Shown here piece after piece: positions 1-64,000 of a stretch of DNA of 64,000 nucleotides. The stretch is taken from the NCBI GenBank assembly GCA_002688185.1, contig NZCE01000039.1, forward strand, positions 24,483-88,482. Direction: 5' to 3'. The stretch comes from Spirochaetales bacterium (GTDB lineage: Bacteria; Spirochaetota; Spirochaetia; ARS1246). Position 1 is the first letter of the stretch. Every line of letters starts with the position of its first letter. The notes beneath the pieces are model-generated. The model saw nothing but the letters and a program-made list of their open reading frames with translations. It made no database searches and had not been told where the DNA came from. The position numbers and the translations under genes were made by a program.

Positions 1-62
1 CGAAACCGGGGAGCGCATTCAAAGTGTAGGTAAGTTGCCCGATTAAGAACTCGCGCAAAGAA

Positions 63-102
63 CGCAGAGCGCTCGGTGGTCCTCCCTCGGCGAGCTCTGC
101 GC
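63..102. other. GC-rich stem-loop upstream of secA
   Basis: The left arm CGCAGAGCGCTCG and right arm CGAGCTCTGCG pair over 11 bp with a two-base bulge. No T-run follows on either strand, so it is not a classical intrinsic terminator. It could be the remains of a terminator or a processing structure for a gene outside the window. No gene is visible in 1-247. Confidence 0.35.
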
Positions 103-124
103 GAACTCCGCACGTCACGCGACG

Positions 125-195
125 GCTTCGCGCGACGGCGTCCGCACTCCGTACGGGACTGCTTCGCGCGACGGCGTCCGCACTGCGTCCGCACT
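125..195. repeat. Tandem GC-rich repeat, 36-bp period
   Basis: A 24-bp unit starting GCTTCGCGCGACGGCG occurs identically at 125-148 and 161-184. A third partial copy of its tail (GCGTCCGCACT) follows at 185-195. The repeat lies between the stem-loop and the secA promoter and is not part of any convincing ORF. Its period (36) is a multiple of 12, like the short tandem repeats elsewhere in this window. Confidence 0.8.
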
Positions 196-224
196 TGACC
201 ATAAGGGTGGGGAGTTTGCATACT
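195..224 (+). promoter_or_regulatory. Putative sigma70 promoter of secA
   Basis: TTGACC at 195-200 is followed 18 bp later by CATACT at 219-224, a good match to -35 and -10 boxes. Transcription would start near 231, giving a leader of about 17 nt before the secA ATG at 248. A GGAAGG ribosome site lies at 236-241. Not tested experimentally. Confidence 0.5.
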
Positions 225-247
225 AGGCGGTAATTGGAAGGTATACA

Positions 248-3019
248 ATGAATCAAAAATGGTTGAAGGTGCTTTTTGGCTCTCAGCACGATCGCGATCT
301 CAAACAACTTCTGCCAATCTTGCATGAGATAAATGACAAAGAGCGCTGGGCAAGGGATCTAGAAAAGCAAGACTTCATTGACATGACCGAGCAATTCCGC
401 ACCCGAGTTGCTTCCGGTGAAACTCTAAACGCAATTATGCCAGAGGCGTTTGCCATGGTACGAGAGGCCGCAAGGCGCGCCCTTGGAGAACGCCCTTTTG
501 ATGCACAGATTCTTGGTGCCATTGTCCTTCACCAAGGGAAAGTAATGGAAATGAAGACCGGAGAAGGAAAAACATTGTCTTGCGTGGGAGCTGCTTACTT
601 AAACGCCTTGGTCGGTGATGGCGTGCACATTGTAACTGTGAACGACTATCTCGCTGAACGAGATGCGGATTGGATGCGACCCATATTTTTGTATCTCGGA
701 ATGAGCGTCGGTGTTATTCTCTCTCAGATGGATCCCGAGGCCCGACGGGCGGAGTATGCGCGGGATGTTACCTACGGCACCAATAATGAGTTTGGATTTG
801 ATTATTTAAGGGACAATATGCGCTGGGACGCCACTCTTCGAGTGCAGGCGAGCCATCGTTATTGCATCATCGACGAGATTGATTCAATCCTAATCGACGA
901 AGCTCGTACGCCTCTTATTATCTCCGGTGCCGCGGAGGACGACACGGCGAGGTTTCAGCAGGTCAACCGCCTGGCGCCACAGCTCGTGGAATGTGATAGA
1001 GACCCTGAAACCGACGAGTACCCGGAAGAGCCCGTGGGAGATTATAAGGTAGAGGAAAAAAACAAAAAAATATCCTTTACGGATGCGGGCTTGGCTTCAA
1101 TTGAAAAGCTGCTGATTGGCAGAAAACTCATTCAGGGTTCGATCTTTTTGGACGACAATTTCGAGTTTATCCATTATTTCACTCAATCCCTCAAGGCCCA
1201 CCGCTTATTCAAACGGGATGTTGATTACGTTGTACAAAACGGCGGCGTGCAAATTGTTGATGAGTTCACCGGGCGCATTTTGCATGGTAGGAGATACTCG
1301 GAAGGACTGCATCAGGCTATCGAAGCAAAGGAAAATATCAACATTGCCAAACGAAACAAAACTTTGGCAACGGTCACATTTCAGAACTTCTTTCGGATGT
1401 ACGACAAGATTGCCGGTATGACCGGTACGGCGGATACTGAGGCCCGAGAGTTCGCCAAAATTTACAATCTGGAAGTAGTTGTGCTTCCCACCAACCGGCC
1501 GCTGATTCGAGACGATCAGGACGATGTGATTTACCTTACAGAAAAGGAGAAAAACGATGCCATCGGCGCGGAGATCGTGGAAGCGTACAAGAAAGGTCAG
1601 CCGGTACTTGTGGGCACGGTGTCAATAGAAAAATCGGAGCTTCTCTCTCAGATGCTGGTAAAACACGGGGTGAAGCATGAAGTGCTCAACGCCAAGAACC
1701 ACGCGCGAGAGGCGCTTATTATCGCTGAAGCCGGGTCCCGTGGCTCGGTAACCATTGCCACGAACATGGCCGGCAGAGGCACGGATATAAAACTAGGAGG
1801 AAATCCCGACTTTAGGGCACGGAGAAAGGTGGGTACCGAGGCTTCCGACGAAGAGTTCAACAAGGCTTTTGCTCGGGAATACCAGTCCTGGCTTGACGAT
1901 TATAAGTCGGTTAAAGATCGAGGCGGTCTTTATGTCCTCGGCACTGAACGGCATGAATCAAGGCGCATTGATAACCAGTTGAGAGGGAGATCCGGCCGTC
2001 AGGGTGACCCTGGCCGATCTCGTTTTTTTATATCACTCGATGACGATTTAATGCGGCTTTTCAGCGACAACCTCAAGCCCATGATGCAAAAACTTGGAAT
2101 GAAGGACGGTGAGCCCATATTCCACCCATGGATCAATAAATCCATAGAACGAGCCCAGGGAAGGGTGGAGGAGCGCAATTTTGATATCAGAAAGCACTTA
2201 TTGGACTTTGACAATGTGCTGAATGAACAGCGAGAGTTTATTTACTCTCAGAGGAATGAGATTTTGTCTGACTCCGACCTCATTGACCGCGTTTATGACT
2301 CGACTAAGGAGATTGTGGAGGAGTTTATAGACGCATATAGATCTTCCCGCAGCGCCCCGATGTCTGCCGCACAGCAGCTCATTTCTGATCTGCAAACCAA
2401 CTTTCTCTACACCCCGGGCATGACAGTAGAAGAGATCAACAGCATAGCTGTCGATGAAGCCCAAGGCCAAATCCTTCGCGATATTCAATCCGACCTCACC
2501 TCGAAGGGTGATCAAGTCGGCAAAGCGAATCTCAACGCGTTCATCCGGTACGAGTATCTGCGCAATATCGACACCAGATGGCAGGATCACCTTGAGAACT
2601 TGGAAGCACTTCGCGAGGCCGTGTATCTGAGATCCTACGGCCAGAAAAACCCGCTCCTAGAATATAAACTAGAAGGATTTCAGATTTTCGACAAACTCAT
2701 CTATGATATCAAGACGTCAATCGCGCAAAAGATAGTAAAGGTAAGAATCCAAGAGCCCAAGGCCAAATATGTTCAAAGTAGTGGATTAGACGCCGCTCAA
2801 GCAAGCCACACCCAGCTGGGACAATTCGCGGGCTCGGGAACGCAGGCACGCCCTGCAAAACGGACCGCAAATAGGCCGGCCCCGCGGCGACGACCAACCA
2901 CAGAAGAGAATGTGGGCAATCAACCTATCCAAGTTACTCGGACGCAGCCAAAGGTGGGGAGAAACGAGCCGTGCCCATGCGGGAGTGGCCGCAAGTATAA
3001 GTACTGCCACGGTTCATAG
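248..3019 (+). CDS. secA: Preprotein translocase ATPase SecA
   Basis: SecA is the cytoplasmic motor ATPase that pushes unfolded preproteins through the SecYEG channel. The 923-residue product has the expected length. The Walker A loop MKTGEGKT is at residues 102-109, the DEAD-type Walker B ([15 protein letters not shown]) lies near 207, and helicase motifs such as [14 protein letters not shown] and the [13 protein letters not shown] motif VI follow. The C-terminus has the zinc-binding SEC-C signature ([13 protein letters not shown]) used to contact SecB or ribosomes. The ATG at 248 is preceded by GGAAGG. It appears to be a single-gene unit with its own promoter at 195-224, and it converges on a tiny minus-strand ORF that overlaps its last 6 bp. 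The family assignment is secure. Confidence 0.98.
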
Positions 3020-3166
3020 TAGTGCTTTCAATCGACCATAAGATCCGTGGTAGCTTTTCTTAAGTAGGGTATTTTCCCTCGTCTGTTCGGTTTTCGCCCC
3101 TGCATAGGCATTGATAAGGATGAATATGGCAAGTAGCACAATAAGGGCAATTACCAGCTTTCTCAT
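3014..3166 (-). CDS. Small putative secreted or membrane protein (50 aa)
   Basis: This ORF reads from ATG at 3166 to TGA at 3014 and encodes 50 residues. A good ribosome site (AGGAG, about 8 nt upstream) supports translation. The N-terminus [20 protein letters not shown] is a basic start followed by a hydrophobic stretch, then YAG, which resembles a signal peptide with a possible cut after AYA. The rest is short and polar (KTEQTRE...). It lies 21 bp downstream of the LysM/M23 peptidase gene on the same strand, so it may be cotranscribed, and its end overlaps secA by 6 bp. I do not recognise the family. It could be a spurious ORF, although the RBS and signal-like N-terminus argue for a real gene. 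Confidence 0.5.
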
Positions 3167-3187
3167 GGTTGATTCTCCTGATCTCAT

Positions 3188-4279
3188 CTAGTAAAGGAAT
3201 CTGATAGGATCCAGTGGAACTTGATTCTTATAAATCGAAAAATGAAGATGGGGTCCGGTGCTCCTACCGGTATTTCCCACTTTTCCGATTATCGAATACT
3301 GGTCTACCCATTGCCCTTTTCGGATGGTCCAAGTGCTGAGATGCGCATAGAGAGTTTGATACCCGCCTGCATGACTCAACACGACGTATTTTCCAAACGT
3401 TCTGCTTTCCGCGACAGTCGTCACCTTACCGTGGTTGGACGCCCGGACTGATGCTCCCTGACTTCCGGCGATATCCAGCCCGTTATGCATGCGCCGCACA
3501 TCGGTAAAAGGATCGTCACGCATCTCAAATCCCGATGTTATGTTTCCTCTGAAAGGCCAAACAAAGAGGGTCCCCAACGATGAACGGTATTGGACGTCAT
3601 CCATTTTGGCCTGAGGAATAAAGAGAGTATCACCGGCATGAATTACCGATGACTGAATATTATTCGCATCCAAAATCGGATTAAGGGTAACTCCGAACCG
3701 TTCTGCGATGCCGGCGAGATTATCCTGCGCTTTTACCTGATAGAGCACACCGTCTCTAGACGGAATTCGGATCTCGATTCCGGCCTGGAGTCTGCGAACA
3801 TCCTTTATGCCGTTATATGAAATAACAGTATCCATTCGTACCCCAAACTCGCCGGCGATTTCCGATACTGTGTCGCCAGGCTGCACCGTGTAGACTCGAG
3901 GGGTTTCCTGCATGAGTATATTACTGTCTAGAAATATCTCTTCATCAATGCCATCAATCGCGATTCCCGGGTTTAAAAAGTCGCCGATGAGAGAATCGAT
4001 TCCGTCATCTCGGGGCAGAAGCTCCACCCCATGAGCCTCAACCACCATTCCGAGGCTGATTACGCTCGACGCAAAAAAAAGCACAAAGAGGAGCACAAAG
4101 ATCAGGCCGGAAGCATAGAGATACCGAGGCTTGAGAATGGCCTTAATATTAATCATTTGAATCATGGCTGCGATACCGGAAACATGTAATTGTATAGATC
4201 TTATATTTTTTTTATTTTTTGTACCTACGGACCGGTGCGTTCGTCTTCGCACGTGCTGCCGGGCGATAAGTTGTGTCAT
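3188..4279 (-). CDS. LysM and M23 peptidase-domain protein, membrane anchored
   Basis: This is a cell-wall endopeptidase of the M23/LytM type, or a catalytically active relative of the NlpD/EnvC class. From the N-terminus there is one membrane segment (about 56-79), two LysM peptidoglycan-binding repeats (about 129-173 and 179-224) and an M23 domain (about 240-363). The zinc ligands are present: HNGLD (His265, Asp269) and HLH (His344, His346), so hydrolase activity is plausible. The protein should face the periplasm and trim peptidoglycan during growth or division. The start is uncertain: ATG at 4279 has a GGATGG-like ribosome site, but internal ATGs at residues 39 and 42 would give a more typical short N-terminus before the membrane helix. 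It diverges from lepB. Confidence 0.9.
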   Translation of the reverse strand: MTQLIARQHVRRRTHRSVGTKNKKNIRSIQLHVSGIAAMIQMINIKAILKPRYLYASGLIFVLLFVLFFASSVISLGMVVEAHGVELLPRDDGIDSLIGDFLNPGIAIDGIDEEIFLDSNILMQETPRVYTVQPGDTVSEIAGEFGVRMDTVISYNGIKDVRRLQAGIEIRIPSRDGVLYQVKAQDNLAGIAERFGVTLNPILDANNIQSSVIHAGDTLFIPQAKMDDVQYRSSLGTLFVWPFRGNITSGFEMRDDPFTDVRRMHNGLDIAGSQGASVRASNHGKVTTVAESRTFGKYVVLSHAGGYQTLYAHLSTWTIRKGQWVDQYSIIGKVGNTGRSTGPHLHFSIYKNQVPLDPIRFLY

Positions 4280-4402
4280 TGTCTACCATCCAAACCATAG
4301 ATCAATTGTCGCATTTGTCATCATTCCAAGCAATCCACGCTGTCGATTGCATGGATTGCTTCGATTATATCCGAAATTACTTCAAGGCTCCTATGAATCA
4401 TA

Positions 4403-4431
4403 TCGACAATTAGTGTGGATCTGATTAATAT
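4403..4431 (+). promoter_or_regulatory. Putative promoter of lepB-ftsI-DUF115 operon
   Basis: TCGACA at 4403-4408, a 17-bp spacer and TAATAT at 4426-4431 form a plausible sigma70 promoter. Transcription would begin near 4438, only about 5 nt before the ATG at 4443, which implies a leaderless or nearly leaderless mRNA and fits the absence of a Shine-Dalgarno sequence there. It also argues against the in-frame TTG at 4431 as the start. Confidence 0.4.
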
Positions 4432-4442
4432 TGAATCTCGCT

Positions 4443-4904
4443 ATGATGGATTTTGAAGCCCATCCGTGGAAAACGCTATGCCTCGTTGCGATCGGCGTTG
4501 CAGTCGTCGCGTACGCGGCCATCGGCGTGTACACTGTCGAAGGAACATCGATGATCCCGAATATCTCCCCTGGAGATAGGGTGGTAATATATAGATGGGG
4601 AAAAATACGGAAAGGTGACGTGGTAATCCTGACGCTCCCAGACACAAAATCATTTGCAATCAAACGGGTTGTTGGAACTGCCGGCGACACCATCTCTCAT
4701 AGTAAAGGTTTTATTCACATTGCCGAACAATCTCTGCCGTTACGATCAGAGGCACACCCGGCAATTGCCACTGCCGGTGTCGTGCCTGTCAAATCCTACT
4801 TTGTAGCGGGAGACCTTCTATATGAATCCATTGATTCGCGCGATTACGGTTTTATCTCCAGAGATTCAATAAGAGGGCGAGTTCTTGACTTTAGGCGGAG
4901 ATAG
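4443..4904 (+). CDS. lepB: Signal peptidase I
   Basis: Type I signal peptidases cut signal peptides from exported proteins at the periplasmic face of the inner membrane using a Ser-Lys dyad. Here the serine is in EGTSMIP (Ser36) and the lysine in FAIKRVVG (Lys74). The downstream box GDLLYESIDSRDYGF matches the family's conserved GDN.xxSxDSR region. A single N-terminal membrane helix (about 10-30) precedes the catalytic domain. At 153 residues it is a short, minimal member of the family. The ATG at 4443 is preferred over the upstream TTG at 4431 because that TTG overlaps a -10 box. The 3' end overlaps ftsI by 20 bp, so the two are cotranscribed. Confidence 0.9.
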   Translation: MMDFEAHPWKTLCLVAIGVAVVAYAAIGVYTVEGTSMIPNISPGDRVVIYRWGKIRKGDVVILTLPDTKSFAIKRVVGTAGDTISHSKGFIHIAEQSLPLRSEAHPAIATAGVVPVKSYFVAGDLLYESIDSRDYGFISRDSIRGRVLDFRRR

Positions 4905-6768
4905 GCGCCCGGAAACCAGGAAGCTGGGACGGTTTGGCGCGGTATTAGTACTACTCGGTATAGCGGTCCTCGTAATCATCTGGAGATACATATCCCTGAT
5001 GTTGTTGACACCTGAAATTCAACAGAATCCTGCGCGGCGGACCACCGTAGAGCGCGGCCCAATCCTCGACAGAAACGGCAGAATACTCGCCATCCAAACC
5101 GAGCTCTACTCGGTAACGGCTTGGAAGCCTGAGATTGAAGACAGAAACCGGATTATCGATGTGTTAGGGCCTATCATTGGCATGGACGCAGGATCGATTG
5201 TAGCGATCCTTTCAAGGCAGGCTTCTTTTAACTATATCAAACGCAAAGTGACACAGCGGGAAAGTGATCGGATCAAGGAGCTTATTGACAGCGGCGAGTT
5301 GCCCGGTATCCATCTTCAGCGGGAGTTTAGCCGCACATATCCTGAGGAAAACCTTGCCTCGCACATACTTGGCATAGTAGGAGTGGACAACGAAGGGCTG
5401 GAAGGGTTGGAGCTGGTATATAACAATATCCTCAGTCCCCCCATTGAGGAATCAAATCAAGATATAGTGTATGGTAGCCAACTATTTCTGACAATTGACG
5501 TTAATATCCAGTATATGGCTGAAAAGCTCGTGGCAAAAACTTTGGACGAGAATCAGGCAGATTCGGTCATGATCCTAGTGATGGATGCTCGTAACGGAGA
5601 TTTACTTGGTTACGCGTCGGCGCCGGATTTTAATCCCAACGTCTACAACTCGTTTCCACCAAGAAACCGCCTAAATCGCCCGGCACTTTCAGCGTATGAG
5701 CCCGGATCGGTGTTCAAAGTATTTACCATTGCCAGTATGCTGGAAATTGGGGGAGTCACTCAGCAAAGCACGTTTACCTGCAACGGATACTATGAGCACC
5801 CTGATATTCCTGAGCCTATCAACTGTCTCGGCACCCATGGCGTTGTAAATCCAACGGCTATCATAAAGTATTCGTGCAATGCCGGAGCCGCCTATGCGTC
5901 AGAGCTTGTCGCAACGAACATGTTTTACGATATGCTGCGTCGGTTTGGTTTTGGATCGGAAACGGCCTTGCCCTTCCCCGGCGAGTCAAACGGACTTCTC
6001 ACTCAGCCTGCACAATGGTCGGCCCGTACAAAACCGACAATGGCATTTGGCCAAGAAATTTCTGTATCGGCAGTACAGATCGCCGTGGCCGCCACAAGCT
6101 TCGCCAATGCCGGAATGATTCTAGAGCCACACATCGTAAAAAAAATCGTCTCCCCAGAAGGGCGCGTGCTGGAAGAATATGCTCGCAAGCCTCTCTCCGA
6201 TGCTATCTCACAGGAAACAGCCCGGGCGATGTTACTCATGATGGAGCAGGCGACGCTTTCCGGCGCAACGGCGACCCGCGCGGCAATAGATGGAGTCCGA
6301 GTGTCGGCAAAAACCGGCACCGCTCAAATATTTGATGTGAAAACGGGCAAGTATTCCGAAGAGGCCTTTATTGCATCATGCTTGGCCATATTCCCAACTG
6401 ACGACCCACGATTGGTGGTTTATTCGGTAATTGAACACCCAAAAGCAGGCGAAACGTACGGGGGTCGAATAGCCGCACCGATGATTCGGGAGATCGGCAG
6501 AGAATTAGTTGAATACCTTGAAATCCCCAAATCATCGGATATTGTCTATGAGCATGACGGCACCGTTCGTGTTAGCAGTGCGCCTGAGCTCGTGCTTGGC
6601 AATGTTTTACCCGACTTCACCGGCTATGCAAAAAGACAGCTCATGAGTCTGCTCCAGAACCGAGACGTAAAGTTTGATATTAATGGCGAAGGTTGGGTAA
6701 TCAAACAGAATCCAGCACCCGGAACCCCCATAGAGAAGGGCATGCTCATCAAGCTGGATCTTGAATGA
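4885..6768 (+). CDS. ftsI: Division-type penicillin-binding protein (PBP2/FtsI) with PASTA domain
   Basis: This is a class B penicillin-binding protein that crosslinks septal peptidoglycan, working with FtsW. A short cytoplasmic N-terminus and one membrane helix (about 17-41) lead into the dimerisation domain (about 55-190) and the transpeptidase domain. The three active-site motifs are intact: SVFK (Ser275, Lys278), SCN (330-332) and KTG (476-478). A single PASTA domain occupies about 570-627. The start is TTG at 4885, with AAGAGGG about 7 nt upstream inside lepB. The gene is not in the dcw cluster at the other end of the window, where ftsI is often found. Its stop overlaps the start of the DUF115 gene (ATGA). 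Confidence 0.93.
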   Translation: MTLGGDRRPETRKLGRFGAVLVLLGIAVLVIIWRYISLMLLTPEIQQNPARRTTVERGPILDRNGRILAIQTELYSVTAWKPEIEDRNRIIDVLGPIIGMDAGSIVAILSRQASFNYIKRKVTQRESDRIKELIDSGELPGIHLQREFSRTYPEENLASHILGIVGVDNEGLEGLELVYNNILSPPIEESNQDIVYGSQLFLTIDVNIQYMAEKLVAKTLDENQADSVMILVMDARNGDLLGYASAPDFNPNVYNSFPPRNRLNRPALSAYEPGSVFKVFTIASMLEIGGVTQQSTFTCNGYYEHPDIPEPINCLGTHGVVNPTAIIKYSCNAGAAYASELVATNMFYDMLRRFGFGSETALPFPGESNGLLTQPAQWSARTKPTMAFGQEISVSAVQIAVAATSFANAGMILEPHIVKKIVSPEGRVLEEYARKPLSDAISQETARAMLLMMEQATLSGATATRAAIDGVRVSAKTGTAQIFDVKTGKYSEEAFIASCLAIFPTDDPRLVVYSVIEHPKAGETYGGRIAAPMIREIGRELVEYLEIPKSSDIVYEHDGTVRVSSAPELVLGNVLPDFTGYAKRQLMSLLQNRDVKFDINGEGWVIKQNPAPGTPIEKGMLIKLDLE

Positions 6769-8591
6769 CATATTTTGAGGGCAACGCGGCGGAAATAGCC
6801 GCTTTCCACCCTTCTTTTATGACAGAGATAGTGGCAAAATACGAGCCGGACAATAAACTTAAAATCGTTGAGACACAATCCGGGCTTCCTACGGCTCGTA
6901 TACACGGAGTGTATCTACACTCATTAAGGGATCCTGCCAGGGAAGCCGAGCGGGTGCTGCAACATGATGATGACCGGTCCTGCGTTTGCTGTGTGTTTTT
7001 TGGCTTTGGTTTGGGATATTTTGTGGAAGAGTTTTTGAAGCGCCACCCTAATACGCCGGTGGTTATCATTGAGCCCAACAGTCGGATGTTTTTAAGCAGT
7101 TTGGCGGCGAGAGACCTACGCCGTATTTTCAGTGCAGACAATATAAGTCTGCTCCTTGACGTCGAGCCAGAGGCAATCGCAACCGTTCTAAATCAGTTTC
7201 AATCCGGCCGTATTCGCATCGTCAGTCCTCGCTCCCTCGAACAGACTAATAAAAACTATTTTGTTCGTGCTCGGGCGGTAGTCGATTCGTTTCTCTCAAG
7301 ACGAGAAATAAACAAAAACACGCTAAAAAGATTTGGGAAACGATGGGTGAAGAATTTCGTCGGGAATATGTCTCTTCTGCTTTCGAGTCAAGGTATATCT
7401 TCTCTTGCCAACACATGCGTCGGCACACCCGCCATAGTGTTGGCCGCCGGTCCATCGCTCGACCAAGTTCTCCCGAGCATAGCTGAAGTGGGCAAGCGGT
7501 GCATCACAATTGCTGTAGACACGAGTTATCGCGCGCTGGAACGATTTGGTGCAAATCCTGACTTCCTCGTCGTAGTCGATCCGCAATACTGGAACACCCG
7601 ACACCTCGATGGGTGTGATACATCCAATACATTGTTGGTCTCGGAATCTTCCACTTTTCCGTCGGTGCTTCGGCGTGAATATCGAGGTATTTTTTTTGGT
7701 GATTCATTATTTCCGCTGGGAGCATACATTGAGGGGTGCCTTGGAGGATTCGGTAAAATCGGCGCCGGTGGCTCAGTGGCCACCTCCGCATGGGATCTTG
7801 CACGACATTTAGGTTGCAAGCCGATTTTCACCGCTGGTTTAGATTTAGGCTATCCGAGCAGCAGCACGCATTTTAACGGAGGCAGATTTGAGGAGTTGAT
7901 TCTGTCTAAAACGAGCAGACTGATGACTTCAGAATCGGGGAGCTTTCGTTTGCTGAATGATGCCCAATCATTTTTCGTTCCCGCTAACAACGGATCACGG
8001 GTTCTCACGGATCGCAGATTGATTACCTACAAGTGGTGGTTTGAAAATCAGCTTAAAATTTATCCCGAAGTTGAGAGCTTTACCTTGTCTAAGGACGGCG
8101 TAAAGCTGGACGGTATGCCGCTTGCGGCAATTGAGGACATACTTTCGCTGCCGGCAATTTCGGGGGCAAAGGCGTCGCTCATTCAAGTGGCGAAGCAACC
8201 TACTTCTGAAGAATTCGTTGAACGCGGTAGAAAACTGATAGTTGCCCTAGAGGACCTTCACGTGAAACTTCGTAGTTTTCTAGAGCTGGCTAAGAGGGGA
8301 GCAACCGTGGTATCTATGATCGACCCTAAAATGGGGATAGATCTCGCGTCTGCGTTGGATGAGCTGAATACTCTGGACGCTGAGCTCTTGTCCTCCGCCT
8401 CAAAAGATATTGTGGGATTTCTTATTCACGATACGGCCTACGCCATAGTTGAGCAGCTAGTCGATGGAGGAGACGGAGTGATGGATCATTCACATAGGCT
8501 ATATGAAGAATTGACCAAGGCATCCGAGTTTCATCTATCCTTGGTAACCAAGGCAGAAAACGAAATAAGGTTAAAGTTATGCGCCCACTAA
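6765..8591 (+). CDS. DUF115 / Maf-like motility accessory protein
   Basis: The 608-residue product belongs to the DUF115 family (MptE-like fold), which includes the Maf motility accessory factors. In several bacteria Maf proteins are needed for transfer of nonulosonic acids to flagellin. The supporting features are the glycine-rich FGFGLGY loop (79-85), the central TPAIVLAAGPSLDQVLPSI segment (221-239), and the later GGSVATSAWDLARHLG and AGLDLGYP motifs. It is translationally coupled to ftsI by a 4-bp overlap and is the last gene before a strong terminator. A role in flagellar filament glycosylation fits the large flagellar operon nearby, but the genetic linkage here is to cell-wall genes, so the acceptor remains an inference. 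Confidence 0.8.
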   Translation: MTYFEGNAAEIAAFHPSFMTEIVAKYEPDNKLKIVETQSGLPTARIHGVYLHSLRDPAREAERVLQHDDDRSCVCCVFFGFGLGYFVEEFLKRHPNTPVVIIEPNSRMFLSSLAARDLRRIFSADNISLLLDVEPEAIATVLNQFQSGRIRIVSPRSLEQTNKNYFVRARAVVDSFLSRREINKNTLKRFGKRWVKNFVGNMSLLLSSQGISSLANTCVGTPAIVLAAGPSLDQVLPSIAEVGKRCITIAVDTSYRALERFGANPDFLVVVDPQYWNTRHLDGCDTSNTLLVSESSTFPSVLRREYRGIFFGDSLFPLGAYIEGCLGGFGKIGAGGSVATSAWDLARHLGCKPIFTAGLDLGYPSSSTHFNGGRFEELILSKTSRLMTSESGSFRLLNDAQSFFVPANNGSRVLTDRRLITYKWWFENQLKIYPEVESFTLSKDGVKLDGMPLAAIEDILSLPAISGAKASLIQVAKQPTSEEFVERGRKLIVALEDLHVKLRSFLELAKRGATVVSMIDPKMGIDLASALDELNTLDAELLSSASKDIVGFLIHDTAYAIVEQLVDGGDGVMDHSHRLYEELTKASEFHLSLVTKAENEIRLKLCAH

Positions 8592-8634
8592 CCGACAAAA
8601 TAGTTAGGGACCTTAAGTTCCCTTAGCAATAATT

Positions 8635-8676
8635 AAGCGGTATGCTTTGATGACGTCCAGGCATATCGCTTTTTTT
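8635..8676 (+). terminator. Rho-independent terminator after DUF115 gene
   Basis: The arms AAGCGGTATGC and GCATATCGCTT pair over 11 bp with one G-U pair, around a 14-nt loop, and are followed by a run of seven Ts. It lies 43 bp after the DUF115 stop. The run of Ts touches the stop codon of the converging minus-strand operon at 8675. Confidence 0.9.
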
Positions 8677-9598
8677 ATATCCGGCCGGCCAAGGCTCGGT
8701 TCTTCTCATAGGCCATGAGCTCGTCACGGCTGAGCTTCCCCTCTTCAATATCAACGCCGAGCTTTTTTGATAGGGCGCCTACAACCAATTGACTAAAACG
8801 CTCGAAAGTTGGTGTATCTCCCGATTCCTCGCCTATGCTCGTCATCGGCTCCAAAGCCTTATCTTTGATTTCAAGCGGCACCCAGATAACCTTAAAAAGG
8901 GCATCGGTGTCCATAGCGGTGAGAAACGCCACGATATTTATGATGAAAAGGTTTTCGATCTCGCTCAAAAGTATAGTTGCCAGTTTCTTTCCATGGGCAC
9001 GCACGGCTCCTTGATGTTTGTACCAGGCGTCGGCCACGCCAAGCTCTTTAAACACCTCAGTAAGGGTTTCCCCGATTGCGTGGAACGCATGGTCTCCGGA
9101 CTCAAATTTTGTTTTTTCGAACACCATCTGTACGTTGACGGTGGCATCAGGATCGATAAACACCAAAGTGCGTTGACCGGTTACGATAACGTAGTCAAGA
9201 TCCGGACACTCTCCCTTGATCTCGTTGATAAGATTGGCGAAATTAGCGAGGCAAATAATTGCGCGTGCACCTGCGTCTTTGAGTATAAAGCTTATCTCTC
9301 TGCCCTTATACATCGTATTAAACGGGACGGCCACCGAACCGATCTTCTGAATTCCAAAAAAACTAAAGGCAAACTCCGGTATATTGGGCATCATGAGGGC
9401 AACGCGATCGCCTCTGCCTATCCCTAGATTGGAAAGACCATTGGCCACCCGATTGGCGTTTTCATTGAGCTCCTGATATGTGTAGGTTTTGCCTTCAAAT
9501 CTCATTGACTCGCGTCGTCTAAACGTCTTGCTGATTTTCTCGAGTGTTTGCCCGAGGCCAATCGGAGGAAGCTCTGACGCCTTTGCTCTACTGAGCAC
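8675..9598 (-). CDS. Chimeric ORF: acyl-CoA synthetase N-half plus lipoate ligase-like C-half
   Basis: Residues 1 to about 142 read as the N-terminal subdomain of an AMP-forming acyl-CoA synthetase (TYTYQELNENANRVANGL, GDRVALMMPN, GSVAVPFNTMYKGREISFIL), but the text stops before the ATP motif YTSGTTGxPKG. From TLVFIDPDA (144 on) the sequence switches to what reads as the C-terminal part of a lipoate-protein ligase A-like fold (FIDPDATVNVQMVFEK, then HGKKLATILLSEIENL at 202-217 with the candidate lipoate-site lysine). The missing complementary halves are fused in the upstream ORF 9598-11016. The start is GTG at 9598, overlapping the upstream TAG by one base, so the two ORFs are translationally coupled. 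Both are in frame, with no stop at the junction. The acyl-CoA synthetase half is clear; the lipoate-ligase call is weaker and rests on sequence pattern and the neighbouring lipoyl protein. Confidence 0.75.
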   Translation of the reverse strand: MLSRAKASELPPIGLGQTLEKISKTFRRRESMRFEGKTYTYQELNENANRVANGLSNLGIGRGDRVALMMPNIPEFAFSFFGIQKIGSVAVPFNTMYKGREISFILKDAGARAIICLANFANLINEIKGECPDLDYVIVTGQRTLVFIDPDATVNVQMVFEKTKFESGDHAFHAIGETLTEVFKELGVADAWYKHQGAVRAHGKKLATILLSEIENLFIINIVAFLTAMDTDALFKVIWVPLEIKDKALEPMTSIGEESGDTPTFERFSQLVVGALSKKLGVDIEEGKLSRDELMAYEKNRALAGRI

Positions 9599-11016
9599 TA
9601 TTCTCCCCTCTCAACTAATCTAAGATCAGCATTCTCGCCCCGGAGCTCGCTGCGGAGGATCTTGCCGGTGGCGCTCTTCGGCAGCGAATCAGCAAACTCA
9701 ACAACTTTCGGCTGCTTGTACGGCGCGACCGTTGCCGCGCAGTGATCTATCACATCCCGTCCGGTCAACTGCTCTCCCTCCTTAAGCACCACAAACGCTT
9801 TCACAAATTCATCGCCTCGTTTGTCGTTCGCCGCTACCACCGCGGCTTCCGCCACCTTTGGATGGAGCATGATAACCTCTTCTACCTCTCGCGGCGAAAT
9901 ATTGAACCCGCCCCGGATTATAAGATCCTTTTTCCGGTCGGTGATAAAAAAGAACCCGTCCTCATCACGGTACCCAAGGTCTCCCGTGTAGAACCAACCG
10001 TCTGCATTGATTGCCGCTCCCGTTGCCTCGTCATTATTCCAGTATCCGGGAGTTACGGTAGCGCTTCTGATAACGATCTCTCCCACCTCACCCACATCAA
10101 GTTCTTTGTCTTCCTCTCCCCAAATCGTCATTTCCACGCCTTCAGCTGGAGGGCCAATACTTCCCTCCTTAAAGACGCCGCCGGCCCCGTTACAGGAGAC
10201 GCTTGACGTCGTCTCGGTGAGTCCATATCCCTCTATAATTTGGGTATCAAACGTATCCATAAACTCGCGTAAGGTAGCGAGGGGTAGCGGCGCTCCCCCG
10301 GACACGCAAAACTTGAGACTTTTTGGAATACTTGTTTTGCGAGACCGGGAAATGGTGAGTAAATGCTGATACATGCTCGGGATTGCAGGCATAATAGTCG
10401 CTTTGTTGTCGGCTATCACGTCAAGGAGCGTTTGCGGGCTGTATTGCGGGATCATTACCAGGCATGCGCCGTTATTGATGGTCACAACCAAGGAATTGGC
10501 GAGACCGTATACGTGATAAAAGGGCAGAACACCGATTACGCGGTCTTCATGGGTAAAAGGAATAAGTGAATTTACCACCGTATTGCACTGGAAATGAAAG
10601 TTTTTATGGGCAAGGGCAACGCCTTTAGGATTGCCTGTTGTGCCGGACGTGTAGAGGATAACAGCCGGGTCATGCTCATCAACAGGAACCGCATTATAAT
10701 TGCGAGAACCCTTTGCCATCAACTCGCTCAAAGGAAGAGTACCCACCGCGCGAGCGCCGTTCCTCCCCTGGCGTGGCGCCTGTGCAACCTGAATGTCCGC
10801 CTCGGTCGCGGCGTTCCGGTCCACGCGGACGTCTGCCCCCGCAATAATGCCCATGTTTTTGCTGCGTTGAATGATGACGGTGTCTGGAACGACGGTGGTC
10901 GAGAGCTGGTATTTGCCGGCAATCCGCCCCTCGGCCACGGCGGCTCCATATGACACCACATCCAAAGCGTCCCCTTCCGGATTATAGATTAGCCGCCAGT
11001 TTTTTGACTCAGGCAT
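9598..11016 (-). CDS. Chimeric ORF: lipoate ligase-like N-part plus acyl-CoA synthetase C-part
   Basis: The first 85 or so residues (MPESKNWRLIYNPEG, then VPDTVIIQRSKNMGI) are not part of any acyl-CoA synthetase; they resemble the N-terminal region of a lipoate/biotin ligase-fold protein. From about residue 90 the protein is the catalytic remainder of an AMP-forming acyl-CoA synthetase: ATP loop YTSGTTGNPKG (122-132), GYGLTETTS, GWFYTGDLGYRDEDG, DRKKDLIIRGGFNISP and the C-terminal catalytic-lysine motif PKSATGKILR. The adenylate-forming N-subdomain is missing here and sits in the next ORF. ATG at 11016 has AGGAG in the end of the symporter gene, 2 nt downstream of that gene's stop. The junction (80-92) is Gly/Arg/Ala-rich. 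Together the two ORFs contain apparently complete sets of both enzymes, cross-fused. Confidence 0.75.
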   Translation of the reverse strand: MPESKNWRLIYNPEGDALDVVSYGAAVAEGRIAGKYQLSTTVVPDTVIIQRSKNMGIIAGADVRVDRNAATEADIQVAQAPRQGRNGARAVGTLPLSELMAKGSRNYNAVPVDEHDPAVILYTSGTTGNPKGVALAHKNFHFQCNTVVNSLIPFTHEDRVIGVLPFYHVYGLANSLVVTINNGACLVMIPQYSPQTLLDVIADNKATIMPAIPSMYQHLLTISRSRKTSIPKSLKFCVSGGAPLPLATLREFMDTFDTQIIEGYGLTETTSSVSCNGAGGVFKEGSIGPPAEGVEMTIWGEEDKELDVGEVGEIVIRSATVTPGYWNNDEATGAAINADGWFYTGDLGYRDEDGFFFITDRKKDLIIRGGFNISPREVEEVIMLHPKVAEAAVVAANDKRGDEFVKAFVVLKEGEQLTGRDVIDHCAATVAPYKQPKVVEFADSLPKSATGKILRSELRGENADLRLVERGE

Positions 11017-11018
11017 GC

Positions 11019-12563
11019 TCAGCTCCTGGTTTCAGCCCTAAGATATTCACTCACTTCGTCAAAAAACTGATGCTCAATTGCCTCCGAAGGCCTGGGGGTA
11101 AGCTTGCTCACGACGATGTAAACGATGGTATTTAAGATCAAGCTCGGTAAGACCGGACTTCCGCCCACCGCGAGAATTCTCTCACCCCCTACCACGATAA
11201 CAAAAGAGAGCACCAGGTAGATTACCCCTGTCAGCGTTCCGGCAATGGCGCCTTGTTTTGTGCCGCGCTTCCATAACAAGCCACCAACAAGTGCCGGTGC
11301 CCATTGGGCAAAACCCGGTACACTCACGTCGGTAAGATAGAGAGCCATTGCTCCCTCCCGGAGAAAAGTCACTCCTAAGCTTGCTAAAACTATTACGATC
11401 ACCGCCCATCTGGCCCAGTTGGTAATCTGCTTATCGGAAGCTTCGGGTTTGAACAGACCTTGGATGACGTCTCTGCTGACAATTACACTAGAGGTCATGA
11501 GTTGCACCGCAGCCGTGCTTATAGCGGCCGCAATAACTCCAAGCAAAACGTATGCGCCAAACCACGACGGCAGGTTCCGCGTAATGACGGTCTGCACGAC
11601 TCTGTCGGCCTCAATTTGCAGCTCTACGTTGTTGGCTGCGGCCTCCGCGGCAAGTTCTTCTACCGGAAGTGCCGCCGGGGCGACGATTGAGCCCCAAACG
11701 AAAGGAATAATGTAGAAGAAAAGACCGCCAAACACAAAGATTAAAAGAGGGAACCACTTGAACAGCGATTTGTCGCGTGCGGTCATGCACCCTATTGAGA
11801 TATGCGGCCAGCTAAAAGCAAGAAGCCCCACGAAAAAATACCCGAACAATTTGATGGAGGAAAAAAAGCTCTGCGGTCCGGGCGCAGAAAGCATCTCAGG
11901 ACTACGTCTTTTTAGAATCTCAACCGCCTGAACCAAGCCGCCGTCTGGAAAAAGCTTGGAAACTACCCAGATAAGGCTTCCCAGGAGGGCGGTCACATAC
12001 ACTATTCCAAGGAATATGTTGACCCACGCCACGATTCTCATACCACCCAAAAGAACAAGCGCGATGAGAATCACCGCCGCGTAGGCCGCCCCCCAGATGG
12101 CCGGATAACCCGTAAGCGCGTTGAAGCCCGCACCGACACCCATGGGCTGGATCGAAACATACGGTACGATAAAGGCGAGAATGCTCACCGATATTATGAA
12201 CCGCAATCCTTTGGACTCGTAGCGTTCCGCCAATAGCTCCACCGGTGAAAGAAATCGATTGATTTTAGCAAGGGCCCAAAGCCTCGGACCAAGAAACATA
12301 TATAATCCGGCGAATCCGGCGACGCTTCCCCAAATAAAGACTACGTACCCGGGACCCTGCGTGTAAAGAAAGCCAGGAAAGCCATAGAAGGTCCAAGCCG
12401 AAGAGACGGCAAACAGAACGAAGAAAAACATGACGACTACGCCGATTGTTCGGCCACCAAGCATAAAATCTTCGGCCGTTTTTGCGGAGATCTTGTACCC
12501 ATATGCCGCCATTAGGACAATAACGGCCCCAAAAAGGGCCAATGCTATAATAGTAATTGCCAC
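11019..12563 (-). CDS. Sodium:solute symporter family transporter
   Basis: This is a 514-residue polytopic membrane protein of the SSS (SglT/PutP) family, which couples substrate uptake to sodium entry. It shows the family's N-terminal pattern (AEDFMLGGRTIG at about 30-41, then a Ser/Ala-rich helix with AVSSAWTFYGFPGF), the ISTAAVQLMTSSVIVSRD segment of the sodium-site helix region, and about 13 hydrophobic segments. The start is GTG at 12563 with AGGAGG just upstream. It follows a 77-residue membrane protein by 9 bp and precedes acyl-CoA synthetase sequences by 2 bp, so its substrate is probably a carboxylate that is then activated or used by this operon. The specific substrate cannot be read from the sequence. 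Confidence 0.9.
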   Translation of the reverse strand: MAITIIALALFGAVIVLMAAYGYKISAKTAEDFMLGGRTIGVVVMFFFVLFAVSSAWTFYGFPGFLYTQGPGYVVFIWGSVAGFAGLYMFLGPRLWALAKINRFLSPVELLAERYESKGLRFIISVSILAFIVPYVSIQPMGVGAGFNALTGYPAIWGAAYAAVILIALVLLGGMRIVAWVNIFLGIVYVTALLGSLIWVVSKLFPDGGLVQAVEILKRRSPEMLSAPGPQSFFSSIKLFGYFFVGLLAFSWPHISIGCMTARDKSLFKWFPLLIFVFGGLFFYIIPFVWGSIVAPAALPVEELAAEAAANNVELQIEADRVVQTVITRNLPSWFGAYVLLGVIAAAISTAAVQLMTSSVIVSRDVIQGLFKPEASDKQITNWARWAVIVIVLASLGVTFLREGAMALYLTDVSVPGFAQWAPALVGGLLWKRGTKQGAIAGTLTGVIYLVLSFVIVVGGERILAVGGSPVLPSLILNTIVYIVVSKLTPRPSEAIEHQFFDEVSEYLRAETRS

Positions 12564-12572
12564 GGGCTCCTC

Positions 12573-12806
12573 CTATCGGTACGGCCAAAAGAAAAAGAAA
12601 TAGATGATGTAGGCAACCAGCCAAAAAAACACAAAAATGATTCCCGAAATCAGAGGCATAGTCATCCAGCCGAACACTACTATCGGCTCTCCGGATTGTG
12701 GCGCTTCCATACCGCCCATAAACAGAAAGACGATGAACCCAATGATTGATACCAGGAGCGCAATCAAATAGATACGCCCCGCCGCGTGACGTGTCATTTC
12801 CTTCAT
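12573..12806 (-). CDS. Small two-helix membrane protein preceding the symporter
   Basis: The product is 77 residues with two hydrophobic segments (about 11-29 and 43-74) and an aromatic C-terminus ending in FFFFWPYR. Small proteins of this kind often precede SSS permeases as accessory partners (for example DUF997 or DUF3311 types), but I cannot place it in a named family. ATG at 12806 has no clear ribosome site; a TATAAT box 7 bp upstream suggests a leaderless transcript could start here. The second in-frame methionine (residue 4) is an alternative. A role in assembly or regulation of the symporter is inferred from adjacency only. Confidence 0.7.
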   Translation of the reverse strand: MKEMTRHAAGRIYLIALLVSIIGFIVFLFMGGMEAPQSGEPIVVFGWMTMPLISGIIFVFFWLVAYIIYFFFFWPYR

Positions 12807-12813
12807 GTGCGCA

Positions 12814-12819
12814 ATTATA
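12814..12819 (-). promoter_or_regulatory. Possible -10 box for an internal leaderless promoter
   Basis: A perfect TATAAT lies 7 bp upstream of the ATG of the 77-residue membrane protein, in the 55-bp gap after the lipoyl-KAS III gene. The region about 18 bp further upstream has no good -35 box. If used, transcription would start at or next to the ATG and drive the transporter and ligase part of the operon separately. Confidence 0.3.
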
Positions 12820-12861
12820 CTCTAAAAAATTAGTTTCCGGGAAGGTGGAGTTTATATCGGA

Positions 12862-14361
12862 CTACTTCCAAGTGACGACGCAGCCGGCAGCCGTTAGCCC
12901 GGCTCCAACGGCGCATAGAAGCAGCTTGTCTCCGCTTGCGACTACCTGTTTTTTTTCAAGATCCTTCAACGCCAGAGGGATCGATGCCGCCGATGTATTA
13001 CCCAGATGTCTGATATTTGAGAAAAATCTCTCGGGCAATGCCTTGATTCGCTGGGCCACGCTCTTGAGAATTCTCTGATTTGCCTGGTGGGGCACGAACC
13101 ATCTGACGTCTTTGAGGGCAAGGCGTGCCTTTGTGGCTACCGACTCGATAATTTGCGAAAAGTTGGTAACGGCACTTCTAAACATCCGGCCGCCATCCAT
13201 ATACCAGAACTCGTCCTTCTCAGACGCCATTCTGCGTGGGGGCATTTCCGATCCGCCTGCCTTGCGATAGATGATATCGTAGCCGGTTGAATCCGCCCTG
13301 AGCACGATATCCGTCAGTATGTGACCCACCCGTTCCGAAGATAGCACGGCCGCGCCCGCACCATCTCCAAAGAGAAACGCGGTCGCTCGATCAGTCTGGT
13401 CGGTATATACGCTCATAGTCTCCGCCGCAATTACTAGAATATTTTTGCACGTGCGAGTCCTGAGGAATTGCTGCGCTACGGATAACGCGTAGAGCCAGCC
13501 GCTGCAAGCCGCCTGCATGTCAAACGCAGGGATGTTTTCGCACCCGAGTCTCTGCTGTACCGCACACGCTGTAGCCGGCAACGGCATATCGGGGGTTGTG
13601 GTCGCGAGGATAATCATATCGATATCGCTAATTCTTAGCCCTGAGTTTTCAATCGCTTCCTCGGCAGCGGCCACCGCCATATCGGATGTCTTTTCTGCGT
13701 CCACCCATCGGCGTTCCTTAATACCGGTGACTTTTTCAATATATGATTCGCTTATGTCGGGGAAATGGGGCGCGAAAATGCTGTTGCTAACGATTTTTTG
13801 AGGCACGTAAGCTCCCATGCCCGCGATATAACTTACAATTGTTTTGCCATCATCTTGAGTGGCCTCATCAGCTTCCGTACGCAGATGGCGCTCAACATCA
13901 TCTGCGGTAAGCCGGCCATCCGGGCCGGTGCCCGGTATCTGTTTTGCTTCATCATCAGAAATCGCTCTGTCGCGGAGAAGTTTTTTTGCCCTAGGGCTGA
14001 TAGAAATGCGAGATCTAGCTGCGTTTACCACGCCCTTCCCATTGCCTCCGTTAATGATCGCCGGCGCGGCCTCGTTCTGCTGCTGTAATAAATGCCGAAC
14101 ATTTGCATCGACGGTTTTCATGTCCAGCAACGGCGCCTTAACCTCTACAACGTCACCGGGTTTTGCTCTGAGGGAAAGTATTTCTCCCTCGCACGGCGCC
14201 TCAAACTCCCATACCGATTTTTCCGTCTCAATTTCAGCAATATGCTGTCCTTTCTGAACAGTCTCGCCAGGTTCTACCAGCCAATTCACAAGTATTCCGT
14301 CTATAATGGATTCTCCAGTAAATGGCATTGGTATAGTCACAACGAATTCGTGAGAACTCAT
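12862..14361 (-). CDS. Lipoyl domain - E3/E1-binding domain - ketoacyl-ACP synthase III fusion
   Basis: This 499-residue protein has E2-like front parts joined to a ketosynthase. Residues 5-82 are a biotinyl/lipoyl domain with the lysine to be lipoylated in EIETEKSVWEFEAP (Lys48). Residues about 117-160 form a peripheral subunit-binding domain (ISPRAKKLLRDRAIS ... GTGPDGRLTADDVERHL). Residues 174-499 are a complete FabH-type KAS III with the catalytic triad Cys286 (DMQAACSGW), His425 (WFVPHQANQR) and Asn455 (RHLGNTSAAS). There is no E2 acyltransferase domain and no HxxxDG motif. The start is ATG at 14361 with AGGAGAA upstream, 10 bp after the E1 stop; an in-frame extension to 14496 overlaps E1 and looks like no known domain. 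Inference: the acyl group made by E1 on the lipoyl arm is passed to Cys286 and condensed with a malonyl donor. Confidence 0.93.
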   Translation of the reverse strand: MSSHEFVVTIPMPFTGESIIDGILVNWLVEPGETVQKGQHIAEIETEKSVWEFEAPCEGEILSLRAKPGDVVEVKAPLLDMKTVDANVRHLLQQQNEAAPAIINGGNGKGVVNAARSRISISPRAKKLLRDRAISDDEAKQIPGTGPDGRLTADDVERHLRTEADEATQDDGKTIVSYIAGMGAYVPQKIVSNSIFAPHFPDISESYIEKVTGIKERRWVDAEKTSDMAVAAAEEAIENSGLRISDIDMIILATTTPDMPLPATACAVQQRLGCENIPAFDMQAACSGWLYALSVAQQFLRTRTCKNILVIAAETMSVYTDQTDRATAFLFGDGAGAAVLSSERVGHILTDIVLRADSTGYDIIYRKAGGSEMPPRRMASEKDEFWYMDGGRMFRSAVTNFSQIIESVATKARLALKDVRWFVPHQANQRILKSVAQRIKALPERFFSNIRHLGNTSAASIPLALKDLEKKQVVASGDKLLLCAVGAGLTAAGCVVTWK

Positions 14362-14371
14362 ATTTATTCTC

Positions 14372-16348
14372 CTACATTGATAGAAGTCTCTGTATTGTTT
14401 CCGCGATTGATTCCCGGCCTGGACGATACACTTCCTCAAGTTCAGGTGCGAACGGAACGGGTGTGTCCGGTGGGGTAAAAAGCATGGGCGGCGCATCTAG
14501 TTCAAAAAATACCTTTTCAAGAATTCCGGATATTATCCAAGATCCAATGCTACATGCGCCCCAAGATTCGTGGACGACCAGCAATCTGTGAGTTTTAGTC
14601 ACGGATTCGGCCAATGTATCCCAATCAAACGGCTTTAATATCCTCGGATCAATAATCTCTATCGAAGCGTCCAGCCGCTTCTCCACCGCTTGCACCGCGG
14701 CGATGACTTCATGAAACATCGCACCATAGGCAAGTATTGTCAAATTATCACCTGCTTTGTGCACGCGCGCCTTTTCAAGCCGCTCTATTTCTCCCGTAAA
14801 AGTCACGTTTCCCCGCAGCCGCCTATGGAGAAACTTGTTTTCAAAGAACAGCACCGGATTGTCATCGTAGATAGAACCAAGGAGAAGTGAAAAATAGTCC
14901 TCGACGACGGACGGATAGACCAACTTCAAACCAGGAAATGTGCCGTAGAGGCCCTCGAGATCCTCCGAATGGAAAGGACCGTAGCTCAATCCCCCTCCTC
15001 CCGGCATCCGAATAGTAAGGGGCAGCCGCCTGCCCGTCCTGAAAAAGAAAGTGCCGGCGTTTACGCATATTTGTGTTATCGCATCGGTGCTAAAATCGGA
15101 AAATTGCATTTCCACCACAGGTCGCAATCCCATCTCAGAGGCACCAATGGCAAATCCGCAGAATCCCGATTCTGCCAACGGCATGTCGATCACTTGGCCC
15201 CGTCCAAACTCTTTAAAAAGGTCCTTTGTGGCCTTGAACGGACCTCCAAAATACCCTATATCTTCACCAATTAAAAAAACATTGCTGTCATGAGCCAAGG
15301 CATGATGAAGTGCGTGATTAACAGCTTGCACCGGAGTTAAGTTTTCGCCACTGTGGGGTGGCAAAGTAATATCCGGCTTCGTCTCAGCGAAAACGTTCCA
15401 TCCAATGGAAGAAGGATTAATCTTCTCAGCCTGCAGGGCTCTATTGGACTCGTCATCAATCTTCCGATCCCATTTTTCTTCAAGATTTTGCATTTCGGAC
15501 TCAGACTGAATCCCTTCACTAACAATTTTAGACCGCGCCATCGGGACCGGATCTTCTCTTTTCCATGTATTGAGCTCATCCGCCGGCACATATTCGGCCT
15601 TATCGTACGCCGCATGACCCGATAGACGGTAGGTGTCTGCCTGCAAAATAAACGGCTCACCCGTGCTTCTCATTTCTTGTACTATATCATTGACCTCACG
15701 ACATACCAGCGATACGTCGGTTGCTTTTATCTTCTTGCCCTTTATCCCGTATCCGGCGGATCTCAGGGAAAGATCAGAGCATTTGAATTGGAGAGAGTTT
15801 GGCGTAGAATACGCCCATTGATTGTTTTCAATAAAAAAAAGTACAGGAATACCCAGAACCGAGGCAATGTTTATTGATTCATGAAAATCGCCTGTGCTCG
15901 TGCCTCCATCTCCAATAATTGCCAGTCCGATAGAGTTTTTTCCCTGCTTCCGCCTGGCGTACGTTGCCCCAACAACATTTGGCAGCATGGCCCCCAAATG
16001 GCTCACCATCGGTAGCAGACCCCGCTCAGGTATACCGTGGTGGACGTTTCCGTCCTTTCCCTGTGTTGCGCTGTCTTTATTTGCTATGTAATGTGAAAAA
16101 AGATGATAGATGGACACCCCCCAGATGAGATATCCTGCAAAATCCCGTTGCATAAAATTGCAGACGTCAGTTTCAGGGTTCAGCGTTGAAACAGCACCTA
16201 CTATCGCCGCCTCGTTCCCTTCTCCCGACGTGACGGTACCCTTTACTATGCCCTGCCTATAGAGCTCTATCAGCCTATCTTCACACTTGCGAGACATGTA
16301 CATATACTTGTACATCCGAAGCAGGGCATTGAGTTCATGCAAAGGCAT
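14372..16348 (-). CDS. 2-oxoacid dehydrogenase E1, fused alpha and beta subunits
   Basis: The 658-residue protein is a thiamine-diphosphate 2-oxoacid dehydrogenase E1 with alpha (1 to about 325) and beta (about 335-658) subunits in one chain. It decarboxylates a 2-oxoacid and reductively acylates a lipoyl lysine. The ThDP/Mg motif runs from GDG (146-148) to NN (175-176), and the phosphorylation-loop region RLSGHAAYDK is at 241-250. In the beta part, LIGEDIG at 359-365 holds the expected catalytic Glu. The loop that is usually HSQ is HSE here (FHSEDLEGLYGTFPGLK). Substrate (pyruvate or branched-chain oxoacid) cannot be settled from sequence. ATG at 16348 has GGGGAGA upstream. It is the first gene of the operon; no E3 gene is in the window. 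Confidence 0.93.
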   Translation of the reverse strand: MPLHELNALLRMYKYMYMSRKCEDRLIELYRQGIVKGTVTSGEGNEAAIVGAVSTLNPETDVCNFMQRDFAGYLIWGVSIYHLFSHYIANKDSATQGKDGNVHHGIPERGLLPMVSHLGAMLPNVVGATYARRKQGKNSIGLAIIGDGGTSTGDFHESINIASVLGIPVLFFIENNQWAYSTPNSLQFKCSDLSLRSAGYGIKGKKIKATDVSLVCREVNDIVQEMRSTGEPFILQADTYRLSGHAAYDKAEYVPADELNTWKREDPVPMARSKIVSEGIQSESEMQNLEEKWDRKIDDESNRALQAEKINPSSIGWNVFAETKPDITLPPHSGENLTPVQAVNHALHHALAHDSNVFLIGEDIGYFGGPFKATKDLFKEFGRGQVIDMPLAESGFCGFAIGASEMGLRPVVEMQFSDFSTDAITQICVNAGTFFFRTGRRLPLTIRMPGGGGLSYGPFHSEDLEGLYGTFPGLKLVYPSVVEDYFSLLLGSIYDDNPVLFFENKFLHRRLRGNVTFTGEIERLEKARVHKAGDNLTILAYGAMFHEVIAAVQAVEKRLDASIEIIDPRILKPFDWDTLAESVTKTHRLLVVHESWGACSIGSWIISGILEKVFFELDAPPMLFTPPDTPVPFAPELEEVYRPGRESIAETIQRLLSM

Positions 16349-16399
16349 ATTCTCCCCATTGGTGCAAACATAGCTATTGAAGGTGTCTCACAACCCACC

Positions 16400-16424
16400 G
16401 TAACTTCCCGGGTTACGCTATATA
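16400..16424 (-). promoter_or_regulatory. Candidate operator and -10 region upstream of the E1 operon
   Basis: GTAAC and GTTAC form an inverted repeat with a 7-bp spacer at 16400-16416, 52 bp before the E1 start. TATATA at 16419-16424 lies just upstream in the direction of transcription and could be a -10 box, but no convincing -35 sits at the right distance. The arrangement (operator just downstream of a -10 box) would suit a repressor. Confidence 0.3.
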
Positions 16425-16570
16425 TGGTGTCCCTCATTAAATATCCCCACACAATTGGGGTCGCGTGAAGTGTCGTGCGGCACCCAATCCTGGTTATGCA
16501 ACGGCCTCATTTGCACTTGAGAATAGCATCTTCCCGCAAAATCATCAAGTAAAACTTATGTAATGCAAAT

Positions 16571-16615
16571 CGGTCGGGCGGCCAGCGGTCGGGCGGCCAG
16601 CGATCGGGTCGGTCG
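16571..16615. repeat. Three 15-bp tandem repeats
   Basis: CGGTCGGGCGGCCAG occurs at 16571-16585 and exactly again at 16586-16600, followed by a diverged copy (CGATCGGGTCGGTCG) at 16601-16615. The array abuts the stop codon of the CheA-like gene. The rest of the 269-bp gap (16349-16617) holds no gene and no clear terminator. Confidence 0.85.
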
Positions 16616-16617
16616 AC

Positions 16618-18423
16618 TCAAGATCCCACTACCGCACCCGGCGAAAGATAGAGAAACTCCCTCTTTTCAGATCCAATCCGGACGGAGTGCCGGTGTTTCT
16701 GCTGCCGTAGTTTATCTGCATCGCTGTCAGGCATATCGTGCTCAAAAAGTAAATCGTCCGCTAAGAAGCACGCCTGCTTCTGTAGATGGCTCGTAACTAT
16801 CGCATATCGGCCCAAAGATGGTGTCGTCGCAGCAACTGCAGGACGGTCGGCAGCAAACGCTGGAATGCGCCGATAAAATATTCTCTCTTTCCGGTCCTTC
16901 TGCAAATCTCCCTGGGTAAGACGTTCAATATGTTCCACCGCACCCGTTGGCAAGGCATACAGCAACTTTCCGAATCTAAAAAACAGGAGCTGCGAGTAGG
17001 TCGCACCACGTGGAACCGAAATGGTAAACGCAGAGCCCTTGCCGACGGCAGTCGATACAGTCACAATACCGCCCACAGACCGTATCCGCTGGACGACTAG
17101 ATCGAGCCCGACCCCCCTGCCGGAGAGGTCAGTGGCCTCCTCCAGCGTGGTAAATCCGGGCCTGCTCAACATATCAATGAGGCCGTCCGATTTTCTAATC
17201 TGGTGACTTAGCTCGGCTGAACGCCGCCGTATTAAGGCTTCATCGATACCTTTGCCGTCGTCCCTGACTACGATTTCAATCCGTTCTCCTTTCACGCCGG
17301 CAATAACCTGCACTGATCCTTTTGCGGGCTTCCTGCTACCGGCTCTTTCGGCAGGAGACTCTACTCCGTGATCAATAGCGTTCCGTACCAGGTGATTGAG
17401 AGGATCGGACAGGATGGTGAGTAGACGGCGGTCTATCTCAACGTGCTCCCCTTCAAAGTCGATTGACAGCTCCTTGCCAAGTTGGGCAGAAATGTCGGTG
17501 GCCAACTCTTCAAGGCGGCTAAACTCCTCGTCCAGGCGCGAAACTCGTACCGATTTAAGCTCACCGATTATGTTTTGGCTCAGGTCGATCGTATTTGCCA
17601 AATCGATGCCGCCACGCTCAGGCGAAAGCTGAAGCTCTTTAAGCGCCATATTGAGCTCATTTGCGTATTCCGATAGCCGGGTTATTTTTTGCTCTGAGAT
17701 TCTAAAAAAAGACGGAGCCTCAATGGCCAGTGCCTCACGGGCTCCAAGGATGTTTCCCGTCGGCTGAAAATCCAATATTTCTATCTGCGCGCCGGTGACC
17801 TGATCGATGTCAACACACGCATAGATCGCGTCTTCGCGGATATCTGCTGTGAGATAAAACGACAGATCCAAAAAAACCCTGTCCTCAGTCGACTGAATCG
17901 GCGGCTGCATACGAATAACATTTGAGATTTGTTCGAGATTGCTGAGTATTAAGTACGCTCTAGCCTTTTTCATGGGAGCTTTATCATCGAGTTGGCAACG
18001 TACCCGATAGAAGCGGTCTCCGCGGCGGTGCGCCTCATTCAGCAGCTTTTTTTCAAACATGTTAAAAAGTGGTGTTTGAGACCCGGTGATATCAGCCTCA
18101 GGCTCATTAACATCGCTTATTGCCTTCTGTAACTTCCCGAGTTGCTGCTCAATTGCAGCTACTGAGCTTTTGTCCAGCATGGTTATTTCACGCCTTGCTT
18201 TATCGAGCCCGCTTTCTAGCTCGTGGGCAATAGATGTTACCTCACGGAAGCGCAAATAGGATCCTTCAGACTTTATGGAATGAATACACCGGAAAAGCTC
18301 GTGAATATCCTCGCTCTTCTGGCTGCCCTGTTTCAGACGCCTGACAAGAGCATCGGCGTGCTGAAGGTACCTTCTGCTATCCGCGGCAAATCGCTCGCGT
18401 GGTTTACTCTTTTCTGATTCCAT
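16618..18423 (-). CDS. CheA-like histidine kinase
   Basis: The 601-residue protein has the CheA layout: an HPt domain with phospho-acceptor His48 (CIHSIKSEGSYL), a ferredoxin-like middle region (about 130-225), a dimerisation segment (about 240-310), an HATPase with N box NAIDHGVE, G1 DDGKGID and G2 GRGVGLD, and a C-terminal CheW-like regulatory domain. It would phosphorylate a response regulator that controls the flagellar motor or another output. The HPt motif is HSIKS rather than the usual HSIKG. No cheY, cheW or receptor gene is in the window, so the partner is unknown. It appears to be the last gene of the flagellar transcript, 14 bp after the gene at 18438. It may be the main CheA or a specialised paralogue. 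Confidence 0.88.
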   Translation of the reverse strand: MESEKSKPRERFAADSRRYLQHADALVRRLKQGSQKSEDIHELFRCIHSIKSEGSYLRFREVTSIAHELESGLDKARREITMLDKSSVAAIEQQLGKLQKAISDVNEPEADITGSQTPLFNMFEKKLLNEAHRRGDRFYRVRCQLDDKAPMKKARAYLILSNLEQISNVIRMQPPIQSTEDRVFLDLSFYLTADIREDAIYACVDIDQVTGAQIEILDFQPTGNILGAREALAIEAPSFFRISEQKITRLSEYANELNMALKELQLSPERGGIDLANTIDLSQNIIGELKSVRVSRLDEEFSRLEELATDISAQLGKELSIDFEGEHVEIDRRLLTILSDPLNHLVRNAIDHGVESPAERAGSRKPAKGSVQVIAGVKGERIEIVVRDDGKGIDEALIRRRSAELSHQIRKSDGLIDMLSRPGFTTLEEATDLSGRGVGLDLVVQRIRSVGGIVTVSTAVGKGSAFTISVPRGATYSQLLFFRFGKLLYALPTGAVEHIERLTQGDLQKDRKERIFYRRIPAFAADRPAVAATTPSLGRYAIVTSHLQKQACFLADDLLFEHDMPDSDADKLRQQKHRHSVRIGSEKREFLYLSPGAVVGS

Positions 18424-18437
18424 GCTTATTCCAAATG

Positions 18438-18941
18438 CTATTTCTTCTGATCCTCGAGGGAAATAATTAGCTCAACCTCGCCGAGGGAAGAGCCGGTCTT
18501 TGATGCGATGAGCTTTGGATCAAAGCCTTTGCGATAAAGATCAAGCACAATATTAGCCTCGCTTTTTTCCGGTTGTGCTACGGATGCCTCATTAGAGGAG
18601 ATAATTGGCTCCCGAGGTTTTGCCACGAGAGGAACCGCTCGTTTTAGTTTGTCGTATACGTCGGTTCCAAGCTTATGCTTTTCACCTTCTCGCGACAGCA
18701 GCAAAATTTTTTTGTCGGCATCGCGAATCAAGTCCTGCAGCTTTGCCACCCGCTCCTCAAATAATCCCAGATTCCGTTCCGTGGTACCGTTTAGCTCAAC
18801 GACGAGATGGTTTACCTCGTCCCGGAGGTCGTTCAGCAACCTATCACCACTAAGAGTAGCGTTGATTTTTGCCCTGAAATACGCAAATGCAATTAAGACA
18901 AGAGCGGCATTAATTGCGACACTTATTAATACAGCACCCAT
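18438..18941 (-). CDS. Membrane-anchored coiled-coil protein with C-terminal helix-turn-helix-like motif
   Basis: The 167-residue product has one N-terminal membrane helix (about 3-22), a charged helical region likely to form a coiled coil (about 30-90) and a C-terminal module (IVLDLYRKGFDPKLIASKTGSSLGEVELIISL, in two parts of about 16) that looks like a small helix-turn-helix. This plan resembles the SwrB/DUF6115-type proteins found at the end of flagellar operons in Bacillus, but I cannot assign the family firmly. It lies between a hypothetical flagellar ORF and the CheA-like kinase with gaps of 4 and 14 bp, so it is cotranscribed. A role in flagellar assembly or its regulation is inferred from position. 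Confidence 0.7.
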   Translation of the reverse strand: MGAVLISVAINAALVLIAFAYFRAKINATLSGDRLLNDLRDEVNHLVVELNGTTERNLGLFEERVAKLQDLIRDADKKILLLSREGEKHKLGTDVYDKLKRAVPLVAKPREPIISSNEASVAQPEKSEANIVLDLYRKGFDPKLIASKTGSSLGEVELIISLEDQKK

Positions 18942-18945
18942 GCAA

Positions 18946-19311
18946 TCATCCTATGATGTCGATTTTGGTGCCCAAATCCGGATCTTTAAAAATCTCTTTT
19001 TTAGTACCGTGGGATTGTTCAGCCGGCTGTTCTTTGCTCTCCTCCCCCTGACCTTCCCGCTGGCCGCCGCGCTCGCCGCCGCGTTTGCTCTCGCGTTTGC
19101 TCTTTTGCTCTTCATCCTCAACCGCTTCCGGCCCGTACTCCAAATCTCGCGTTTCGTTTACCGTGTGCGCTTGTTCTTCCGCTCTGCGGGCAATTTCAGA
19201 GCCTTGCTGAGTTTGCGCCACATGCGCGGCTTCCCTCTGAGCGGCCTGCTCCTTGCCCACCTGGTTAAGCCTCATAAAGAGCGTTTGGAGATCTATCGGC
19301 TGAATCGGCAC
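18946..19311 (-). CDS. Hypothetical flagellar-operon protein with charged repeats
   Basis: I choose the GTG at 19311 (VPIQPIDLQTLFMRLNQVG) because AGAGG lies 7 nt upstream; the ORF is open back to 19353. The 121-residue product starts with a possibly amphipathic helix, then a Gln/Glu/Ala-rich stretch, and a low-complexity four-residue repeat rich in Arg, Gly and Glu (SKRE-SKRG-GERG-GQRE). It ends in DLGTKIDIIG. There is no signal peptide or membrane helix. I do not recognise a family. It is between the FapA-like gene and the SwrB-like gene, close enough for cotranscription. The repeat matches a 12-bp DNA repeat at 19063-19104. Confidence 0.6.
   Translation of the reverse strand: MPIQPIDLQTLFMRLNQVGKEQAAQREAAHVAQTQQGSEIARRAEEQAHTVNETRDLEYGPEAVEDEEQKSKRESKRGGERGGQREGQGEESKEQPAEQSHGTKKEIFKDPDLGTKIDIIG
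19063..19104. repeat. 12-bp period tandem repeat inside the ORF at 18946
   Basis: Units GCCGCCGCGCTC, GCCGCCGCGTTT, GCTCTCGCGTTT lie head to tail with a 12-bp period. They encode four-residue repeats of Arg, Gly and Glu in the minus-strand product. Divergence between units suggests an older array. Confidence 0.6.
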
Positions 19312-19382
19312 ACCAATACCTCTACATATTAGCCGGCAGAAGAGCGTCTTCACCGTCGCGCGGAGAGATTAAAAATGGGTGG

Positions 19383-21332
19383 TTACCGTTTTCTGACAAG
19401 CCGCTCTTCTAGTTCCTCATATTTTGTTATTTTCACAAGGTTTGCCTCGTTTATAAAAGTTACAGCGCTAAATTCATTGCGGACCTCGAGAAAGGCGTCC
19501 TTTATGTAAATGCGGACTCCCGGAAACACTTTTGCCGACGCGCCAATTTTCCCGCGGATTTTGAGAGAAGACAGATACTCTTTGATCTTTGCAGCCTCAT
19601 CCTTGAATGTCTGCTTCTGTACAAGAGTATCCTCCTTTTTCTGGCACATCTCTTCCAAGAATTGTGCCTTTTCCTCAGGCAGCTCACGTTTAACCTTTTT
19701 GAGGTTTTCAATAGTGTGGATATTCAAATTAATCTCATCAAGACCATTTTCGAGTTTTCCAATCTTCTCCTCGAGCTTTGCCAATTTCTCCTTACTTCGA
19801 GGATCATACCCGACCTCCAAAATCGTTTCCGAGCCCGCCACTGATCCCAATGCTTTTGCGTGAATTTCCTCGGCGGCCTTGAGATCTCCTCCGACAATGG
19901 TTGCACGTTTGCCCTGACACACAATTTTGCCATTAGCGATAACATGCGAATTGATAATGCCGTCGCTCGCCACCACATGCTCGGCCGCCTCTACCTGCGC
20001 ATTTTCAATAAACTTTGCCCAAACGCTTTTGCCCGAATGTATATTACCTCCGTTTTTGCCTGTGATTCCTTGATGGACGATAATATCTCCTTCAGCGTCC
20101 AGCACGGCTTTTCCAACGTTTCCCATTATCTCGATGTTTCCGGATGCTTTTACCTTAAATCCATCAGCGACGCTTCCCTTCACAAATACGGTTCCCAAGA
20201 AAATCACGTTGCCGCCGGTCTTCAGGTTGACATCACCCTGCACTACATATATTGGCTCCACGTTGATTTTACCGGCGTTAAGAATGACTTGGCCATTTAG
20301 CGTAGATTTGACGGACATCCGGTCGTCGGAAAGCTCGACGTTTTTTCCCGCGCCGATTTCCACATCTTTGCCGTCCTTGGCAGGCAACAGTTTCCCGCTG
20401 ACGGTGCGTCCCGCAGAGCCCTGTTCGCGCTGGACTTTTTTTGCCAATATCTGACCTTCAACGACATTTTGGACAAGATTCATCTCTTTGAAGTCTACTT
20501 TTCCATTTTTCTCTTTGAGCTTTATTTTGCTCCGATCAAACTCAAAATTGTAAAGTATTTTTGCGTCTTTTCCGTCTTTTGGGTACGTACCCTCTGCGAC
20601 GAGGATTGATTCCTCAAACCTGGGCGCAGTTTCAAACTCCGTCAAGGCGTCTTCCTGTATCCCGTGGATGACATCGTTGTTTTTGAGAAATGCGATCATA
20701 GTCTCAACGGATTGATCTACACCACCAGGTCCCGGCGCATGAACAACCATATAAGCCTTCATTTCTCTATCAGTAATGCTTATCGCCATAATGCTGTCAT
20801 TTGCAGGATTATAGGAAAACTCTCCGACACGTATAAACTGCCCGTCCGCCTGCTTTACCACTTTGGTGACCATTGAGCCATCAAATTGATCTACACCTCG
20901 GCTTTCGAGCATCGCTAATGCTTGGTCTTCGGTAGCCTTCTTGCCTTTCCCTTGCGGGGAACGGACCCTGAGGAGCGCGCCGTCGACACTCAACCTTACC
21001 ACTGCGTCACCGTCTACATCCGGATTATTCCGCTCTACCGCGCCGACAAGATCAAAATCGATGCCAAGATCATCGTCTTCTGAGTTTTCATCCTGATCCT
21101 GAGTGGCCTCGTATACGATGAGGATAAAGTTCTTTTTGTTTACGCCAAAAATTCCTCTACTGCCCCGCTCGAGGACCTCGTATTCTAGCTTTTTTACCGG
21201 TAGATCGAGCTCGACGGCAGCTTCATTGAGGGCTGTTTCAATGGAATCCGCGGTTACCTGTACTGATCTCCTTGACCGATCATCCGCGGCGCGATCCCGC
21301 ATATACTCACGTAGCTCTTGAACGGATACCAC
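19383..21332 (-). CDS. FapA/DUF342 family protein with Jag N-terminal domain
   Basis: Residues 1-75 form a Jag_N-like domain (SIETALNEAAVELDLP ... GSRGIFGVNKKNF). The long centre (about 230-480) is the DUF342/FapA polymer-forming beta-helix with repeated glycine-rich turns (GNVIFLGTVFVKGSV, GNIEIMGNVGKAVLDAEGDI). A coiled coil (about 525-595) and a small C-terminal beta region follow. FapA (flagellar assembly protein A) in Vibrio influences localisation of the polar flagellar machinery; DUF342 proteins occur in the sigma28-flhG region of spirochetes and clostridia. It sits 12 bp after the sigma28 gene, supporting a flagellar role. Product length is 649 residues. Start ATG or GTG near 21332 is not contested by a better site. 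Confidence 0.85.
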   Translation of the reverse strand: MVSVQELREYMRDRAADDRSRRSVQVTADSIETALNEAAVELDLPVKKLEYEVLERGSRGIFGVNKKNFILIVYEATQDQDENSEDDDLGIDFDLVGAVERNNPDVDGDAVVRLSVDGALLRVRSPQGKGKKATEDQALAMLESRGVDQFDGSMVTKVVKQADGQFIRVGEFSYNPANDSIMAISITDREMKAYMVVHAPGPGGVDQSVETMIAFLKNNDVIHGIQEDALTEFETAPRFEESILVAEGTYPKDGKDAKILYNFEFDRSKIKLKEKNGKVDFKEMNLVQNVVEGQILAKKVQREQGSAGRTVSGKLLPAKDGKDVEIGAGKNVELSDDRMSVKSTLNGQVILNAGKINVEPIYVVQGDVNLKTGGNVIFLGTVFVKGSVADGFKVKASGNIEIMGNVGKAVLDAEGDIIVHQGITGKNGGNIHSGKSVWAKFIENAQVEAAEHVVASDGIINSHVIANGKIVCQGKRATIVGGDLKAAEEIHAKALGSVAGSETILEVGYDPRSKEKLAKLEEKIGKLENGLDEINLNIHTIENLKKVKRELPEEKAQFLEEMCQKKEDTLVQKQTFKDEAAKIKEYLSSLKIRGKIGASAKVFPGVRIYIKDAFLEVRNEFSAVTFINEANLVKITKYEELEERLVRKR

Positions 21333-21344
21333 TTTTTGCCCCCC

Positions 21345-22133
21345 TTAGATGATCCCCTTCTTGATATTTGTCAGCTTGGCCCTTAATCTCATTATCGCTT
21401 TTGTATGCAGCTGCGAGATTCGAGATTCCGTTACTTCAAGGACCTTGCCGATTTCTTTCAGAGTAAGATCTTCATAGTAGTAGAGAACGAGCACCTTTTT
21501 TTCTTTGTCCGGCAGCTCGTGAATAGCCTCAATTATAACCCGCTTGATCTCTTCTTTCTCAACAATGATATCGGGGTTTAGGCTTTGAGGAGACTCAATG
21601 CTTTCCACAATTGATACTTTGTCATTGTCCTCTCCGGTGTACCAGACATCGTTTAATGACAGGATGCTTGTGCTGCTTATTTTTAACATAAGTTTTTGAA
21701 ATTCTGCCAAGTTCATTCCCATTACACGGGCAATCTCAAGATCTGAAGCCGATCTGCCTAATGAGGTCTCCAGATGCCTGACTGCATCTTCCACCTCTCT
21801 CGCCTTTTGTCTGACCGACCGTGGAACCCAATCGATGGAACGTAGCTCGTCAAAAATCGCACCACGGATCCGCGTAACGGCGTATGTTTTAAATTTCACA
21901 TGCTTATCAGGATCGAATTTTTCAATAGCATCAAACAACCCGAAAACACCAAAACCGACTAAGTCATCGAATTCAACATTGTGAGGCATCCCAATTGCAA
22001 CTTTTCCTGCGACATATTTAACCAAAGGCGCGTACTGTCTGACAAAAACGTCGCGAATACGTGGATCTCGATCCTTCTTATAGAGCAACCAGAGCTCTTC
22101 CTCCGTTCTTTTCTCGAACAGCTTGTCAGCCAT
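21345..22133 (-). CDS. fliA: Flagellar sigma factor sigma28 (FliA/WhiG family)
   Basis: This 262-residue sigma70-family factor directs RNA polymerase to late flagellar promoters. Region 2 ([39 protein letters not shown]) and region 4 ([26 protein letters not shown], in two parts) match the FliA/WhiG/SigD group, including the WVPRSVR motif after region 2. It lies in the flhF-flhG-fliA-fapA arrangement common in spirochetes. It follows the gene at 22137 by 3 bp. An anti-sigma FlgM gene is not visible in the window, and I did not find a convincing sigma28 promoter among these genes. Confidence 0.95.
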
Positions 22134-22136
22134 ACA

Positions 22137-22733
22137 TCATCCTTCTTGGTCTCGCTTCATTAGTGTCCTCACGGCTTCTGCAACAATCGCCGGATCCTCC
22201 TCGGCTCCGAGTACGTCAATACTTGAGCCCGATTGTGCCGATTCTGCTTCTTCTCCGTCATTAATGGTATCCGCGAAAGTATCCTCCAGAGAATCAAAGC
22301 TCGGCAGGTTCTTAGCGCTAAATGTGGATTCCTCCTTGGCAGATCCATCATCATCGACATGTATTTCCGCATTCTCGGATAAATTTGCCGTTACTTCTTC
22401 ACTCTGCTCAAGCTCGGATTCAAGACTTTCTTCAGAATCCTCTTTAGCATTGTCATCGCCGCTTCGTTCCCGAGGGATGTCTTCATCAATGGTAATATCG
22501 ATTTTGCTGCCTTGAGCCCCAGCGACGGCGGGCGCTTCTGCCTGGAACATATCTGGAATAAATTTTCTCAGCAGGTAGTCAACACCCAGGGACAAAGTGG
22601 CGAATATCACGCCTCCTAAAAACCCTCGGATAAGAATGGTGCCAAATCCAACACCGCCAAATACCCCCGCTAGCAAAGAAAGTACGAACGCTGCGCCTCC
22701 GCTTATCGAGGGCAATTTCCAGTTCAAATTCAC
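22137..22733 (-). CDS. Hypothetical membrane protein in the flhG-fliA region
   Basis: GTG at 22733 is chosen because GGAGGGG ends 6 nt upstream; an in-frame ATG 15 bp further upstream lacks a ribosome site. The 198-residue product has two hydrophobic glycine-rich segments (about 8-50) with LLAGVFGGVGFGTILIRG, then a long acidic, probably disordered region (many Glu/Asp/Ser) and a short C-terminal helix (DPAIVAEAVRTLMKRDQ). A small membrane protein is found at the same place between flhG and fliA in other spirochetes, but its function is not known to me. Tight spacing to fliA (3 bp) suggests coupled expression. Confidence 0.75.
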   Translation of the reverse strand: MNLNWKLPSISGGAAFVLSLLAGVFGGVGFGTILIRGFLGGVIFATLSLGVDYLLRKFIPDMFQAEAPAVAGAQGSKIDITIDEDIPRERSGDDNAKEDSEESLESELEQSEEVTANLSENAEIHVDDDGSAKEESTFSAKNLPSFDSLEDTFADTINDGEEAESAQSGSSIDVLGAEEDPAIVAEAVRTLMKRDQEG

Positions 22734-22824
22734 GGCATTCCCCTCCATTTACGGCATACCGGTATAGGTATACCACCCCTAAGTGTAGAGTATGGAAAAA
22801 GTTGGGTGGCGTCAAGCTAAGGCC

Positions 22825-23700
22825 TCATCCAATTCTGCCCACCAGTTTTTTGATAAATTTGCCTAGCCCGCCTCCCTCTCTGTATTCTACTTTTTCAAGC
22901 CGGCTCACAATATGTTGCACACAAATTGACGCCTTGCCCTTGGGCTCAACGATTAGGAACGGTTTTTGTCGCAACACGGCCTGAGATACCGCCAGATCCT
23001 CATACACATAGCCCAGATAATCAATCTTCAGATTGAGAAATTGTCCGGCGATATTAATAACCCTTTCGGCCACCTTTTTCCCCTGTGTGACGGATTTTAC
23101 GCGATTTACTATGAGTTTTAAACCAAGATTCAGATAGTCGACTTCGGTAGCAATTATTTTGATAATTCCGTAGGCGTCAGTAATGGCAGTAGGTTCAGGC
23201 GTCGTAATGATAATGGCGTCATCCGCTGCGGCTATAAAGTCTAACACGTTGTTTGAGACCCCGGCGCTCGTGTCAATAATAATCACGTCCGCTGAGGAGA
23301 GATCTGAAAGCTCCTCAATGAAGTTCTCCCGCTCCTCGTCGGAAAGATTTGCGATTTTCGAAAATCCGGAGGCACCCGCCACGATCTGGATCCCATAATC
23401 AGTATCGAGGATAATATCTTTCATGTTTTTCTGTTTGCGGATGAGGTGGTATAAATTGTATTTCGGGATGATGCCTAAGATGACATTTACATTTGCCAAC
23501 CCAAGGTCGGCGTCCATTACGATCACGCGTTTCCCAAGCTGAGCATAAGCCAGCGCGATATTAATCGAAAGATTCGTCTTGCCGACGCCGCCTTTGCCGC
23601 TTGAGATTGCAATGATCCTGGTTTTTTTTCCATTGTTGCCTGGTTTTTGGGATGATCGACTCTTCATTAACTGCCGTAATTGCTCAGCCTGATCCGCCAT
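22825..23700 (-). CDS. flhG: MinD-like ATPase FlhG (FleN/YlxH)
   Basis: FlhG is a MinD/ParA-type ATPase that limits flagellar number and works against FlhF. The deviant Walker A is SSGKGGVGKTN, followed by MDADLGLANVNVILG and IIIDTSAGVSNNVLDF. The C-terminus has a basic amphipathic stretch (LGKFIKKLVGRIG) suited to membrane binding. ATG at 23700 (MADQAEQLRQLMKSR) is preferred: GGAGAAAG lies about 8 nt upstream, and the N-terminus then begins with the DQAxxLR motif that in FlhG homologues activates FlhF. The open frame continues to 23844 but that part is compositionally biased and unlike the family. A hairpin sits in the leader at 23716-23738. Confidence 0.95.
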   Translation of the reverse strand: MADQAEQLRQLMKSRSSQKPGNNGKKTRIIAISSGKGGVGKTNLSINIALAYAQLGKRVIVMDADLGLANVNVILGIIPKYNLYHLIRKQKNMKDIILDTDYGIQIVAGASGFSKIANLSDEERENFIEELSDLSSADVIIIDTSAGVSNNVLDFIAAADDAIIITTPEPTAITDAYGIIKIIATEVDYLNLGLKLIVNRVKSVTQGKKVAERVINIAGQFLNLKIDYLGYVYEDLAVSQAVLRQKPFLIVEPKGKASICVQHIVSRLEKVEYREGGGLGKFIKKLVGRIG

Positions 23701-23715
23701 ACGCTTTCTCCATTG

Positions 23716-23738
23716 GGCACCCGTTGGGAACCCGTGCC
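23716..23738 (-). other. Leader hairpin before flhG
   Basis: GGCAC and GTGCC pair around an inner region with a further three pairs. On the mRNA it lies just upstream of the flhG ribosome site, within the 186-bp flhF-flhG gap. It has no T-run, so it is not a terminator; it might tune flhG translation or mRNA stability. This is a pattern seen by eye, with no energy calculation. Confidence 0.3.
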
Positions 23739-23886
23739 AACCGGTGCTATTACATCCGTCACCCTCGCCGTTGCACCGGCCGCCGACAACCTTGGCGGCT
23801 GATGCTCTTATAGAAGCGCCGCCTCTGTAGATTGCATAGATCATGTTGTTGTCGACCGCCCGAGCGTACCCGAAAAGTGCCTATGA

Positions 23887-25065
23887 TCATCTTATCGGCG
23901 CAGTCGTCTCGGCTCCGCCATCAAAAACTCTAGATATTCTCTCCTGATCTACCCTAAATCCGTCCAAATGCATCAACATGCTCGTAACGGATGCTTTTTC
24001 TATATCCTGAGGTACCACCTGACCATCGGTTATAAAAGCGATTGGGCGATTCTTTTCAGCCAACGCGCTTATGATGTTGCCGATATGCATAGTTTCATCC
24101 AGCTTTGTCAACACCAACGAGCTGTATTTAAACGGTTCGAATTGCTGGAAAACCTCGAGAAGATCGGCAGTTTTGGTGGTAGCGCTGACGGCCAGATATA
24201 TCTCTGCTTCCGACCCGCAGGCATCAAGGAGCTCACGCATCTCCGCGAGTTTCATATAATCCCGCGGGCTTTTACCAATAGTGTCGATGAGCACGAGCTC
24301 AACATCCTGAAAGAGAACGATCATTTTCTTCAACTCGTCAAACGTCTCCACACAAGACACTGGTATACCCATGATGTCCCCATAGGTCTCAATTTGCTGT
24401 TTTGCTCCAATTCGATAATTATCAATGGTAATCATCCGTACAGTTTTTGGACGATCACCGTTGCTCCCTATTCCGTGAATGGCAGCAAGCTTTGCTATAG
24501 TCGTCGTTTTCCCGACACCGGTTGGACCAACCAGGACAATGATTTTTGGTTTTTTTAAGAAGCTCACCCGGTTCAGCTGGATAGTTTCAGCGATCCAATC
24601 AACCACTTTTCTCTGCACAAGCTCGTAGTTGTCAAGCTCTTCAAGAGAAAAATGCCTTTTTATCCGTAAAATGATCCGTCGTATATAGCCTATCGTAAAA
24701 TCATTCTTAGAAAGCTGGTCTTCGATTGTCGCAAGCGTTTGGTGTCGCTCCGATTCTTCGGCCGGTGCATTATCCAATGTTTGCTTTATGCACTGCACTT
24801 CTTTCAGCACTTGTTGCAACGTCTGATCTTTCTTAACACTGTTGAGGATTTTTTGCTTTTCTTGCTCAATATCCTGTACCCGGTTCCGTCTGGATTCCTG
24901 GGCGATATACCCGGTTATCTCGACCCCATCTCTGGCAAATAGGCCGAGAAATCCGCCGATGCGTACGGTTCGGTGCGTAAGAATTTTAGCTTTGTCACCA
25001 TGTTTCAGGCGGATTTTCTCGAGCACTTCACCGTGAGTAAGAGCCGTTTCTGTAAAATATTGCAT
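23887..25065 (-). CDS. flhF: SRP-type GTPase FlhF
   Basis: FlhF is the third SRP-family GTPase (beside Ffh and FtsY) and places flagella at the correct site, the cell poles in spirochetes. The 392-residue protein has a B domain (1 to about 100, with the RIGGFLGLFARDGVEITGY region), an N domain and a G domain with G1 [11 protein letters not shown]3 DTIGKSPRD and G4 TKLDE. The position between flhA and flhG is the standard one. It should pair with the FlhG encoded next door, whose N-terminus stimulates its GTPase. Confidence 0.96.
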   Translation of the reverse strand: MQYFTETALTHGEVLEKIRLKHGDKAKILTHRTVRIGGFLGLFARDGVEITGYIAQESRRNRVQDIEQEKQKILNSVKKDQTLQQVLKEVQCIKQTLDNAPAEESERHQTLATIEDQLSKNDFTIGYIRRIILRIKRHFSLEELDNYELVQRKVVDWIAETIQLNRVSFLKKPKIIVLVGPTGVGKTTTIAKLAAIHGIGSNGDRPKTVRMITIDNYRIGAKQQIETYGDIMGIPVSCVETFDELKKMIVLFQDVELVLIDTIGKSPRDYMKLAEMRELLDACGSEAEIYLAVSATTKTADLLEVFQQFEPFKYSSLVLTKLDETMHIGNIISALAEKNRPIAFITDGQVVPQDIEKASVTSMLMHLDGFRVDQERISRVFDGGAETTAPIR

Positions 25066-25171
25066 AAAGCACCTTTACCTTTTTTTGCCGCCGCCCGTCG
25101 AAATTACCTGCGTAGAACCGACGGGTCGCAGTTGGCACCCATTGTACGAACTCGGAGGATAAATGGCCTGG

Positions 25172-27268
25172 TCAGCTCGGTGCCTCAACCAGGCTTATCT
25201 CGCCAAGGGCTTCTATCTTTATATCTGTTACGATCTCCGGCACTGAGAGTACTGCCAGGTCAGGAATTTCCGCTCTTGAGCTCGATTTTACCAACGGCCG
25301 AGCCGCCTCCGAACAGAGGATTACCGGGAACTCGCCGCCTTCTTGAACTTCCCGGACCGCATTTGCCAACGCCTCTATCCAACCCCGATGTTCCGATGGC
25401 TCTAATGCAGCAATTAATCCGGCGGCAGTCTCAAGACGAGATTCTATCAGTTTCTGCTCGAGGATTGGCTGGATAGTGAGTACCCTGAGAGTTTTATCAG
25501 GGTCGGCGTATTGCAGACAGATCTGTCGTCCTAACGATTGGCGGGTTTTCTCGATAAGGAATCCTACATCCTTTGAAACCCCTCCATAGTCGGCCAATGC
25601 TTCGAGAATCGTGACCATATTCCGGATTGATACCTGCTCAGAAAGCAGCCCCTGAAGCACTTTTTGAATCTCACCGTTATTAAACGCGTTGGTCACTTCA
25701 TCAACAACCGCGGGATAGTCTGTCCGCAACGTATCAATAATTGATTGGACCTCTTGCCTGCCAAGTATCTCAGCGGCGTGACGTTCAATTATATGCGTAA
25801 GATGGGTAGCGATAATTGACGGTGAGTCGACCACCGTATATCCGGCCCTCTCGGCGTCTTCTCTGTGCTCTTCAGTTATCCACAGTGCCGGCAGCCCAAA
25901 GGCCGGATCTATGGTTTTCTCCCCTTCTATAGCCTCTTTCTCACCTCCCGGATTGATCGCTAAATAATGGCCTGTCCGGATTGTGCCGCGGCCAACCTCC
26001 ACGCCCTTTATCTTTGCGCAATATTCAGAGGGTTCGAGACGCATATTGTCAATTATTCGTATTCGTGGAACTACCAATCCAAGATCGAGGGCTTTCTCTC
26101 GCCTGATCCTCGTAATTCTGTCGAGCAACTCCGCCCCTTGATCTTTATCAACAAGTGGAATAAGACCATAGCCCAACTCAAGGGAAAGCGGATCCAAAGG
26201 TACTACCGGAGACATCTCAGCCGACGGCGGCTGGGCTTTCGCGGCAGCTTCTTCCAGCTGCTCGGCATCTTCCAATGCAATCTGCTTTTTTGAGAGCCGA
26301 TACGCTAAAAACCCCGTAAGTCCTGACATAGGAATCAACACATACCACGGAAAACCAGGCAGAAATGCCAGTAATAGGAGGAAAAAAGCACCGATCCAAT
26401 ATACCCTGGACTGCTGAGAAAATTGATTGGTAATATCCTTGCCGAATGTGCCGTCGGAGATAGCTCTGGTTACTATAATGCCTGTCGCGGTGGAGATGAG
26501 AAGCGCCGGGAATTGGGTTACGAGCCCATCGCCGATTGCTAGGGAAATATAAGAGCTTAGTGCGACGTCTATAGTCTCACCGTGAATTGTCATTCCAACA
26601 ATTATCCCGCCAATTATGTTGATAAACGTTATGAGTATGCCGACTTTGACGTTTCCCGAGACGAATTTCGAGGCACCATCCATTGCACCATAAAAATCTA
26701 CTTGCTTTTGTAAATCGTTCTTTCGCTTCGTCGCTTCATCTTCAGTAATCGCTCCCGAATTATATTCGGCTTCAATTGCCATCTGCTTTCCGGGGAGAGC
26801 GTCCAGCGTAAACCTTGCCGCCACCTCGGCCACCCTCGTAGATCCTTTTGTGATTACGATGAATTGAACGGCAATAATAATCATAAATATGATAAATCCG
26901 ATGACAATGCCCTGAAGGCCGCTTGAACCGACCACAAAACCCGAAAATGCGCGTACGATCCGTCCGCTAAAGTCTGAACCCCGGGACAGGATGAGCCGCG
27001 TTGAGGAAACGTTCAGGGCGAGGCCAAAAACTGTGGCCACGAGCAAGAGGGTAGGAAATACCGAAAAATCAAGGGCCTGGAGGGTGTAGAGCACGATGAG
27101 AATAACCAATAGGCTCAACACCAAGTTAAATGCCATGAGCATATCGAGGAGAACCGTAGGAAGCGGAATGATCATCATCATGACGACCATCACGACTCCG
27201 GCGGCAACAAAAATGTCGCTTTTTTGTCGGAACAACGATCGTCCGACAGTGTTTGGAATATCAGCCAT
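25172..27268 (-). CDS. flhA: Flagellar type III export apparatus protein FlhA
   Basis: FlhA is the nonameric inner-membrane export gate of the flagellar type III secretion system. The 698-residue protein begins with about eight membrane helices (about 20-325) including the conserved cytoplasmic FHIPEP region (TFIN...; KGSTRVAEVAARFTLDALPGKQMAIEAE, around 140-175), then a large cytoplasmic domain that docks chaperone-substrate complexes. It is 17 bp downstream of flhB. A 106-bp gap with no gene separates it from flhF. Confidence 0.97.
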   Translation of the reverse strand: MADIPNTVGRSLFRQKSDIFVAAGVVMVVMMMIIPLPTVLLDMLMAFNLVLSLLVILIVLYTLQALDFSVFPTLLLVATVFGLALNVSSTRLILSRGSDFSGRIVRAFSGFVVGSSGLQGIVIGFIIFMIIIAVQFIVITKGSTRVAEVAARFTLDALPGKQMAIEAEYNSGAITEDEATKRKNDLQKQVDFYGAMDGASKFVSGNVKVGILITFINIIGGIIVGMTIHGETIDVALSSYISLAIGDGLVTQFPALLISTATGIIVTRAISDGTFGKDITNQFSQQSRVYWIGAFFLLLLAFLPGFPWYVLIPMSGLTGFLAYRLSKKQIALEDAEQLEEAAAKAQPPSAEMSPVVPLDPLSLELGYGLIPLVDKDQGAELLDRITRIRREKALDLGLVVPRIRIIDNMRLEPSEYCAKIKGVEVGRGTIRTGHYLAINPGGEKEAIEGEKTIDPAFGLPALWITEEHREDAERAGYTVVDSPSIIATHLTHIIERHAAEILGRQEVQSIIDTLRTDYPAVVDEVTNAFNNGEIQKVLQGLLSEQVSIRNMVTILEALADYGGVSKDVGFLIEKTRQSLGRQICLQYADPDKTLRVLTIQPILEQKLIESRLETAAGLIAALEPSEHRGWIEALANAVREVQEGGEFPVILCSEAARPLVKSSSRAEIPDLAVLSVPEIVTDIKIEALGEISLVEAPS

Positions 27269-27285
27269 ATTTACCTCTCATCACG

Positions 27286-28500
27286 TCACACGGCCTCGAG
27301 GGTTTGCCCGTTCATCTTGTAGACCTGGGCGAGTACCAACGCCATCACTTCATAGTATTTTTCGGGGATGATATCGCCGATTTCCACTTCCGAGTACAGC
27401 GCCCTCGCCAGTGGCTTGTTTTCTATACAAGGGACATCATGTTCCTCAGCAATTTCGCGTATCCGGAGTGCGATATTATCCATTCCCTTAGCTGTGACCA
27501 TGGGGGCATCCATAGTTCTTCTATTCCACTCCATAGCTATTGCATAGTGGGTAGGGTTTGTGACGACTACGTCGGCAGTCGGAACGCTCCTCATCATATT
27601 CCTCGTTAGGAGCTCACGCATACGGTCCCTGAGACGGCTTCTGACCAAGGGATCTCCTTCAGACATCCTTCTTTCTTCCTTTAATTCTTGACGAGACATT
27701 CTCAGAGATTGCCTGTGTTGAAAGCGCTGAAATATATAGTCTGGAATGGAGAGCAGCAAAAGGGCAATTGCCGCCTCGACAAGAATCCTGAACGCAACCC
27801 CGGAGATTGTCTGCAAACTCTGCCAGAACGTGGAAGATACAAGGGTCGCTATATCATCGAGCTTTCCGCTCACATTGAGGAACGCTATCGATCCAATGAC
27901 AATAATCTTAAAGATTGACTTTCCCAGGTTAAACGCGGCCTCGCCCGAGAACAGCGCACGCTTGAAAAAACGCCCAAACCGAGGAAGTACACGAGATAGG
28001 TCCGGAGTAATCGGCTTGGCGGAAAAGAGAAATCCCACCTGCAGTATATTTCCCAAGAGCGCCGAAATAAACGCAACGACAAATATTGGCACAGTTATAC
28101 GCATAAAAAACCTGAAAAACGCGGGGATTATTCGAGCGTCCCTCTGTATATCAATTTCCGTCGAAAGGCTGAGAAAAAAACGCATCATCTCGAGGAATGT
28201 CGCCAATATGTAAGAGCCGAGTATTCCCAGCGCAATGATTGGAAAGAGCAGCACTATTGCTGATGTGAGCTCAGCGGATTTTGCGACTTTCCCCTCTTCC
28301 CGCGCCTTGCGGATTTTCTGTTCAGTGGGCTCCTCGGTTCGGCCTTCATCCTCGGCCGCAAACCACTGGAGATCTATCCAGAACTCTGGCCCTCCATTCC
28401 TCGCGGGTCCATGGGGATCAAAAACCGCATTTTGGGTCCCCGGCAGGGCGAGGTTCTCGGGACGTCCGTCCACTTTAATCGGGCCCATCAACGTCTTCAT
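27286..28500 (-). CDS. flhB: Flagellar export specificity switch protein FlhB
   Basis: FlhB controls the change from hook-type to filament-type export, using autocleavage at NPTH. The motif is present in VVVTNPTHYAIAMEWN. Four membrane helices lie between about 80 and 260. The N-terminus is about 45 residues longer than usual before the conserved DLQWFAAEDEGRTEEPTEQK segment, as written from ATG at 28500; the ATGA overlap with fliR supports this upstream start. FliK, the ruler that triggers the switch, is encoded in the same operon. Confidence 0.96.
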   Translation of the reverse strand: MKTLMGPIKVDGRPENLALPGTQNAVFDPHGPARNGGPEFWIDLQWFAAEDEGRTEEPTEQKIRKAREEGKVAKSAELTSAIVLLFPIIALGILGSYILATFLEMMRFFLSLSTEIDIQRDARIIPAFFRFFMRITVPIFVVAFISALLGNILQVGFLFSAKPITPDLSRVLPRFGRFFKRALFSGEAAFNLGKSIFKIIVIGSIAFLNVSGKLDDIATLVSSTFWQSLQTISGVAFRILVEAAIALLLLSIPDYIFQRFQHRQSLRMSRQELKEERRMSEGDPLVRSRLRDRMRELLTRNMMRSVPTADVVVTNPTHYAIAMEWNRRTMDAPMVTAKGMDNIALRIREIAEEHDVPCIENKPLARALYSEVEIGDIIPEKYYEVMALVLAQVYKMNGQTLEAV

Positions 28501-29291
28501 TGACGTGCCCCCGCCGCAATTCCTATAATTCGAAGCACCCCGTCAAAGCTTGAATCGATAAGCCGGGAAAATGCACCGAGTGTAAACGGCAGTGTGAGGA
28601 AGATGATGAGAAACGCAACACTAATGGCTATGGGAAAGCCCAACATCAGCAGATTCATCTGAGGCGCCGCTTTTGCGAGCAAGCCCATGGTTATCGATAC
28701 CAAAAAGAGGGTTCCCAATATCGGAAAAGCGATGATGAGCGATTGTTCGAAAAGGCCGGTCAGGCCTTTGAAGATCGTAGGCAGGATAAAGTCCTTTTTC
28801 ATCACAAAATCCACGGCGCGAACGGCACCGAAGGACCTCTCAACGCCAAAAAGAAATATCTTCTGAAATCCGCCGACGGTGATAAAAACAAACATTGCAA
28901 TAATGTTCAAAAACTGGCCCATGAGGGGGATCTGTATCTGTGCAAGGGGATCGAATACCTGAGAAGCGCCGAATCCCATCTGCATCGAGAAAAATTGGCC
29001 CGCCACAAGAAAGGCCGCATACACTATCACGAGGAAAAAGCCGATGATTATGCCCACCATCGCTTCGCCCACTACGAGCAATGCATAACTCAAGCCGTCA
29101 ACAGGTATCGGATATCCCGCCTCGAGGATGCCCGGGAATACAACCACGGTCGTGAAAAACGCAAGACCAATCCTGGCGATTGGCGGAACCGACGCTGATG
29201 ACATAAGAGGCGAAATGCGAAGTATGGCGAACGCTCTCACGAGAACAAGGAGAAAAAGCTGTGTGTATTCAATGATCTGATCAAATCCCAT
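28497..29291 (-). CDS. fliR: Flagellar export apparatus protein FliR
   Basis: FliR forms part of the FliPQR export gate core. ATG at 29291 (MGFDQIIEYTQLFLLVLVRAF, start of the conserved N-terminus) gives 264 residues, the usual size; the open frame extends upstream into fliQ. About six hydrophobic helices are visible, and the conserved QMGFGASQVFDPL segment is present. The nearest ribosome site AAGGAG overlaps the fliQ stop and is 15-16 nt from the ATG, with a small hairpin (29298-29310) in between. Confidence 0.94.
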   Translation of the reverse strand: MGFDQIIEYTQLFLLVLVRAFAILRISPLMSSASVPPIARIGLAFFTTVVVFPGILEAGYPIPVDGLSYALLVVGEAMVGIIIGFFLVIVYAAFLVAGQFFSMQMGFGASQVFDPLAQIQIPLMGQFLNIIAMFVFITVGGFQKIFLFGVERSFGAVRAVDFVMKKDFILPTIFKGLTGLFEQSLIIAFPILGTLFLVSITMGLLAKAAPQMNLLMLGFPIAISVAFLIIFLTLPFTLGAFSRLIDSSFDGVLRIIGIAAGARQ

Positions 29292-29311
29292 ATGTTTGAG
29301 ACCCGGTCTCC

Positions 29312-29581
29312 TTAATTCGCCATTTCCGGTATGGTTTGAATAATTCGCAAAGTGAATTGTGCAAGAGTGGATATCATCCAAGGCCCAAAAACGAAAATTG
29401 CTAATAGTATGGCCGCGATCTTTGGAACAAACGTTAGGGTTTGCTCCTGAATCGAAGTCGTTGCCTGGAATACGGACACTATGAGCCCAACTCCCATTCC
29501 TATAAGCAAAACCGGGGCCGCGAGCATAAGTATCTGAAGGATTCCCGATCGCAGTATCGCTGTTGCCATGCCGAGATCCAT
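29312..29581 (-). CDS. fliQ: Flagellar export apparatus protein FliQ
   Basis: An 89-residue, two-helix protein of the export gate, of standard length. The first helix holds APVLLIGMGVGLIVSVFQATTS, in two parts of the signature, followed by QEQTLTFVPKI, the family hallmark. It is 16 bp after fliP and 20 bp before the fliR ATG, in the conserved fliPQR order. Confidence 0.96.
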   Translation of the reverse strand: MDLGMATAILRSGILQILMLAAPVLLIGMGVGLIVSVFQATTSIQEQTLTFVPKIAAILLAIFVFGPWMISTLAQFTLRIIQTIPEMAN

Positions 29582-29597
29582 GCGGTGCCTCCTATTG

Positions 29598-30392
29598 CTA
29601 TCTAAAGCTCGCTATCAGCTGTTGGGTAATGAGTCCCCATCCGTCCACGAGCACAAACAAAACCAACTTAAACGGGAGGGATATCATGATAGGCGGCAAC
29701 ATAATCATACCCATGGACATGAGTGTCGATGCTACGACCATATCTATTATGATAAAAGGCACAAACAGCAAAATCCCGATTTTAAAGGCGATGGTTAGCT
29801 CGCTAAGCACATAAGCCGGGATCAGGATGTAGGTGGGAACCTCTGAAAAATTTGATGGCTGGGAAAGCCCACGCATACGCATAAAGAGAGCGATCGAATC
29901 GTGATTTCCGTTTAGCTGTTTGTACATAAAAAGACGCAGCGGACCTATTGCTTCCTCATACATCTCCTGCATCTCAATCTGACCCTCGGCGAAAGGCTGA
30001 AAGGAGTTCGTGTAGATGTCGGTAAGGGTGGGCCACATAATGAAAAGGGTAAGGAACAGCGCGATGCCCATGAGCACCTGAGTTGGTGGTACCTGCTGGA
30101 GAGAAAGCGACCTTTTAACAAAATCAAAAACGATCGCAATCCGCAAAAACGAAGTTGTCAGGAGCACCATGGACGGTGCAAGAGTGAGTACCGACAGGAG
30201 AAGAAGAAGTTGCAAAGATAGCGCAACTTCGCTGTTTGATTCCGGTTGTCGGACAGTAACGTCAACAAATGGAATGGTGAGCCCGTCCTCGACGGCGCCG
30301 CCGTCGGCGATTTCAGGTCTCTCTTGAGCCCAAGTCCCGACGCCTCCAAAGAGAAAAAATAAGGCAATAGCCAAAAGTAATATACGTTTCAT
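29598..30392 (-). CDS. fliP: Flagellar export apparatus protein FliP
   Basis: FliP makes the pentameric core of the FliPQR gate. The 264-residue product starts with a cleavable signal peptide (MKRILLLAIALFFLFGGVG, then TWAQ), as usual for FliP, and has the conserved TSFLRIAIVFDFVKRSL and QVPPTQVLMGIALFLTLFIM segments and the C-terminal FKIGILLFVPFIIIDMVVAS helix. It follows fliO by 86 bp. Confidence 0.96.
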   Translation of the reverse strand: MKRILLLAIALFFLFGGVGTWAQERPEIADGGAVEDGLTIPFVDVTVRQPESNSEVALSLQLLLLLSVLTLAPSMVLLTTSFLRIAIVFDFVKRSLSLQQVPPTQVLMGIALFLTLFIMWPTLTDIYTNSFQPFAEGQIEMQEMYEEAIGPLRLFMYKQLNGNHDSIALFMRMRGLSQPSNFSEVPTYILIPAYVLSELTIAFKIGILLFVPFIIIDMVVASTLMSMGMIMLPPIMISLPFKLVLFVLVDGWGLITQQLIASFR

Positions 30393-30478
30393 TCCCCCCC
30401 CAGTAATGCAACGTGTAAAATCAGTTTCCCGGTCGTAGTGCCCGAACAGCCCACCGGCAGGGCCATAACGCGCGCAGC

Positions 30479-31138
30479 CTACATGTTCTTCACCCGCTGG
30501 CGCTGCTGCTTCATAAACCCCACCGGATCGAGGGTACTGGCAGCTTGATGCGTAGTGCCCTGCTTTCCAAAAATCTGCGATAAGACGTCACTGAAATTTC
30601 TCCGGTCGGCAACATCAGTACTCGCAGCCTGAAGTCGTAGCCCATCAAGAGTCTCCTTATCTAAGATCTCTGAAACAAGAGATACGGCGCTGTCCGATGA
30701 ACCCACCAAAAACACTTGATTGCCGACTTCCACTAGGTGCAAGGAGCGGCTCCCTGAAATGGCTTTGGATGATAGAACCCGTATCAACCTTGTTTCTTGA
30801 AAACGGAGATTTCCGGTTCTCTTCAGAAAATAAAAAATGACAAAAATGGCGGCAATTACCGCACCCAAGATTAATACCATTCTCACAAAGTCCCATGCGG
30901 AGAACACATTGAGCACTTCACCGTCCGCGCCTCCCGGATCGCCGGTGCGCGGATCGCCGGTGCGCGGGCCGCCGGTGCTTTGAATTTCCAAGCTTGCCTC
31001 GTCAACAACGGTCCGCGCAACGGCGGCCCGCGCACCGGTGTCAGACCGAGTTTCAACAATGTCTTGAGAAAACACCGGCGATTGAACCGCGCAGAACAGA
31101 ACCAGTGTCAACAGAATTGAGATGCTTTTTTTTGTCAC
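30479..31138 (-). CDS. fliO: Flagellar biosynthesis protein FliO (FliZ)
   Basis: FliO helps assemble the FliP ring. The 219-residue product has a signal-like N-terminus (ISILLTLVLFCAVQS), a low-complexity linker with the five-residue repeat RTGDP, a single membrane helix (about 84-106) and a cytoplasmic beta domain with KAISGSRSLHLVEVGNQVFLVG, in line with the FliO family signature. The signal plus periplasmic linker makes it longer than enterobacterial FliO. The repeat is also visible in the DNA at 30935-30979. It lies between fliY and fliP as expected. Confidence 0.9.
   Translation of the reverse strand: MTKKSISILLTLVLFCAVQSPVFSQDIVETRSDTGARAAVARTVVDEASLEIQSTGGPRTGDPRTGDPGGADGEVLNVFSAWDFVRMVLILGAVIAAIFVIFYFLKRTGNLRFQETRLIRVLSSKAISGSRSLHLVEVGNQVFLVGSSDSAVSLVSEILDKETLDGLRLQAASTDVADRRNFSDVLSQIFGKQGTTHQAASTLDPVGFMKQQRQRVKNM
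30935..30979. repeat. 15-bp tandem repeat within fliO
   Basis: CGGATCGCCGGTGCG is repeated exactly at 30935-30949 and 30950-30964, with a diverged third copy to 30979. It encodes RTGDP repeats in the periplasmic linker of FliO and keeps the reading frame. Confidence 0.9.
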
Positions 31139-31162
31139 GTTCCCCCCCCAAGGTAACGAAAC

Positions 31163-32266
31163 TTACATATCTGGAACCCTATCCATAGGGTCTACAATTT
31201 CAGTCACACGTACACCAAAGTTTTCTTCTATTACTACTACTTCACCTTTGGCAATCAATTTATGGTTTACCAGTATATCCACCGGTTCACCTGCAAGCTT
31301 ATCCAGCTCGATAATAGTCCCCTCTCCCATCCCCAGTATATCTCTAATGAGCTTTCTTGTCCTCCCAAGCTCAACGGTCATCTCCATGTATACATCCATG
31401 AGAAGACCGATATTCCCCTGATCTCCAGGTGCGGTAGCACCGCCTAAAGCCGGAAATTGCACCGATTGCACGTTGGGATTGGGCTGTCCGCTCATGCCAA
31501 AGCTCATCTGTCCCTGCGCCGGCTGCGCGGCGAATGCATCTTGATCGCCAACGCCAAATCCAACATCCCCGAGCATGTCAGTAGGTGATGCGGCTATAGG
31601 CGCTGCGGGTTCGGGTGCGGCGCCACCGCCTGCTATCTGCTGAAGCATGCCTAAATCGAATATCTCTATCAATTCGGCATCCTGCTCGCCCTCGATGGTA
31701 ACTTGATACGTTGCCTTGACAAATTCCCCCGGTGGGACTTCCACATCGTTGTTGGCAACCGACCGGCTCTCCCCCGGCTCCGTTGCAACATCCAGGCCCA
31801 ACTGGCTGCTAATTGTGGTGGCCTCAGAACCCGTAATGGTATTTCCCGCCTCCACGAGAGCGGACAACGCCGCGTCATTGAGCTCAACTTCTTCTTGCCC
31901 CATCATCAACCCGGCAATCATTGTGGCTATTTCCGGTGAAAAAATAAAAGAATGTGCTCCGGAAGCACCGCCGGTAAAGCTTAGGACAATCTGGACAATC
32001 TGGTCTGGTAGTGAAGCGACAAAGCCTCCATTTGATATTACCTCAACCACCGGTTGGCCAAAAGTAACATCCTTCCCGATGAGACCGGAAAGGCTTCCGG
32101 TTTGAGAATCTACGAGCCCCGCCAGAAACTGCTGGATTGCGCCTGTGTCCGGCGTTGTTGGTTGGGGAACATCGTCCCCCGCCGTTCCAGTATCTCCGAG
32201 ATCAAACCCGCCGCTTCCTTGCAGCAAAGCATCTATTTCATCTTGAGAAAGTGAACCATCACTCAT
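31163..32266 (-). CDS. fliY: Flagellar switch protein FliY (FliN/CheC-like)
   Basis: ATG at 32266 (MSDGSLSQDEIDALLQ) with GGAGAAG upstream gives 367 residues. The first 20 residues match the CheY-binding motif shared with FliM. The middle (about 45-200) is CheC-like and contains SALVEAGN, which fits the SxxxExxN phosphatase motif of CheC/FliY, so it may remove phosphate from CheY-P at the motor. The C-terminus (about 285-367) is the SpoA/FliN domain (DVYMEMTVELGRTRKLIRDIL). Between them is a flexible Pro/Ala/Gly-rich linker. It is directly downstream of fliM (gap 1 bp). Confidence 0.94.
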   Translation of the reverse strand: MSDGSLSQDEIDALLQGSGGFDLGDTGTAGDDVPQPTTPDTGAIQQFLAGLVDSQTGSLSGLIGKDVTFGQPVVEVISNGGFVASLPDQIVQIVLSFTGGASGAHSFIFSPEIATMIAGLMMGQEEVELNDAALSALVEAGNTITGSEATTISSQLGLDVATEPGESRSVANNDVEVPPGEFVKATYQVTIEGEQDAELIEIFDLGMLQQIAGGGAAPEPAAPIAASPTDMLGDVGFGVGDQDAFAAQPAQGQMSFGMSGQPNPNVQSVQFPALGGATAPGDQGNIGLLMDVYMEMTVELGRTRKLIRDILGMGEGTIIELDKLAGEPVDILVNHKLIAKGEVVVIEENFGVRVTEIVDPMDRVPDM

Positions 32267-32267
32267 A

Positions 32268-33293
32268 CTATTCTTCTCCTTCGGCCGCGAGCTCCTCAAA
32301 CTCTTCGTCTGTAATCTCTTCAAGTTGCTCGGTGATTTGCACCGCAACTTTCTTCCCAACCACACCAGGCCGACAAAGGAATTTCTTCTTATTTCCTATT
32401 CTGAGCATCATTGGGTCGTTCATACGTACATGCTGGAGGCGTATCACATCTCCCCTTCTTAAAGAAAGTACATCCCGCATCGTTATATCCATGGTGCCAA
32501 TTTCAGCCACCACCTGCATTGCGACGGCGTTGAGCTGGTCCCGCAGCACCTGCATATTTTCCGTCGTTGTGCCTCTCCTGACGGTGGAATACATATATTG
32601 CGCAGTAAGCTTGCTCACAATCGCCTCAATAGTGATATACGGGATGCAGAGGTTCATCATACCCTCGACATCTCCCACTTTTGTCTCGAGAGTAACCAGC
32701 ACCACCATTTCCGTCGGCGGAACGACTTGGGCAAACTGCGGATTAGTCTCAATCTGGCTGAGCCGCGGGCGCAAATCAATGACGGATGCCCAAGCTTCTC
32801 TCATATTGCCGAGTATACGCACAATGATACTCTCAATTACTGCCACTTCAATCTCAGAGAGCTCTCTGTTGATTTTTGAGCCCTCGCCTTGACCGCCAAA
32901 GAGCCTGTCAATGATGGTATACGTAACCGACGGATCGACCTCGAGCAGCGCCATTCCCTTGAGGGGATCCATATTGATTACCGCCAACGTCGTTGGGTTG
33001 GGTATAGATCTGATAAACTCCTCGTAAGTCAGCTGGTCGACCGACGCCACGTGCACGTGGGCCAGAGTTCTCATTGATGCGGACAACGACGTTGTGGTCA
33101 ACCGCGCGAATGTTTCATGCATAATAGAGATGGTCCTGATCTGTTCTTTTGAGAATTTATCGGGACGTTTAAAATCATAGATCTTTATCTTTCGTTGATC
33201 CGCCGCCTGGCTGACATCTTCGGTCTCGATGTCACCGGTGGAAATCGCCGTGAGAAGCTGATCTATTTCGTCCTGTGAAAGAACCTCATTCAT
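32268..33293 (-). CDS. fliM: Flagellar motor switch protein FliM
   Basis: FliM links FliG to FliN/FliY in the C-ring and binds CheY-P. The 341-residue protein starts with the CheY-binding peptide LSQDEIDQLLTA, followed by the middle CheC-like domain (KIYDFKRPDKFSKEQIRTI; GGQGEGSKINRELSEIE) and the C-terminal SpoA domain (MRDVLSLRRGDVIRLQH). The size and order are standard. It lies between fliL and fliY. Confidence 0.97.
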   Translation of the reverse strand: MNEVLSQDEIDQLLTAISTGDIETEDVSQAADQRKIKIYDFKRPDKFSKEQIRTISIMHETFARLTTTSLSASMRTLAHVHVASVDQLTYEEFIRSIPNPTTLAVINMDPLKGMALLEVDPSVTYTIIDRLFGGQGEGSKINRELSEIEVAVIESIIVRILGNMREAWASVIDLRPRLSQIETNPQFAQVVPPTEMVVLVTLETKVGDVEGMMNLCIPYITIEAIVSKLTAQYMYSTVRRGTTTENMQVLRDQLNAVAMQVVAEIGTMDITMRDVLSLRRGDVIRLQHVRMNDPMMLRIGNKKKFLCRPGVVGKKVAVQITEQLEEITDEEFEELAAEGEE

Positions 33294-33328
33294 CAGTGCC
33301 CTCTATCCGCCATCAGTATCCTTACAGA

Positions 33329-33880
33329 TTACATTTGTATCAAATTATATTCCAGCAATATTACCTGTTTGACCTTGCCGGAAGTCATCACGGCATTTAC
33401 CTTCTCAAGCAACTCCTCAACAATGATTGTCTCATTGCGGGGATGCAGCTCGTTTGCTGTTTTTTGAGTGAAGTATGACCTAATGAGATGCTGTAGCAGC
33501 CGGGACCTGTTTCCCAGCTCATTCCAAATTTGCTTGTCATCTTGTTTATACCCAAGGGCAACCCTTGCGACTACGGTATACGACGCCTCATCTGCGGTAC
33601 GGGTTCGAATCGGATCAAAATTCTCATACCATGACATGATTTCCGGGGCAGCTGCATATTCTTCCGAGATTATCGGCACACTCGATGACCGCCGGCCTTG
33701 GTTCAGGAAGTTCGTGGTTACTACCACTACGGCGATGATAAAAAGAATGGCTGCAATCCCGGCAACCGCCCATTTGAGTATTTTGATAACTAACGAGGGT
33801 AGGAAGCCGGTTTTTTGACCGACTTCTACATCCTGACCGCCAGTAACGTCCTCATCGAGAAAACTTTCTTCGTCCGCCAT
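33329..33880 (-). CDS. fliL: Flagellar basal body protein FliL
   Basis: FliL is a single-pass inner-membrane protein that surrounds the stator and supports torque. The 183-residue product has a cytoplasmic N-terminus, one membrane helix (about 35-60) and a periplasmic domain with the typical C-terminal VEELLEKVNAVMTSGKVKQV and LLEYNLIQM ending. It is encoded between motB and fliM, the normal place in spirochetes. The 94 bp before it hold no other feature. Confidence 0.93.
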   Translation of the reverse strand: MADEESFLDEDVTGGQDVEVGQKTGFLPSLVIKILKWAVAGIAAILFIIAVVVVTTNFLNQGRRSSSVPIISEEYAAAPEIMSWYENFDPIRTRTADEASYTVVARVALGYKQDDKQIWNELGNRSRLLQHLIRSYFTQKTANELHPRNETIIVEELLEKVNAVMTSGKVKQVILLEYNLIQM

Positions 33881-33974
33881 GGTCTGCTATTAGCTCCTAC
33901 TAAAATTCTACCAAAATATCGACATTAATTCAATAAATCATACAAAAAGGTACGATTTTGGCTGATATCCGTCA

Positions 33975-34700
33975 TCATAAATGCCCTTCAGACAGTATTA
34001 CGATGTCAATCCTTCGATTGTAGGCCCTGCCTTCTCGTGTATCGTTGTTCATTAGGGGCATCGTTGCCGCAAATCCCCGCGTCTGAAACTTACTTTCATC
34101 GGACCCAAAATCCACCAGATAATGAAGAACATTGGTTGCCCGGGCAGATGACAATTCCCAATTAGTGGCGTATTCACTGTCCGGGTCCGTTGGAACCGCA
34201 TCGGTGTGTCCCTCGATAGCAAACTTATTTTCCGGCATGGTATTGAGAAGCCCGGCAATCCGTTGTAGTAGAACTCTACTCGCCTCTATGTCCACCTCTG
34301 CGCTGGCCTCTCTGAAAAACGAATCTGCCGCAAGCGAAATGACCAAGCCGCGCTCATCGACTGTAACCCTGACCGTCTGAGTTTTGATTTCAGGCTGAAA
34401 CTGGGATATTGCCTCTTTCCTGGCGTTATCCAAAGCCCGGCCTCGTTCTTGAGACGGCAGCTGCATCACCGTATGACCCATCTCCGCGAGCTCCCCAGGT
34501 TCCAGCGTGTTTCCGCCCTCCAGAACACCCAAACCGCTGAATGCGGCGATAATGAGTTGGAGCCGATGCTCGTCTACCTCTGAGACGGTAAACATCATGA
34601 CAAAAAAAGTGAGCAGCAGAGTTACCATGTCGCCGTACGTCAAGAGCCAATCGGCAGCTCCTTCAGGTGGGCACTTCTTTTTCCTCTGAAAATCTGGCAC
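33975..34700 (-). CDS. motB: Flagellar stator protein MotB
   Basis: MotB anchors the stator to peptidoglycan and carries the proton- or sodium-path aspartate. The single membrane helix (about 17-40) contains TYGDMVTLLLTFFVMM with Asp24 as the ion-binding residue. The C-terminal OmpA-like domain (about 120-241) has FAIEGHTDAVPTDPDSEYATN (two segments) and the NRRIDIVI peptidoglycan-binding end. Start GTG at 34700. Placed directly after motA (46-bp gap). Ion type cannot be told from sequence alone. Confidence 0.96.
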   Translation of the reverse strand: MPDFQRKKKCPPEGAADWLLTYGDMVTLLLTFFVMMFTVSEVDEHRLQLIIAAFSGLGVLEGGNTLEPGELAEMGHTVMQLPSQERGRALDNARKEAISQFQPEIKTQTVRVTVDERGLVISLAADSFFREASAEVDIEASRVLLQRIAGLLNTMPENKFAIEGHTDAVPTDPDSEYATNWELSSARATNVLHYLVDFGSDESKFQTRGFAATMPLMNNDTREGRAYNRRIDIVILSEGHL

Positions 34701-34746
34701 TACGGCTTGTCCCCTACGCTCCTATCTCAGGCGGAGCACCAAAAAG

Positions 34747-35529
34747 TTATTCCCCTGTCGATTCCTGGCGCACAGCCTCTCTTCTCACGGGCGGCAGGAA
34801 TGAGCGCAGCTTTTCTTCTAATATCCGCGGATTGTCGCCCGATTGGATTGAGAGGATACCCTCAATCATAATCTCTCGTACAAGGGTTTCATCCGCATCA
34901 CGATCTTCAAGCTTGTTTTTTACTGGAATCAACACCAAATTTGCCAAAATGGCTCCGTACATGGTGGTTATGAGTGCTAGCGACATGTTTGGACCGATTG
35001 AAGCCTCGTCCTCCAAGTTTGCTAGCATCGATATCAGTCCGGCCAACGTACCGACCATGCCAAAGGCAGGTGCTATTTTTGACCAATCGTCAAACAACTT
35101 TATCCCGACGGAATGTCGGGTTTGCAGCTGGTTAAGATCAGTATACAGTACGCTTTTAATAATATCGGGATCGGCCCCGTCAACTACGAGTTGGATTCCC
35201 TTTCTCAAGAAGTCATCCTCTACCTCTTCGAGATCGTCCTCGAGAGCGAGAAGCCCCTCCCTTCTTGCCTTTTCCGAAAAATTAACCAAGCTCGAGATTA
35301 TTCTTTCTTCCTCATGGTGTGGTACCTGCAGGACGATCCTGACGAACTTTATCACCCCGAGCAAGCGACCCATGGGATTGCCGACGAGCATCGCGCCAAA
35401 AGACCCCCCAATCACCATAAAGACCGACGGTATGTGTATAAAACCACCTATCTGACCGCCCGCGGAAAGTATTGACATGACTATCATGGCTAATCCGAGA
35501 CCGAGTCCTATAAGTGTGCCAAGATCCAT
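34747..35529 (-). CDS. motA: Flagellar stator protein MotA
   Basis: MotA makes the pentameric ring around MotB and turns the rotor by contact with FliG. The 260-residue protein has four membrane helices (two near 5-50, two near 148-205) with a large cytoplasmic loop between the second and third containing charged residues. The third helix has the conserved proline region KIAPAFGMVGTLAGL. It follows flbD by 6 bp and leads into motB. Confidence 0.96.
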   Translation of the reverse strand: MDLGTLIGLGLGLAMIVMSILSAGGQIGGFIHIPSVFMVIGGSFGAMLVGNPMGRLLGVIKFVRIVLQVPHHEEERIISSLVNFSEKARREGLLALEDDLEEVEDDFLRKGIQLVVDGADPDIIKSVLYTDLNQLQTRHSVGIKLFDDWSKIAPAFGMVGTLAGLISMLANLEDEASIGPNMSLALITTMYGAILANLVLIPVKNKLEDRDADETLVREIMIEGILSIQSGDNPRILEEKLRSFLPPVRREAVRQESTGE

Positions 35530-35535
35530 GTACGG

Positions 35536-35733
35536 TTACTCCTCGTTTTTGAAGGCTCCGATAAGACGCCTATATTGCACAATTTTACGAAAAATAGACT
35601 GATAGTCCTCCTGGACTATCAGCCGCTTTCCTGAGAGCATTACTAATGCGGTGTCAGGGATAGCCTCTATGTACTCTATCTGGTGCGGATTGACGTAGAA
35701 TATCTCCCCTCTCAGTCTTGTAACCTTTATCAT
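35536..35733 (-). CDS. flbD: FlbD family flagellar protein
   Basis: A 65-residue protein of the small FlbD family found between flgE and motA in spirochetes and some firmicutes. Its sequence (VTRLRGEIFYVNPHQIEYIE ... PDTALVMLSGKRLIVQEDYQ) is typical, with no membrane helix. The molecular role is not known; this is not the Caulobacter FlbD transcription factor. In Bacillus the equivalent protein (SwrD) raises stator power, which fits its place next to motA. Confidence 0.92.
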   Translation of the reverse strand: MIKVTRLRGEIFYVNPHQIEYIEAIPDTALVMLSGKRLIVQEDYQSIFRKIVQYRRLIGAFKNEE

Positions 35734-35756
35734 CTATCCACCAAGATTATGCTTCC

Positions 35757-37145
35757 CTATCGTTTAAGTGTCAGAATTTCCTGAAGCATCTGATCGCTCG
35801 TCTGTATTGTCCTCGAGTTGGCCTGAAATCCCCTCTGAGTCACGATCATGTCGGTAAACTGCTCGGCAAGATCTACATTGCTCATTTCCAGGGCACCCGA
35901 GATCAGTTTCCCTTTTCCCGCGATTCCCGATTCACCAATATTCGCTTCGCCGGAGTTAATGGTTTGGGCGTAGCTGCTCTCTCCGGCTTTCTCGAGTCCG
36001 CCGGGATTGGTAAACGAGGCAAGTGCCATTTGGCCGATGGTTCTCCGCGTACCGTTTGAGTAAACTCCGGTGATAATCCCCGACTGATCTATCTTATAGC
36101 TCTCCAAGTAGCCCATCGGATACCCGTTTTGACGATACGCTTTCGTCGAGCTCGATTCTGCAAATTGAGTAAGAGAGTTCACGTAGCTGCCTACGGTTCC
36201 TAAATTGAGGTTGAATGTCTGACGGATAAGGGCACCGGCGGCATCCGCGGTGGCCTCCTGTACATCGAAAGAAACCTGCACTTGGAGATCACCGGCATCT
36301 ACCAGATCTCCCTGATTATCAGTTGCCGAAAGGATCGCACCTAGATTGTCAAACTCGATAGTAAACGAGTTTGCGGTGCTGTTTGCGGCTCCGATATCGA
36401 TCAGCGAGTTGGTGCCCACTGCAACGTCAGGATCAATCGTGACCTCAGCCTGCCACTGGTTATTGATGCCCGGGATTTTGGTAAAATCCATACGCATGGT
36501 ATGTATATTGCCGAACGTGTCATAGATATCTTTGTCAACCGACCACGTACCTTCACGAATATCCGACTGAGCGGCGCCCGGTGAAATTTCCGGGGTACGC
36601 TTGTCCAGGTTGCTCGCAAGAAACACTTCTGTGGTTGCCGCGGCCGGGTCCTTTGATCCCACGGGGACTACCAAGTCCTCGACGTCGGCAGCGGCGTTGA
36701 TAAACTGCAGGCCGTCTATTGTCTGGGCCATCCACCCCTGCACCCGCATACCATTCGCCGGGTTTACCAGCGTTCCGTTTTCATCGAGGCCAAATGCGCC
36801 GGCCCGCGTAAAAAAGAACTTTTCTCCGGAATTCAGGACAAAAAAGCCGTTCCCTTGTACGGCTACATCGCTTACCACTCCGGTTGTCTGAAGGGAGCCC
36901 TGGACATGGATTGTGTCGATTGCCGCTACATTTGCACCGAGCCCGACCTGTTTGGGATTGGTGCCGCCAAGCTCATCTGTTGGTCTTGCCGCTCCCTGAA
37001 TCGTCTGGGATAAAAGGTCTTGAAAGTTTACCCTGCCCTTCTTAAATCCAATGGTATTTACATTTGAGATGTTGTTGCCGATTACGTCCATTCGAATCTG
37101 ATGGTTCTGCAGACCAGAAACTCCGGCAAACAATGATCGCATCAT
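35757..37145 (-). CDS. flgE: Flagellar hook protein FlgE (cysteine-free)
   Basis: FlgE polymerises into the hook, the universal joint of the flagellum. The 462-residue protein has the conserved rod/hook N-terminus ([38 protein letters not shown]), a variable D1/D2 region and the C-terminal helix [21 protein letters not shown] find no cysteine in the whole sequence. In other spirochetes FlgE subunits crosslink themselves by lysinoalanine formed from a conserved cysteine and lysine, so that chemistry should be impossible here. It is downstream of flgD and upstream of flbD. Confidence 0.96.
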
Positions 37146-37157
37146 AGAGCAGTCTCC

Positions 37158-37589
37158 TTATTCTCGTATCTTCTCGACCTTATCAAAATTAAAATATCTG
37201 CCGTTGACCAGGACACGAGGCGCTTCCCTTCCAGCAACCTCTTCTACAACACCGGTAATCACCGCATCACCGTCAACGATATCGACAATCCGGCCCAATA
37301 GACCCAGCGCCTGGCTCGTCGAGAGGATCCCGGCGAGTTTCCCAAAATCTTGGCTCATATTCGTCATCTGCTCGAGTGAGGAAAATTGCGCCATTTGTGC
37401 GATAAACTCCGTATCTTTCATCGGCTCAGTGGGATCCTGATGGGTCAACTGGGTAACAAGTATCTTGAGAAAGTCATCTTTGTCCAAAGTTTGGGCGTTG
37501 GCCGGATTGCCTAGACTTTTGTTTAGCGCCTCGATCTGCATCCTGGTCTGAGCCGTTTCCTGTGATGATAATAACGCCGCCAACTCCAT
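37158..37589 (-). CDS. flgD: Hook capping protein FlgD
   Basis: FlgD caps the growing hook and is discarded after completion. The 143-residue product is a short FlgD with the conserved N-terminal region (LDKDDFLKILVTQLTHQDPT and EPMKDTEFIAQMAQFSSLEQM) and a small C-terminal beta region; the larger C-terminal Ig-like domains seen in enteric FlgD are absent, as in several spirochetes. It is 10 bp after fliK and 12 bp before flgE. Confidence 0.95.
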   Translation of the reverse strand: MELAALLSSQETAQTRMQIEALNKSLGNPANAQTLDKDDFLKILVTQLTHQDPTEPMKDTEFIAQMAQFSSLEQMTNMSQDFGKLAGILSTSQALGLLGRIVDIVDGDAVITGVVEEVAGREAPRVLVNGRYFNFDKVEKIRE

Positions 37590-37599
37590 TCTTAGCTCC

Positions 37600-39288
37600 T
37601 CATATAACTAGGTTGATTAAATCACTGGTTTGATTTATCTCTTCAAGTATCGGTACAGCATCCTGCAGGTGTTTAAGGGTTTTTGCGCTCGAATCTTGCT
37701 CAGCGTCCCGACCCGAAGATTGCCTGCTGTCTCTTCGGTCGACCAACACCTCAAACCCTTCAGCTTCAAACCCATTTTCTCGAAATGCCCTGTAGAGTGA
37801 TTCCAAATCGTTATCAAGAGAATCCTTGACAGTAGCATTATCCACAAATATCCGGCCCGTCAGCCGGTTGTCATCCAGTTGTATCCGTACTCGGAGCCTT
37901 CCAAGATGCTCGGGTTTGAGCACTAAACGAATTTCCCCACGATTATTATTTTTGAGAATTATGCCGGTTTGGCGAACAATTTGGCTGTCGATAAGCTCCC
38001 TGGTTTCAGAGGCAAACGGTGATTGCATACCAAACGGCTGAGCAATCTCTTGGGTCCCGCGATGGGTTTTTGTGAGGAAGATTTCCACCGTCCTCACCTC
38101 ACCGTTCTCAACCCCCGACAAACTCTCAGAGCTTTCACCGACGGACCCAACCTCGGCAAGGCCTGCCTGTTCGCCTATGGCCGCCTTTCCGGCCTCAGCA
38201 GCGGCGCTTTCGCCCAGGGCATTTCTGCCGGTGCCGCCCTTTGATGTGCGATTCCCATGGGTTTTGGGGAGACTGTCCGTCCCATGCTGTTGCTTCTCAG
38301 CGGCGCCACCCACTCGAAGGTTAGCCTGCGCTTTGTTATACTGCCCGGTAACCTTTTCGCTTTGCTGCATTTCGAGGCGCAGCGCATTCCGTTCATTTAC
38401 GGTTAGTGCGGGCCCGTTCGCGCGGGGAAGCGTTCCCAGAGACGACCTCTGAGTTTGCCGTTTCGAGCGCGTTTGCGAGTCCTGCTGCGTGAGTCGCTGC
38501 CCGTGGGGCGACATAGGCAGCGATGTGCCCGGTTGCGCCAGTCGCTGCGAGTCCTGCTGCGGGATCTGCTGCGCACGCTGTTGCACGCGCCGATTATCAA
38601 TTATGTCTATCCGTTGACTTGCAGTGCTTTTCTTGGCGGCTTCGACCTTCCTACTAACTTCGGCCTCTCGGCCTCGGCTTCTTGGCGTTGCCGGCCGCTC
38701 CTCGCCGGAAATCCTGAGAAAAGTCTTAACGCTCTTCCTGTGCGAGCCAAGACTCAAGGTCCCGCTGAGATCGGTGCTGCCCACCGGGTCCCCGGACTTT
38801 GATTTCCGCAAGTTTTCAAGGTTATTTTTTTGAGCTCCGTCTCCCGGCGTCTTGGTGGTTTTGGTGGGGCCGTTATTCTCGACTTCCGGTCTGTCTCCCG
38901 TTACTTCTGTCTCGCCGATTGAGTCTTTGCCGGCTTTCTCCGATGGACCACTGGAAACGGGCTTTAGCTCGTCCCTCATTCCATCCATCGGCCGCTTCTG
39001 AGCTCCTTCAGAGGTCCCCGAGGATTCTGCCGCATGCCCTTGACGTTGCCGGCTTTGGGAATCGGTTTCCCCAGCGCCTGTGCTATCATACGGGACACGG
39101 CCGGTCATGGAGCCCTGAGATTGCTCGTTTAAAAGCCTTTGAAACGACTCTAAAAAAGAGCCGGGTTTCGCCACATCATACGGATCGGAATATATCTGAT
39201 TATCGAGTATAGATGTGTCGGCAATGGATCCCTTACCAAAAGGTATTAAGGAGGCGTATTGCTGTGACTGGTCGGCAATTAGCAGCAC
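37600..39288 (-). CDS. fliK: Flagellar hook-length control protein FliK
   Basis: FliK is the secreted ruler that measures the hook and triggers the FlhB switch. The long N-terminal part (about 1-420) is Gln/Ser/Arg-rich, low in hydrophobics and probably unfolded, with loose repeats such as QQDSQRL and QRLTQQDSQT. The C-terminal domain (about 425-520) has the FliK family signature IRLVLKPEHLGRLRVRIQLD. The 562-residue length is in the range for FliK. Order fliJ-flbB-fliK-flgD is that of spirochetes. The repeat-rich N-terminus is the part whose length sets hook length in other species. Confidence 0.9.
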   Translation of the reverse strand: MLLIADQSQQYASLIPFGKGSIADTSILDNQIYSDPYDVAKPGSFLESFQRLLNEQSQGSMTGRVPYDSTGAGETDSQSRQRQGHAAESSGTSEGAQKRPMDGMRDELKPVSSGPSEKAGKDSIGETEVTGDRPEVENNGPTKTTKTPGDGAQKNNLENLRKSKSGDPVGSTDLSGTLSLGSHRKSVKTFLRISGEERPATPRSRGREAEVSRKVEAAKKSTASQRIDIIDNRRVQQRAQQIPQQDSQRLAQPGTSLPMSPHGQRLTQQDSQTRSKRQTQRSSLGTLPRANGPALTVNERNALRLEMQQSEKVTGQYNKAQANLRVGGAAEKQQHGTDSLPKTHGNRTSKGGTGRNALGESAAAEAGKAAIGEQAGLAEVGSVGESSESLSGVENGEVRTVEIFLTKTHRGTQEIAQPFGMQSPFASETRELIDSQIVRQTGIILKNNNRGEIRLVLKPEHLGRLRVRIQLDDNRLTGRIFVDNATVKDSLDNDLESLYRAFRENGFEAEGFEVLVDRRDSRQSSGRDAEQDSSAKTLKHLQDAVPILEEINQTSDLINLVI

Positions 39289-39308
39289 TTATTTACTCCG
39301 TTTCACGG

Positions 39309-39929
39309 TCAGCTCGGTTTATCGATCATCTTCTCTTGTATTCGTGCGGAACGGCTGGGAGGCATCAATTGCAGCCAAAAGCTTGCCACTGAATTTTCAC
39401 CTTGCTCAGCCGCCACCGTGTCGGTCATCCGCAAAATGTCGATGATATCCTGATCATCCATCTCAACGAGCCGTACTACCGCCTCCTCAGGCGGCATATT
39501 TACAAACTGTTGAGACACTGCTCTTAAGTTTTCATTTCTATTGTCGTACTGTTTTAGCCTCGCGTTAAACGATTTTTCCCTTTCCACCAACGCCCCCTCA
39601 TTCTCCCGTACCGTCTCCATCATTTGGGTCAGCTCCGCCTCCCGCATATCGAGCTCTCCTTTCCTAATCTCGAGCTCCTCGAGTTGGAGCTCGAGTGCCT
39701 GCCACTGTTGCTCGATTCGTTGCTGGTCGAGAAGGTCAGGCGCTGCCGGCGCTTCCAACGGGCTGCGTGGTTTGATACCCACGAGTCTGAGCACGGGAGA
39801 AAACGTATCTTTGACATCGATTAATCCGAGATAATCAAGGAAAATCAGTCCACTAAAAATCAGCACCACGAGTGTTAGAATCAGGACGATAATCCGCGGG
39901 CCTACACCAACCGTATTGTACCGTGCCAC
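39309..39929 (-). CDS. flbB: Periplasmic flagellar collar protein FlbB
   Basis: FlbB is specific to spirochetes, where in Borrelia it forms the base of the collar that surrounds the motor and recruits stators. The 206-residue protein has one N-terminal membrane helix (about 12-34), a long glutamate-rich coiled coil (about 68-120) and a C-terminal MgtE-N-like helical domain (FVNMPPEEAVVRLVEMDDQD, IIDILRMTDTVAAEQG). Its presence is one of the best markers that this is a spirochete. It is encoded between fliJ and fliK. Confidence 0.92.
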   Translation of the reverse strand: MARYNTVGVGPRIIVLILTLVVLIFSGLIFLDYLGLIDVKDTFSPVLRLVGIKPRSPLEAPAAPDLLDQQRIEQQWQALELQLEELEIRKGELDMREAELTQMMETVRENEGALVEREKSFNARLKQYDNRNENLRAVSQQFVNMPPEEAVVRLVEMDDQDIIDILRMTDTVAAEQGENSVASFWLQLMPPSRSARIQEKMIDKPS

Positions 39930-39931
39930 CG

Positions 39932-40390
39932 TTACTCCTCAGCTCCAAAACTGCCCGGCAATTTGCGGGCTGCCCTTCCAGTATTAATGTCGTCAATCTC
40001 TTTTACCTCCTCGAGCTTCTGTTTTTTACTATAGGCTTCCGAGAGTTTATCCTTGAGGTTTGAAAGAACTTTCCGATCCTTTGATGCATCTAGATATCCG
40101 GCCTGTACTTCTTTTCGTTCTTTTTCTCTCTCAGCCAACTCTGCATTTCTATGCCCAATTTCTTGATCAATCCTCGCCAGATAAAGGTGGTTTTGAAGCA
40201 AATCCGCCATTTGGGGCTGCTTTTTCATTCCACGCAAAGCCGCTCGAGCTTTAAGATATGTTCGATCATCGATCTCTCGTGACAATCGAACACATTTGCC
40301 GGTGGCCATACCTAATTTGAGCTCCCATTCCCTTTCCCGATATGCCCGGAGAGAAAGGATGCGCTCTAATTTGAAGCGAAATCGTTTCAT
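39932..40390 (-). CDS. fliJ: Flagellar export chaperone FliJ
   Basis: FliJ is the coiled-coil stalk of the FliH-FliI ATPase complex and contacts FlhA. The 152-residue protein is nearly all helical, with the typical start RFRFKLERILSLRAYREREW and alternating charges throughout. It overlaps the fliI end by 4 bp. The Borrelia name for the equivalent gene is flbA. Confidence 0.9.
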   Translation of the reverse strand: MKRFRFKLERILSLRAYREREWELKLGMATGKCVRLSREIDDRTYLKARAALRGMKKQPQMADLLQNHLYLARIDQEIGHRNAELAEREKERKEVQAGYLDASKDRKVLSNLKDKLSEAYSKKQKLEEVKEIDDINTGRAARKLPGSFGAEE

Positions 40391-41724
40391 GCGCTTTCCC
40401 CCTCGACTTGAGTATCCATCCCTACAATCTCTCCCATCCTGTTTACGGTCGTCCCGATCTCGACCTTCTCCGTAATCCCTTGAATCAGGAAATCATTAAT
40501 AGCGTCGATTTTTGTGATGGCTTCATCAATATTCGGATTGCTTCCCTCGGCATAGGCCCCAACGCTGATTAGGTCCTCAGCCTCAGTGTACGTTGCGAGC
40601 AATCTCCGGAATCGGCCCGCTGCATCCTGTTCTGCTGCGGATGTTACTTTAGTGGCAAGTCGGGACAGGGATGCCAAAATATCAACGGCGGGATAGTGGT
40701 ACCGCTCGGCAAGCCGCCGGCTCAGGATGATGTGACCATCGAGAATCCCGCGCACGGCGTCCGAAATGGGCTCATCCATATCGTCACCTTCCACAAGAAT
40801 CGTATAAAAACCTGTGATGGTACCACAGTTTGAGGTCCCGCACCGCTCCAACAACTTTGGCAAGATAGAGAACACTGAAGGCGTATACCCCCTGGTGGCC
40901 GGCGGCTCCCCGGTAGCCAGTCCGATCTCCCGCTGGGCCCTGGCGAACCGCGTCACTGAGTCGAAAAGCAGCATGACATCCTTGCCCTGATCACGAAAAT
41001 ACTCGGCAATTGTTGTAGCGATGAACGCTCCGCGCAGACGCGAGAGAGGCGGAGAATCAGATTTGGCCACTACGATGACCGATCTTTTTAGGCCTTCGCG
41101 CCCAAGATCATTCTCAATAAACTCACGCACCTCCCTTCCGCGCTCACCAATGAGAGCAATCACGTTGACGTCAGCACTCGTGTTGCGAGCGATCATCCCG
41201 AGAAGAGTTGATTTACCAACTCCGCTGCCTGAAAAAATGCCCAGTCGCTGCCCTTTACCCACGGCGCACAGCGCATCAATCGAGCGGATTCCCGTGACTA
41301 TTCGTTCCGAAATCTGTGCCCTTTTAAGTACATCGGGTGGTTCAGAGAAAATGGAATACCAGTCCACGGCGCCGGCAAAACCTCTGCCATCAATTGGTCG
41401 ACCCATGGAATCCAGCACGCGTCCGAGTAACTTATCTGAGACTGGTACATTGAGTGTTTCGCCCATTGCCACTACCTGGCACCCGATTTCCAAACCTTCA
41501 GCATCTGAAAAAGGCATAAGCTGGGCGATCTGACCGTGAATGCCGACTACCTCAGCCCAGATAATCTGATCGTATTTTGGGATTATGATTTGGCAGAGCT
41601 CACCAAGAATAACCTGCGGTCCTTTGCTCTCGATAAGAAGTCCATGAATCCGGGTTACTGTTCCGGTGTGCTTAATGGGATCAATCCGCCTGACGGCAAG
41701 CCCATATTTTTCAAAGAGTGCCAC
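40387..41724 (-). CDS. fliI: Flagellar export ATPase FliI
   Basis: FliI is the F1-ATPase-beta-like hexamer that energises flagellar export. The P-loop is GSGVGKST, with GERGREVREFIENDLG and the LLFDSVTRFARAQREIGLATGEPP region (two parts) as further signatures. Length 445 residues is standard. The start is GTG at 41724 with a strong GGGAGGGG ribosome site. It follows fliH by 80 bp. Confidence 0.97.
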   Translation of the reverse strand: MALFEKYGLAVRRIDPIKHTGTVTRIHGLLIESKGPQVILGELCQIIIPKYDQIIWAEVVGIHGQIAQLMPFSDAEGLEIGCQVVAMGETLNVPVSDKLLGRVLDSMGRPIDGRGFAGAVDWYSIFSEPPDVLKRAQISERIVTGIRSIDALCAVGKGQRLGIFSGSGVGKSTLLGMIARNTSADVNVIALIGERGREVREFIENDLGREGLKRSVIVVAKSDSPPLSRLRGAFIATTIAEYFRDQGKDVMLLFDSVTRFARAQREIGLATGEPPATRGYTPSVFSILPKLLERCGTSNCGTITGFYTILVEGDDMDEPISDAVRGILDGHIILSRRLAERYHYPAVDILASLSRLATKVTSAAEQDAAGRFRRLLATYTEAEDLISVGAYAEGSNPNIDEAITKIDAINDFLIQGITEKVEIGTTVNRMGEIVGMDTQVEGESA

Positions 41725-41804
41725 GATTTCCCCTCCCAGTTAATCGTCAAGTCGCTCTCAGCGATGTGTCAGTTATTTTTGCTATTACAGATCGTATTCG
41801 CCGG

Positions 41805-42713
41805 TCATCCCTCCCCGCGAACTCGGATTGGCGCCAACTCCAGAATTTTCTCCTCAATCTCGTGGAGCTGGCTCGATATGCGGCCGTCGATCTGACCAAA
41901 GTCAGTCTCTATAATGCAGCCGCCCTTATCCACCGACGAGTCTTCTACTACTGTCACCGATCCCACCGAATCGACCATTCTGGTGAAATCCTTTACGTGA
42001 TCAGAAGTGAGCTTTACGTCCTCTAGATTAACCCTGATAATCACCTCTCCCCGGCTCTTGAGTTTCCGCAACGATTGAATAACATTATTGATAACCACAT
42101 TTTTCTGATTTTCGGAAATGACCTTGACCACCTTTTTTGCGATGAGAAGCACCAAATTGATGACTTGTGTCTCCGACTCCTCGATGATTTCATTTCGCTT
42201 CTCGATGGCATGATCTATCACCGAATGGACTTGTTTTACCAGGCGGTCGACTTCCTCTGTGCCTGTCTGGTATCCCTCCTCCCGGCCGTTGCCATAGCCT
42301 TCCTTCCGAGCGGCCTCATTGATTTCAGACGCCCGGTCCTGGGCATCCGCAATTAGTTGCGCAGACCTGGACTCGGCATCCTGAACGGTGCGTGCTGCTT
42401 CATCTTCAGCCTGCTGCTTTGCCTGCTGCGCCTCATCAGTTTTTCTCTTTACCTCTTCAAACGCCCTTGCCTCAGCGTCGCTTACGATGCCGGCTGCCTC
42501 GGCGTTTGCCTTCTCGATCATTCCCGACTTTTCGCGATCCCAAGATTCCCTGAAAGCTTCCGCCTCTCGCCTTAAATCATCAGCGGTTGGGCCGGTATAT
42601 TCGGGCATCTCCTCCATCGTCTCAACTTCATCGACCAAACCCTCAGGAGGTTCAACCTGAACACTCGAGGTTAGATTTACGATTTCCGTAGGACGAAATA
42701 CGTTTTTTGCCAA
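41805..42713 (-). CDS. fliH: Flagellar export regulator FliH
   Basis: FliH is the peripheral stalk that binds FliI and docks it at the C-ring. The 302-residue protein is Glu/Ala/Gln-rich with long coiled coils (about 40-170), a GYGNGREEGYQTGTEEVDRL segment (GxxxG-like repeats are a FliH mark) and a C-terminal V-ATPase-E-like domain (VLLIAKKVVKVISENQKNVV). It is between fliG and fliI as usual. Confidence 0.93.
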   Translation of the reverse strand: MAKNVFRPTEIVNLTSSVQVEPPEGLVDEVETMEEMPEYTGPTADDLRREAEAFRESWDREKSGMIEKANAEAAGIVSDAEARAFEEVKRKTDEAQQAKQQAEDEAARTVQDAESRSAQLIADAQDRASEINEAARKEGYGNGREEGYQTGTEEVDRLVKQVHSVIDHAIEKRNEIIEESETQVINLVLLIAKKVVKVISENQKNVVINNVIQSLRKLKSRGEVIIRVNLEDVKLTSDHVKDFTRMVDSVGSVTVVEDSSVDKGGCIIETDFGQIDGRISSQLHEIEEKILELAPIRVRGEG

Positions 42714-42728
42714 CTTCCCACTCCCGGA

Positions 42729-43793
42729 CTAGATAACCATCTCGTCCTCGCCCGAACGGGCCACAACGATCTCTCCTTGATCCTCAAGTTTGCGGATTAT
42801 CGATACTATCTTCTGCTGAGTCTCTTCCACGTCTTTAAGCCGAACAGGTCCCATATACTCCATCTCTTCTTTTAGAAGCGAGGATGCCCGTTTAGACATA
42901 TTTCGGTAGATCTTGTCCTGAACCTCCGCCTCCACGCCTCGCAAAGCCTTTGCCAGCTCGGCGGTATCAACTTCTCTCAAAACCTTTTGGATCGCTCGAT
43001 CATCGAGAAGCACGATGTCCTCAAATACAAACATCCGCTTCTTGATTTCCTCGGCGAGCTCTGGATCCTCTTCCTCGAGGGATTCGATAATAGTTTTTTC
43101 CGTAGACCGGTCCACAAGGTTGAGAATCTCAACGATATTTTCCACGCCGCCGGCGGCCGTATAGTCCTCTTGTGACAACGTTGAAAGCTTTTTCTCGAGA
43201 ACACGTTCGACTTCCCTGAGGACCTCAGGCGATGTCCGCTCCATTGTGGCGATACGCTTTGCCACGTCCGACTGAACCTCATGAGGTAGACTCCCAAGTA
43301 TAATCGACGCCTTCTGAGGCTCTAAAAACGCCAGAATGAGGGCGATCGTCTGAGGGTGCTCCTGCTGGATAAAGTTTAGTAGATGGGCGGGATCGGTCCT
43401 TCTAATAAAATCAAAGGGTCGCACCTGGAGCGAGCTGGTTAGCCGGTTGATAATATCGACGGCCTTTTGAGAACCCAAAGATTTTTCTAAAAGTTCTCTG
43501 GCGTAATCAATGCCGCCGCTCGAGATAAAATCTTGGGCCATCATGAGCTCTTTGAACTCGAGAAGCACTTTGTCCCGTTCTTCCGGCTCGATGGTATCCA
43601 GCCTCGCTATCTCAAATGTGAGGGCTTCGATCTCATCCTCCCGCAGATGTTTGAAGATCTCCGAGGAAATCTCTGAGCCGAGGGTAACGAGAAAAACCGC
43701 CGCTTTCTGCCTTCCGGTGAGATTTTTATTTGCGCCGGGCTTACTTGGAGCTCCTGACGCCGGGATAGTTTGGGTAGCCGCCTGCTTAGCCAT
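42729..43793 (-). CDS. fliG: Flagellar motor switch protein FliG
   Basis: FliG is the C-ring protein that takes torque from MotA. The 354-residue product starts with an Ala/Pro-rich tail, then FliG_N, FliG_M (FIQQEHPQTIALILAFLEP, with the EHPQT motif) and FliG_C (VLLDDRAIQKVLREVDTAEL, with the charged torque helix). Spirochetes often have two FliG proteins; this one, between fliF and fliH and of full length, is the motor-type FliG. It is encoded 3 bp downstream of fliF. Confidence 0.97.
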   Translation of the reverse strand: MAKQAATQTIPASGAPSKPGANKNLTGRQKAAVFLVTLGSEISSEIFKHLREDEIEALTFEIARLDTIEPEERDKVLLEFKELMMAQDFISSGGIDYARELLEKSLGSQKAVDIINRLTSSLQVRPFDFIRRTDPAHLLNFIQQEHPQTIALILAFLEPQKASIILGSLPHEVQSDVAKRIATMERTSPEVLREVERVLEKKLSTLSQEDYTAAGGVENIVEILNLVDRSTEKTIIESLEEEDPELAEEIKKRMFVFEDIVLLDDRAIQKVLREVDTAELAKALRGVEAEVQDKIYRNMSKRASSLLKEEMEYMGPVRLKDVEETQQKIVSIIRKLEDQGEIVVARSGEDEMVI

Positions 43794-43796
43794 AGG

Positions 43797-45506
43797 CTAT
43801 TCCTCCACAAGCCAGGTCCTTATTAATTGTGCCACGTCCTCTGGATGTTCTCTTGCCATATTTATCGCGTTTTCCTGCATTTCCAACCGAGCGCGCTCCT
43901 CAACGGACATTTCTACCTCAAGGCCATCTTCTTCCGCGCTTCTCAGGGCGGCCTCCCGCATAGCCTGATGCTGCCGGGAGAGCTCTTCTTCCCTTAGCCT
44001 TCTGCGTCGCTCGAGCTCCCGAGAAATCAACCTGAAAAAGATAAACGCCGCTACGACTGCCGCGAGTCCAACCAAAGAATAGAGTATCGTCTGACGCAGA
44101 CGCGCCTGATTTCTGAACCGTTCGTTCTCTTCTATGTGTTGGGCTGTTCTGTCAAACTGGATGTGCACAACTGTCACACTATCTCCGCGTGTCTTGTCGA
44201 AACCTATGGCATCTTCCACCAAAGCGCGGGCCTTCTTCAGAAGGGTGTCGTCAACTTCCTGGTATATTCTGCTGATGCTTCCGTCAGTATTGAAAGCCAC
44301 GTCTCCTTTATCATCATACTCCCATTTCCATATGCCATCAATGGCAACTGAAATGGTGATTCTTTCAACCTGCCACGGGCTCTTCTGTTGTACCGTGTTT
44401 CGCTCATTAACCTCATAATTCTCAATGACCGAGTTGTTTTCATACTTGCCGATGAGATTATCCAAGTCCTTGTACGCCGGTGGAGTCTGTCCTTCTTGGC
44501 CGGGAGGGCCCTCCGGGTTAAAACCAGTACCCTCAAAGCTCTCGTCGGCCTGCTCCTTGGATCTGAGAACATTTGGTGCTGTTTGTGTTTCATCATACGG
44601 TGTTGTCGGATTGTCAGCAGTCATAGTTACCGGAAAGAACTCGCGAGTATTATTGGTCTCCTTATCAAAGTTAAGATCGATATTCATATTGATGATTCTC
44701 ACCCGGTTATCACTAAATATACTTCTCAATTCCGAAAGGATCAGGGCTTTATGCTCCTGCTCTATGAGAGTTTTCTGGCGCATTTGGCGCTTTGCCAGTT
44801 CGAGGTCATCAAGATCGGCAAGCCCGGTAAAGTCGTTAAGCAGAATTCCCCGGTGATCGGTTATCGCGATATTTTCGTCTTCGAGGCCTTCGACTGCAAG
44901 TTTTACAAGACGTACTATTCCCTCGAGTTTCTTGCGATTTGTAACAATGTCCGATCCTGGTGTCGGCGTGAGGATAATCGACGCCGTGACGGGCCGCTGG
45001 CTCTCTAGAAAAATCTCGGTTTCCGGCAATACAAGGGTGACTTCCGCCGAATCAACCTCCTCCAAAGTCTCTATATACTGTTCCAGATTTTGTTCAATCG
45101 CCTGTCTCAAATTGACTTTGCGTTCAAAATCGGTGACCGTCCATCGATCCATCTTGAAAACGTCCCAAGGCGAAGTTTCTTTTGGGATAAGATCCTCTCT
45201 GGCAAGGAGGGAGACCATCTTCCTCGCCGTCCTCTGGTCAGGAACCAATATTTTCCCGTCCGACGTGATGGAGTGATCAATCCCCTCCTCATCGAGTCTC
45301 AGGGAAATTCGTTCACGTGCGTTTTCATCCGTGATTGGGCTCGTAATGAGCGGTACCATGCTCGGGCGAGATGATAATGAAATCAGTAGAATTATCGCAA
45401 GTAGCGCAGCTACGACGATAGAAACAAGAATCAGTTTTTGTACAGTCGACCGGCTTGACCATAGGTTTGTAACCTGGCCGATAACTTTTTTGAGCCATTC
45501 GTTCAT
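43797..45506 (-). CDS. fliF: Flagellar MS-ring protein FliF
   Basis: FliF forms the MS ring. ATG at 45506 (MNEWLKKVIGQV) is preferred because a GGGAGGGG ribosome site lies just upstream; the open frame runs on to 45527. The 569-residue protein has a first membrane helix (about 22-45), YscJ/FliF ring-building motifs (LARE-DLIPKETSPWDVF, RQAIEQNLEQYIETLEEVDS), a second helix (about 448-470) and the C-terminal FliG-binding segment (AINMAREHPEDVAQLIRTWL). It is preceded by a 160-bp gap that has no gene. Confidence 0.96.
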   Translation of the reverse strand: MNEWLKKVIGQVTNLWSSRSTVQKLILVSIVVAALLAIILLISLSSRPSMVPLITSPITDENARERISLRLDEEGIDHSITSDGKILVPDQRTARKMVSLLAREDLIPKETSPWDVFKMDRWTVTDFERKVNLRQAIEQNLEQYIETLEEVDSAEVTLVLPETEIFLESQRPVTASIILTPTPGSDIVTNRKKLEGIVRLVKLAVEGLEDENIAITDHRGILLNDFTGLADLDDLELAKRQMRQKTLIEQEHKALILSELRSIFSDNRVRIINMNIDLNFDKETNNTREFFPVTMTADNPTTPYDETQTAPNVLRSKEQADESFEGTGFNPEGPPGQEGQTPPAYKDLDNLIGKYENNSVIENYEVNERNTVQQKSPWQVERITISVAIDGIWKWEYDDKGDVAFNTDGSISRIYQEVDDTLLKKARALVEDAIGFDKTRGDSVTVVHIQFDRTAQHIEENERFRNQARLRQTILYSLVGLAAVVAAFIFFRLISRELERRRRLREEELSRQHQAMREAALRSAEEDGLEVEMSVEERARLEMQENAINMAREHPEDVAQLIRTWLVEE

Positions 45507-45666
45507 GTTCCCCTCCCAGTTTTCCACGAACGGCGAACTCCTAGGGTGTGCACTAAAGCAAACCCTCAGGTACGCCGGGCTATCTATTTACTCAAGTCAT
45601 ATCAATCGCCTCGCTAACAGAAGCCATACGACTTTTTTTGTATATTCAATGTTCAAATGGACTCCG

Positions 45667-45993
45667 CTATCTGATGTTGATAATGCTCGTGTATGCACTA
45701 ATCGCCCGATCCACTACCGATTTAGTTATGGAAAGCGCAAGATTCGCCTTTGCCATCGCTATGGTAACATCATGGGTTTCCACGCTGTCCGGATCGGTAA
45801 GCATCTGAGTACCCAACTGGTCGCTCTCGAGCTGGATCCGGTTTACACCATTAAGAGCTCGAATTAGGAGGTCTTCAAAATCGTTTCCAGACGGCGATGA
45901 AGCAATTCCGGTTACGCCTCCTATATGCTTTGGGTGCGTTCTACTAATATTCACCGCATCACCGTGAACCTGAAGTGCCGATAGAAACGCCAT
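45667..45993 (-). CDS. fliE: Flagellar hook-basal body complex protein FliE
   Basis: FliE joins the MS ring to the proximal rod. The 108-residue protein ends in the conserved FliE pattern (ETHDVTIAMAKANLALSITK, SVVDRAISAYTSIINI). It is encoded 2 bp after flgC. Confidence 0.94.
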   Translation of the reverse strand: MAFLSALQVHGDAVNISRTHPKHIGGVTGIASSPSGNDFEDLLIRALNGVNRIQLESDQLGTQMLTDPDSVETHDVTIAMAKANLALSITKSVVDRAISAYTSIINIR

Positions 45994-45995
45994 TG

Positions 45996-46454
45996 TTACC
46001 TCCCAATATCCAATGCGCGCATAAACATGCTTTTTGAGCCGTTGATTACCGCTGTGTTGGCCTCATACGATCTCGACGCCGAGATCATATCCACCATTTC
46101 TTGGACCACGTTTACGTTCGGGTATTCGACGTACCCCGCGTGTTTTCCGGTGCGTATTGCGTCGGGATGCGTAGGGTCGTATACGAGTCGGAGATCCGCA
46201 TCCATGTCTTTCTCTATGTTGACAACGCGAACCCCTTTGCCAATGCCGTGATCCAAAAACTTTGGCAGAAACGGACTCTTCCAATATGGGGACGCGACGC
46301 GGGGGCGAAATATGACTCTGCTCCTTCTAAAAGGCTTGCCGTCTGCGTCCCGGGTTGTATCGACATTAGCAATATTGTTCGAAATAACATCCAGGCGAGC
46401 TCTCTGGGCGCTCAGACCGGTTGCCGCGGTATTTATGCTGCTAAATAACCCCAT
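45996..46454 (-). CDS. flgC: Flagellar proximal rod protein FlgC
   Basis: FlgC is a proximal rod subunit. The 152-residue protein has the rod N-terminus (GLFSSINTAATGLSAQRARL, DVISNNIANVDTTR) and the C-terminal VVQEMVDMISASRSYEANTA helix. Standard order flgB-flgC-fliE; 11 bp after flgB. Confidence 0.96.
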   Translation of the reverse strand: MGLFSSINTAATGLSAQRARLDVISNNIANVDTTRDADGKPFRRSRVIFRPRVASPYWKSPFLPKFLDHGIGKGVRVVNIEKDMDADLRLVYDPTHPDAIRTGKHAGYVEYPNVNVVQEMVDMISASRSYEANTAVINGSKSMFMRALDIGR

Positions 46455-46465
46455 ATTTAGTTATC

Positions 46466-46882
46466 CTATTTGAGAACCAGATTCATCTGGCCGAATTGGT
46501 TTGTAACCATCCGGGTCATAATCTCATAATTCAATTGATTCCGCAGAAGCAGCATCGATTCCTCCTCAATATCCACATTATTGCCGTTATTATCCGCAGT
46601 AGATAAAAAATCCAAAACGCGCCGGGGTCCAATACTCCGGTAATCAACCTGCTTGCGAAACCGAATGTGACGATTGTCGGTCAAAGCGGCCTTCATTCCG
46701 GTAGCATGTCGCGAATCAAGGGCGCGTTTTAGCTCAGATTCAAAGTTTATGACGCTCCGTTTGAAGTTTGGTGTATCCGCGTTGGATATATTGTCTGCAA
46801 TCGTGCTCCTCCTCAAAAGAGAAACATCCATACTTCTATGCAGTATATCTAGGGTCTGCCCAAAACTGTTGCTTTGAAACAT
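46466..46882 (-). CDS. flgB: Flagellar proximal rod protein FlgB
   Basis: FlgB is a proximal rod subunit and the first gene of the flagellar series. ATG at 46882 (MFQSNSFGQTLDILHRSMDV) is chosen since GGGAGGG lies 10 nt upstream and the protein then has the family's usual 138 residues. The NISNADTPNFKRS motif and the C-terminal MLLLRNQLNYEIMTRMVTNQ are typical. It follows hslU after a 94-bp gap without a clear terminator, so flagellar genes may be read partly from upstream. Confidence 0.95.
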   Translation of the reverse strand: MFQSNSFGQTLDILHRSMDVSLLRRSTIADNISNADTPNFKRSVINFESELKRALDSRHATGMKAALTDNRHIRFRKQVDYRSIGPRRVLDFLSTADNNGNNVDIEEESMLLLRNQLNYEIMTRMVTNQFGQMNLVLK

Positions 46883-46976
46883 ATTATTTATACCCTCCCA
46901 TCTTTTATTGTCGGCCGTTCGTACCCACCCGTTTAGGTTTAACCACAAAATCCGCCGAGCTCATTTTGAGACGGAG

Positions 46977-48344
46977 CTAAAGAATGAATTGGCTCAAGTC
47001 ATGATCCTCAACGATATCCTTCAATTGTTTGTCCACATATTCAGCTGTTATAGACACTGTCTGGCCGGATAGATCGGGCGCATGAAAGGACACTTCCTCG
47101 AGCAATAGCTCCATTATAGTGTGAAGCCTCCTCGCCCCGATATTTTCAGACTTTGAGTTTACCTCGGCGGCAATCTCTGATAGACGATCAATCGCATCCT
47201 GGGAGAACTCAATAATGACGCCCTCGGTTTTGAGAAGCTCAGTATACTGCCTGGTGAGGGAGTTCTCCGGCTGTGTAAGTATTTTAATAAAGTCATTGGT
47301 ATCCAAGTCATTAAGTTCCACGCGTATTGGGAATCTCCCCTGCAGCTCGGGAATGAGATCCGATGGCTTGCTCATATGGAAAGCGCCCGCGGCAATAAAA
47401 AGGATATGGGAGGTGTCTATCATGCCATACCTCGTATTGACCTGATTACCTTCAACAATAGGAAGAATATCTCTCTGCACCCCTTCCCGTGAAACATCCG
47501 CTCCCGTTCGACCCTCCCTGGAGGCGATTTTATCTATCTCATCGATAAATACGATACCCATCTGTTCCACGCGTTGGCGGGAAAGCTCGGTAACACGATC
47601 ATTATCGATGAGTTTGTCCATCTCCTCGGCAAGGATTGTCTCCCGGGCGTTCTTTACGGAGACCAACTTTTTCTTCTTCCTTCCGCCAAACATATTGGAA
47701 ATATTGCCGAGGTTTACGTCCATTTCTTCAAACGTAGTTCCCGAAAAAATCTCTATAGACGGGAATACGCTTTTGGTCACACTTATCTCGACTTTTTTGT
47801 CTTCGAGCTCGCCGGCTTGTAACTTCTGACGAAATTTCTCGCGAGTTGCGTCGGTTACTTTCAAAGTTGAGCCCGGATCAGGGGTATTGGACTTATCCTC
47901 TGCGGCAGGGCGCTTAATCCCAGGCAACAGGAGATCCAAAAGCGCCTCTTCTGCCCGCTTTTCCGCTTCCCCACGCACCTGCTCTTGCATCTCGTTTTTA
48001 ACCATGGATACAGCTACTGACATGAGATCGCGGATCATGGACTCAACGTCTCTTCCAACATACCCAACTTCGGTGTATTTAGTCGCCTCGACTTTTAGGA
48101 ACGGTGCCCCACAGAGCTTTGATAGGCGTCGAGCGATCTCTGTCTTGCCTACTCCGGTAGGTCCGATCATAATGATGTTCTTTGGCGCTACTTCATCGCG
48201 TAGCTCCTCCGGTAGCTGCTGCCTGCGCATTCTGTTGCGAAGGGCAATAGCCACAGCTTTTTTTGCCTTATCCTGCCCTATTACAAACTTATCCAGCTCA
48301 GATACAATCTGTTTTGGCGTGAGGGTGTCCAGACCGTTATTCAT
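46977..48344 (-). CDS. hslU: ATP-dependent protease ATPase subunit HslU
   Basis: HslU is the AAA+ unfoldase that feeds substrates to HslV. The Walker [15 protein letters not shown] (with [16 protein letters not shown] before it), Walker [11 protein letters not shown] and the C-terminal tail ending ...DHDLSQFIL, which inserts into HslV to activate it, are present. The I domain (about 130-230) is included. Product length is 455 residues. It overlaps hslV by 4 bp (ATGA), so both are made together. Confidence 0.97.
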
Positions 48345-48874
48345 ACCAATTCCTCTATAACCAGTTGCTCATTTGTGTAGATACATATCTTTGATGCAAT
48401 GTGCATCGATTTTTCCGCAATCTCACGCGCGCCGAGATCCGGATGCGCAAGAAGGGCGAGTGCGGCCGCGTACGCATACATGCCGCCTGACCCGATGGCG
48501 ACAACACCCTCATCGGGCTCAACCACGTCTCCGGTACCCGATATAAGAAGAAGTTTTGATCTATCGGCGACTAACAACATGGCTTCAAGGCGTCTGAGCA
48601 TACGGTCGGTCCGCCATTCCTTTGCCAATTCTACCGAGGCCCGGGTAATGTCGCCGTTGTATTCCCTAATCTTTCCCTCGAATTTCTCAAAAAGGGTGAA
48701 CGCATCGGCTGTAGCACCGGCGAATCCCACGAGCACTTTGCCGTCATAGATAGTGCGGACCTTGCGCGCAGTTGCTTTCATAATGGTATTGCCAAGGGTA
48801 ACCTGACCGTCACCCGCAATAGCCGTTTTGCCGTCTTTGCTGACGGCTAATACAGTAGTACCTTCAAAACTCAT
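48341..48874 (-). CDS. hslV: ATP-dependent protease peptidase subunit HslV
   Basis: HslV is the proteasome-like threonine peptidase of the HslUV complex. ATG at 48874 ([15 protein letters not shown]) gives 177 residues; a five-residue propeptide MSFEG must be removed to expose Thr6 as the catalytic N-terminus. The sequences [14 protein letters not shown] and [17 protein letters not shown] are typical. The frame is open to 48934, which overlaps xerC, but the shorter start matches the family. The start overlaps the xerC end by 11 bp. Confidence 0.96.
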
Positions 48875-49802
48875 AAGTTTTATCTCTCCTGTCCACCCCG
48901 GTTTGTCGGTGGGCATGGGGATGGGCCTTTGCATACGCCGCCTTCAGTCGCTCAAAACCAAGGTGGGTATACACTTGGGTTGTGGAAAGTGAAGCATGCC
49001 CGAGCATCTCCTGCACTACCCGGATATCGGCGCCGTTGTCAAGCAGATGGGTCGCGAAGCTGTGCCGAAATGTATGAGGAGTCACGCCCTTTTGCAGACG
49101 CGCTTGCCCCGCGTGTCGTCTAATGATATCGGCAATACCCCTTCTTGTAAGCCGTCCGCCCCTTTTGTTGACAAAAAAGGCTTCCTCGCCAGGCGTGCGC
49201 CTCAATGTTCCGCTCCTGTGCGGCAAATAGGCGCGGAGAGCTTTCATCGCTTTATCACCGACAAAAACCATTCGCTGCTTTCCACCCTTTCCCCGTATGA
49301 GTATCGACCGCTCTCTCAGGGAAACATCCATCATATTAATGCCGACGAGTTCTGAAACCCGGCATCCGGTGGAGTAGAGCAGCTCAAGAATTGAGGAATC
49401 TCGGACGCTGTAAAAGGGTGCGCGTTTTTTACCTCCGGCGACATCCGGTTGATTCAATATTTCCCCAACCTCAGAGACAAAAAGCACCTCGGGTAATCGA
49501 GACGTCTTTTTCTGAAAGGCAATATCTGAAAACGGATTTAGGCTCGAAACCCCCTGTTTTATCCGAAACGAGTAATATGTGCGCAACGCTGATAATGCCT
49601 GATTTACTGAGGCCGGTGAGTATTCCTCTCGAGAAAATGAGGCCATAAATGCTCGAGCACTCTTGCGGGTAAGATTTTCCTCGACAAGAGCGCTTGAGCG
49701 TAAAAAGCCGTCGAAATGCGCCAAAACCCTTCGATAGGCCTCAACGGAATGATCACTTAGGCTCCTGACGTGTTTGAGATATTTCAAGAATTGCTCATGC
49801 AC
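48864..49802 (-). CDS. xerC: Tyrosine recombinase (XerC-type)
   Basis: This is an Xer-family site-specific recombinase for resolving chromosome dimers. The catalytic set is complete: Arg148 (STGCRVSEL), Lys172 (GKGGKQRMV), His243 and Arg246 ([12 protein letters not shown]), His269 (LGHASLSTT) and Tyr278 (QVYTHL). The length is 312 residues. Its place between topA and hslV is where the xerC/codV gene is found in spirochetes. A second Xer gene at 53702 is the likely XerD partner; which of the two is XerC is judged by position only. GTG start at 49802. Confidence 0.9.
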
Positions 49803-51906
49803 TGTCTAAGGTTACCTCCCCTTCTTCCTCGCGCAGATAATTGCACTCAGAATTGATGCACGCGTTGAGACTGCCGCGCTTTTTGTCATATTTTTCCACG
49901 AGAAACTGACCGCAGCGGGGGCAACTTACGCTCGTTGGTTTATAGTAACTTATAAAGTCGCATTCAGGATAATTCGTGCATCCGTAGAACTCCTTGCCTC
50001 GACCGCCCTGCTTTTTCCTTGCTACTATCTCTCCGTCGCAGTCGGGTCGTGGGCAAGCCCCAAGAGGGAGTGATTTGGTATTCATACACTCGGGGAATCC
50101 CGAACATGCAAGGAAAAAGCCATATCGCCCCAGCTTCTTGACCATCTTCTTCCCGCACTTTTCGCATACATGATCGGTATCTTCGTCGAGGATCCCCTTT
50201 ATTGACTCGAGGGTTTCCATGACGTGATCAACTTTTTTCTTGAATGGATCGTAGAACTCGCCAATCATCCGGTGCCATTCCTGCTTGTTATCCTCGACGA
50301 GATCGAGCCGTTGCTCCATTTCGGCCGTGAAGCTCACCTCTATAATATCGGGAAACGACTCCACCAACATGTCGTTGATAATTCGCCCGAGGGTTGTGGG
50401 CACGAGTTGGCGATGTTTCCGAACGACGTAGTAGCGATCCAAGAGGCGCGATATGATGGGTGCGTACGTTGAAGGCCTGCCGATACCCCGTTCCTCGAGA
50501 GTTCTCACAATGCTGGCGTCGGTATATCGGGCCGGACCAGTCGTAAAGTGCTGCTCGGACAGCAAATCCAAAACTTCTAGTGCTTCTCCTATCTTTAGCA
50601 CCGGCAGCTTGCTTTTCTTTTCTTTTGATTTCAATAATTTCAGCACTTTTTGGAATCCCGGTTCCACGACCTTTGTTGCATTTGACCTGAATAAGCCCTT
50701 GCCGATCTCAAAATCCACCGTTGTCGTCTTGGTAACCGCATTAATCATCTGACACGCGATGAAACGTTCCCAAATAATCGAGTACAATCGCTGCTGATCG
50801 CGTGAAAGGTGTGATTTTACATAATCAGGAGTGTAGGACGGGTATGTAGGCCTAATAGCCTCGTGGGCGTCCTGCGCGTCTTTTGATGCCGAATAAAATC
50901 TAGGTTTTTCCGGAAGCTGTTTAGAAAAACTCTCCTCGATAAAATTTCGTGATTCTTGTACAGCTTGGGCGGATAATCTCGTTGAGTCGGTGCGCATATA
51001 AGTAATAAGCCCAACCCTATTGGACCCAATAGCTATCCCCTCATAAAGCTGCTGGGCAATCTGCATCGTCTTGCGGGACGTAAATCCCAGTCTATTCGCA
51101 GCAGTCTGCTGCAGCGTCGATGTGGTAAAGGGCGGTCGCGGTTTCAAAGATTTCTCAGATTCACGTATTTGAGCAACCGCGCAAGGTTTGCCGGTGAGCT
51201 CGGCCAGGGCCCCGTCAATTGAAGCCCGATTGGCAAAGTTCTTCTTTTCACCGTCATATTGTACTAAGAGAGCTTTGAATGAAGTTTTTCCTTTGCGGAG
51301 CACTGCCTCGAGGGTCCAATATTCCTCAGGTATAAAACTCTCCACTTCCTTCTCCCGGTCGCAGATCATCCTGAGGGCAACCGACTGCACCCGACCCGCC
51401 GAAAGACCATTTTTAACTTTTTTCCACAGTAGCGGAGAGAGATTATAGCCAACCAGCCTGTCCAATACCCTTCTTGCTTTTTGAGCATTTACCAACGCCG
51501 TATCAACGTCCCGCGGATTTTTTACGGCCGCCCGGATAGCCTGAGGAGTGATTTCGTTAAATACAATCCTTTCGATACGCAGCTGGGCGTTCTTTTTTAG
51601 CAATGCATTCTTCAAGTGGAAAGAGATAGCCTCGCCTTCCCTATCATTGTCAGACGCAAGTAATACATGCTCCGCCTTGCCGGCTTTTGACTGCAGCTCC
51701 TTGAGAATTTTCGCTTTGCCGCGAACCGTGATATACTCGGGCTCAAAATCATTCTCAACGTCAACGGCAACTCGAGACTTTGGAAGATCGATAAGGTGAC
51801 CCATTGATGCCGCAACCGTATATCCGGTTCCAAGATACCTCTCAATAGTTCGTGCTTTGGCAGGTGATTCGACAATCAGTAAGGTGTTGCTTGCTTTTTT
51901 AGCCAT
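49795..51906 (-). CDS. topA: DNA topoisomerase I
   Basis: TopA relaxes negative supercoils. The Toprim domain (LLIVESPAKARTIERYLG, then SDNDREGEAISFH) and the active-site Tyr in GLITYMRTDSTRL are present. The C-terminus has three four-cysteine zinc modules, each with two CxxC-like pairs (for example CEKCGKKM ... CSGFPEC). ATG at 51906 (MAKKASNTLLIVESP) has AAAGGAA upstream and gives 703 residues; it overlaps the dprA stop by 8 bp. The 3' end overlaps xerC by 8 bp. Confidence 0.97.
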   Translation of the reverse strand: MAKKASNTLLIVESPAKARTIERYLGTGYTVAASMGHLIDLPKSRVAVDVENDFEPEYITVRGKAKILKELQSKAGKAEHVLLASDNDREGEAISFHLKNALLKKNAQLRIERIVFNEITPQAIRAAVKNPRDVDTALVNAQKARRVLDRLVGYNLSPLLWKKVKNGLSAGRVQSVALRMICDREKEVESFIPEEYWTLEAVLRKGKTSFKALLVQYDGEKKNFANRASIDGALAELTGKPCAVAQIRESEKSLKPRPPFTTSTLQQTAANRLGFTSRKTMQIAQQLYEGIAIGSNRVGLITYMRTDSTRLSAQAVQESRNFIEESFSKQLPEKPRFYSASKDAQDAHEAIRPTYPSYTPDYVKSHLSRDQQRLYSIIWERFIACQMINAVTKTTTVDFEIGKGLFRSNATKVVEPGFQKVLKLLKSKEKKSKLPVLKIGEALEVLDLLSEQHFTTGPARYTDASIVRTLEERGIGRPSTYAPIISRLLDRYYVVRKHRQLVPTTLGRIINDMLVESFPDIIEVSFTAEMEQRLDLVEDNKQEWHRMIGEFYDPFKKKVDHVMETLESIKGILDEDTDHVCEKCGKKMVKKLGRYGFFLACSGFPECMNTKSLPLGACPRPDCDGEIVARKKQGGRGKEFYGCTNYPECDFISYYKPTSVSCPRCGQFLVEKYDKKRGSLNACINSECNYLREEEGEVTLDSA

Positions 51907-52885
51907 TGCTATTCCTTTCAAAGTATTCACCGGCATAAGCCAACAGATTGCCATCTAATTCGCGTTGAAGCGGATGGCTTGGCTTTTCCGCAGGACCGCG
52001 TGTGGGGTTTGCATTCAAACCCCAATCTTTAAAAATATCCCCTGCGACGGTTATTTCCAATGCTCCTTCATTCACGAGTTTGCTGCACCCTCGCCCCGCA
52101 GCGGTTCCTAAGCAGTGCCCATGCACATACAAATCGCGTCCCTGGGATAGTGCGAAATCCGCAGTGATTAACGCCCCGGATTTCTGCGGGGCTTCTACAA
52201 CGACGACTGCCCTCGCCAGACCGCTGATAATCCGGTTACGCTCTGGAAAATTATAACGTAGCGGCGGGGTGCCGGGTGCGTATTCGCTAAAAATGCAACC
52301 GCCTGACCGGATGAGATCTCTGGCAGCCTTTTCATTAGACGCCGGATACACTCTATCTATGCCGCAGCCGAGCACCGCAATTGACCGGCCTCCACCACGG
52401 ATATTCCCGATATGAGCTGATATGTCGATTCCACGAGCCAGTCCCGATACCACCGGTATGCCGGCGGCGCCAAGGTCCATACCAAGCTGAAACGCAGCCT
52501 TCTTGCCCTGGCCGGTAGGATACCGTGTGCCCACGACGGCAACGCTGGGAAAATCCGGCTCAGGCAGCCGGCCACGGAAAAAAAGGAGAAACGGCGGATT
52601 AAATGTCTCCCTAAGAAGCGGCGGATAAGTCGCATCCCAATAGAAGGTGTAGGCGAACTCGCCGCGCGTCAAGGAAATTCCGTCCCCTTCAGCGAGGGTG
52701 GCGATCTGTTGGGGATCCCAGGTTTGAATCCGTGTCGTGCGCCCGATAAAGTGCTGAAGCTCATCCAGAGAAACCGTGGAAAACCGGTCAGTGGTTTTCA
52801 CTTTCTCGGTCAGAAGCGTTTTTTCCGCGAGAGACAAAAATCTGAGACGATTGATTGCCAGTAGCAAAGTTATTTCATATTTCAT
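51899..52885 (-). CDS. dprA: DNA processing protein DprA (Smf)
   Basis: DprA loads RecA on single-stranded DNA taken up by transformation. The Rossmann-like core is seen in VVGTRYPTGQGKKAAFQLG, SGLARGIDISAHIGN, AVLGCGIDRVYPASN and the SGALITADFALSQGRDLYV motif. The product is 328 residues. It is a common neighbour of topA in many bacteria. No other competence genes are in the window, so the presence of dprA alone does not show natural transformation. Confidence 0.95.
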   Translation of the reverse strand: MKYEITLLLAINRLRFLSLAEKTLLTEKVKTTDRFSTVSLDELQHFIGRTTRIQTWDPQQIATLAEGDGISLTRGEFAYTFYWDATYPPLLRETFNPPFLLFFRGRLPEPDFPSVAVVGTRYPTGQGKKAAFQLGMDLGAAGIPVVSGLARGIDISAHIGNIRGGGRSIAVLGCGIDRVYPASNEKAARDLIRSGGCIFSEYAPGTPPLRYNFPERNRIISGLARAVVVVEAPQKSGALITADFALSQGRDLYVHGHCLGTAAGRGCSKLVNEGALEITVAGDIFKDWGLNANPTRGPAEKPSHPLQRELDGNLLAYAGEYFERNSNG

Positions 52886-52886
52886 C

Positions 52887-53699
52887 TCAATTTCCTACAA
52901 TGGATCTCCTGTTCTCCTCGGCCCGTGCCACCTCCTCACGATCCCTGCTATTTTCTGTGATCTCTTGATAGAGCGCCGCCGCATCATCGATCCTGCCAAA
53001 ACCCACGTGTACCCGCGCAAGGAGAAACATCGCCCTGTACTGCTTGCTTTGAATACTAACAATCCTCTCCAGGTGGGGGAGCGCTTCTGCCGGTTGATCC
53101 AGCTCGAAAATGTAAAGTATAGATAATGCGTATAAAGCGTCAATATACGACCCATCCATCCGAATAGCATGAAGATAATGGGCGGCCGACTGCAGAAACT
53201 TCTGCTGCCTCTCGGCAGGATCTGCGTAAGATTGGGCCAGTTGGGCCATGCAGAGACCGGCTTTGTATGAGATAAGGTGGTTGTTCGGATAAATATCGAG
53301 AGCTTTTCTAAAATAGTCCCTCGCCAGCCCGTACATCTCTCGATCCATGTATCGCAAGGCGACCGTCTTGTACAGTAGTCCCAATCTCTCTCCGGTTAAA
53401 ATAATGCTTTCCACGTCATCCTCTATGCTTTCAAGTTCATCTCTCAAGCTTTTGACGGATCTCTTTGAGAGCTGTTGATCCCGATATCCTCCATCGTCGA
53501 GTTCTGAAAGCTCTTTCACTATGATTTTTCGATCATCTTTACAGCCGACGCTCAGCAGGAATGTCGCCACCAATGTGCAAACTACAGTCAGCTTTATTAT
53601 ATGGTTGACTCTCGCGGCAATCGAAATCCCGTTTCTACATATAAACGCAACAAAAGGATATTTGATTTGATGACAGTATGTTTTTTTGTGCGTCTGCAT
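52887..53699 (-). CDS. TPR-repeat protein, likely lipoprotein
   Basis: The 270-residue product has a hydrophobic segment (about 33-52) ending in LLSVGC, which fits a spirochetal lipobox with Cys53 as the lipidated residue, but the N-terminal region before it is unusually long (about 32 residues). ATG at 53699 follows the xerD stop directly (TAGGGATG) with AAGGGGG upstream, so translation is coupled. From about 90 on there are several TPR-like helix pairs (ALRYMDREMYGLARDYFRKA, LDIYPNNHLISYKAGLCMAQ, ALYALSILYIFELDQPAEAL). It probably acts as a periplasmic scaffold; no specific role can be assigned. Confidence 0.75.
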   Translation of the reverse strand: MQTHKKTYCHQIKYPFVAFICRNGISIAARVNHIIKLTVVCTLVATFLLSVGCKDDRKIIVKELSELDDGGYRDQQLSKRSVKSLRDELESIEDDVESIILTGERLGLLYKTVALRYMDREMYGLARDYFRKALDIYPNNHLISYKAGLCMAQLAQSYADPAERQQKFLQSAAHYLHAIRMDGSYIDALYALSILYIFELDQPAEALPHLERIVSIQSKQYRAMFLLARVHVGFGRIDDAAALYQEITENSRDREEVARAEENRRSIVGN

Positions 53700-53701
53700 C
53701 C

Positions 53702-54586
53702 CTACCCCCTTGGGTGGTAGTCTTTATGAGATTTCTTCAAGTCTTCGTTATCCAGATGAGTGTAAATCTGGGTAGTGCTTATATCGGCATGACCGAGAAG
53801 CTCTTGTACCGCCCTGAGATCCGCGCCGCCTCTTAGCAGATGGGTGGCAAATGAATGCCTGAGTGCGTGGACCTTTGTAGAATTAAGCCCAGCGGCCTCG
53901 GCTATGGATTTGAAACGCTTCCATATACCTTTGCGAGAGATACCCAACCCTCTATTGTTGAGAAAAAGATGTGGGGCTTTAACGGTCTTGAGGAGTTTCA
54001 TTCGCCCATCGGACAGATAAACTCGGAGCCAATACACGGCTTCTTCTCCCAGTGGAACATACCTTTCCTTGCCGCCCTTACCGTATACTCGGGCTATCCT
54101 CTCATCCAAAAAGATCTGGCCGACGGTCATATCCGCGGCTTCGGATATCCGCAATCCGCAGGAATAGATAAGCTCGAACATTGCCCGGTCCCGCAATCCA
54201 TATGGATTGGTGGTGTTAATCTCTGATAGGAGATCGTTTACCTCATCCTCAGCGAAGACGGTGGGCAAGCCACGGATAAGCTTCGGCATGTCTACGAGAC
54301 GAACAGGATTGTCGGCTCTTACCTCTTCATCAATTAAATACCGATGAAAAGCCGAAAGACTGCTCAGGGACTTGGCAATAGTCGACCGATCGATCAATTC
54401 TTTTTCCTGCCGTTCGGCCATGAAATTGATGATATCGCTCGCCGATGCTGCTTGCACCGAAATGCCGCAGGCGGATAGGTATTCGTCGTAAAGCGTGCAT
54501 TCGCGAAGATATGTTTCTATTGTCAGGGGGGCAAGGCGTTTTTCCACACGTAGATAATCTTCAAAGCCCCTGATTAAGGGAGTCAC
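53702..54586 (-). CDS. xerD: Tyrosine recombinase (XerD-type)
   Basis: A second Xer recombinase of 294 residues with the full active site: Arg146 (CGLRISEA), Lys170 (GKGGKERYV), His240 and Arg243 ([12 protein letters not shown]), His266 (LGHADISTT) and Tyr275 (QIYTHL). The start is GTG at 54586 (VTPLIRGFEDYLRVEKRLAP), 4 bp after the ftsZ stop; the open frame upstream lies over ftsZ. Directly after ftsZ, it links dimer resolution to division in expression. XerC or XerD identity is by position and similarity of length, not proven. Confidence 0.9.
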   Translation of the reverse strand: MTPLIRGFEDYLRVEKRLAPLTIETYLRECTLYDEYLSACGISVQAASASDIINFMAERQEKELIDRSTIAKSLSSLSAFHRYLIDEEVRADNPVRLVDMPKLIRGLPTVFAEDEVNDLLSEINTTNPYGLRDRAMFELIYSCGLRISEAADMTVGQIFLDERIARVYGKGGKERYVPLGEEAVYWLRVYLSDGRMKLLKTVKAPHLFLNNRGLGISRKGIWKRFKSIAEAAGLNSTKVHALRHSFATHLLRGGADLRAVQELLGHADISTTQIYTHLDNEDLKKSHKDYHPRG

Positions 54587-54590
54587 CGGA

Positions 54591-55757
54591 TTACTGAGCC
54601 CTTTCTCCAGGTACCGTCCGGTCTCCGCGCAACACCGTAGGGATGCCCAAGTCAGTTTCTTCAGAATTGCGGCCAAGCAGGTACTCGTGTGGTGGGCTCT
54701 TGATAATGCCTTCCCGCATTTTTAGCCAATCCTTGTATTTGATGATATCGTCTCCCTCCTCTTCCTCCGCCGGGACGACTCCAGCCGGTTGTGCCGCGCT
54801 GTGAAAACCGGTTGCCACTACGGTTACCTGTACCTCGTCCTCCATCAACTCATCCAAGGCTGTGCCGGGAATAATCAACGCATCACTATCGGCATTAGAG
54901 GTGATTATATTGATGATCTCTTCGTACTCAATCAGAGAAAAATCGGTTCCTCCGGTTACATTCACCAAAATACCTTTTGCACCTTCTATCCGCGCATCTT
55001 CAAGAAGGGGGTTATTTATTGCATTCGTCGCTGCGTCAACGGCTCTATTGTCACCTCTGCCGGCTCCAATGCCCATAAGAGCGTCTCCTTGGCCTTTCAT
55101 TATGGTCTTTACGTCGGCAAAATCGATATTGATCTCTCCGGGCTTTGTAATAAGGTCGGAAATGCCCTGTACGCCTTGTCTAAGGACGTCATCTGCGAGA
55201 AGAAAAGCCTCTTTTATCGGCGTTCGTTTGTCAACGATTTTAAGCAAATACTGGTTGGGAATGATAATTAGGGTATCTACGGACTCCCGCAGACGGCGAA
55301 TCCCTTCATCAGCCAACTGCATTTTGCGTCTTCCCTCAAAATCAAATGGTTTTGTAACTACGGCGACTGAGAGAATGTCCATTTCACGCGCCAGTTGGGC
55401 CACGACGGGTGCTCCACCGGTGCCGGTTCCGCCACCCATTCCGGCGGTGATAAACACCATATCTGCTCCCTGCAGCATATTTCTTATGTCATCTTTGTCC
55501 TCAAGGGCGGCCTTCTCACCAACCTCGGGCACTCCGCCGGCACCCAGGCCGCCTGTTAGCTCGGTGCCTAGAGACAGCTTTGTCTCAGCCTGTGAAAGCT
55601 TGAGAGCCTGGAGATCCGTGTTGACAGCAATAAACTGCACATTTTGAAGCCCGCTCAAGATCATTCGATTGACAGCATTGCTGCCACCGCCACCGACGCC
55701 AAGAACCTTAATTACCGTAGGATCCGCAATTCCTTCATCGACTACTTCGATCTGCAT
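54591..55757 (-). CDS. ftsZ: Cell division GTPase FtsZ
   Basis: FtsZ forms the Z ring. The tubulin signature GGGTGTGG is present, as are [13 protein letters not shown] near the start and the DFADVKTIM region. The C-terminal conserved peptide ([13 protein letters not shown]) binds FtsA. The start is ATG at 55757 ([13 protein letters not shown]) with GGGAGGGG upstream; an in-frame extension to 55790 is not needed. The product is 388 residues. It follows ftsA by 33 bp. Confidence 0.97.
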
Positions 55758-55790
55758 ATTCCCCTCCCAGAGAAAAAAATATTTTTTCAA

Positions 55791-57026
55791 TCAAAAAAAC
55801 TCTCTCATCCAACCTCGCAATCTGTTGAGGATACCTTCTCCAGTCTTTTTCGCGACACCAATGGTTTGATGCACTGCCTGCTCGATTTCTGCCCCAAAGC
55901 ACACCAAGCCGACGGCCGCCGAATACAACGGACTTTGAAATTCTTTCGTGAGTCCGCCCATTTTTTTCGGAAACCCGATCCGCGCCGGCACGCCGAATAC
56001 CTCCTGCGCCAACTCGGATGTTCCAGGCAGCAACGAGCCGCCTCCGGTAAGCACGACACCTCCACCGAGATGGCGAAGCAGTCCTTTTTTCTCGAGTTGC
56101 TCTCGCACCATGGAGAAGATCTCCGTCATACGCGGCTGAATTATTCTGCACATTTCTTTCCGTGGAATAGACGCCGCCGGCCATCCGCCTACGCCTGGAA
56201 TAATTACCTCTTCATCTCCTTCTACCAGCGGCAAGAAGCAGCATCCGGCATCTTTTTTAATTTTTTCCGCCGCATCCACAGGTGTTTTCAGCATTATCGA
56301 GAGATCGCTCGTAACCTGGCTGCCGCCGATGGCGATGACGTCAGTATGGTACGGCGCGCCCTCAACATGCATTAAGACATCCGTTGTGCCGCCCCCGAGA
56401 TCTACGAGTAGAACTCCTAGATCTTTCTCATCTTCAGACAGCACTGCTCCAGATGAGGCGAGCGATTGCAACACAATTTGCTGCACGCGAAATCCCGCCC
56501 GATTTACACATTTCATGAGGTTTTCAGCCGAGCTTATCGATCCGGTAATAATGTGCACCTCCGCCTCAAGACGCACGCCAATCATATCCAGCGGATCCTT
56601 TATTCCCCGTTGATCGTCAACAATAAACTCCTGGGGAAGCACGTGGAGAACCTCCCGGTCCATGGGAATCACGATAGCTTTGGCAGCGTCGATTACGCGC
56701 CGAATATCATCATGACTTATCTCCCGATTCCGCCCGGACACGGCAACTACCCCGCGTGAATTGATACCTTCTATTCTCGCCCCGCCTATGCCCGTAATTA
56801 CTGACTGCACCTCGCGTCCTGACATCATTTCAGCCGCTTCGATGGCCTCAGCCACTGACTTGAGGGTTGCCTCAATATTTACGACCACTCCTCGGCGCAT
56901 GCCGCGAGATTTGCCCGCACCAACACCGATGATATCCAGAATGCCGTGTTCATTGAGCTCACCAACAACAGCGCACACTTTGGACGTCCCTATGTCTAAG
57001 CCGACAATCAAACTCTCATACGGCAA
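55791..57026 (-). CDS. ftsA: Cell division protein FtsA
   Basis: FtsA is the actin-like membrane tether of FtsZ. TTG at 57026 is taken as start since GGAGG is 9 nt upstream, overlapping the ftsQ end; the open frame runs on to 57053. Actin-fold motifs are VGLDIGTSKVCAVVGE, LLVDLGGGTTDVLMH and GGVVLTGGGSLLPG. The C-terminal amphipathic helix (GILNRLRGWMREFF) is the membrane-targeting sequence. The product is 411 residues. Order ftsQ-ftsA-ftsZ is standard. Confidence 0.96.
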   Translation of the reverse strand: MPYESLIVGLDIGTSKVCAVVGELNEHGILDIIGVGAGKSRGMRRGVVVNIEATLKSVAEAIEAAEMMSGREVQSVITGIGGARIEGINSRGVVAVSGRNREISHDDIRRVIDAAKAIVIPMDREVLHVLPQEFIVDDQRGIKDPLDMIGVRLEAEVHIITGSISSAENLMKCVNRAGFRVQQIVLQSLASSGAVLSEDEKDLGVLLVDLGGGTTDVLMHVEGAPYHTDVIAIGGSQVTSDLSIMLKTPVDAAEKIKKDAGCCFLPLVEGDEEVIIPGVGGWPAASIPRKEMCRIIQPRMTEIFSMVREQLEKKGLLRHLGGGVVLTGGGSLLPGTSELAQEVFGVPARIGFPKKMGGLTKEFQSPLYSAAVGLVCFGAEIEQAVHQTIGVAKKTGEGILNRLRGWMREFF

Positions 57027-57030
57027 TCGG

Positions 57031-57852
57031 CTACTCCTCCTTGAACCTGGCAACTGCCTTATCGGTGCGAAAATCTATCTCCACCAAATTCTTTATAATG
57101 CCTTGCTTGGAAAAAACGTCCAAGACAAGAAGTATTTCCCTTAGAAGATCCGCATCGATCCGCGTGCCGATTCGTACTCTCACCCGATAATCACGCGGAA
57201 ACAGCAGGACTTCAAAAGATGTTCGGTTCTTTTTAACGAATTTGATCTCAGATATCAAGCTGAATAGCGTCGGTGACGTTGCGCGCAGCGCGTAAAGATC
57301 TTCCAGGGCTCCCAAAAGCGTGCGATGGACCCTTTGGCCGAGAGACACCTCCTGAAAAGTTAGACCGGATATCACCGGAAGATTATGGTTATATACCGAA
57401 GGGCCTATCTGGAACACAACCCCTTCTTCATCAAGGGCGATAGGAACGCTCGAGCCTGACAAGGTGGCAAGACTGAGTACCAGCGGAGTACGGGGAAACA
57501 CCGATATTTTGAGCGTGTTCGGAAACTCTTTTTTCACCGTGGCTGTCTTTATCGGCGCGTACTCAGAGATTTTTTTGCTGATATTTGCCTCGTCAATTGC
57601 ATAGAAATATTCATTGCCCTGAATGCCTGCCAGCTCTAGGACCTCCGCATCCGAAAGTCCCAACCCTCTGTCGGCAAAAACTCTCAAATGGGTAACTCGC
57701 AGACGTGGTGAGACAATGAGATGAAACACCAACTCCAGAGTGAGAATAAACGCAAGGGCAGCGATTATTACAAAAAATGTGCGTCGTATTCGCCGAGACC
57801 GTTTTGTCTCACCGTGCTGGTAGAAACCACTTTCCAGAATTGCGCCATTCAT
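57031..57852 (-). CDS. ftsQ: Cell division protein FtsQ (DivIB)
   Basis: FtsQ/DivIB links early and late divisome proteins. ATG at 57852 (MNGAILESGFYQHGETKRSRR) overlaps the ftsW stop by 4 bp (ATGA). One membrane helix (about 28-50) is followed by a POTRA domain (VTHLRVFADRGLGLSDAEVL, about 55-125) and a beta domain. The upstream in-frame extension into ftsW is the translation of the ftsW repeat in another frame and is unlikely to be used. The product is 273 residues. Confidence 0.88.
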   Translation of the reverse strand: MNGAILESGFYQHGETKRSRRIRRTFFVIIAALAFILTLELVFHLIVSPRLRVTHLRVFADRGLGLSDAEVLELAGIQGNEYFYAIDEANISKKISEYAPIKTATVKKEFPNTLKISVFPRTPLVLSLATLSGSSVPIALDEEGVVFQIGPSVYNHNLPVISGLTFQEVSLGQRVHRTLLGALEDLYALRATSPTLFSLISEIKFVKKNRTSFEVLLFPRDYRVRVRIGTRIDADLLREILLVLDVFSKQGIIKNLVEIDFRTDKAVARFKEE

Positions 57853-59039
57853 CTCAACGCTTCCGAGTTGCGCGCCGTTGCACGCGCCGTTGCACGCGCC
57901 GGTGCACGTGCAGAATACCTGGAAATATTCAGCATAATGCCGCACATGATGAGAATAACGAGGAGCGACGATCCTCCCGTTGAAAAAAAAGGCAAAGGGA
58001 TACCTGTAGCAGGCACCAAACCTGATACGACGGCGATATTAAAAAGCGCCTGCGTGATAATCGCCGTGGTCATTCCAAATGACAAATAATGGCCGTACTT
58101 ATTGCCGCAGCCAACAGAAATCATAAAGCCTCTGGCAGCAAAGGCAATAAAAACCGTAAGGATAAACAGTATTCCGACAAATCCTGCTTCTTCACCCAGG
58201 ACGGCGAATACAAAATCCGAATGGGCTTCGGGCAAACCACCGAGTTTTTTTGTGCCTCGGCCAAAGCCGCTGCCCCAAATGCCCCCTCTCACCAAAGCGG
58301 CTTGGGCCGCAATGACTTGGTAGCCCGTGCCGACGGGATCGATTTGCGGGTTGAGAAATGAGATAATCCTCTGTACCCGGTGCTCTTTTGTGAGAAGCAG
58401 CACGATGGACAGCGGTATGGCTACTCCGCCGGTTAGGATAAAATACACGAGACGGGTTCCGGCGATAAAAAACATAGCGAGGGAAATCAGGAGTATAAAA
58501 AACGCCGTGGAAAAATCGTTTTGTAGATAAATCAGTGCTGCAAGCGACCCGATTATGAGCAGAGGTGGCAAGAGAGTATTAAAAAAATCATCTATTCGAT
58601 CGTTCTTTTTGGTGAAAATGTGTGACAGATAGAGGAGTACCGAAAGTTTGGCAAGTTCGGACGGTTGAAACGATTGTCCCAGAATTATAATCCAACGCTG
58701 AGCGCCCTGCGCGTTTGATCCGATGCCGGGCACAAACGTCAGCATAATCAGAATAAAAGAGAAGAGAACAAGAAATGGCGTAATCCTGCGAAGCAAGTCG
58801 AGGGACATCTGCGCGGCCAAAAGCGCCATTATCCCCCCAATCGCCAGGTGCCATACGTGTTTCTTTAAAAAGTGCTGAGGATTCCCGGTTAACTTCTGAG
58901 CATAATAAAAGGAGGATGAATACATAACTACAAGCCCAACGCCAACGAGGAGCACCAAAAGGCCAAGAAATACAACGTCGGGGCTGTCCCTCTCTATGCG
59001 TTCTACTGCAAATCTATCGCTCATAACCGGCACATCCAC
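57849..59039 (-). CDS. ftsW: Peptidoglycan polymerase FtsW
   Basis: FtsW is the SEDS glycosyltransferase of division. Typical parts are VMYSSSFYYAQKL near the N-terminus, GAQRWI, QPSELAKLS, the GGLPEAHSDFVFAVLGEE loop and the C-terminal PLPFFSTGGSSLL motif; about ten membrane segments are visible. GTG at 59039 is the first start after the mraY stop; the ATG at residue 6 is an alternative. The C-terminus holds a low-complexity tail (APARATARATARN) coded by a 12-bp repeat. The product is 396 residues. Confidence 0.95.
   Translation of the reverse strand: MDVPVMSDRFAVERIERDSPDVVFLGLLVLLVGVGLVVMYSSSFYYAQKLTGNPQHFLKKHVWHLAIGGIMALLAAQMSLDLLRRITPFLVLFSFILIMLTFVPGIGSNAQGAQRWIIILGQSFQPSELAKLSVLLYLSHIFTKKNDRIDDFFNTLLPPLLIIGSLAALIYLQNDFSTAFFILLISLAMFFIAGTRLVYFILTGGVAIPLSIVLLLTKEHRVQRIISFLNPQIDPVGTGYQVIAAQAALVRGGIWGSGFGRGTKKLGGLPEAHSDFVFAVLGEEAGFVGILFILTVFIAFAARGFMISVGCGNKYGHYLSFGMTTAIITQALFNIAVVSGLVPATGIPLPFFSTGGSSLLVILIMCGIMLNISRYSARAPARATARATARNSEALR
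57871..57906. repeat. 12-bp tandem repeat in ftsW 3' end
   Basis: CGCGCCGTTGCA occurs at 57871-57882 and 57883-57894 exactly, with a one-base variant at 57895-57906. In ftsW it encodes RATA repeats in the cytoplasmic tail; the copy number does not affect the frame. Confidence 0.9.
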
Positions 59040-59040
59040 T

Positions 59041-60120
59041 CTACTGAATTTTTAATGTCGACAAACTGAGGATGGAAAATAACGCTCCAAGAATCCAAAA
59101 GCGAACTACAACTTTGCTCTCTGCCCATCCAAGCAGCTCAAAATGATGATGAAGCGGCGCCATCTTTAATACGCGCTTCCCGCTCAGCTTAAAACTGATA
59201 ACCTGAATAATGACTGATAACGCCTCTATTACAAAAACGCCACCTACGATTATGAGGTGCACTTCCTTTTTTATGATGAGAGCAATGATGCCGATCAGAC
59301 CGCCGAGGGCAAGGCTCCCAGTGTCTCCCATAAAAACTTCTGCTGGGTGTGAGTTATACCAAAGAAATCCCACGCATGCTCCAACGAGTGCGAGACAAAG
59401 GACCGTAAGCTCACCACTTCCCTCGATATACGGGATTCGCAGATACTCTGCGTAATCAGCGCGCCCGGTTAAATACGAGAGGAGGGCAAACGTAATTCCC
59501 ACCAGGATAACCAAACCCGATGCCAGGCCGTCCAATCCGTCGGTCAAGTTTACCGCGTTGGATGTTCCCACCATCAGGATTACTGCAAACGGAATGTAGG
59601 CTACCTGGAGATCGAGTATCGGGTATTTGAAAAAAGGAAGATACAGATATGTGGTATGATCGTGCTGTGAGCCGTACAGATATGCGACAATTGCCAACGA
59701 AATAATAACCTGCCCGCAAAACTTGACGCGAGCTTTCAGCCCGTCGGAGCTCTTGGTAGAAATTTTCAAAAAATCATCCAAAAAGCCAATAAGGCCAAAC
59801 GCCAAGAGCCCAATTACGCCAATCCAGGTATAATGACTTCTTATATCCTGCCACATGATGACCGAAACAACTACCGAAACGATAATGAGGATACCCCCCA
59901 TCACCGGAGTTCCCGTTTTGGGAAAATGGCTCCGCGGACCGTCAGCCCGCACCTGTTGCTTTGCTTTTAACCTGGTCAAAAATGAAATCAGCCACGGTCC
60001 GAATAGAAATGACAGTATCAGCGCAGTTACCGCCGCATAAGCAGCCCGGAATGTGATGTATTGAAAGATGTTAAAAAAACTTATCCGATCTACAAGCGGA
60101 TAGAGTAATTCTTTGAGCAC
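59041..60120 (-). CDS. mraY: Phospho-N-acetylmuramoyl-pentapeptide transferase MraY
   Basis: MraY makes lipid I from UDP-MurNAc-pentapeptide and undecaprenyl phosphate. Conserved motifs are GTPVMGG, FLDDFLKI (with the DD pair), NAVNLTDGLDGLASG, FMGDTGSLALGG and the HHHFE motif near the end (LHHHFELLGWAE). About ten membrane segments are seen. GTG start at 60120 with AAGGAGGGGG upstream. It is 125 bp downstream of murF; a stem-loop lies in between. Two-base gap (59040) or less separates it from ftsW. Confidence 0.97.
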   Translation of the reverse strand: MLKELLYPLVDRISFFNIFQYITFRAAYAAVTALILSFLFGPWLISFLTRLKAKQQVRADGPRSHFPKTGTPVMGGILIIVSVVVSVIMWQDIRSHYTWIGVIGLLAFGLIGFLDDFLKISTKSSDGLKARVKFCGQVIISLAIVAYLYGSQHDHTTYLYLPFFKYPILDLQVAYIPFAVILMVGTSNAVNLTDGLDGLASGLVILVGITFALLSYLTGRADYAEYLRIPYIEGSGELTVLCLALVGACVGFLWYNSHPAEVFMGDTGSLALGGLIGIIALIIKKEVHLIIVGGVFVIEALSVIIQVISFKLSGKRVLKMAPLHHHFELLGWAESKVVVRFWILGALFSILSLSTLKIQ

Positions 60121-60187
60121 TCCCCCTCCTTAAAGCACTCGAAACCCGGAGTTTCTACAATTGCCGGATAATCCGCAATAATGCCGA

Positions 60188-60215
60188 CAGGTGCGCCCGC
60201 TAACGGCCGCACCTG
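60188..60215 (-). other. Stem-loop between murF and mraY
   Basis: CAGGTGCG and CGCACCTG form a perfect 8-bp stem around a 12-nt loop in the 125-bp gap. No T-run follows in the direction of transcription, so it is more likely an mRNA processing or stability element, or a pause site, than a terminator. Confidence 0.5.
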
Positions 60216-60245
60216 CCACATAGTAGGATCTCAGGCAAACGGCTA

Positions 60246-61661
60246 TTAAACCGATTTTTTTAGCGTGTCCATTAACCGTTCTAGTTCCACGCTCCGAGAA
60301 CCCTTAAGCAGCACAAGGTCTCCATTGCGCACCGTGTCGGACACGACCTTTTTTAGCTCGCAAAAATCCAACAAGAGATAAAATTCTGGCTCTTGTGCGC
60401 CTCCTCTGTTTTCCTGTGCTGCATCGTAGGCCGCCGCCGATTCCTCACCAAAGAAAAATACGATATCCGCTGTGGAATCGGCAGCGCGAAAGCCTACGTG
60501 CCGGTGCTCGATATAGGTGTCGGCTCCCAACTCCTTCATAGATCCCAATATCAGGATCTTCCTCCCAGTCAAGGAAAGGGAATCTACAAACTCGATCGCT
60601 TGAAACATGGAATCCGAGTTTGCGTTATAGCAGTCTTGTATGACCGTAATTCCACCTTCGAGCACCATGCCTCTCCCAAAGAGAGGCCTTACTTTTTGCA
60701 AACCATCAATTATGGCGTCATCAGACACCCCAATCTCGAGAGCCAGACTAATAGCGCACAACGCGTTGATTACGTTGTATGATCCTATGAGCGGAAAGGC
60801 GATAGCATGGCCTCTCCAATTGATTATAGAACCCTCTAGCCCCAGGTCTTGAAATCCCTCGTAATCAGGCGTGCTGGCGGGTCCGTATGTTTTGATTCCT
60901 TCTCCGGCTTCCTGCAAAAAATCCACAAAATCATCTTTTTCAAAGATATATCCGGCATGCTCAGGCGCCAGAAATCGGAAAATCTTTCGCTTTTCCTCCG
61001 CTATGGCCCGTCTGGAGCCTAATGGCCCAATATGGGCGTTGCCGATATTGGTAATAGCCGCAGCGTGGGGTCGTATGATGTCGACGAGGATATCCATTTC
61101 AGAAGGCCGATTTATACCGAGCTCAAAAATAGCAAACCTGTGGCTATCTTCCACGGCTAAAGCAGCCATAGGCAAGCCGATGTCGGAGTTTAAATTCCCC
61201 GGATTTATTGCTGTGCTGTCGTAAGATTTGAGTATTGAGCCAAGGATTTCCTTTGTTGTAGTTTTCCCATTGCTCCCGGTAATGCCGATTACGCACAAAT
61301 TCGCCATTCTGCGCATCCGTTCTCTTGCCAGATCTTGCAGCGCTGTAAGGGAGTCGGGCACCACGAGAAATAAGGCCGAATATTTTTTTTGAAATTCAAA
61401 AAATTTTTCTTTATGTTTATGAAAGAATTGCCGATTAACGAAACAGAGAGCGCTGCCTTTTTTGAGGGCATGCTCGATAAAAAAATGACCATCAGCGGTA
61501 TCGCCGGGTAACGGTACAAATAGGCTGCCTTCAGAACAATTCCTGCTGTCAACACATACGTCGGTAACCCTGCAAAGAGCTTCCGGATTTCCCTCCCGGG
61601 AATCCAAAGTGACGCCGGAAAGCAATTCAGCAACGGGAATAGAACGAGTTATTTCAACCAT
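60246..61661 (-). CDS. murF: UDP-MurNAc-tripeptide-D-Ala-D-Ala ligase MurF
   Basis: MurF adds D-Ala-D-Ala to UDP-MurNAc-tripeptide in the cytoplasm. The ATP loop GITGSNGKTTTKEIL, the FAIFELGINRPSEMD segment, and the EKRKIFRFL and DCYNANSDSM motifs fit MurF. The product is 471 residues. ATG at 61661 overlaps the ftsL stop by one base (TAATG). MurC, MurD, MurE and MurG are not in this cluster. Confidence 0.94.
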   Translation of the reverse strand: MVEITRSIPVAELLSGVTLDSREGNPEALCRVTDVCVDSRNCSEGSLFVPLPGDTADGHFFIEHALKKGSALCFVNRQFFHKHKEKFFEFQKKYSALFLVVPDSLTALQDLARERMRRMANLCVIGITGSNGKTTTKEILGSILKSYDSTAINPGNLNSDIGLPMAALAVEDSHRFAIFELGINRPSEMDILVDIIRPHAAAITNIGNAHIGPLGSRRAIAEEKRKIFRFLAPEHAGYIFEKDDFVDFLQEAGEGIKTYGPASTPDYEGFQDLGLEGSIINWRGHAIAFPLIGSYNVINALCAISLALEIGVSDDAIIDGLQKVRPLFGRGMVLEGGITVIQDCYNANSDSMFQAIEFVDSLSLTGRKILILGSMKELGADTYIEHRHVGFRAADSTADIVFFFGEESAAAYDAAQENRGGAQEPEFYLLLDFCELKKVVSDTVRNGDLVLLKGSRSVELERLMDTLKKSV

Positions 61662-61957
61662 TACTGTGGCCCCTCCGCATGCCTGATTTGAATGCGAAAA
61701 TCTCTCACCGCAAAGTCCCGGTGAAGGTCGACTACCTGCGCCGAGATTTCGTCAACTCTTGCGGGCGATCCCAACACCTCAATAGCAACGATAATCTTTT
61801 TATTCTCCTCCACCCACGCATGTTGCTCAGACTCAAGGCTCTCTATTTGGGACTCGATTACTTCATATCGAATCGTCTGCCATACATTCAAATAGAGCAT
61901 CGCAGGCACAGTTAAAACCATAGCAAGAATCAGCATTTTCTTAGTTCTGATCTTCAA
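61661..61957 (-). CDS. ftsL: FtsL-like cell division protein
   Basis: A 98-residue protein with a basic N-terminus, one membrane helix (about 8-27) and a coiled coil (IESQIESLESEQHAWVEENK), the FtsL/DivIC plan. Sequence in this family is poorly conserved, so the call rests on topology, size and the place between rsmH and murF. It overlaps rsmH by 17 bp and murF by 1 bp. Confidence 0.8.
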   Translation of the reverse strand: MKIRTKKMLILAMVLTVPAMLYLNVWQTIRYEVIESQIESLESEQHAWVEENKKIIVAIEVLGSPARVDEISAQVVDLHRDFAVRDFRIQIRHAEGPQ

Positions 61958-62912
61958 AGCGTTCCTCTATTTCTTTGCGCACCACTCGCAGACGGGCGCT
62001 GCGAGACGACGGGTTTTGAGAAACTTCCTCGGCACCAGCCCTAATAGGTTTTTTTGTGAGAAGATCTACAACTCGCCTGCCCTCACATTTACACATCGGC
62101 CATTCGGGCGGACACGTACAGGATTTGTTCTTCTCACGAAAAAAACCCTTTACCATCCGGTCTTCCAGTGAATGAAACGCGATTACACCCATCTTGCCGC
62201 CAACTTTCAAGACCCGCAGAGACGCATCGAGGGCCTGGGAGAGTCTTACCAATTCTCCATTAACCACAACCCTGAGGGCTTGAAACGATCTGGTAGCCGG
62301 ATGAATACGACCGTGTCTATAGTTGGGGGGTACCGCGTTCCAGATGATTTCCGCCAGCCGGCCGCTTGTACTAATCCGCTCACTAGACCTGGCTCGGGCG
62401 ATCTCCCTCGCGATCCGCCTTGAGTACCGTTCCTCGCCATACTCAAAGAAAAGATCGGCGAGCTCTCCCACCGGATACTCATTGATAATATCGGCCGCGT
62501 TCAGCTCCAATCCGGGTTCCAAACGCATATCTAGCGCCTCATCACGCTGAAACGAAAACCCACGCTCCGCCCTGGCGTAATGAAAGGTGGAAATTCCCAA
62601 ATCAAAGAGTATTCTATCGGGTCGTTCGATCTCTTCCGGGTAATTCGCAAAAAAGCTATTAAACCACTGATTATACAGTTTCACGCGCCCGCCAAATGGT
62701 CCTAGACGCCTACGAGCAACTCCCAATATGTGTGAATCAGCGTCGACGCCCACGACATTAATATCTTGATGGGCCTGGAGAAAGAGCTCCGCATGGCCAC
62801 CTTCACCAACTGTGGCATCGATCAGCACATTCCCTTCTGATTCAGGACGGAGAAACTCATACACTTCTTTCTTGAGAACGGACGAATGTACTACGCTAAT
62901 CATGTCCATCAT
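61941..62912 (-). CDS. rsmH: 16S rRNA m4C1402 methyltransferase RsmH (MraW)
   Basis: RsmH methylates C1402 of 16S rRNA. The SAM-binding motif is DATVGEGGHAELFLQ, and ILFDLGISTFHYARAERGFS, FQALRVVVNGEL and GVIAFHSLEDRMVKGFF are the family marks. The product is 323 residues. The ATG at 62912 overlaps the mraZ stop (ATGA). Confidence 0.97.
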   Translation of the reverse strand: MMDMISVVHSSVLKKEVYEFLRPESEGNVLIDATVGEGGHAELFLQAHQDINVVGVDADSHILGVARRRLGPFGGRVKLYNQWFNSFFANYPEEIERPDRILFDLGISTFHYARAERGFSFQRDEALDMRLEPGLELNAADIINEYPVGELADLFFEYGEERYSRRIAREIARARSSERISTSGRLAEIIWNAVPPNYRHGRIHPATRSFQALRVVVNGELVRLSQALDASLRVLKVGGKMGVIAFHSLEDRMVKGFFREKNKSCTCPPEWPMCKCEGRRVVDLLTKKPIRAGAEEVSQNPSSRSARLRVVRKEIEERFEDQN

Positions 62913-63349
62913 ACTGAAAGCACCTTGCCCAACTCTTCGGCTGCATCCTGAAACTCATTCTCGTGCTCAAGCCAGTACTCCCGGTACCGGCTTTCTTCCC
63001 ATATCTCAAGATAATTTGCTATGCCCAGGATAACACATTCCTTTCTTAGCGCTGCATATTCCCTGAGTGTTTGAGATATTGTAATCCGTCCAGTTTTGTC
63101 CATTTCCGTCTCTTGAGCCGGTGCAATGATTCGCCTATGCAAAAGGCGGGTTCTAGCTTGAAATCTGGACGTAGATTCCATAAGATCTCTAGTAACTCTG
63201 TCCCATTCATCGGGGGAGAAAATCCAGAGGCAAGTGTCTACGCCTTGAGTAAGTACGAGGGATAAATCATCAAAGTGAGCACGCACCTTAGTAGGAAGAA
63301 TTATCCTACCTTTTTCATCAAGGCTTACCTTAAACTCCCCAGTAATCAA
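62909..63349 (-). CDS. mraZ: Transcriptional regulator MraZ
   Basis: MraZ is an AbrB-like DNA-binding protein that represses its own dcw operon in several bacteria. The start is TTG at 63349 (ITGEFKVSLDEKGRIILPTK) with GGAG 6 nt upstream. The two SpoVT-AbrB-like repeats are at about 5-50 (SLDEKGRIILPTKVR) and 78-123 (EMDKTGRITISQTLREYAAL). The product is 146 residues. Four 10-bp repeats lie just upstream at 63352-63391 and fit known MraZ operator structure. Confidence 0.96.
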   Translation of the reverse strand: MITGEFKVSLDEKGRIILPTKVRAHFDDLSLVLTQGVDTCLWIFSPDEWDRVTRDLMESTSRFQARTRLLHRRIIAPAQETEMDKTGRITISQTLREYAALRKECVILGIANYLEIWEESRYREYWLEHENEFQDAAEELGKVLSV

Positions 63350-63351
63350 TT

Positions 63352-63391
63352 CCTACTCCACTTCGCCCCTATTTTCCCCACTTTCCTCCAC
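63352..63391 (-). promoter_or_regulatory. Candidate MraZ operator: four 10-bp direct repeats
   Basis: On the minus strand the 40 bp read GTGGAGGAAA, GTGGGGAAAA, TAGGGGCGAA, GTGGAGTAGG, an exact 10-bp period. MraZ from E. coli binds three or four GTGGG-type repeats with 10-bp spacing near the mraZ start. The array lies between the -10 box and the start codon, and its last unit covers the ribosome site. Binding is inferred. Confidence 0.7.
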
Positions 63392-63399
63392 CACTGACA

Positions 63400-63430
63400 T
63401 CTATACTAACTTACAGACTTTGGTTGTCAA
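63400..63430 (-). promoter_or_regulatory. Putative promoter of mraZ (dcw) operon
   Basis: TTGACA (63425-63430 on the minus strand) is a perfect -35 box, with TATAGA at 63400-63405 after 19 bp, or TAGTAT after 16 bp. The same spot reads TTGTCA on the plus strand, so a divergent promoter for the DUF1820 gene is possible but no clear -10 box was seen for it. Confidence 0.6.
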
Positions 63431-63548
63431 CCAGGAAATATTTATTTTATGGGCAAATAATTACGAAATCTCTACTATTATGTATACATATGTTTAGTAG
63501 CCCTATGATTAGCTATTGTTTATGAGTAATCTAGGAAGGAGTTAATGC

Positions 63549-63845
63549 GTGTCGCTATATAAAGTGCACTTCAAATGGAAAGACAAAGACGTAGAGCTCA
63601 TGGCAAAAAGCCTGGACCTGACTCACCCATACTTTGTGTCAATAAAGAACATAATTTTCCCGGACAAAGGGACTTTGATTATAAATCCCGCAATTGATGA
63701 CGTTCATAAGGCTTTTGGCAACTCCCACCATCTCATGATCCCTTTTCAAACGGTCTCACTTATTGAGGAACTGTTGGAAGAAAAAGCACATAAAAAAGTC
63801 ATGCCGTTTACAGTAGTAGAGGACGGCGTGCAAGAAAAACCGTGA
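63549..63845 (+). CDS. DUF1820 family protein
   Basis: The 98-residue product (SLYKVHFKWKDKDVELMAKS, then HPYFVSIKNIIFP and MIPFQTVSLIEELLEEKAHK) matches the DUF1820 family, small cytoplasmic proteins of unknown function. The start is GTG at 63549 with AAGGAG 7 nt upstream; the ATG at 63545 is in another frame. It diverges from mraZ across a 199-bp AT-rich gap. Confidence 0.85.
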   Translation: MSLYKVHFKWKDKDVELMAKSLDLTHPYFVSIKNIIFPDKGTLIINPAIDDVHKAFGNSHHLMIPFQTVSLIEELLEEKAHKKVMPFTVVEDGVQEKP

Positions 63846-63910
63846 CGATCCAGACAGAATTGGTAGTATTTCCGGAGGGCGATGCTCAGGAGGCCCACGT
63901 TCCCGATATC

Positions 63911-63949
63911 GCTGAGATAAATTGACCCACCCATGCTGAGATAAATTGA
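63911..63949. repeat. Direct repeat, 24-bp period, at right end
   Basis: GCTGAGATAAATTGA occurs at 63911-63925 and 63935-63949. The 155 bp after the DUF1820 gene hold no convincing ORF. Closely spaced repeats of this kind are sometimes found at the ends of insertion sequences, but the element itself, if any, is outside the window. Confidence 0.55.
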
Positions 63950-64000
63950 TCCGTTGGCTCACAGCTCAATCAGCAGAGAAGTATCTGTTTTCTTTTCCAA

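Follow-up and report, generated by a model that had tools for sequence, protein, structure and literature searches.

On the reverse strand of the window, by which we mean the whole 64,000-nucleotide stretch of DNA analysed here, lies a gene (12862..14361) for a 499-residue protein in which a lipoyl domain and a peripheral subunit-binding domain (PSBD) are fused to a beta-ketoacyl-ACP synthase III (KAS III), as judged from its translation, Pfam and NCBIfam searches, its relatives and a structure model. The lipoyl domain occupies residues 9-80 (14122..14337, reverse strand; PF00364, Biotin_lipoyl, E = 9.6e-15). Within it, the motif ETEKS at residues 45-49 contains Lys48 (codon 14218-14220, reverse strand), which, we infer, is the residue that carries the lipoyl group. 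The PSBD follows at residues 121-157 (13891..14001, reverse strand; PF02817, E3_binding, E = 3.7e-8), and the KAS III domain, with Cys286, His425 and Asn455, fills residues 178-498 (12868..13830, reverse strand). Pfam matches this last part with ACP_syn_III (residues 280-357, E = 1.1e-26) and ACP_syn_III_C (residues 411-498, E = 6.4e-31), and the NCBIfam model fabH, TIGR00747, gives residues 178-498 a score of 322 bits, above its cut-off of 292. The NCBIfam models for E2, in contrast, reach only about the first 172 residues (best 25 of 31 matches). A Pfam search of all 499 residues returned no match to PF00198, the acyltransferase core of 2-oxoacid dehydrogenases, and no acyltransferase catalytic domain of the QncL type behind the lipoyl domain. 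The preliminary description, made by reading the sequence, had placed the same motif, domains and catalytic residues where they are found here; its claim that a KAS III stands in the place of the acyltransferase is borne out by the domain search it had proposed.

The AlphaFold2 model of the fusion, built on an alignment of 60 sequences, has a mean pLDDT of 90.6, and the strands of the lipoyl barrel, the PSBD helices (123-131, 136-139 and from 153 on) and the KAS III are all modelled with confidence. Residues 96-116 fall below 50; as in the linker of a swinging arm, this segment is probably flexible. The top Foldseek match of the model is the FabH of Staphylococcus aureus (1zow; TM score 0.96 by target), and PqsD and MxnB are among the other fold matches.

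The fusion gene starts with the ATG at 14361, and the GGAG ahead of it overlaps the stop codon of another gene, which lies 10 bases upstream (14372..16348, reverse strand). Its 658-residue product is a ThDP-dependent 2-oxoacid dehydrogenase, or E1, with both halves in one chain: an alpha half matched by PF00676 and a beta half matched by PF02779 and PF02780. This fused E1 is the predicted acyl donor of the lipoyl-PSBD-KAS III fusion.

The fusion is not confined to the window. A first search through about 5.8 billion proteins, from which the best 120 of 7997 matches were considered, gave full-length relatives at 35-69% identity. Among these 120, about 60 are 49-70% identical, with Salinispira pacifica, Spirochaeta lutea and Spirochaetales as the named ones, and most of the remainder are 35-41% identical over their full length and bear the names Pelagicoccus, Opitutaceae and Opitutales. 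A second search with the relative P0095 (best 120 of 4205 matches) revealed a further group of proteins of about 440 residues from the Fibrobacterota, including Chitinispirillum alkaliphilum, Chitinivibrionales and Fibrobacter. P0095 itself has the lipoyl and KAS III domains and no Pfam match to a PSBD; in a protein of this type, E3 would have to find the lipoyl arm without a docking domain on the protein. The preliminary description had proposed looking for the fusion in other genomes, and it has now been found in the Spirochaetota, the Opitutales (Verrucomicrobiota) and, lacking the PSBD, the Fibrobacterota. In the first search, after five sequences shorter than 430 residues had been set aside from the 120, Lys48, Cys286, His425 and Asn455 were each kept in 115 of 115 relatives. 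Such conservation, together with the full-length relatives, makes a chance fusion, a frameshift or an assembly error very unlikely, and we have rejected these explanations.

A quick tree search of 89 KAS III domains places all 43 lipoyl-linked ones, fused and split, on one side of a branch (SH-aLRT 95) and the 46 others on the opposite side, which is most simply read as a single origin. Of the proteins that carry a name in public records, most are entered as beta-ketoacyl-ACP synthase 3 or III. Viral contigs and plasmids gave no relative with a coverage of 80% of the query. A scan of the genome collection with P0001 gave at least 80 loci, whose best segments cover the KAS III, with a few extending back to residue 118-170; in the 16 loci inspected, namely those in which a plus-strand frame with PHQAN stays open for 380 residues or more, no lipoyl motif was found ahead of the KAS III.

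How closely is the fusion tied to the fused E1? For the spirochaetes, the linkage rests on the gene order in the window and on contigs of equal length. When 60 spirochaete-group fusions were compared with 46 E1 matches, 23 of the fusions had a longest contig exactly as long as that of an E1 match, down to a contig of 3963 bases that leaves room for little beyond the two genes. The same coincidence was seen for 5 of 123 Fibrobacterota-group fusions and for none of 54 in the Opitutales group (the best 120 E1 matches being used for both), and it never occurred between the fusion lists of different groups. Two fusions of the Fibrobacterota list, P0145 and P0176, do share the length 1722 by chance; single matches between short contigs are therefore weak evidence, which cannot be said of the 23.

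A different view of the system came from 189 genomes of the class that contains the Opitutales MAG of L008. Eight of them have a near full-length match to the fusion, at 60-65% identity. In two more (G020 and G092), the KAS III matches the query at 68% and 66% identity with the lipoyl part absent from the match, but a separate lipoyl-PSBD frame stands just upstream of it; in G163, an in-frame TGA divides the lipoyl-PSBD part from the KAS III. The class thus has ten KAS-bearing genomes, seven with the fused and three with the split form (G020, G092 and G163). The split forms sit in the clade of the fused Opitutales-group forms in the tree of 89 domains, and the finding of the lipoyl-PSBD unit and the KAS III as two adjacent frames argues that the two act together. 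The conserved gene neighbours in this class are a CTP synthase, a DAHP/KdsA-family synthase, an RNA methyltransferase and two genes without a Pfam match; we tried these neighbours as a clue to function and found them uninformative.

With the E1 of the window as query, an uninterrupted fused E1 was found in 16 of the 189 genomes, at 497-559 bits. In G092, an 860-residue frame is matched in two pieces and reaches 461 bits at full length by tblastn, which brings the total to 17. The E1 matches that come next (412-476 bits) are interrupted by a stop, with alpha and beta in separate frames. As a query of its own, the lipoyl-PSBD unit of G020 also finds 17 of the 189 genomes at 130 bits or above, with a best score of 61 elsewhere, and the two sets of 17 are identical; ten of the 17 have a lipoyl-linked KAS III. 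These genomes are related and do not amount to 17 independent events. The two genes are not neighbours in any of them: they lie 57 kb or more from each other or on separate contigs.

The remaining seven of the 17 genomes (G173, G187, G065, G116, G059, G107 and G154) have the lipoyl-PSBD unit alone, and no KAS III was found in the 7.6-13 kb around it. The lone units share their neighbourhood, with the DAHP/KdsA-family gene and the RNA methyltransferase, with the KAS-linked ones, and the best KAS IIIs of all seven genomes are ordinary FabHs with Thr, Trp and Arg at positions 28, 32 and 36. The stand-alone proteins (L153-L159) look like a "headless E2", with the fused E1 elsewhere in the genome in 7/7. 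It follows that the pair of E1 and lipoyl-PSBD unit need not feed a KAS III of this kind. These seven genomes either use a different enzyme as the acceptor or have lost the KAS III, with a change of route. The same seven genomes each hold one divergent KAS III-like protein (L169-L173, L175 and L176) in a frame of 345-411 residues, with Leu, Arg, Met and Glu at FabH positions 28, 32, 36 and 87.

The KAS III domain itself differs from an ordinary FabH at the place where CoA sits. In FabH, the adenine of CoA is held between Trp32 and Arg151. Simulations of PqsD, as given in passages of PMC3734052, assign contributions to CoA-substrate binding to Arg36, Thr28 and Phe32, and Arg36 positions the substrate in the E. 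coli enzyme according to part of PMC10054515. Using E. coli FabH (NC_000913.3) as a residue ruler, we aligned 80 ordinary KAS IIIs with 229 fusions. Thr28, Trp32 and Arg36 are each present in all 80 of the ordinary enzymes; in the fusions, Thr28 is kept in 6 of 229, and Trp32 and Arg36 in none. Position 32 is Tyr in every spirochaete-group (57/57) and Fibrobacterota-group (119/119) fusion, and Glu, Asp or Gly in the 53 of the Opitutales group, while Arg36 is replaced by Val, Leu, Ile or Thr; the protein of the window has Ile, Tyr and Val at the three positions. Cys112, His244, Asn247 and Asn274, on the other hand, are kept in 229/229 and Arg249 in 228/229. The fusions have lost the residues that seat CoA and retained those that catalyse and those that face ACP. 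Arg151 has a more uneven record: it is kept in 56/57 spirochaete-group, 63/119 Fibrobacterota-group and 0/53 Opitutales-group fusions.

A paired control is available within the ten KAS-bearing genomes of the Opitutales class. Each has an ordinary FabH besides the lipoyl-linked KAS III, so the idea that the fusion is the sole KAS III of its genome was dropped; the Thr-Trp-Arg set is complete in the housekeeping FabH in 10/10 and in the lipoyl-linked enzyme in 0/10. It is worth pointing out that the loss is not unique to the fusions, since divergent KAS III-like proteins of these genomes without a known link to lipoate share it: L167-L173, L175 and L176 lack all three residues and L174 lacks two. 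The FabH of S. aureus, which uses acyl-CoA, has Met at position 36 in the alignment and keeps Thr28 and Trp32, so Arg36 alone is dispensable. Position 87 was considered as a mark of a larger acyl pocket and abandoned, since Met, Leu or Ile takes the place of Phe87 in the housekeeping FabH of every one of the 17 genomes as well.

The loss of the CoA-seating residues, the co-occurrence of the fused E1 with the lipoyl-PSBD unit and the equal-length E1 contigs of the relatives together support the reading that we favour and hold to be probable, in which the fusion and the fused E1 form a CoA-free starter of fatty acid synthesis, probably of branched fatty acids. The E1 would decarboxylate a 2-oxoacid, probably a branched-chain one, and acylate the lipoyl group on Lys48. 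The lipoyl arm would then hand the acyl group directly to Cys286 of the KAS III without passing through CoA, and condensation of this group with malonyl-ACP by the KAS III would yield a 3-oxoacyl-ACP that could prime iso and anteiso fatty acids. The PSBD would dock E1, E3 or both, and E3 would reoxidise the dihydrolipoyl group. In more general terms, we see a rather better than even chance that this is a 2-oxoacid dehydrogenase complex that forms carbon-carbon bonds without CoA, has a KAS III in place of its E2 core and occurs in at least three bacterial phyla. The bypass of CoA, from dihydrolipoyl to the cysteine of the KAS III, was the central proposal of the preliminary description. It has gained real support from the residue loss and the co-occurrence, and direct transfer is the best available explanation of the sequence data; it is nonetheless still a step that we infer, and the seven genomes without the KAS III weigh against it.

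Known E2s deliver their acyl groups to CoA or, in a small number of secondary pathways, to ACP. The fusion resembles the E2 of 2-oxoacid dehydrogenase complexes in its N-terminal lipoyl domain, linker, PSBD and adjoining E1 gene, but the PF00198 core, which uses CoA and forms the multimeric center of the complex, is absent and the KAS III takes its place. Likewise, it resembles FabH in its fold, Cys-His-Asn triad, ACP-facing residues and fabH model score, and differs in the absence of Trp32 and Arg36 and, nearly always, of Thr28, and in having a lipoyl domain attached or encoded next door. By its sequence, the protein would be E2-like up to the lipoyl arm and FabH-like from the cysteine on, rather than an E2. 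The Bkd complex and FabH of Bacillus and Staphylococcus follow a similar logic, from a branched 2-oxoacid to a branched 3-oxoacyl-ACP; their route, however, passes through free acyl-CoA and a separate FabH. The nearest precedent we found is the lipoyl-to-ACP transfer of the QncL type. As described in passages of PMC6335953, the QncN/QncL/QncM and SclQ1-4 systems bring glycolyl from a ketose through lipoyl to ACP, and thus share with the fusion a ThDP enzyme, a lipoyl carrier and a hand-over of the acyl group to ACP. According to the same passages, QncL-type proteins use an acyltransferase domain to give the glycolyl group to ACP for a peptide synthetase, whereas the fusion has a KAS III and is predicted to form a C-C bond.

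This precedent also suggests an alternative, namely that the KAS III acts as an acyltransferase only, moving the acyl group from lipoyl to Cys286 and on to ACP or another thiol, so that FabF or FabB would elongate the acyl-ACP and the fusion itself would make no C-C bond. Acyl transfer to the cysteine is, after all, half of the FabH reaction, and with an ordinary FabH in all ten KAS-bearing genomes there is no obvious need for another condensing starter. We nevertheless regard the alternative as unlikely: His425 and Asn455, which decarboxylative condensation needs, are kept in all 115 relatives, and the domain scores above the fabH cut-off.

The nature of the 2-oxoacid is a separate matter, on which the two halves of the E1 disagree. 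The alpha half scores higher with branched-chain E1 alpha (145 bits) than with its pyruvate counterpart (97), and the beta half higher with pyruvate E1 beta (231 bits) than with the branched-chain one (195). The best NCBIfam matches of the whole E1 are pyruvate E1 models, below their cut-off. The beta half and these top matches would suit a version of the same chemistry in which pyruvate delivers acetyl into straight-chain fatty acids, as a route that saves CoA and makes no branched starters. We consider such a version distinctly unlikely in view of the alpha half, of the ordinary FabH that exists beside the fusion, and of the iso and anteiso acids made by the carrier lineages. Among the named carriers, Salinispira pacifica contains 11.7% iso-C15:0 as well as anteiso-C15:0, and anteiso-C15:0 is dominant in Chitinispirillum alkaliphilum; members of the Opitutales and Opitutae, kin of the carriers and not identified as carriers themselves, contain iso-C14:0, iso-C15:0 and anteiso-C15:0. 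Branched fatty acids are common and are also made by bacteria without the fusion. Branched-chain 2-oxoacids appear to be the likeliest substrate, and the start of branched fatty acids the likeliest role; the preliminary description had named neither.

Could the acyl group still travel by way of CoA? One can imagine that another E2 core turns the acyl group from E1 and the lipoyl domain into acyl-CoA, that the fused KAS III then takes up this free acyl-CoA, and that the fusion merely keeps the partners together. Other E2s do exist in these genomes: of those with PF00198, nine of the ten KAS-bearing genomes have two and G020 has three, and of the seven KAS-less genomes two have two and five have three. 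Two in each genome are of ordinary size; the third one, present in six of the 17 genomes, lies inside a frame of 1051-1580 residues (1140 in G020). In six of the 17 genomes (G116, G154, G065, G136, G173 and G059), an E2 even lies at a distance of 6-16 kb from the fused E1. Each of these six, however, scores above the sucB cut-off and is the SucB of 2-oxoglutarate dehydrogenase, with a 2-oxoglutarate E1 just upstream in G154 and a dihydrolipoyl dehydrogenase just downstream in G116; we therefore rejected the idea that the fused E1 works with the E2 near it, and the result left the odds of our main reading unchanged. In all three genomes used for comparison, where E1 alpha and E1 beta are separate genes (G160, G122 and G161), an E2 follows directly after E1, and no PF00198 core lies directly beside the fused E1 in any of the 17. 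From the identity of the nearby E2s and the placement of E2 in the comparison genomes, no E2 core that could be assigned to the fused E1 was seen in the 17. The Arg151 of most spirochaete-group fusions and the Met36 of the S. aureus enzyme would be compatible with a CoA-dependent fusion, but the near-complete loss of Thr28 and the complete loss of Trp32, both invariant in the ordinary enzymes, speak against it, as do the SucB identities, and we find the CoA-dependent route quite improbable.

That the complex makes a specialised metabolite or another ketone, and not a starter of membrane fatty acids, is highly improbable: KAS IIIs of other pathways exist, with PqsD and MxnB among the fold matches, yet the fusion is present in three groups of bacteria and its identified neighbours in the Opitutales class do not form a biosynthetic cluster.

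A literature search for a lipoyl-KAS III fusion, or for its logic, found no paper describing one among the open-licence papers of PMC, in agreement with the preliminary description, whose author knew of no such enzyme. If our favoured reading is true, a lipoyl-to-ketosynthase hand-over would couple the decarboxylation of a 2-oxoacid directly to chain initiation and save one CoA round trip. It could also explain how some members of the spirochaetes, Opitutales and Fibrobacterota come by branched starters without an E2 dedicated to branched chains, and the fusion would be a compact starter module for engineering. The logic of lipoyl and KAS in one protein is hidden by the plain synthase names that the public records give.

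Several other features of the window deserve a brief account. Directly downstream of the fusion, on the same strand, come a small hydrophobic ORF of 77 residues without a Pfam match (12573..12806) and a sodium:solute symporter (11019..12563; PF00474). Both are possible members of the system and might bring short acids into the cell for its pathway. Beyond them are two overlapping ORFs on the reverse strand. The one at 9598-11016 begins with 92 residues that have no significant Pfam match and by eye resemble the N-terminus of a lipoate ligase, followed by the C-terminal part of an AMP-forming acyl ligase, and the one at 8675-9598 has the N-terminal part of an acyl ligase followed by a weak LplA-B_cat match. 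The two look like swapped halves of two genes, whether rearranged, circularly permuted or misassembled, and no repeat common to both joints was listed. Farther away, a Maf/MptE-like protein is encoded on the forward strand (6765-8591), and the reverse strand carries flagellar export and basal-body genes between 25172 and 45527, including FlhA/FHIPEP, FliP, a flagellar-type ATPase, FliH and FliF. These genes are in keeping with a motile, spirochaete-like host.
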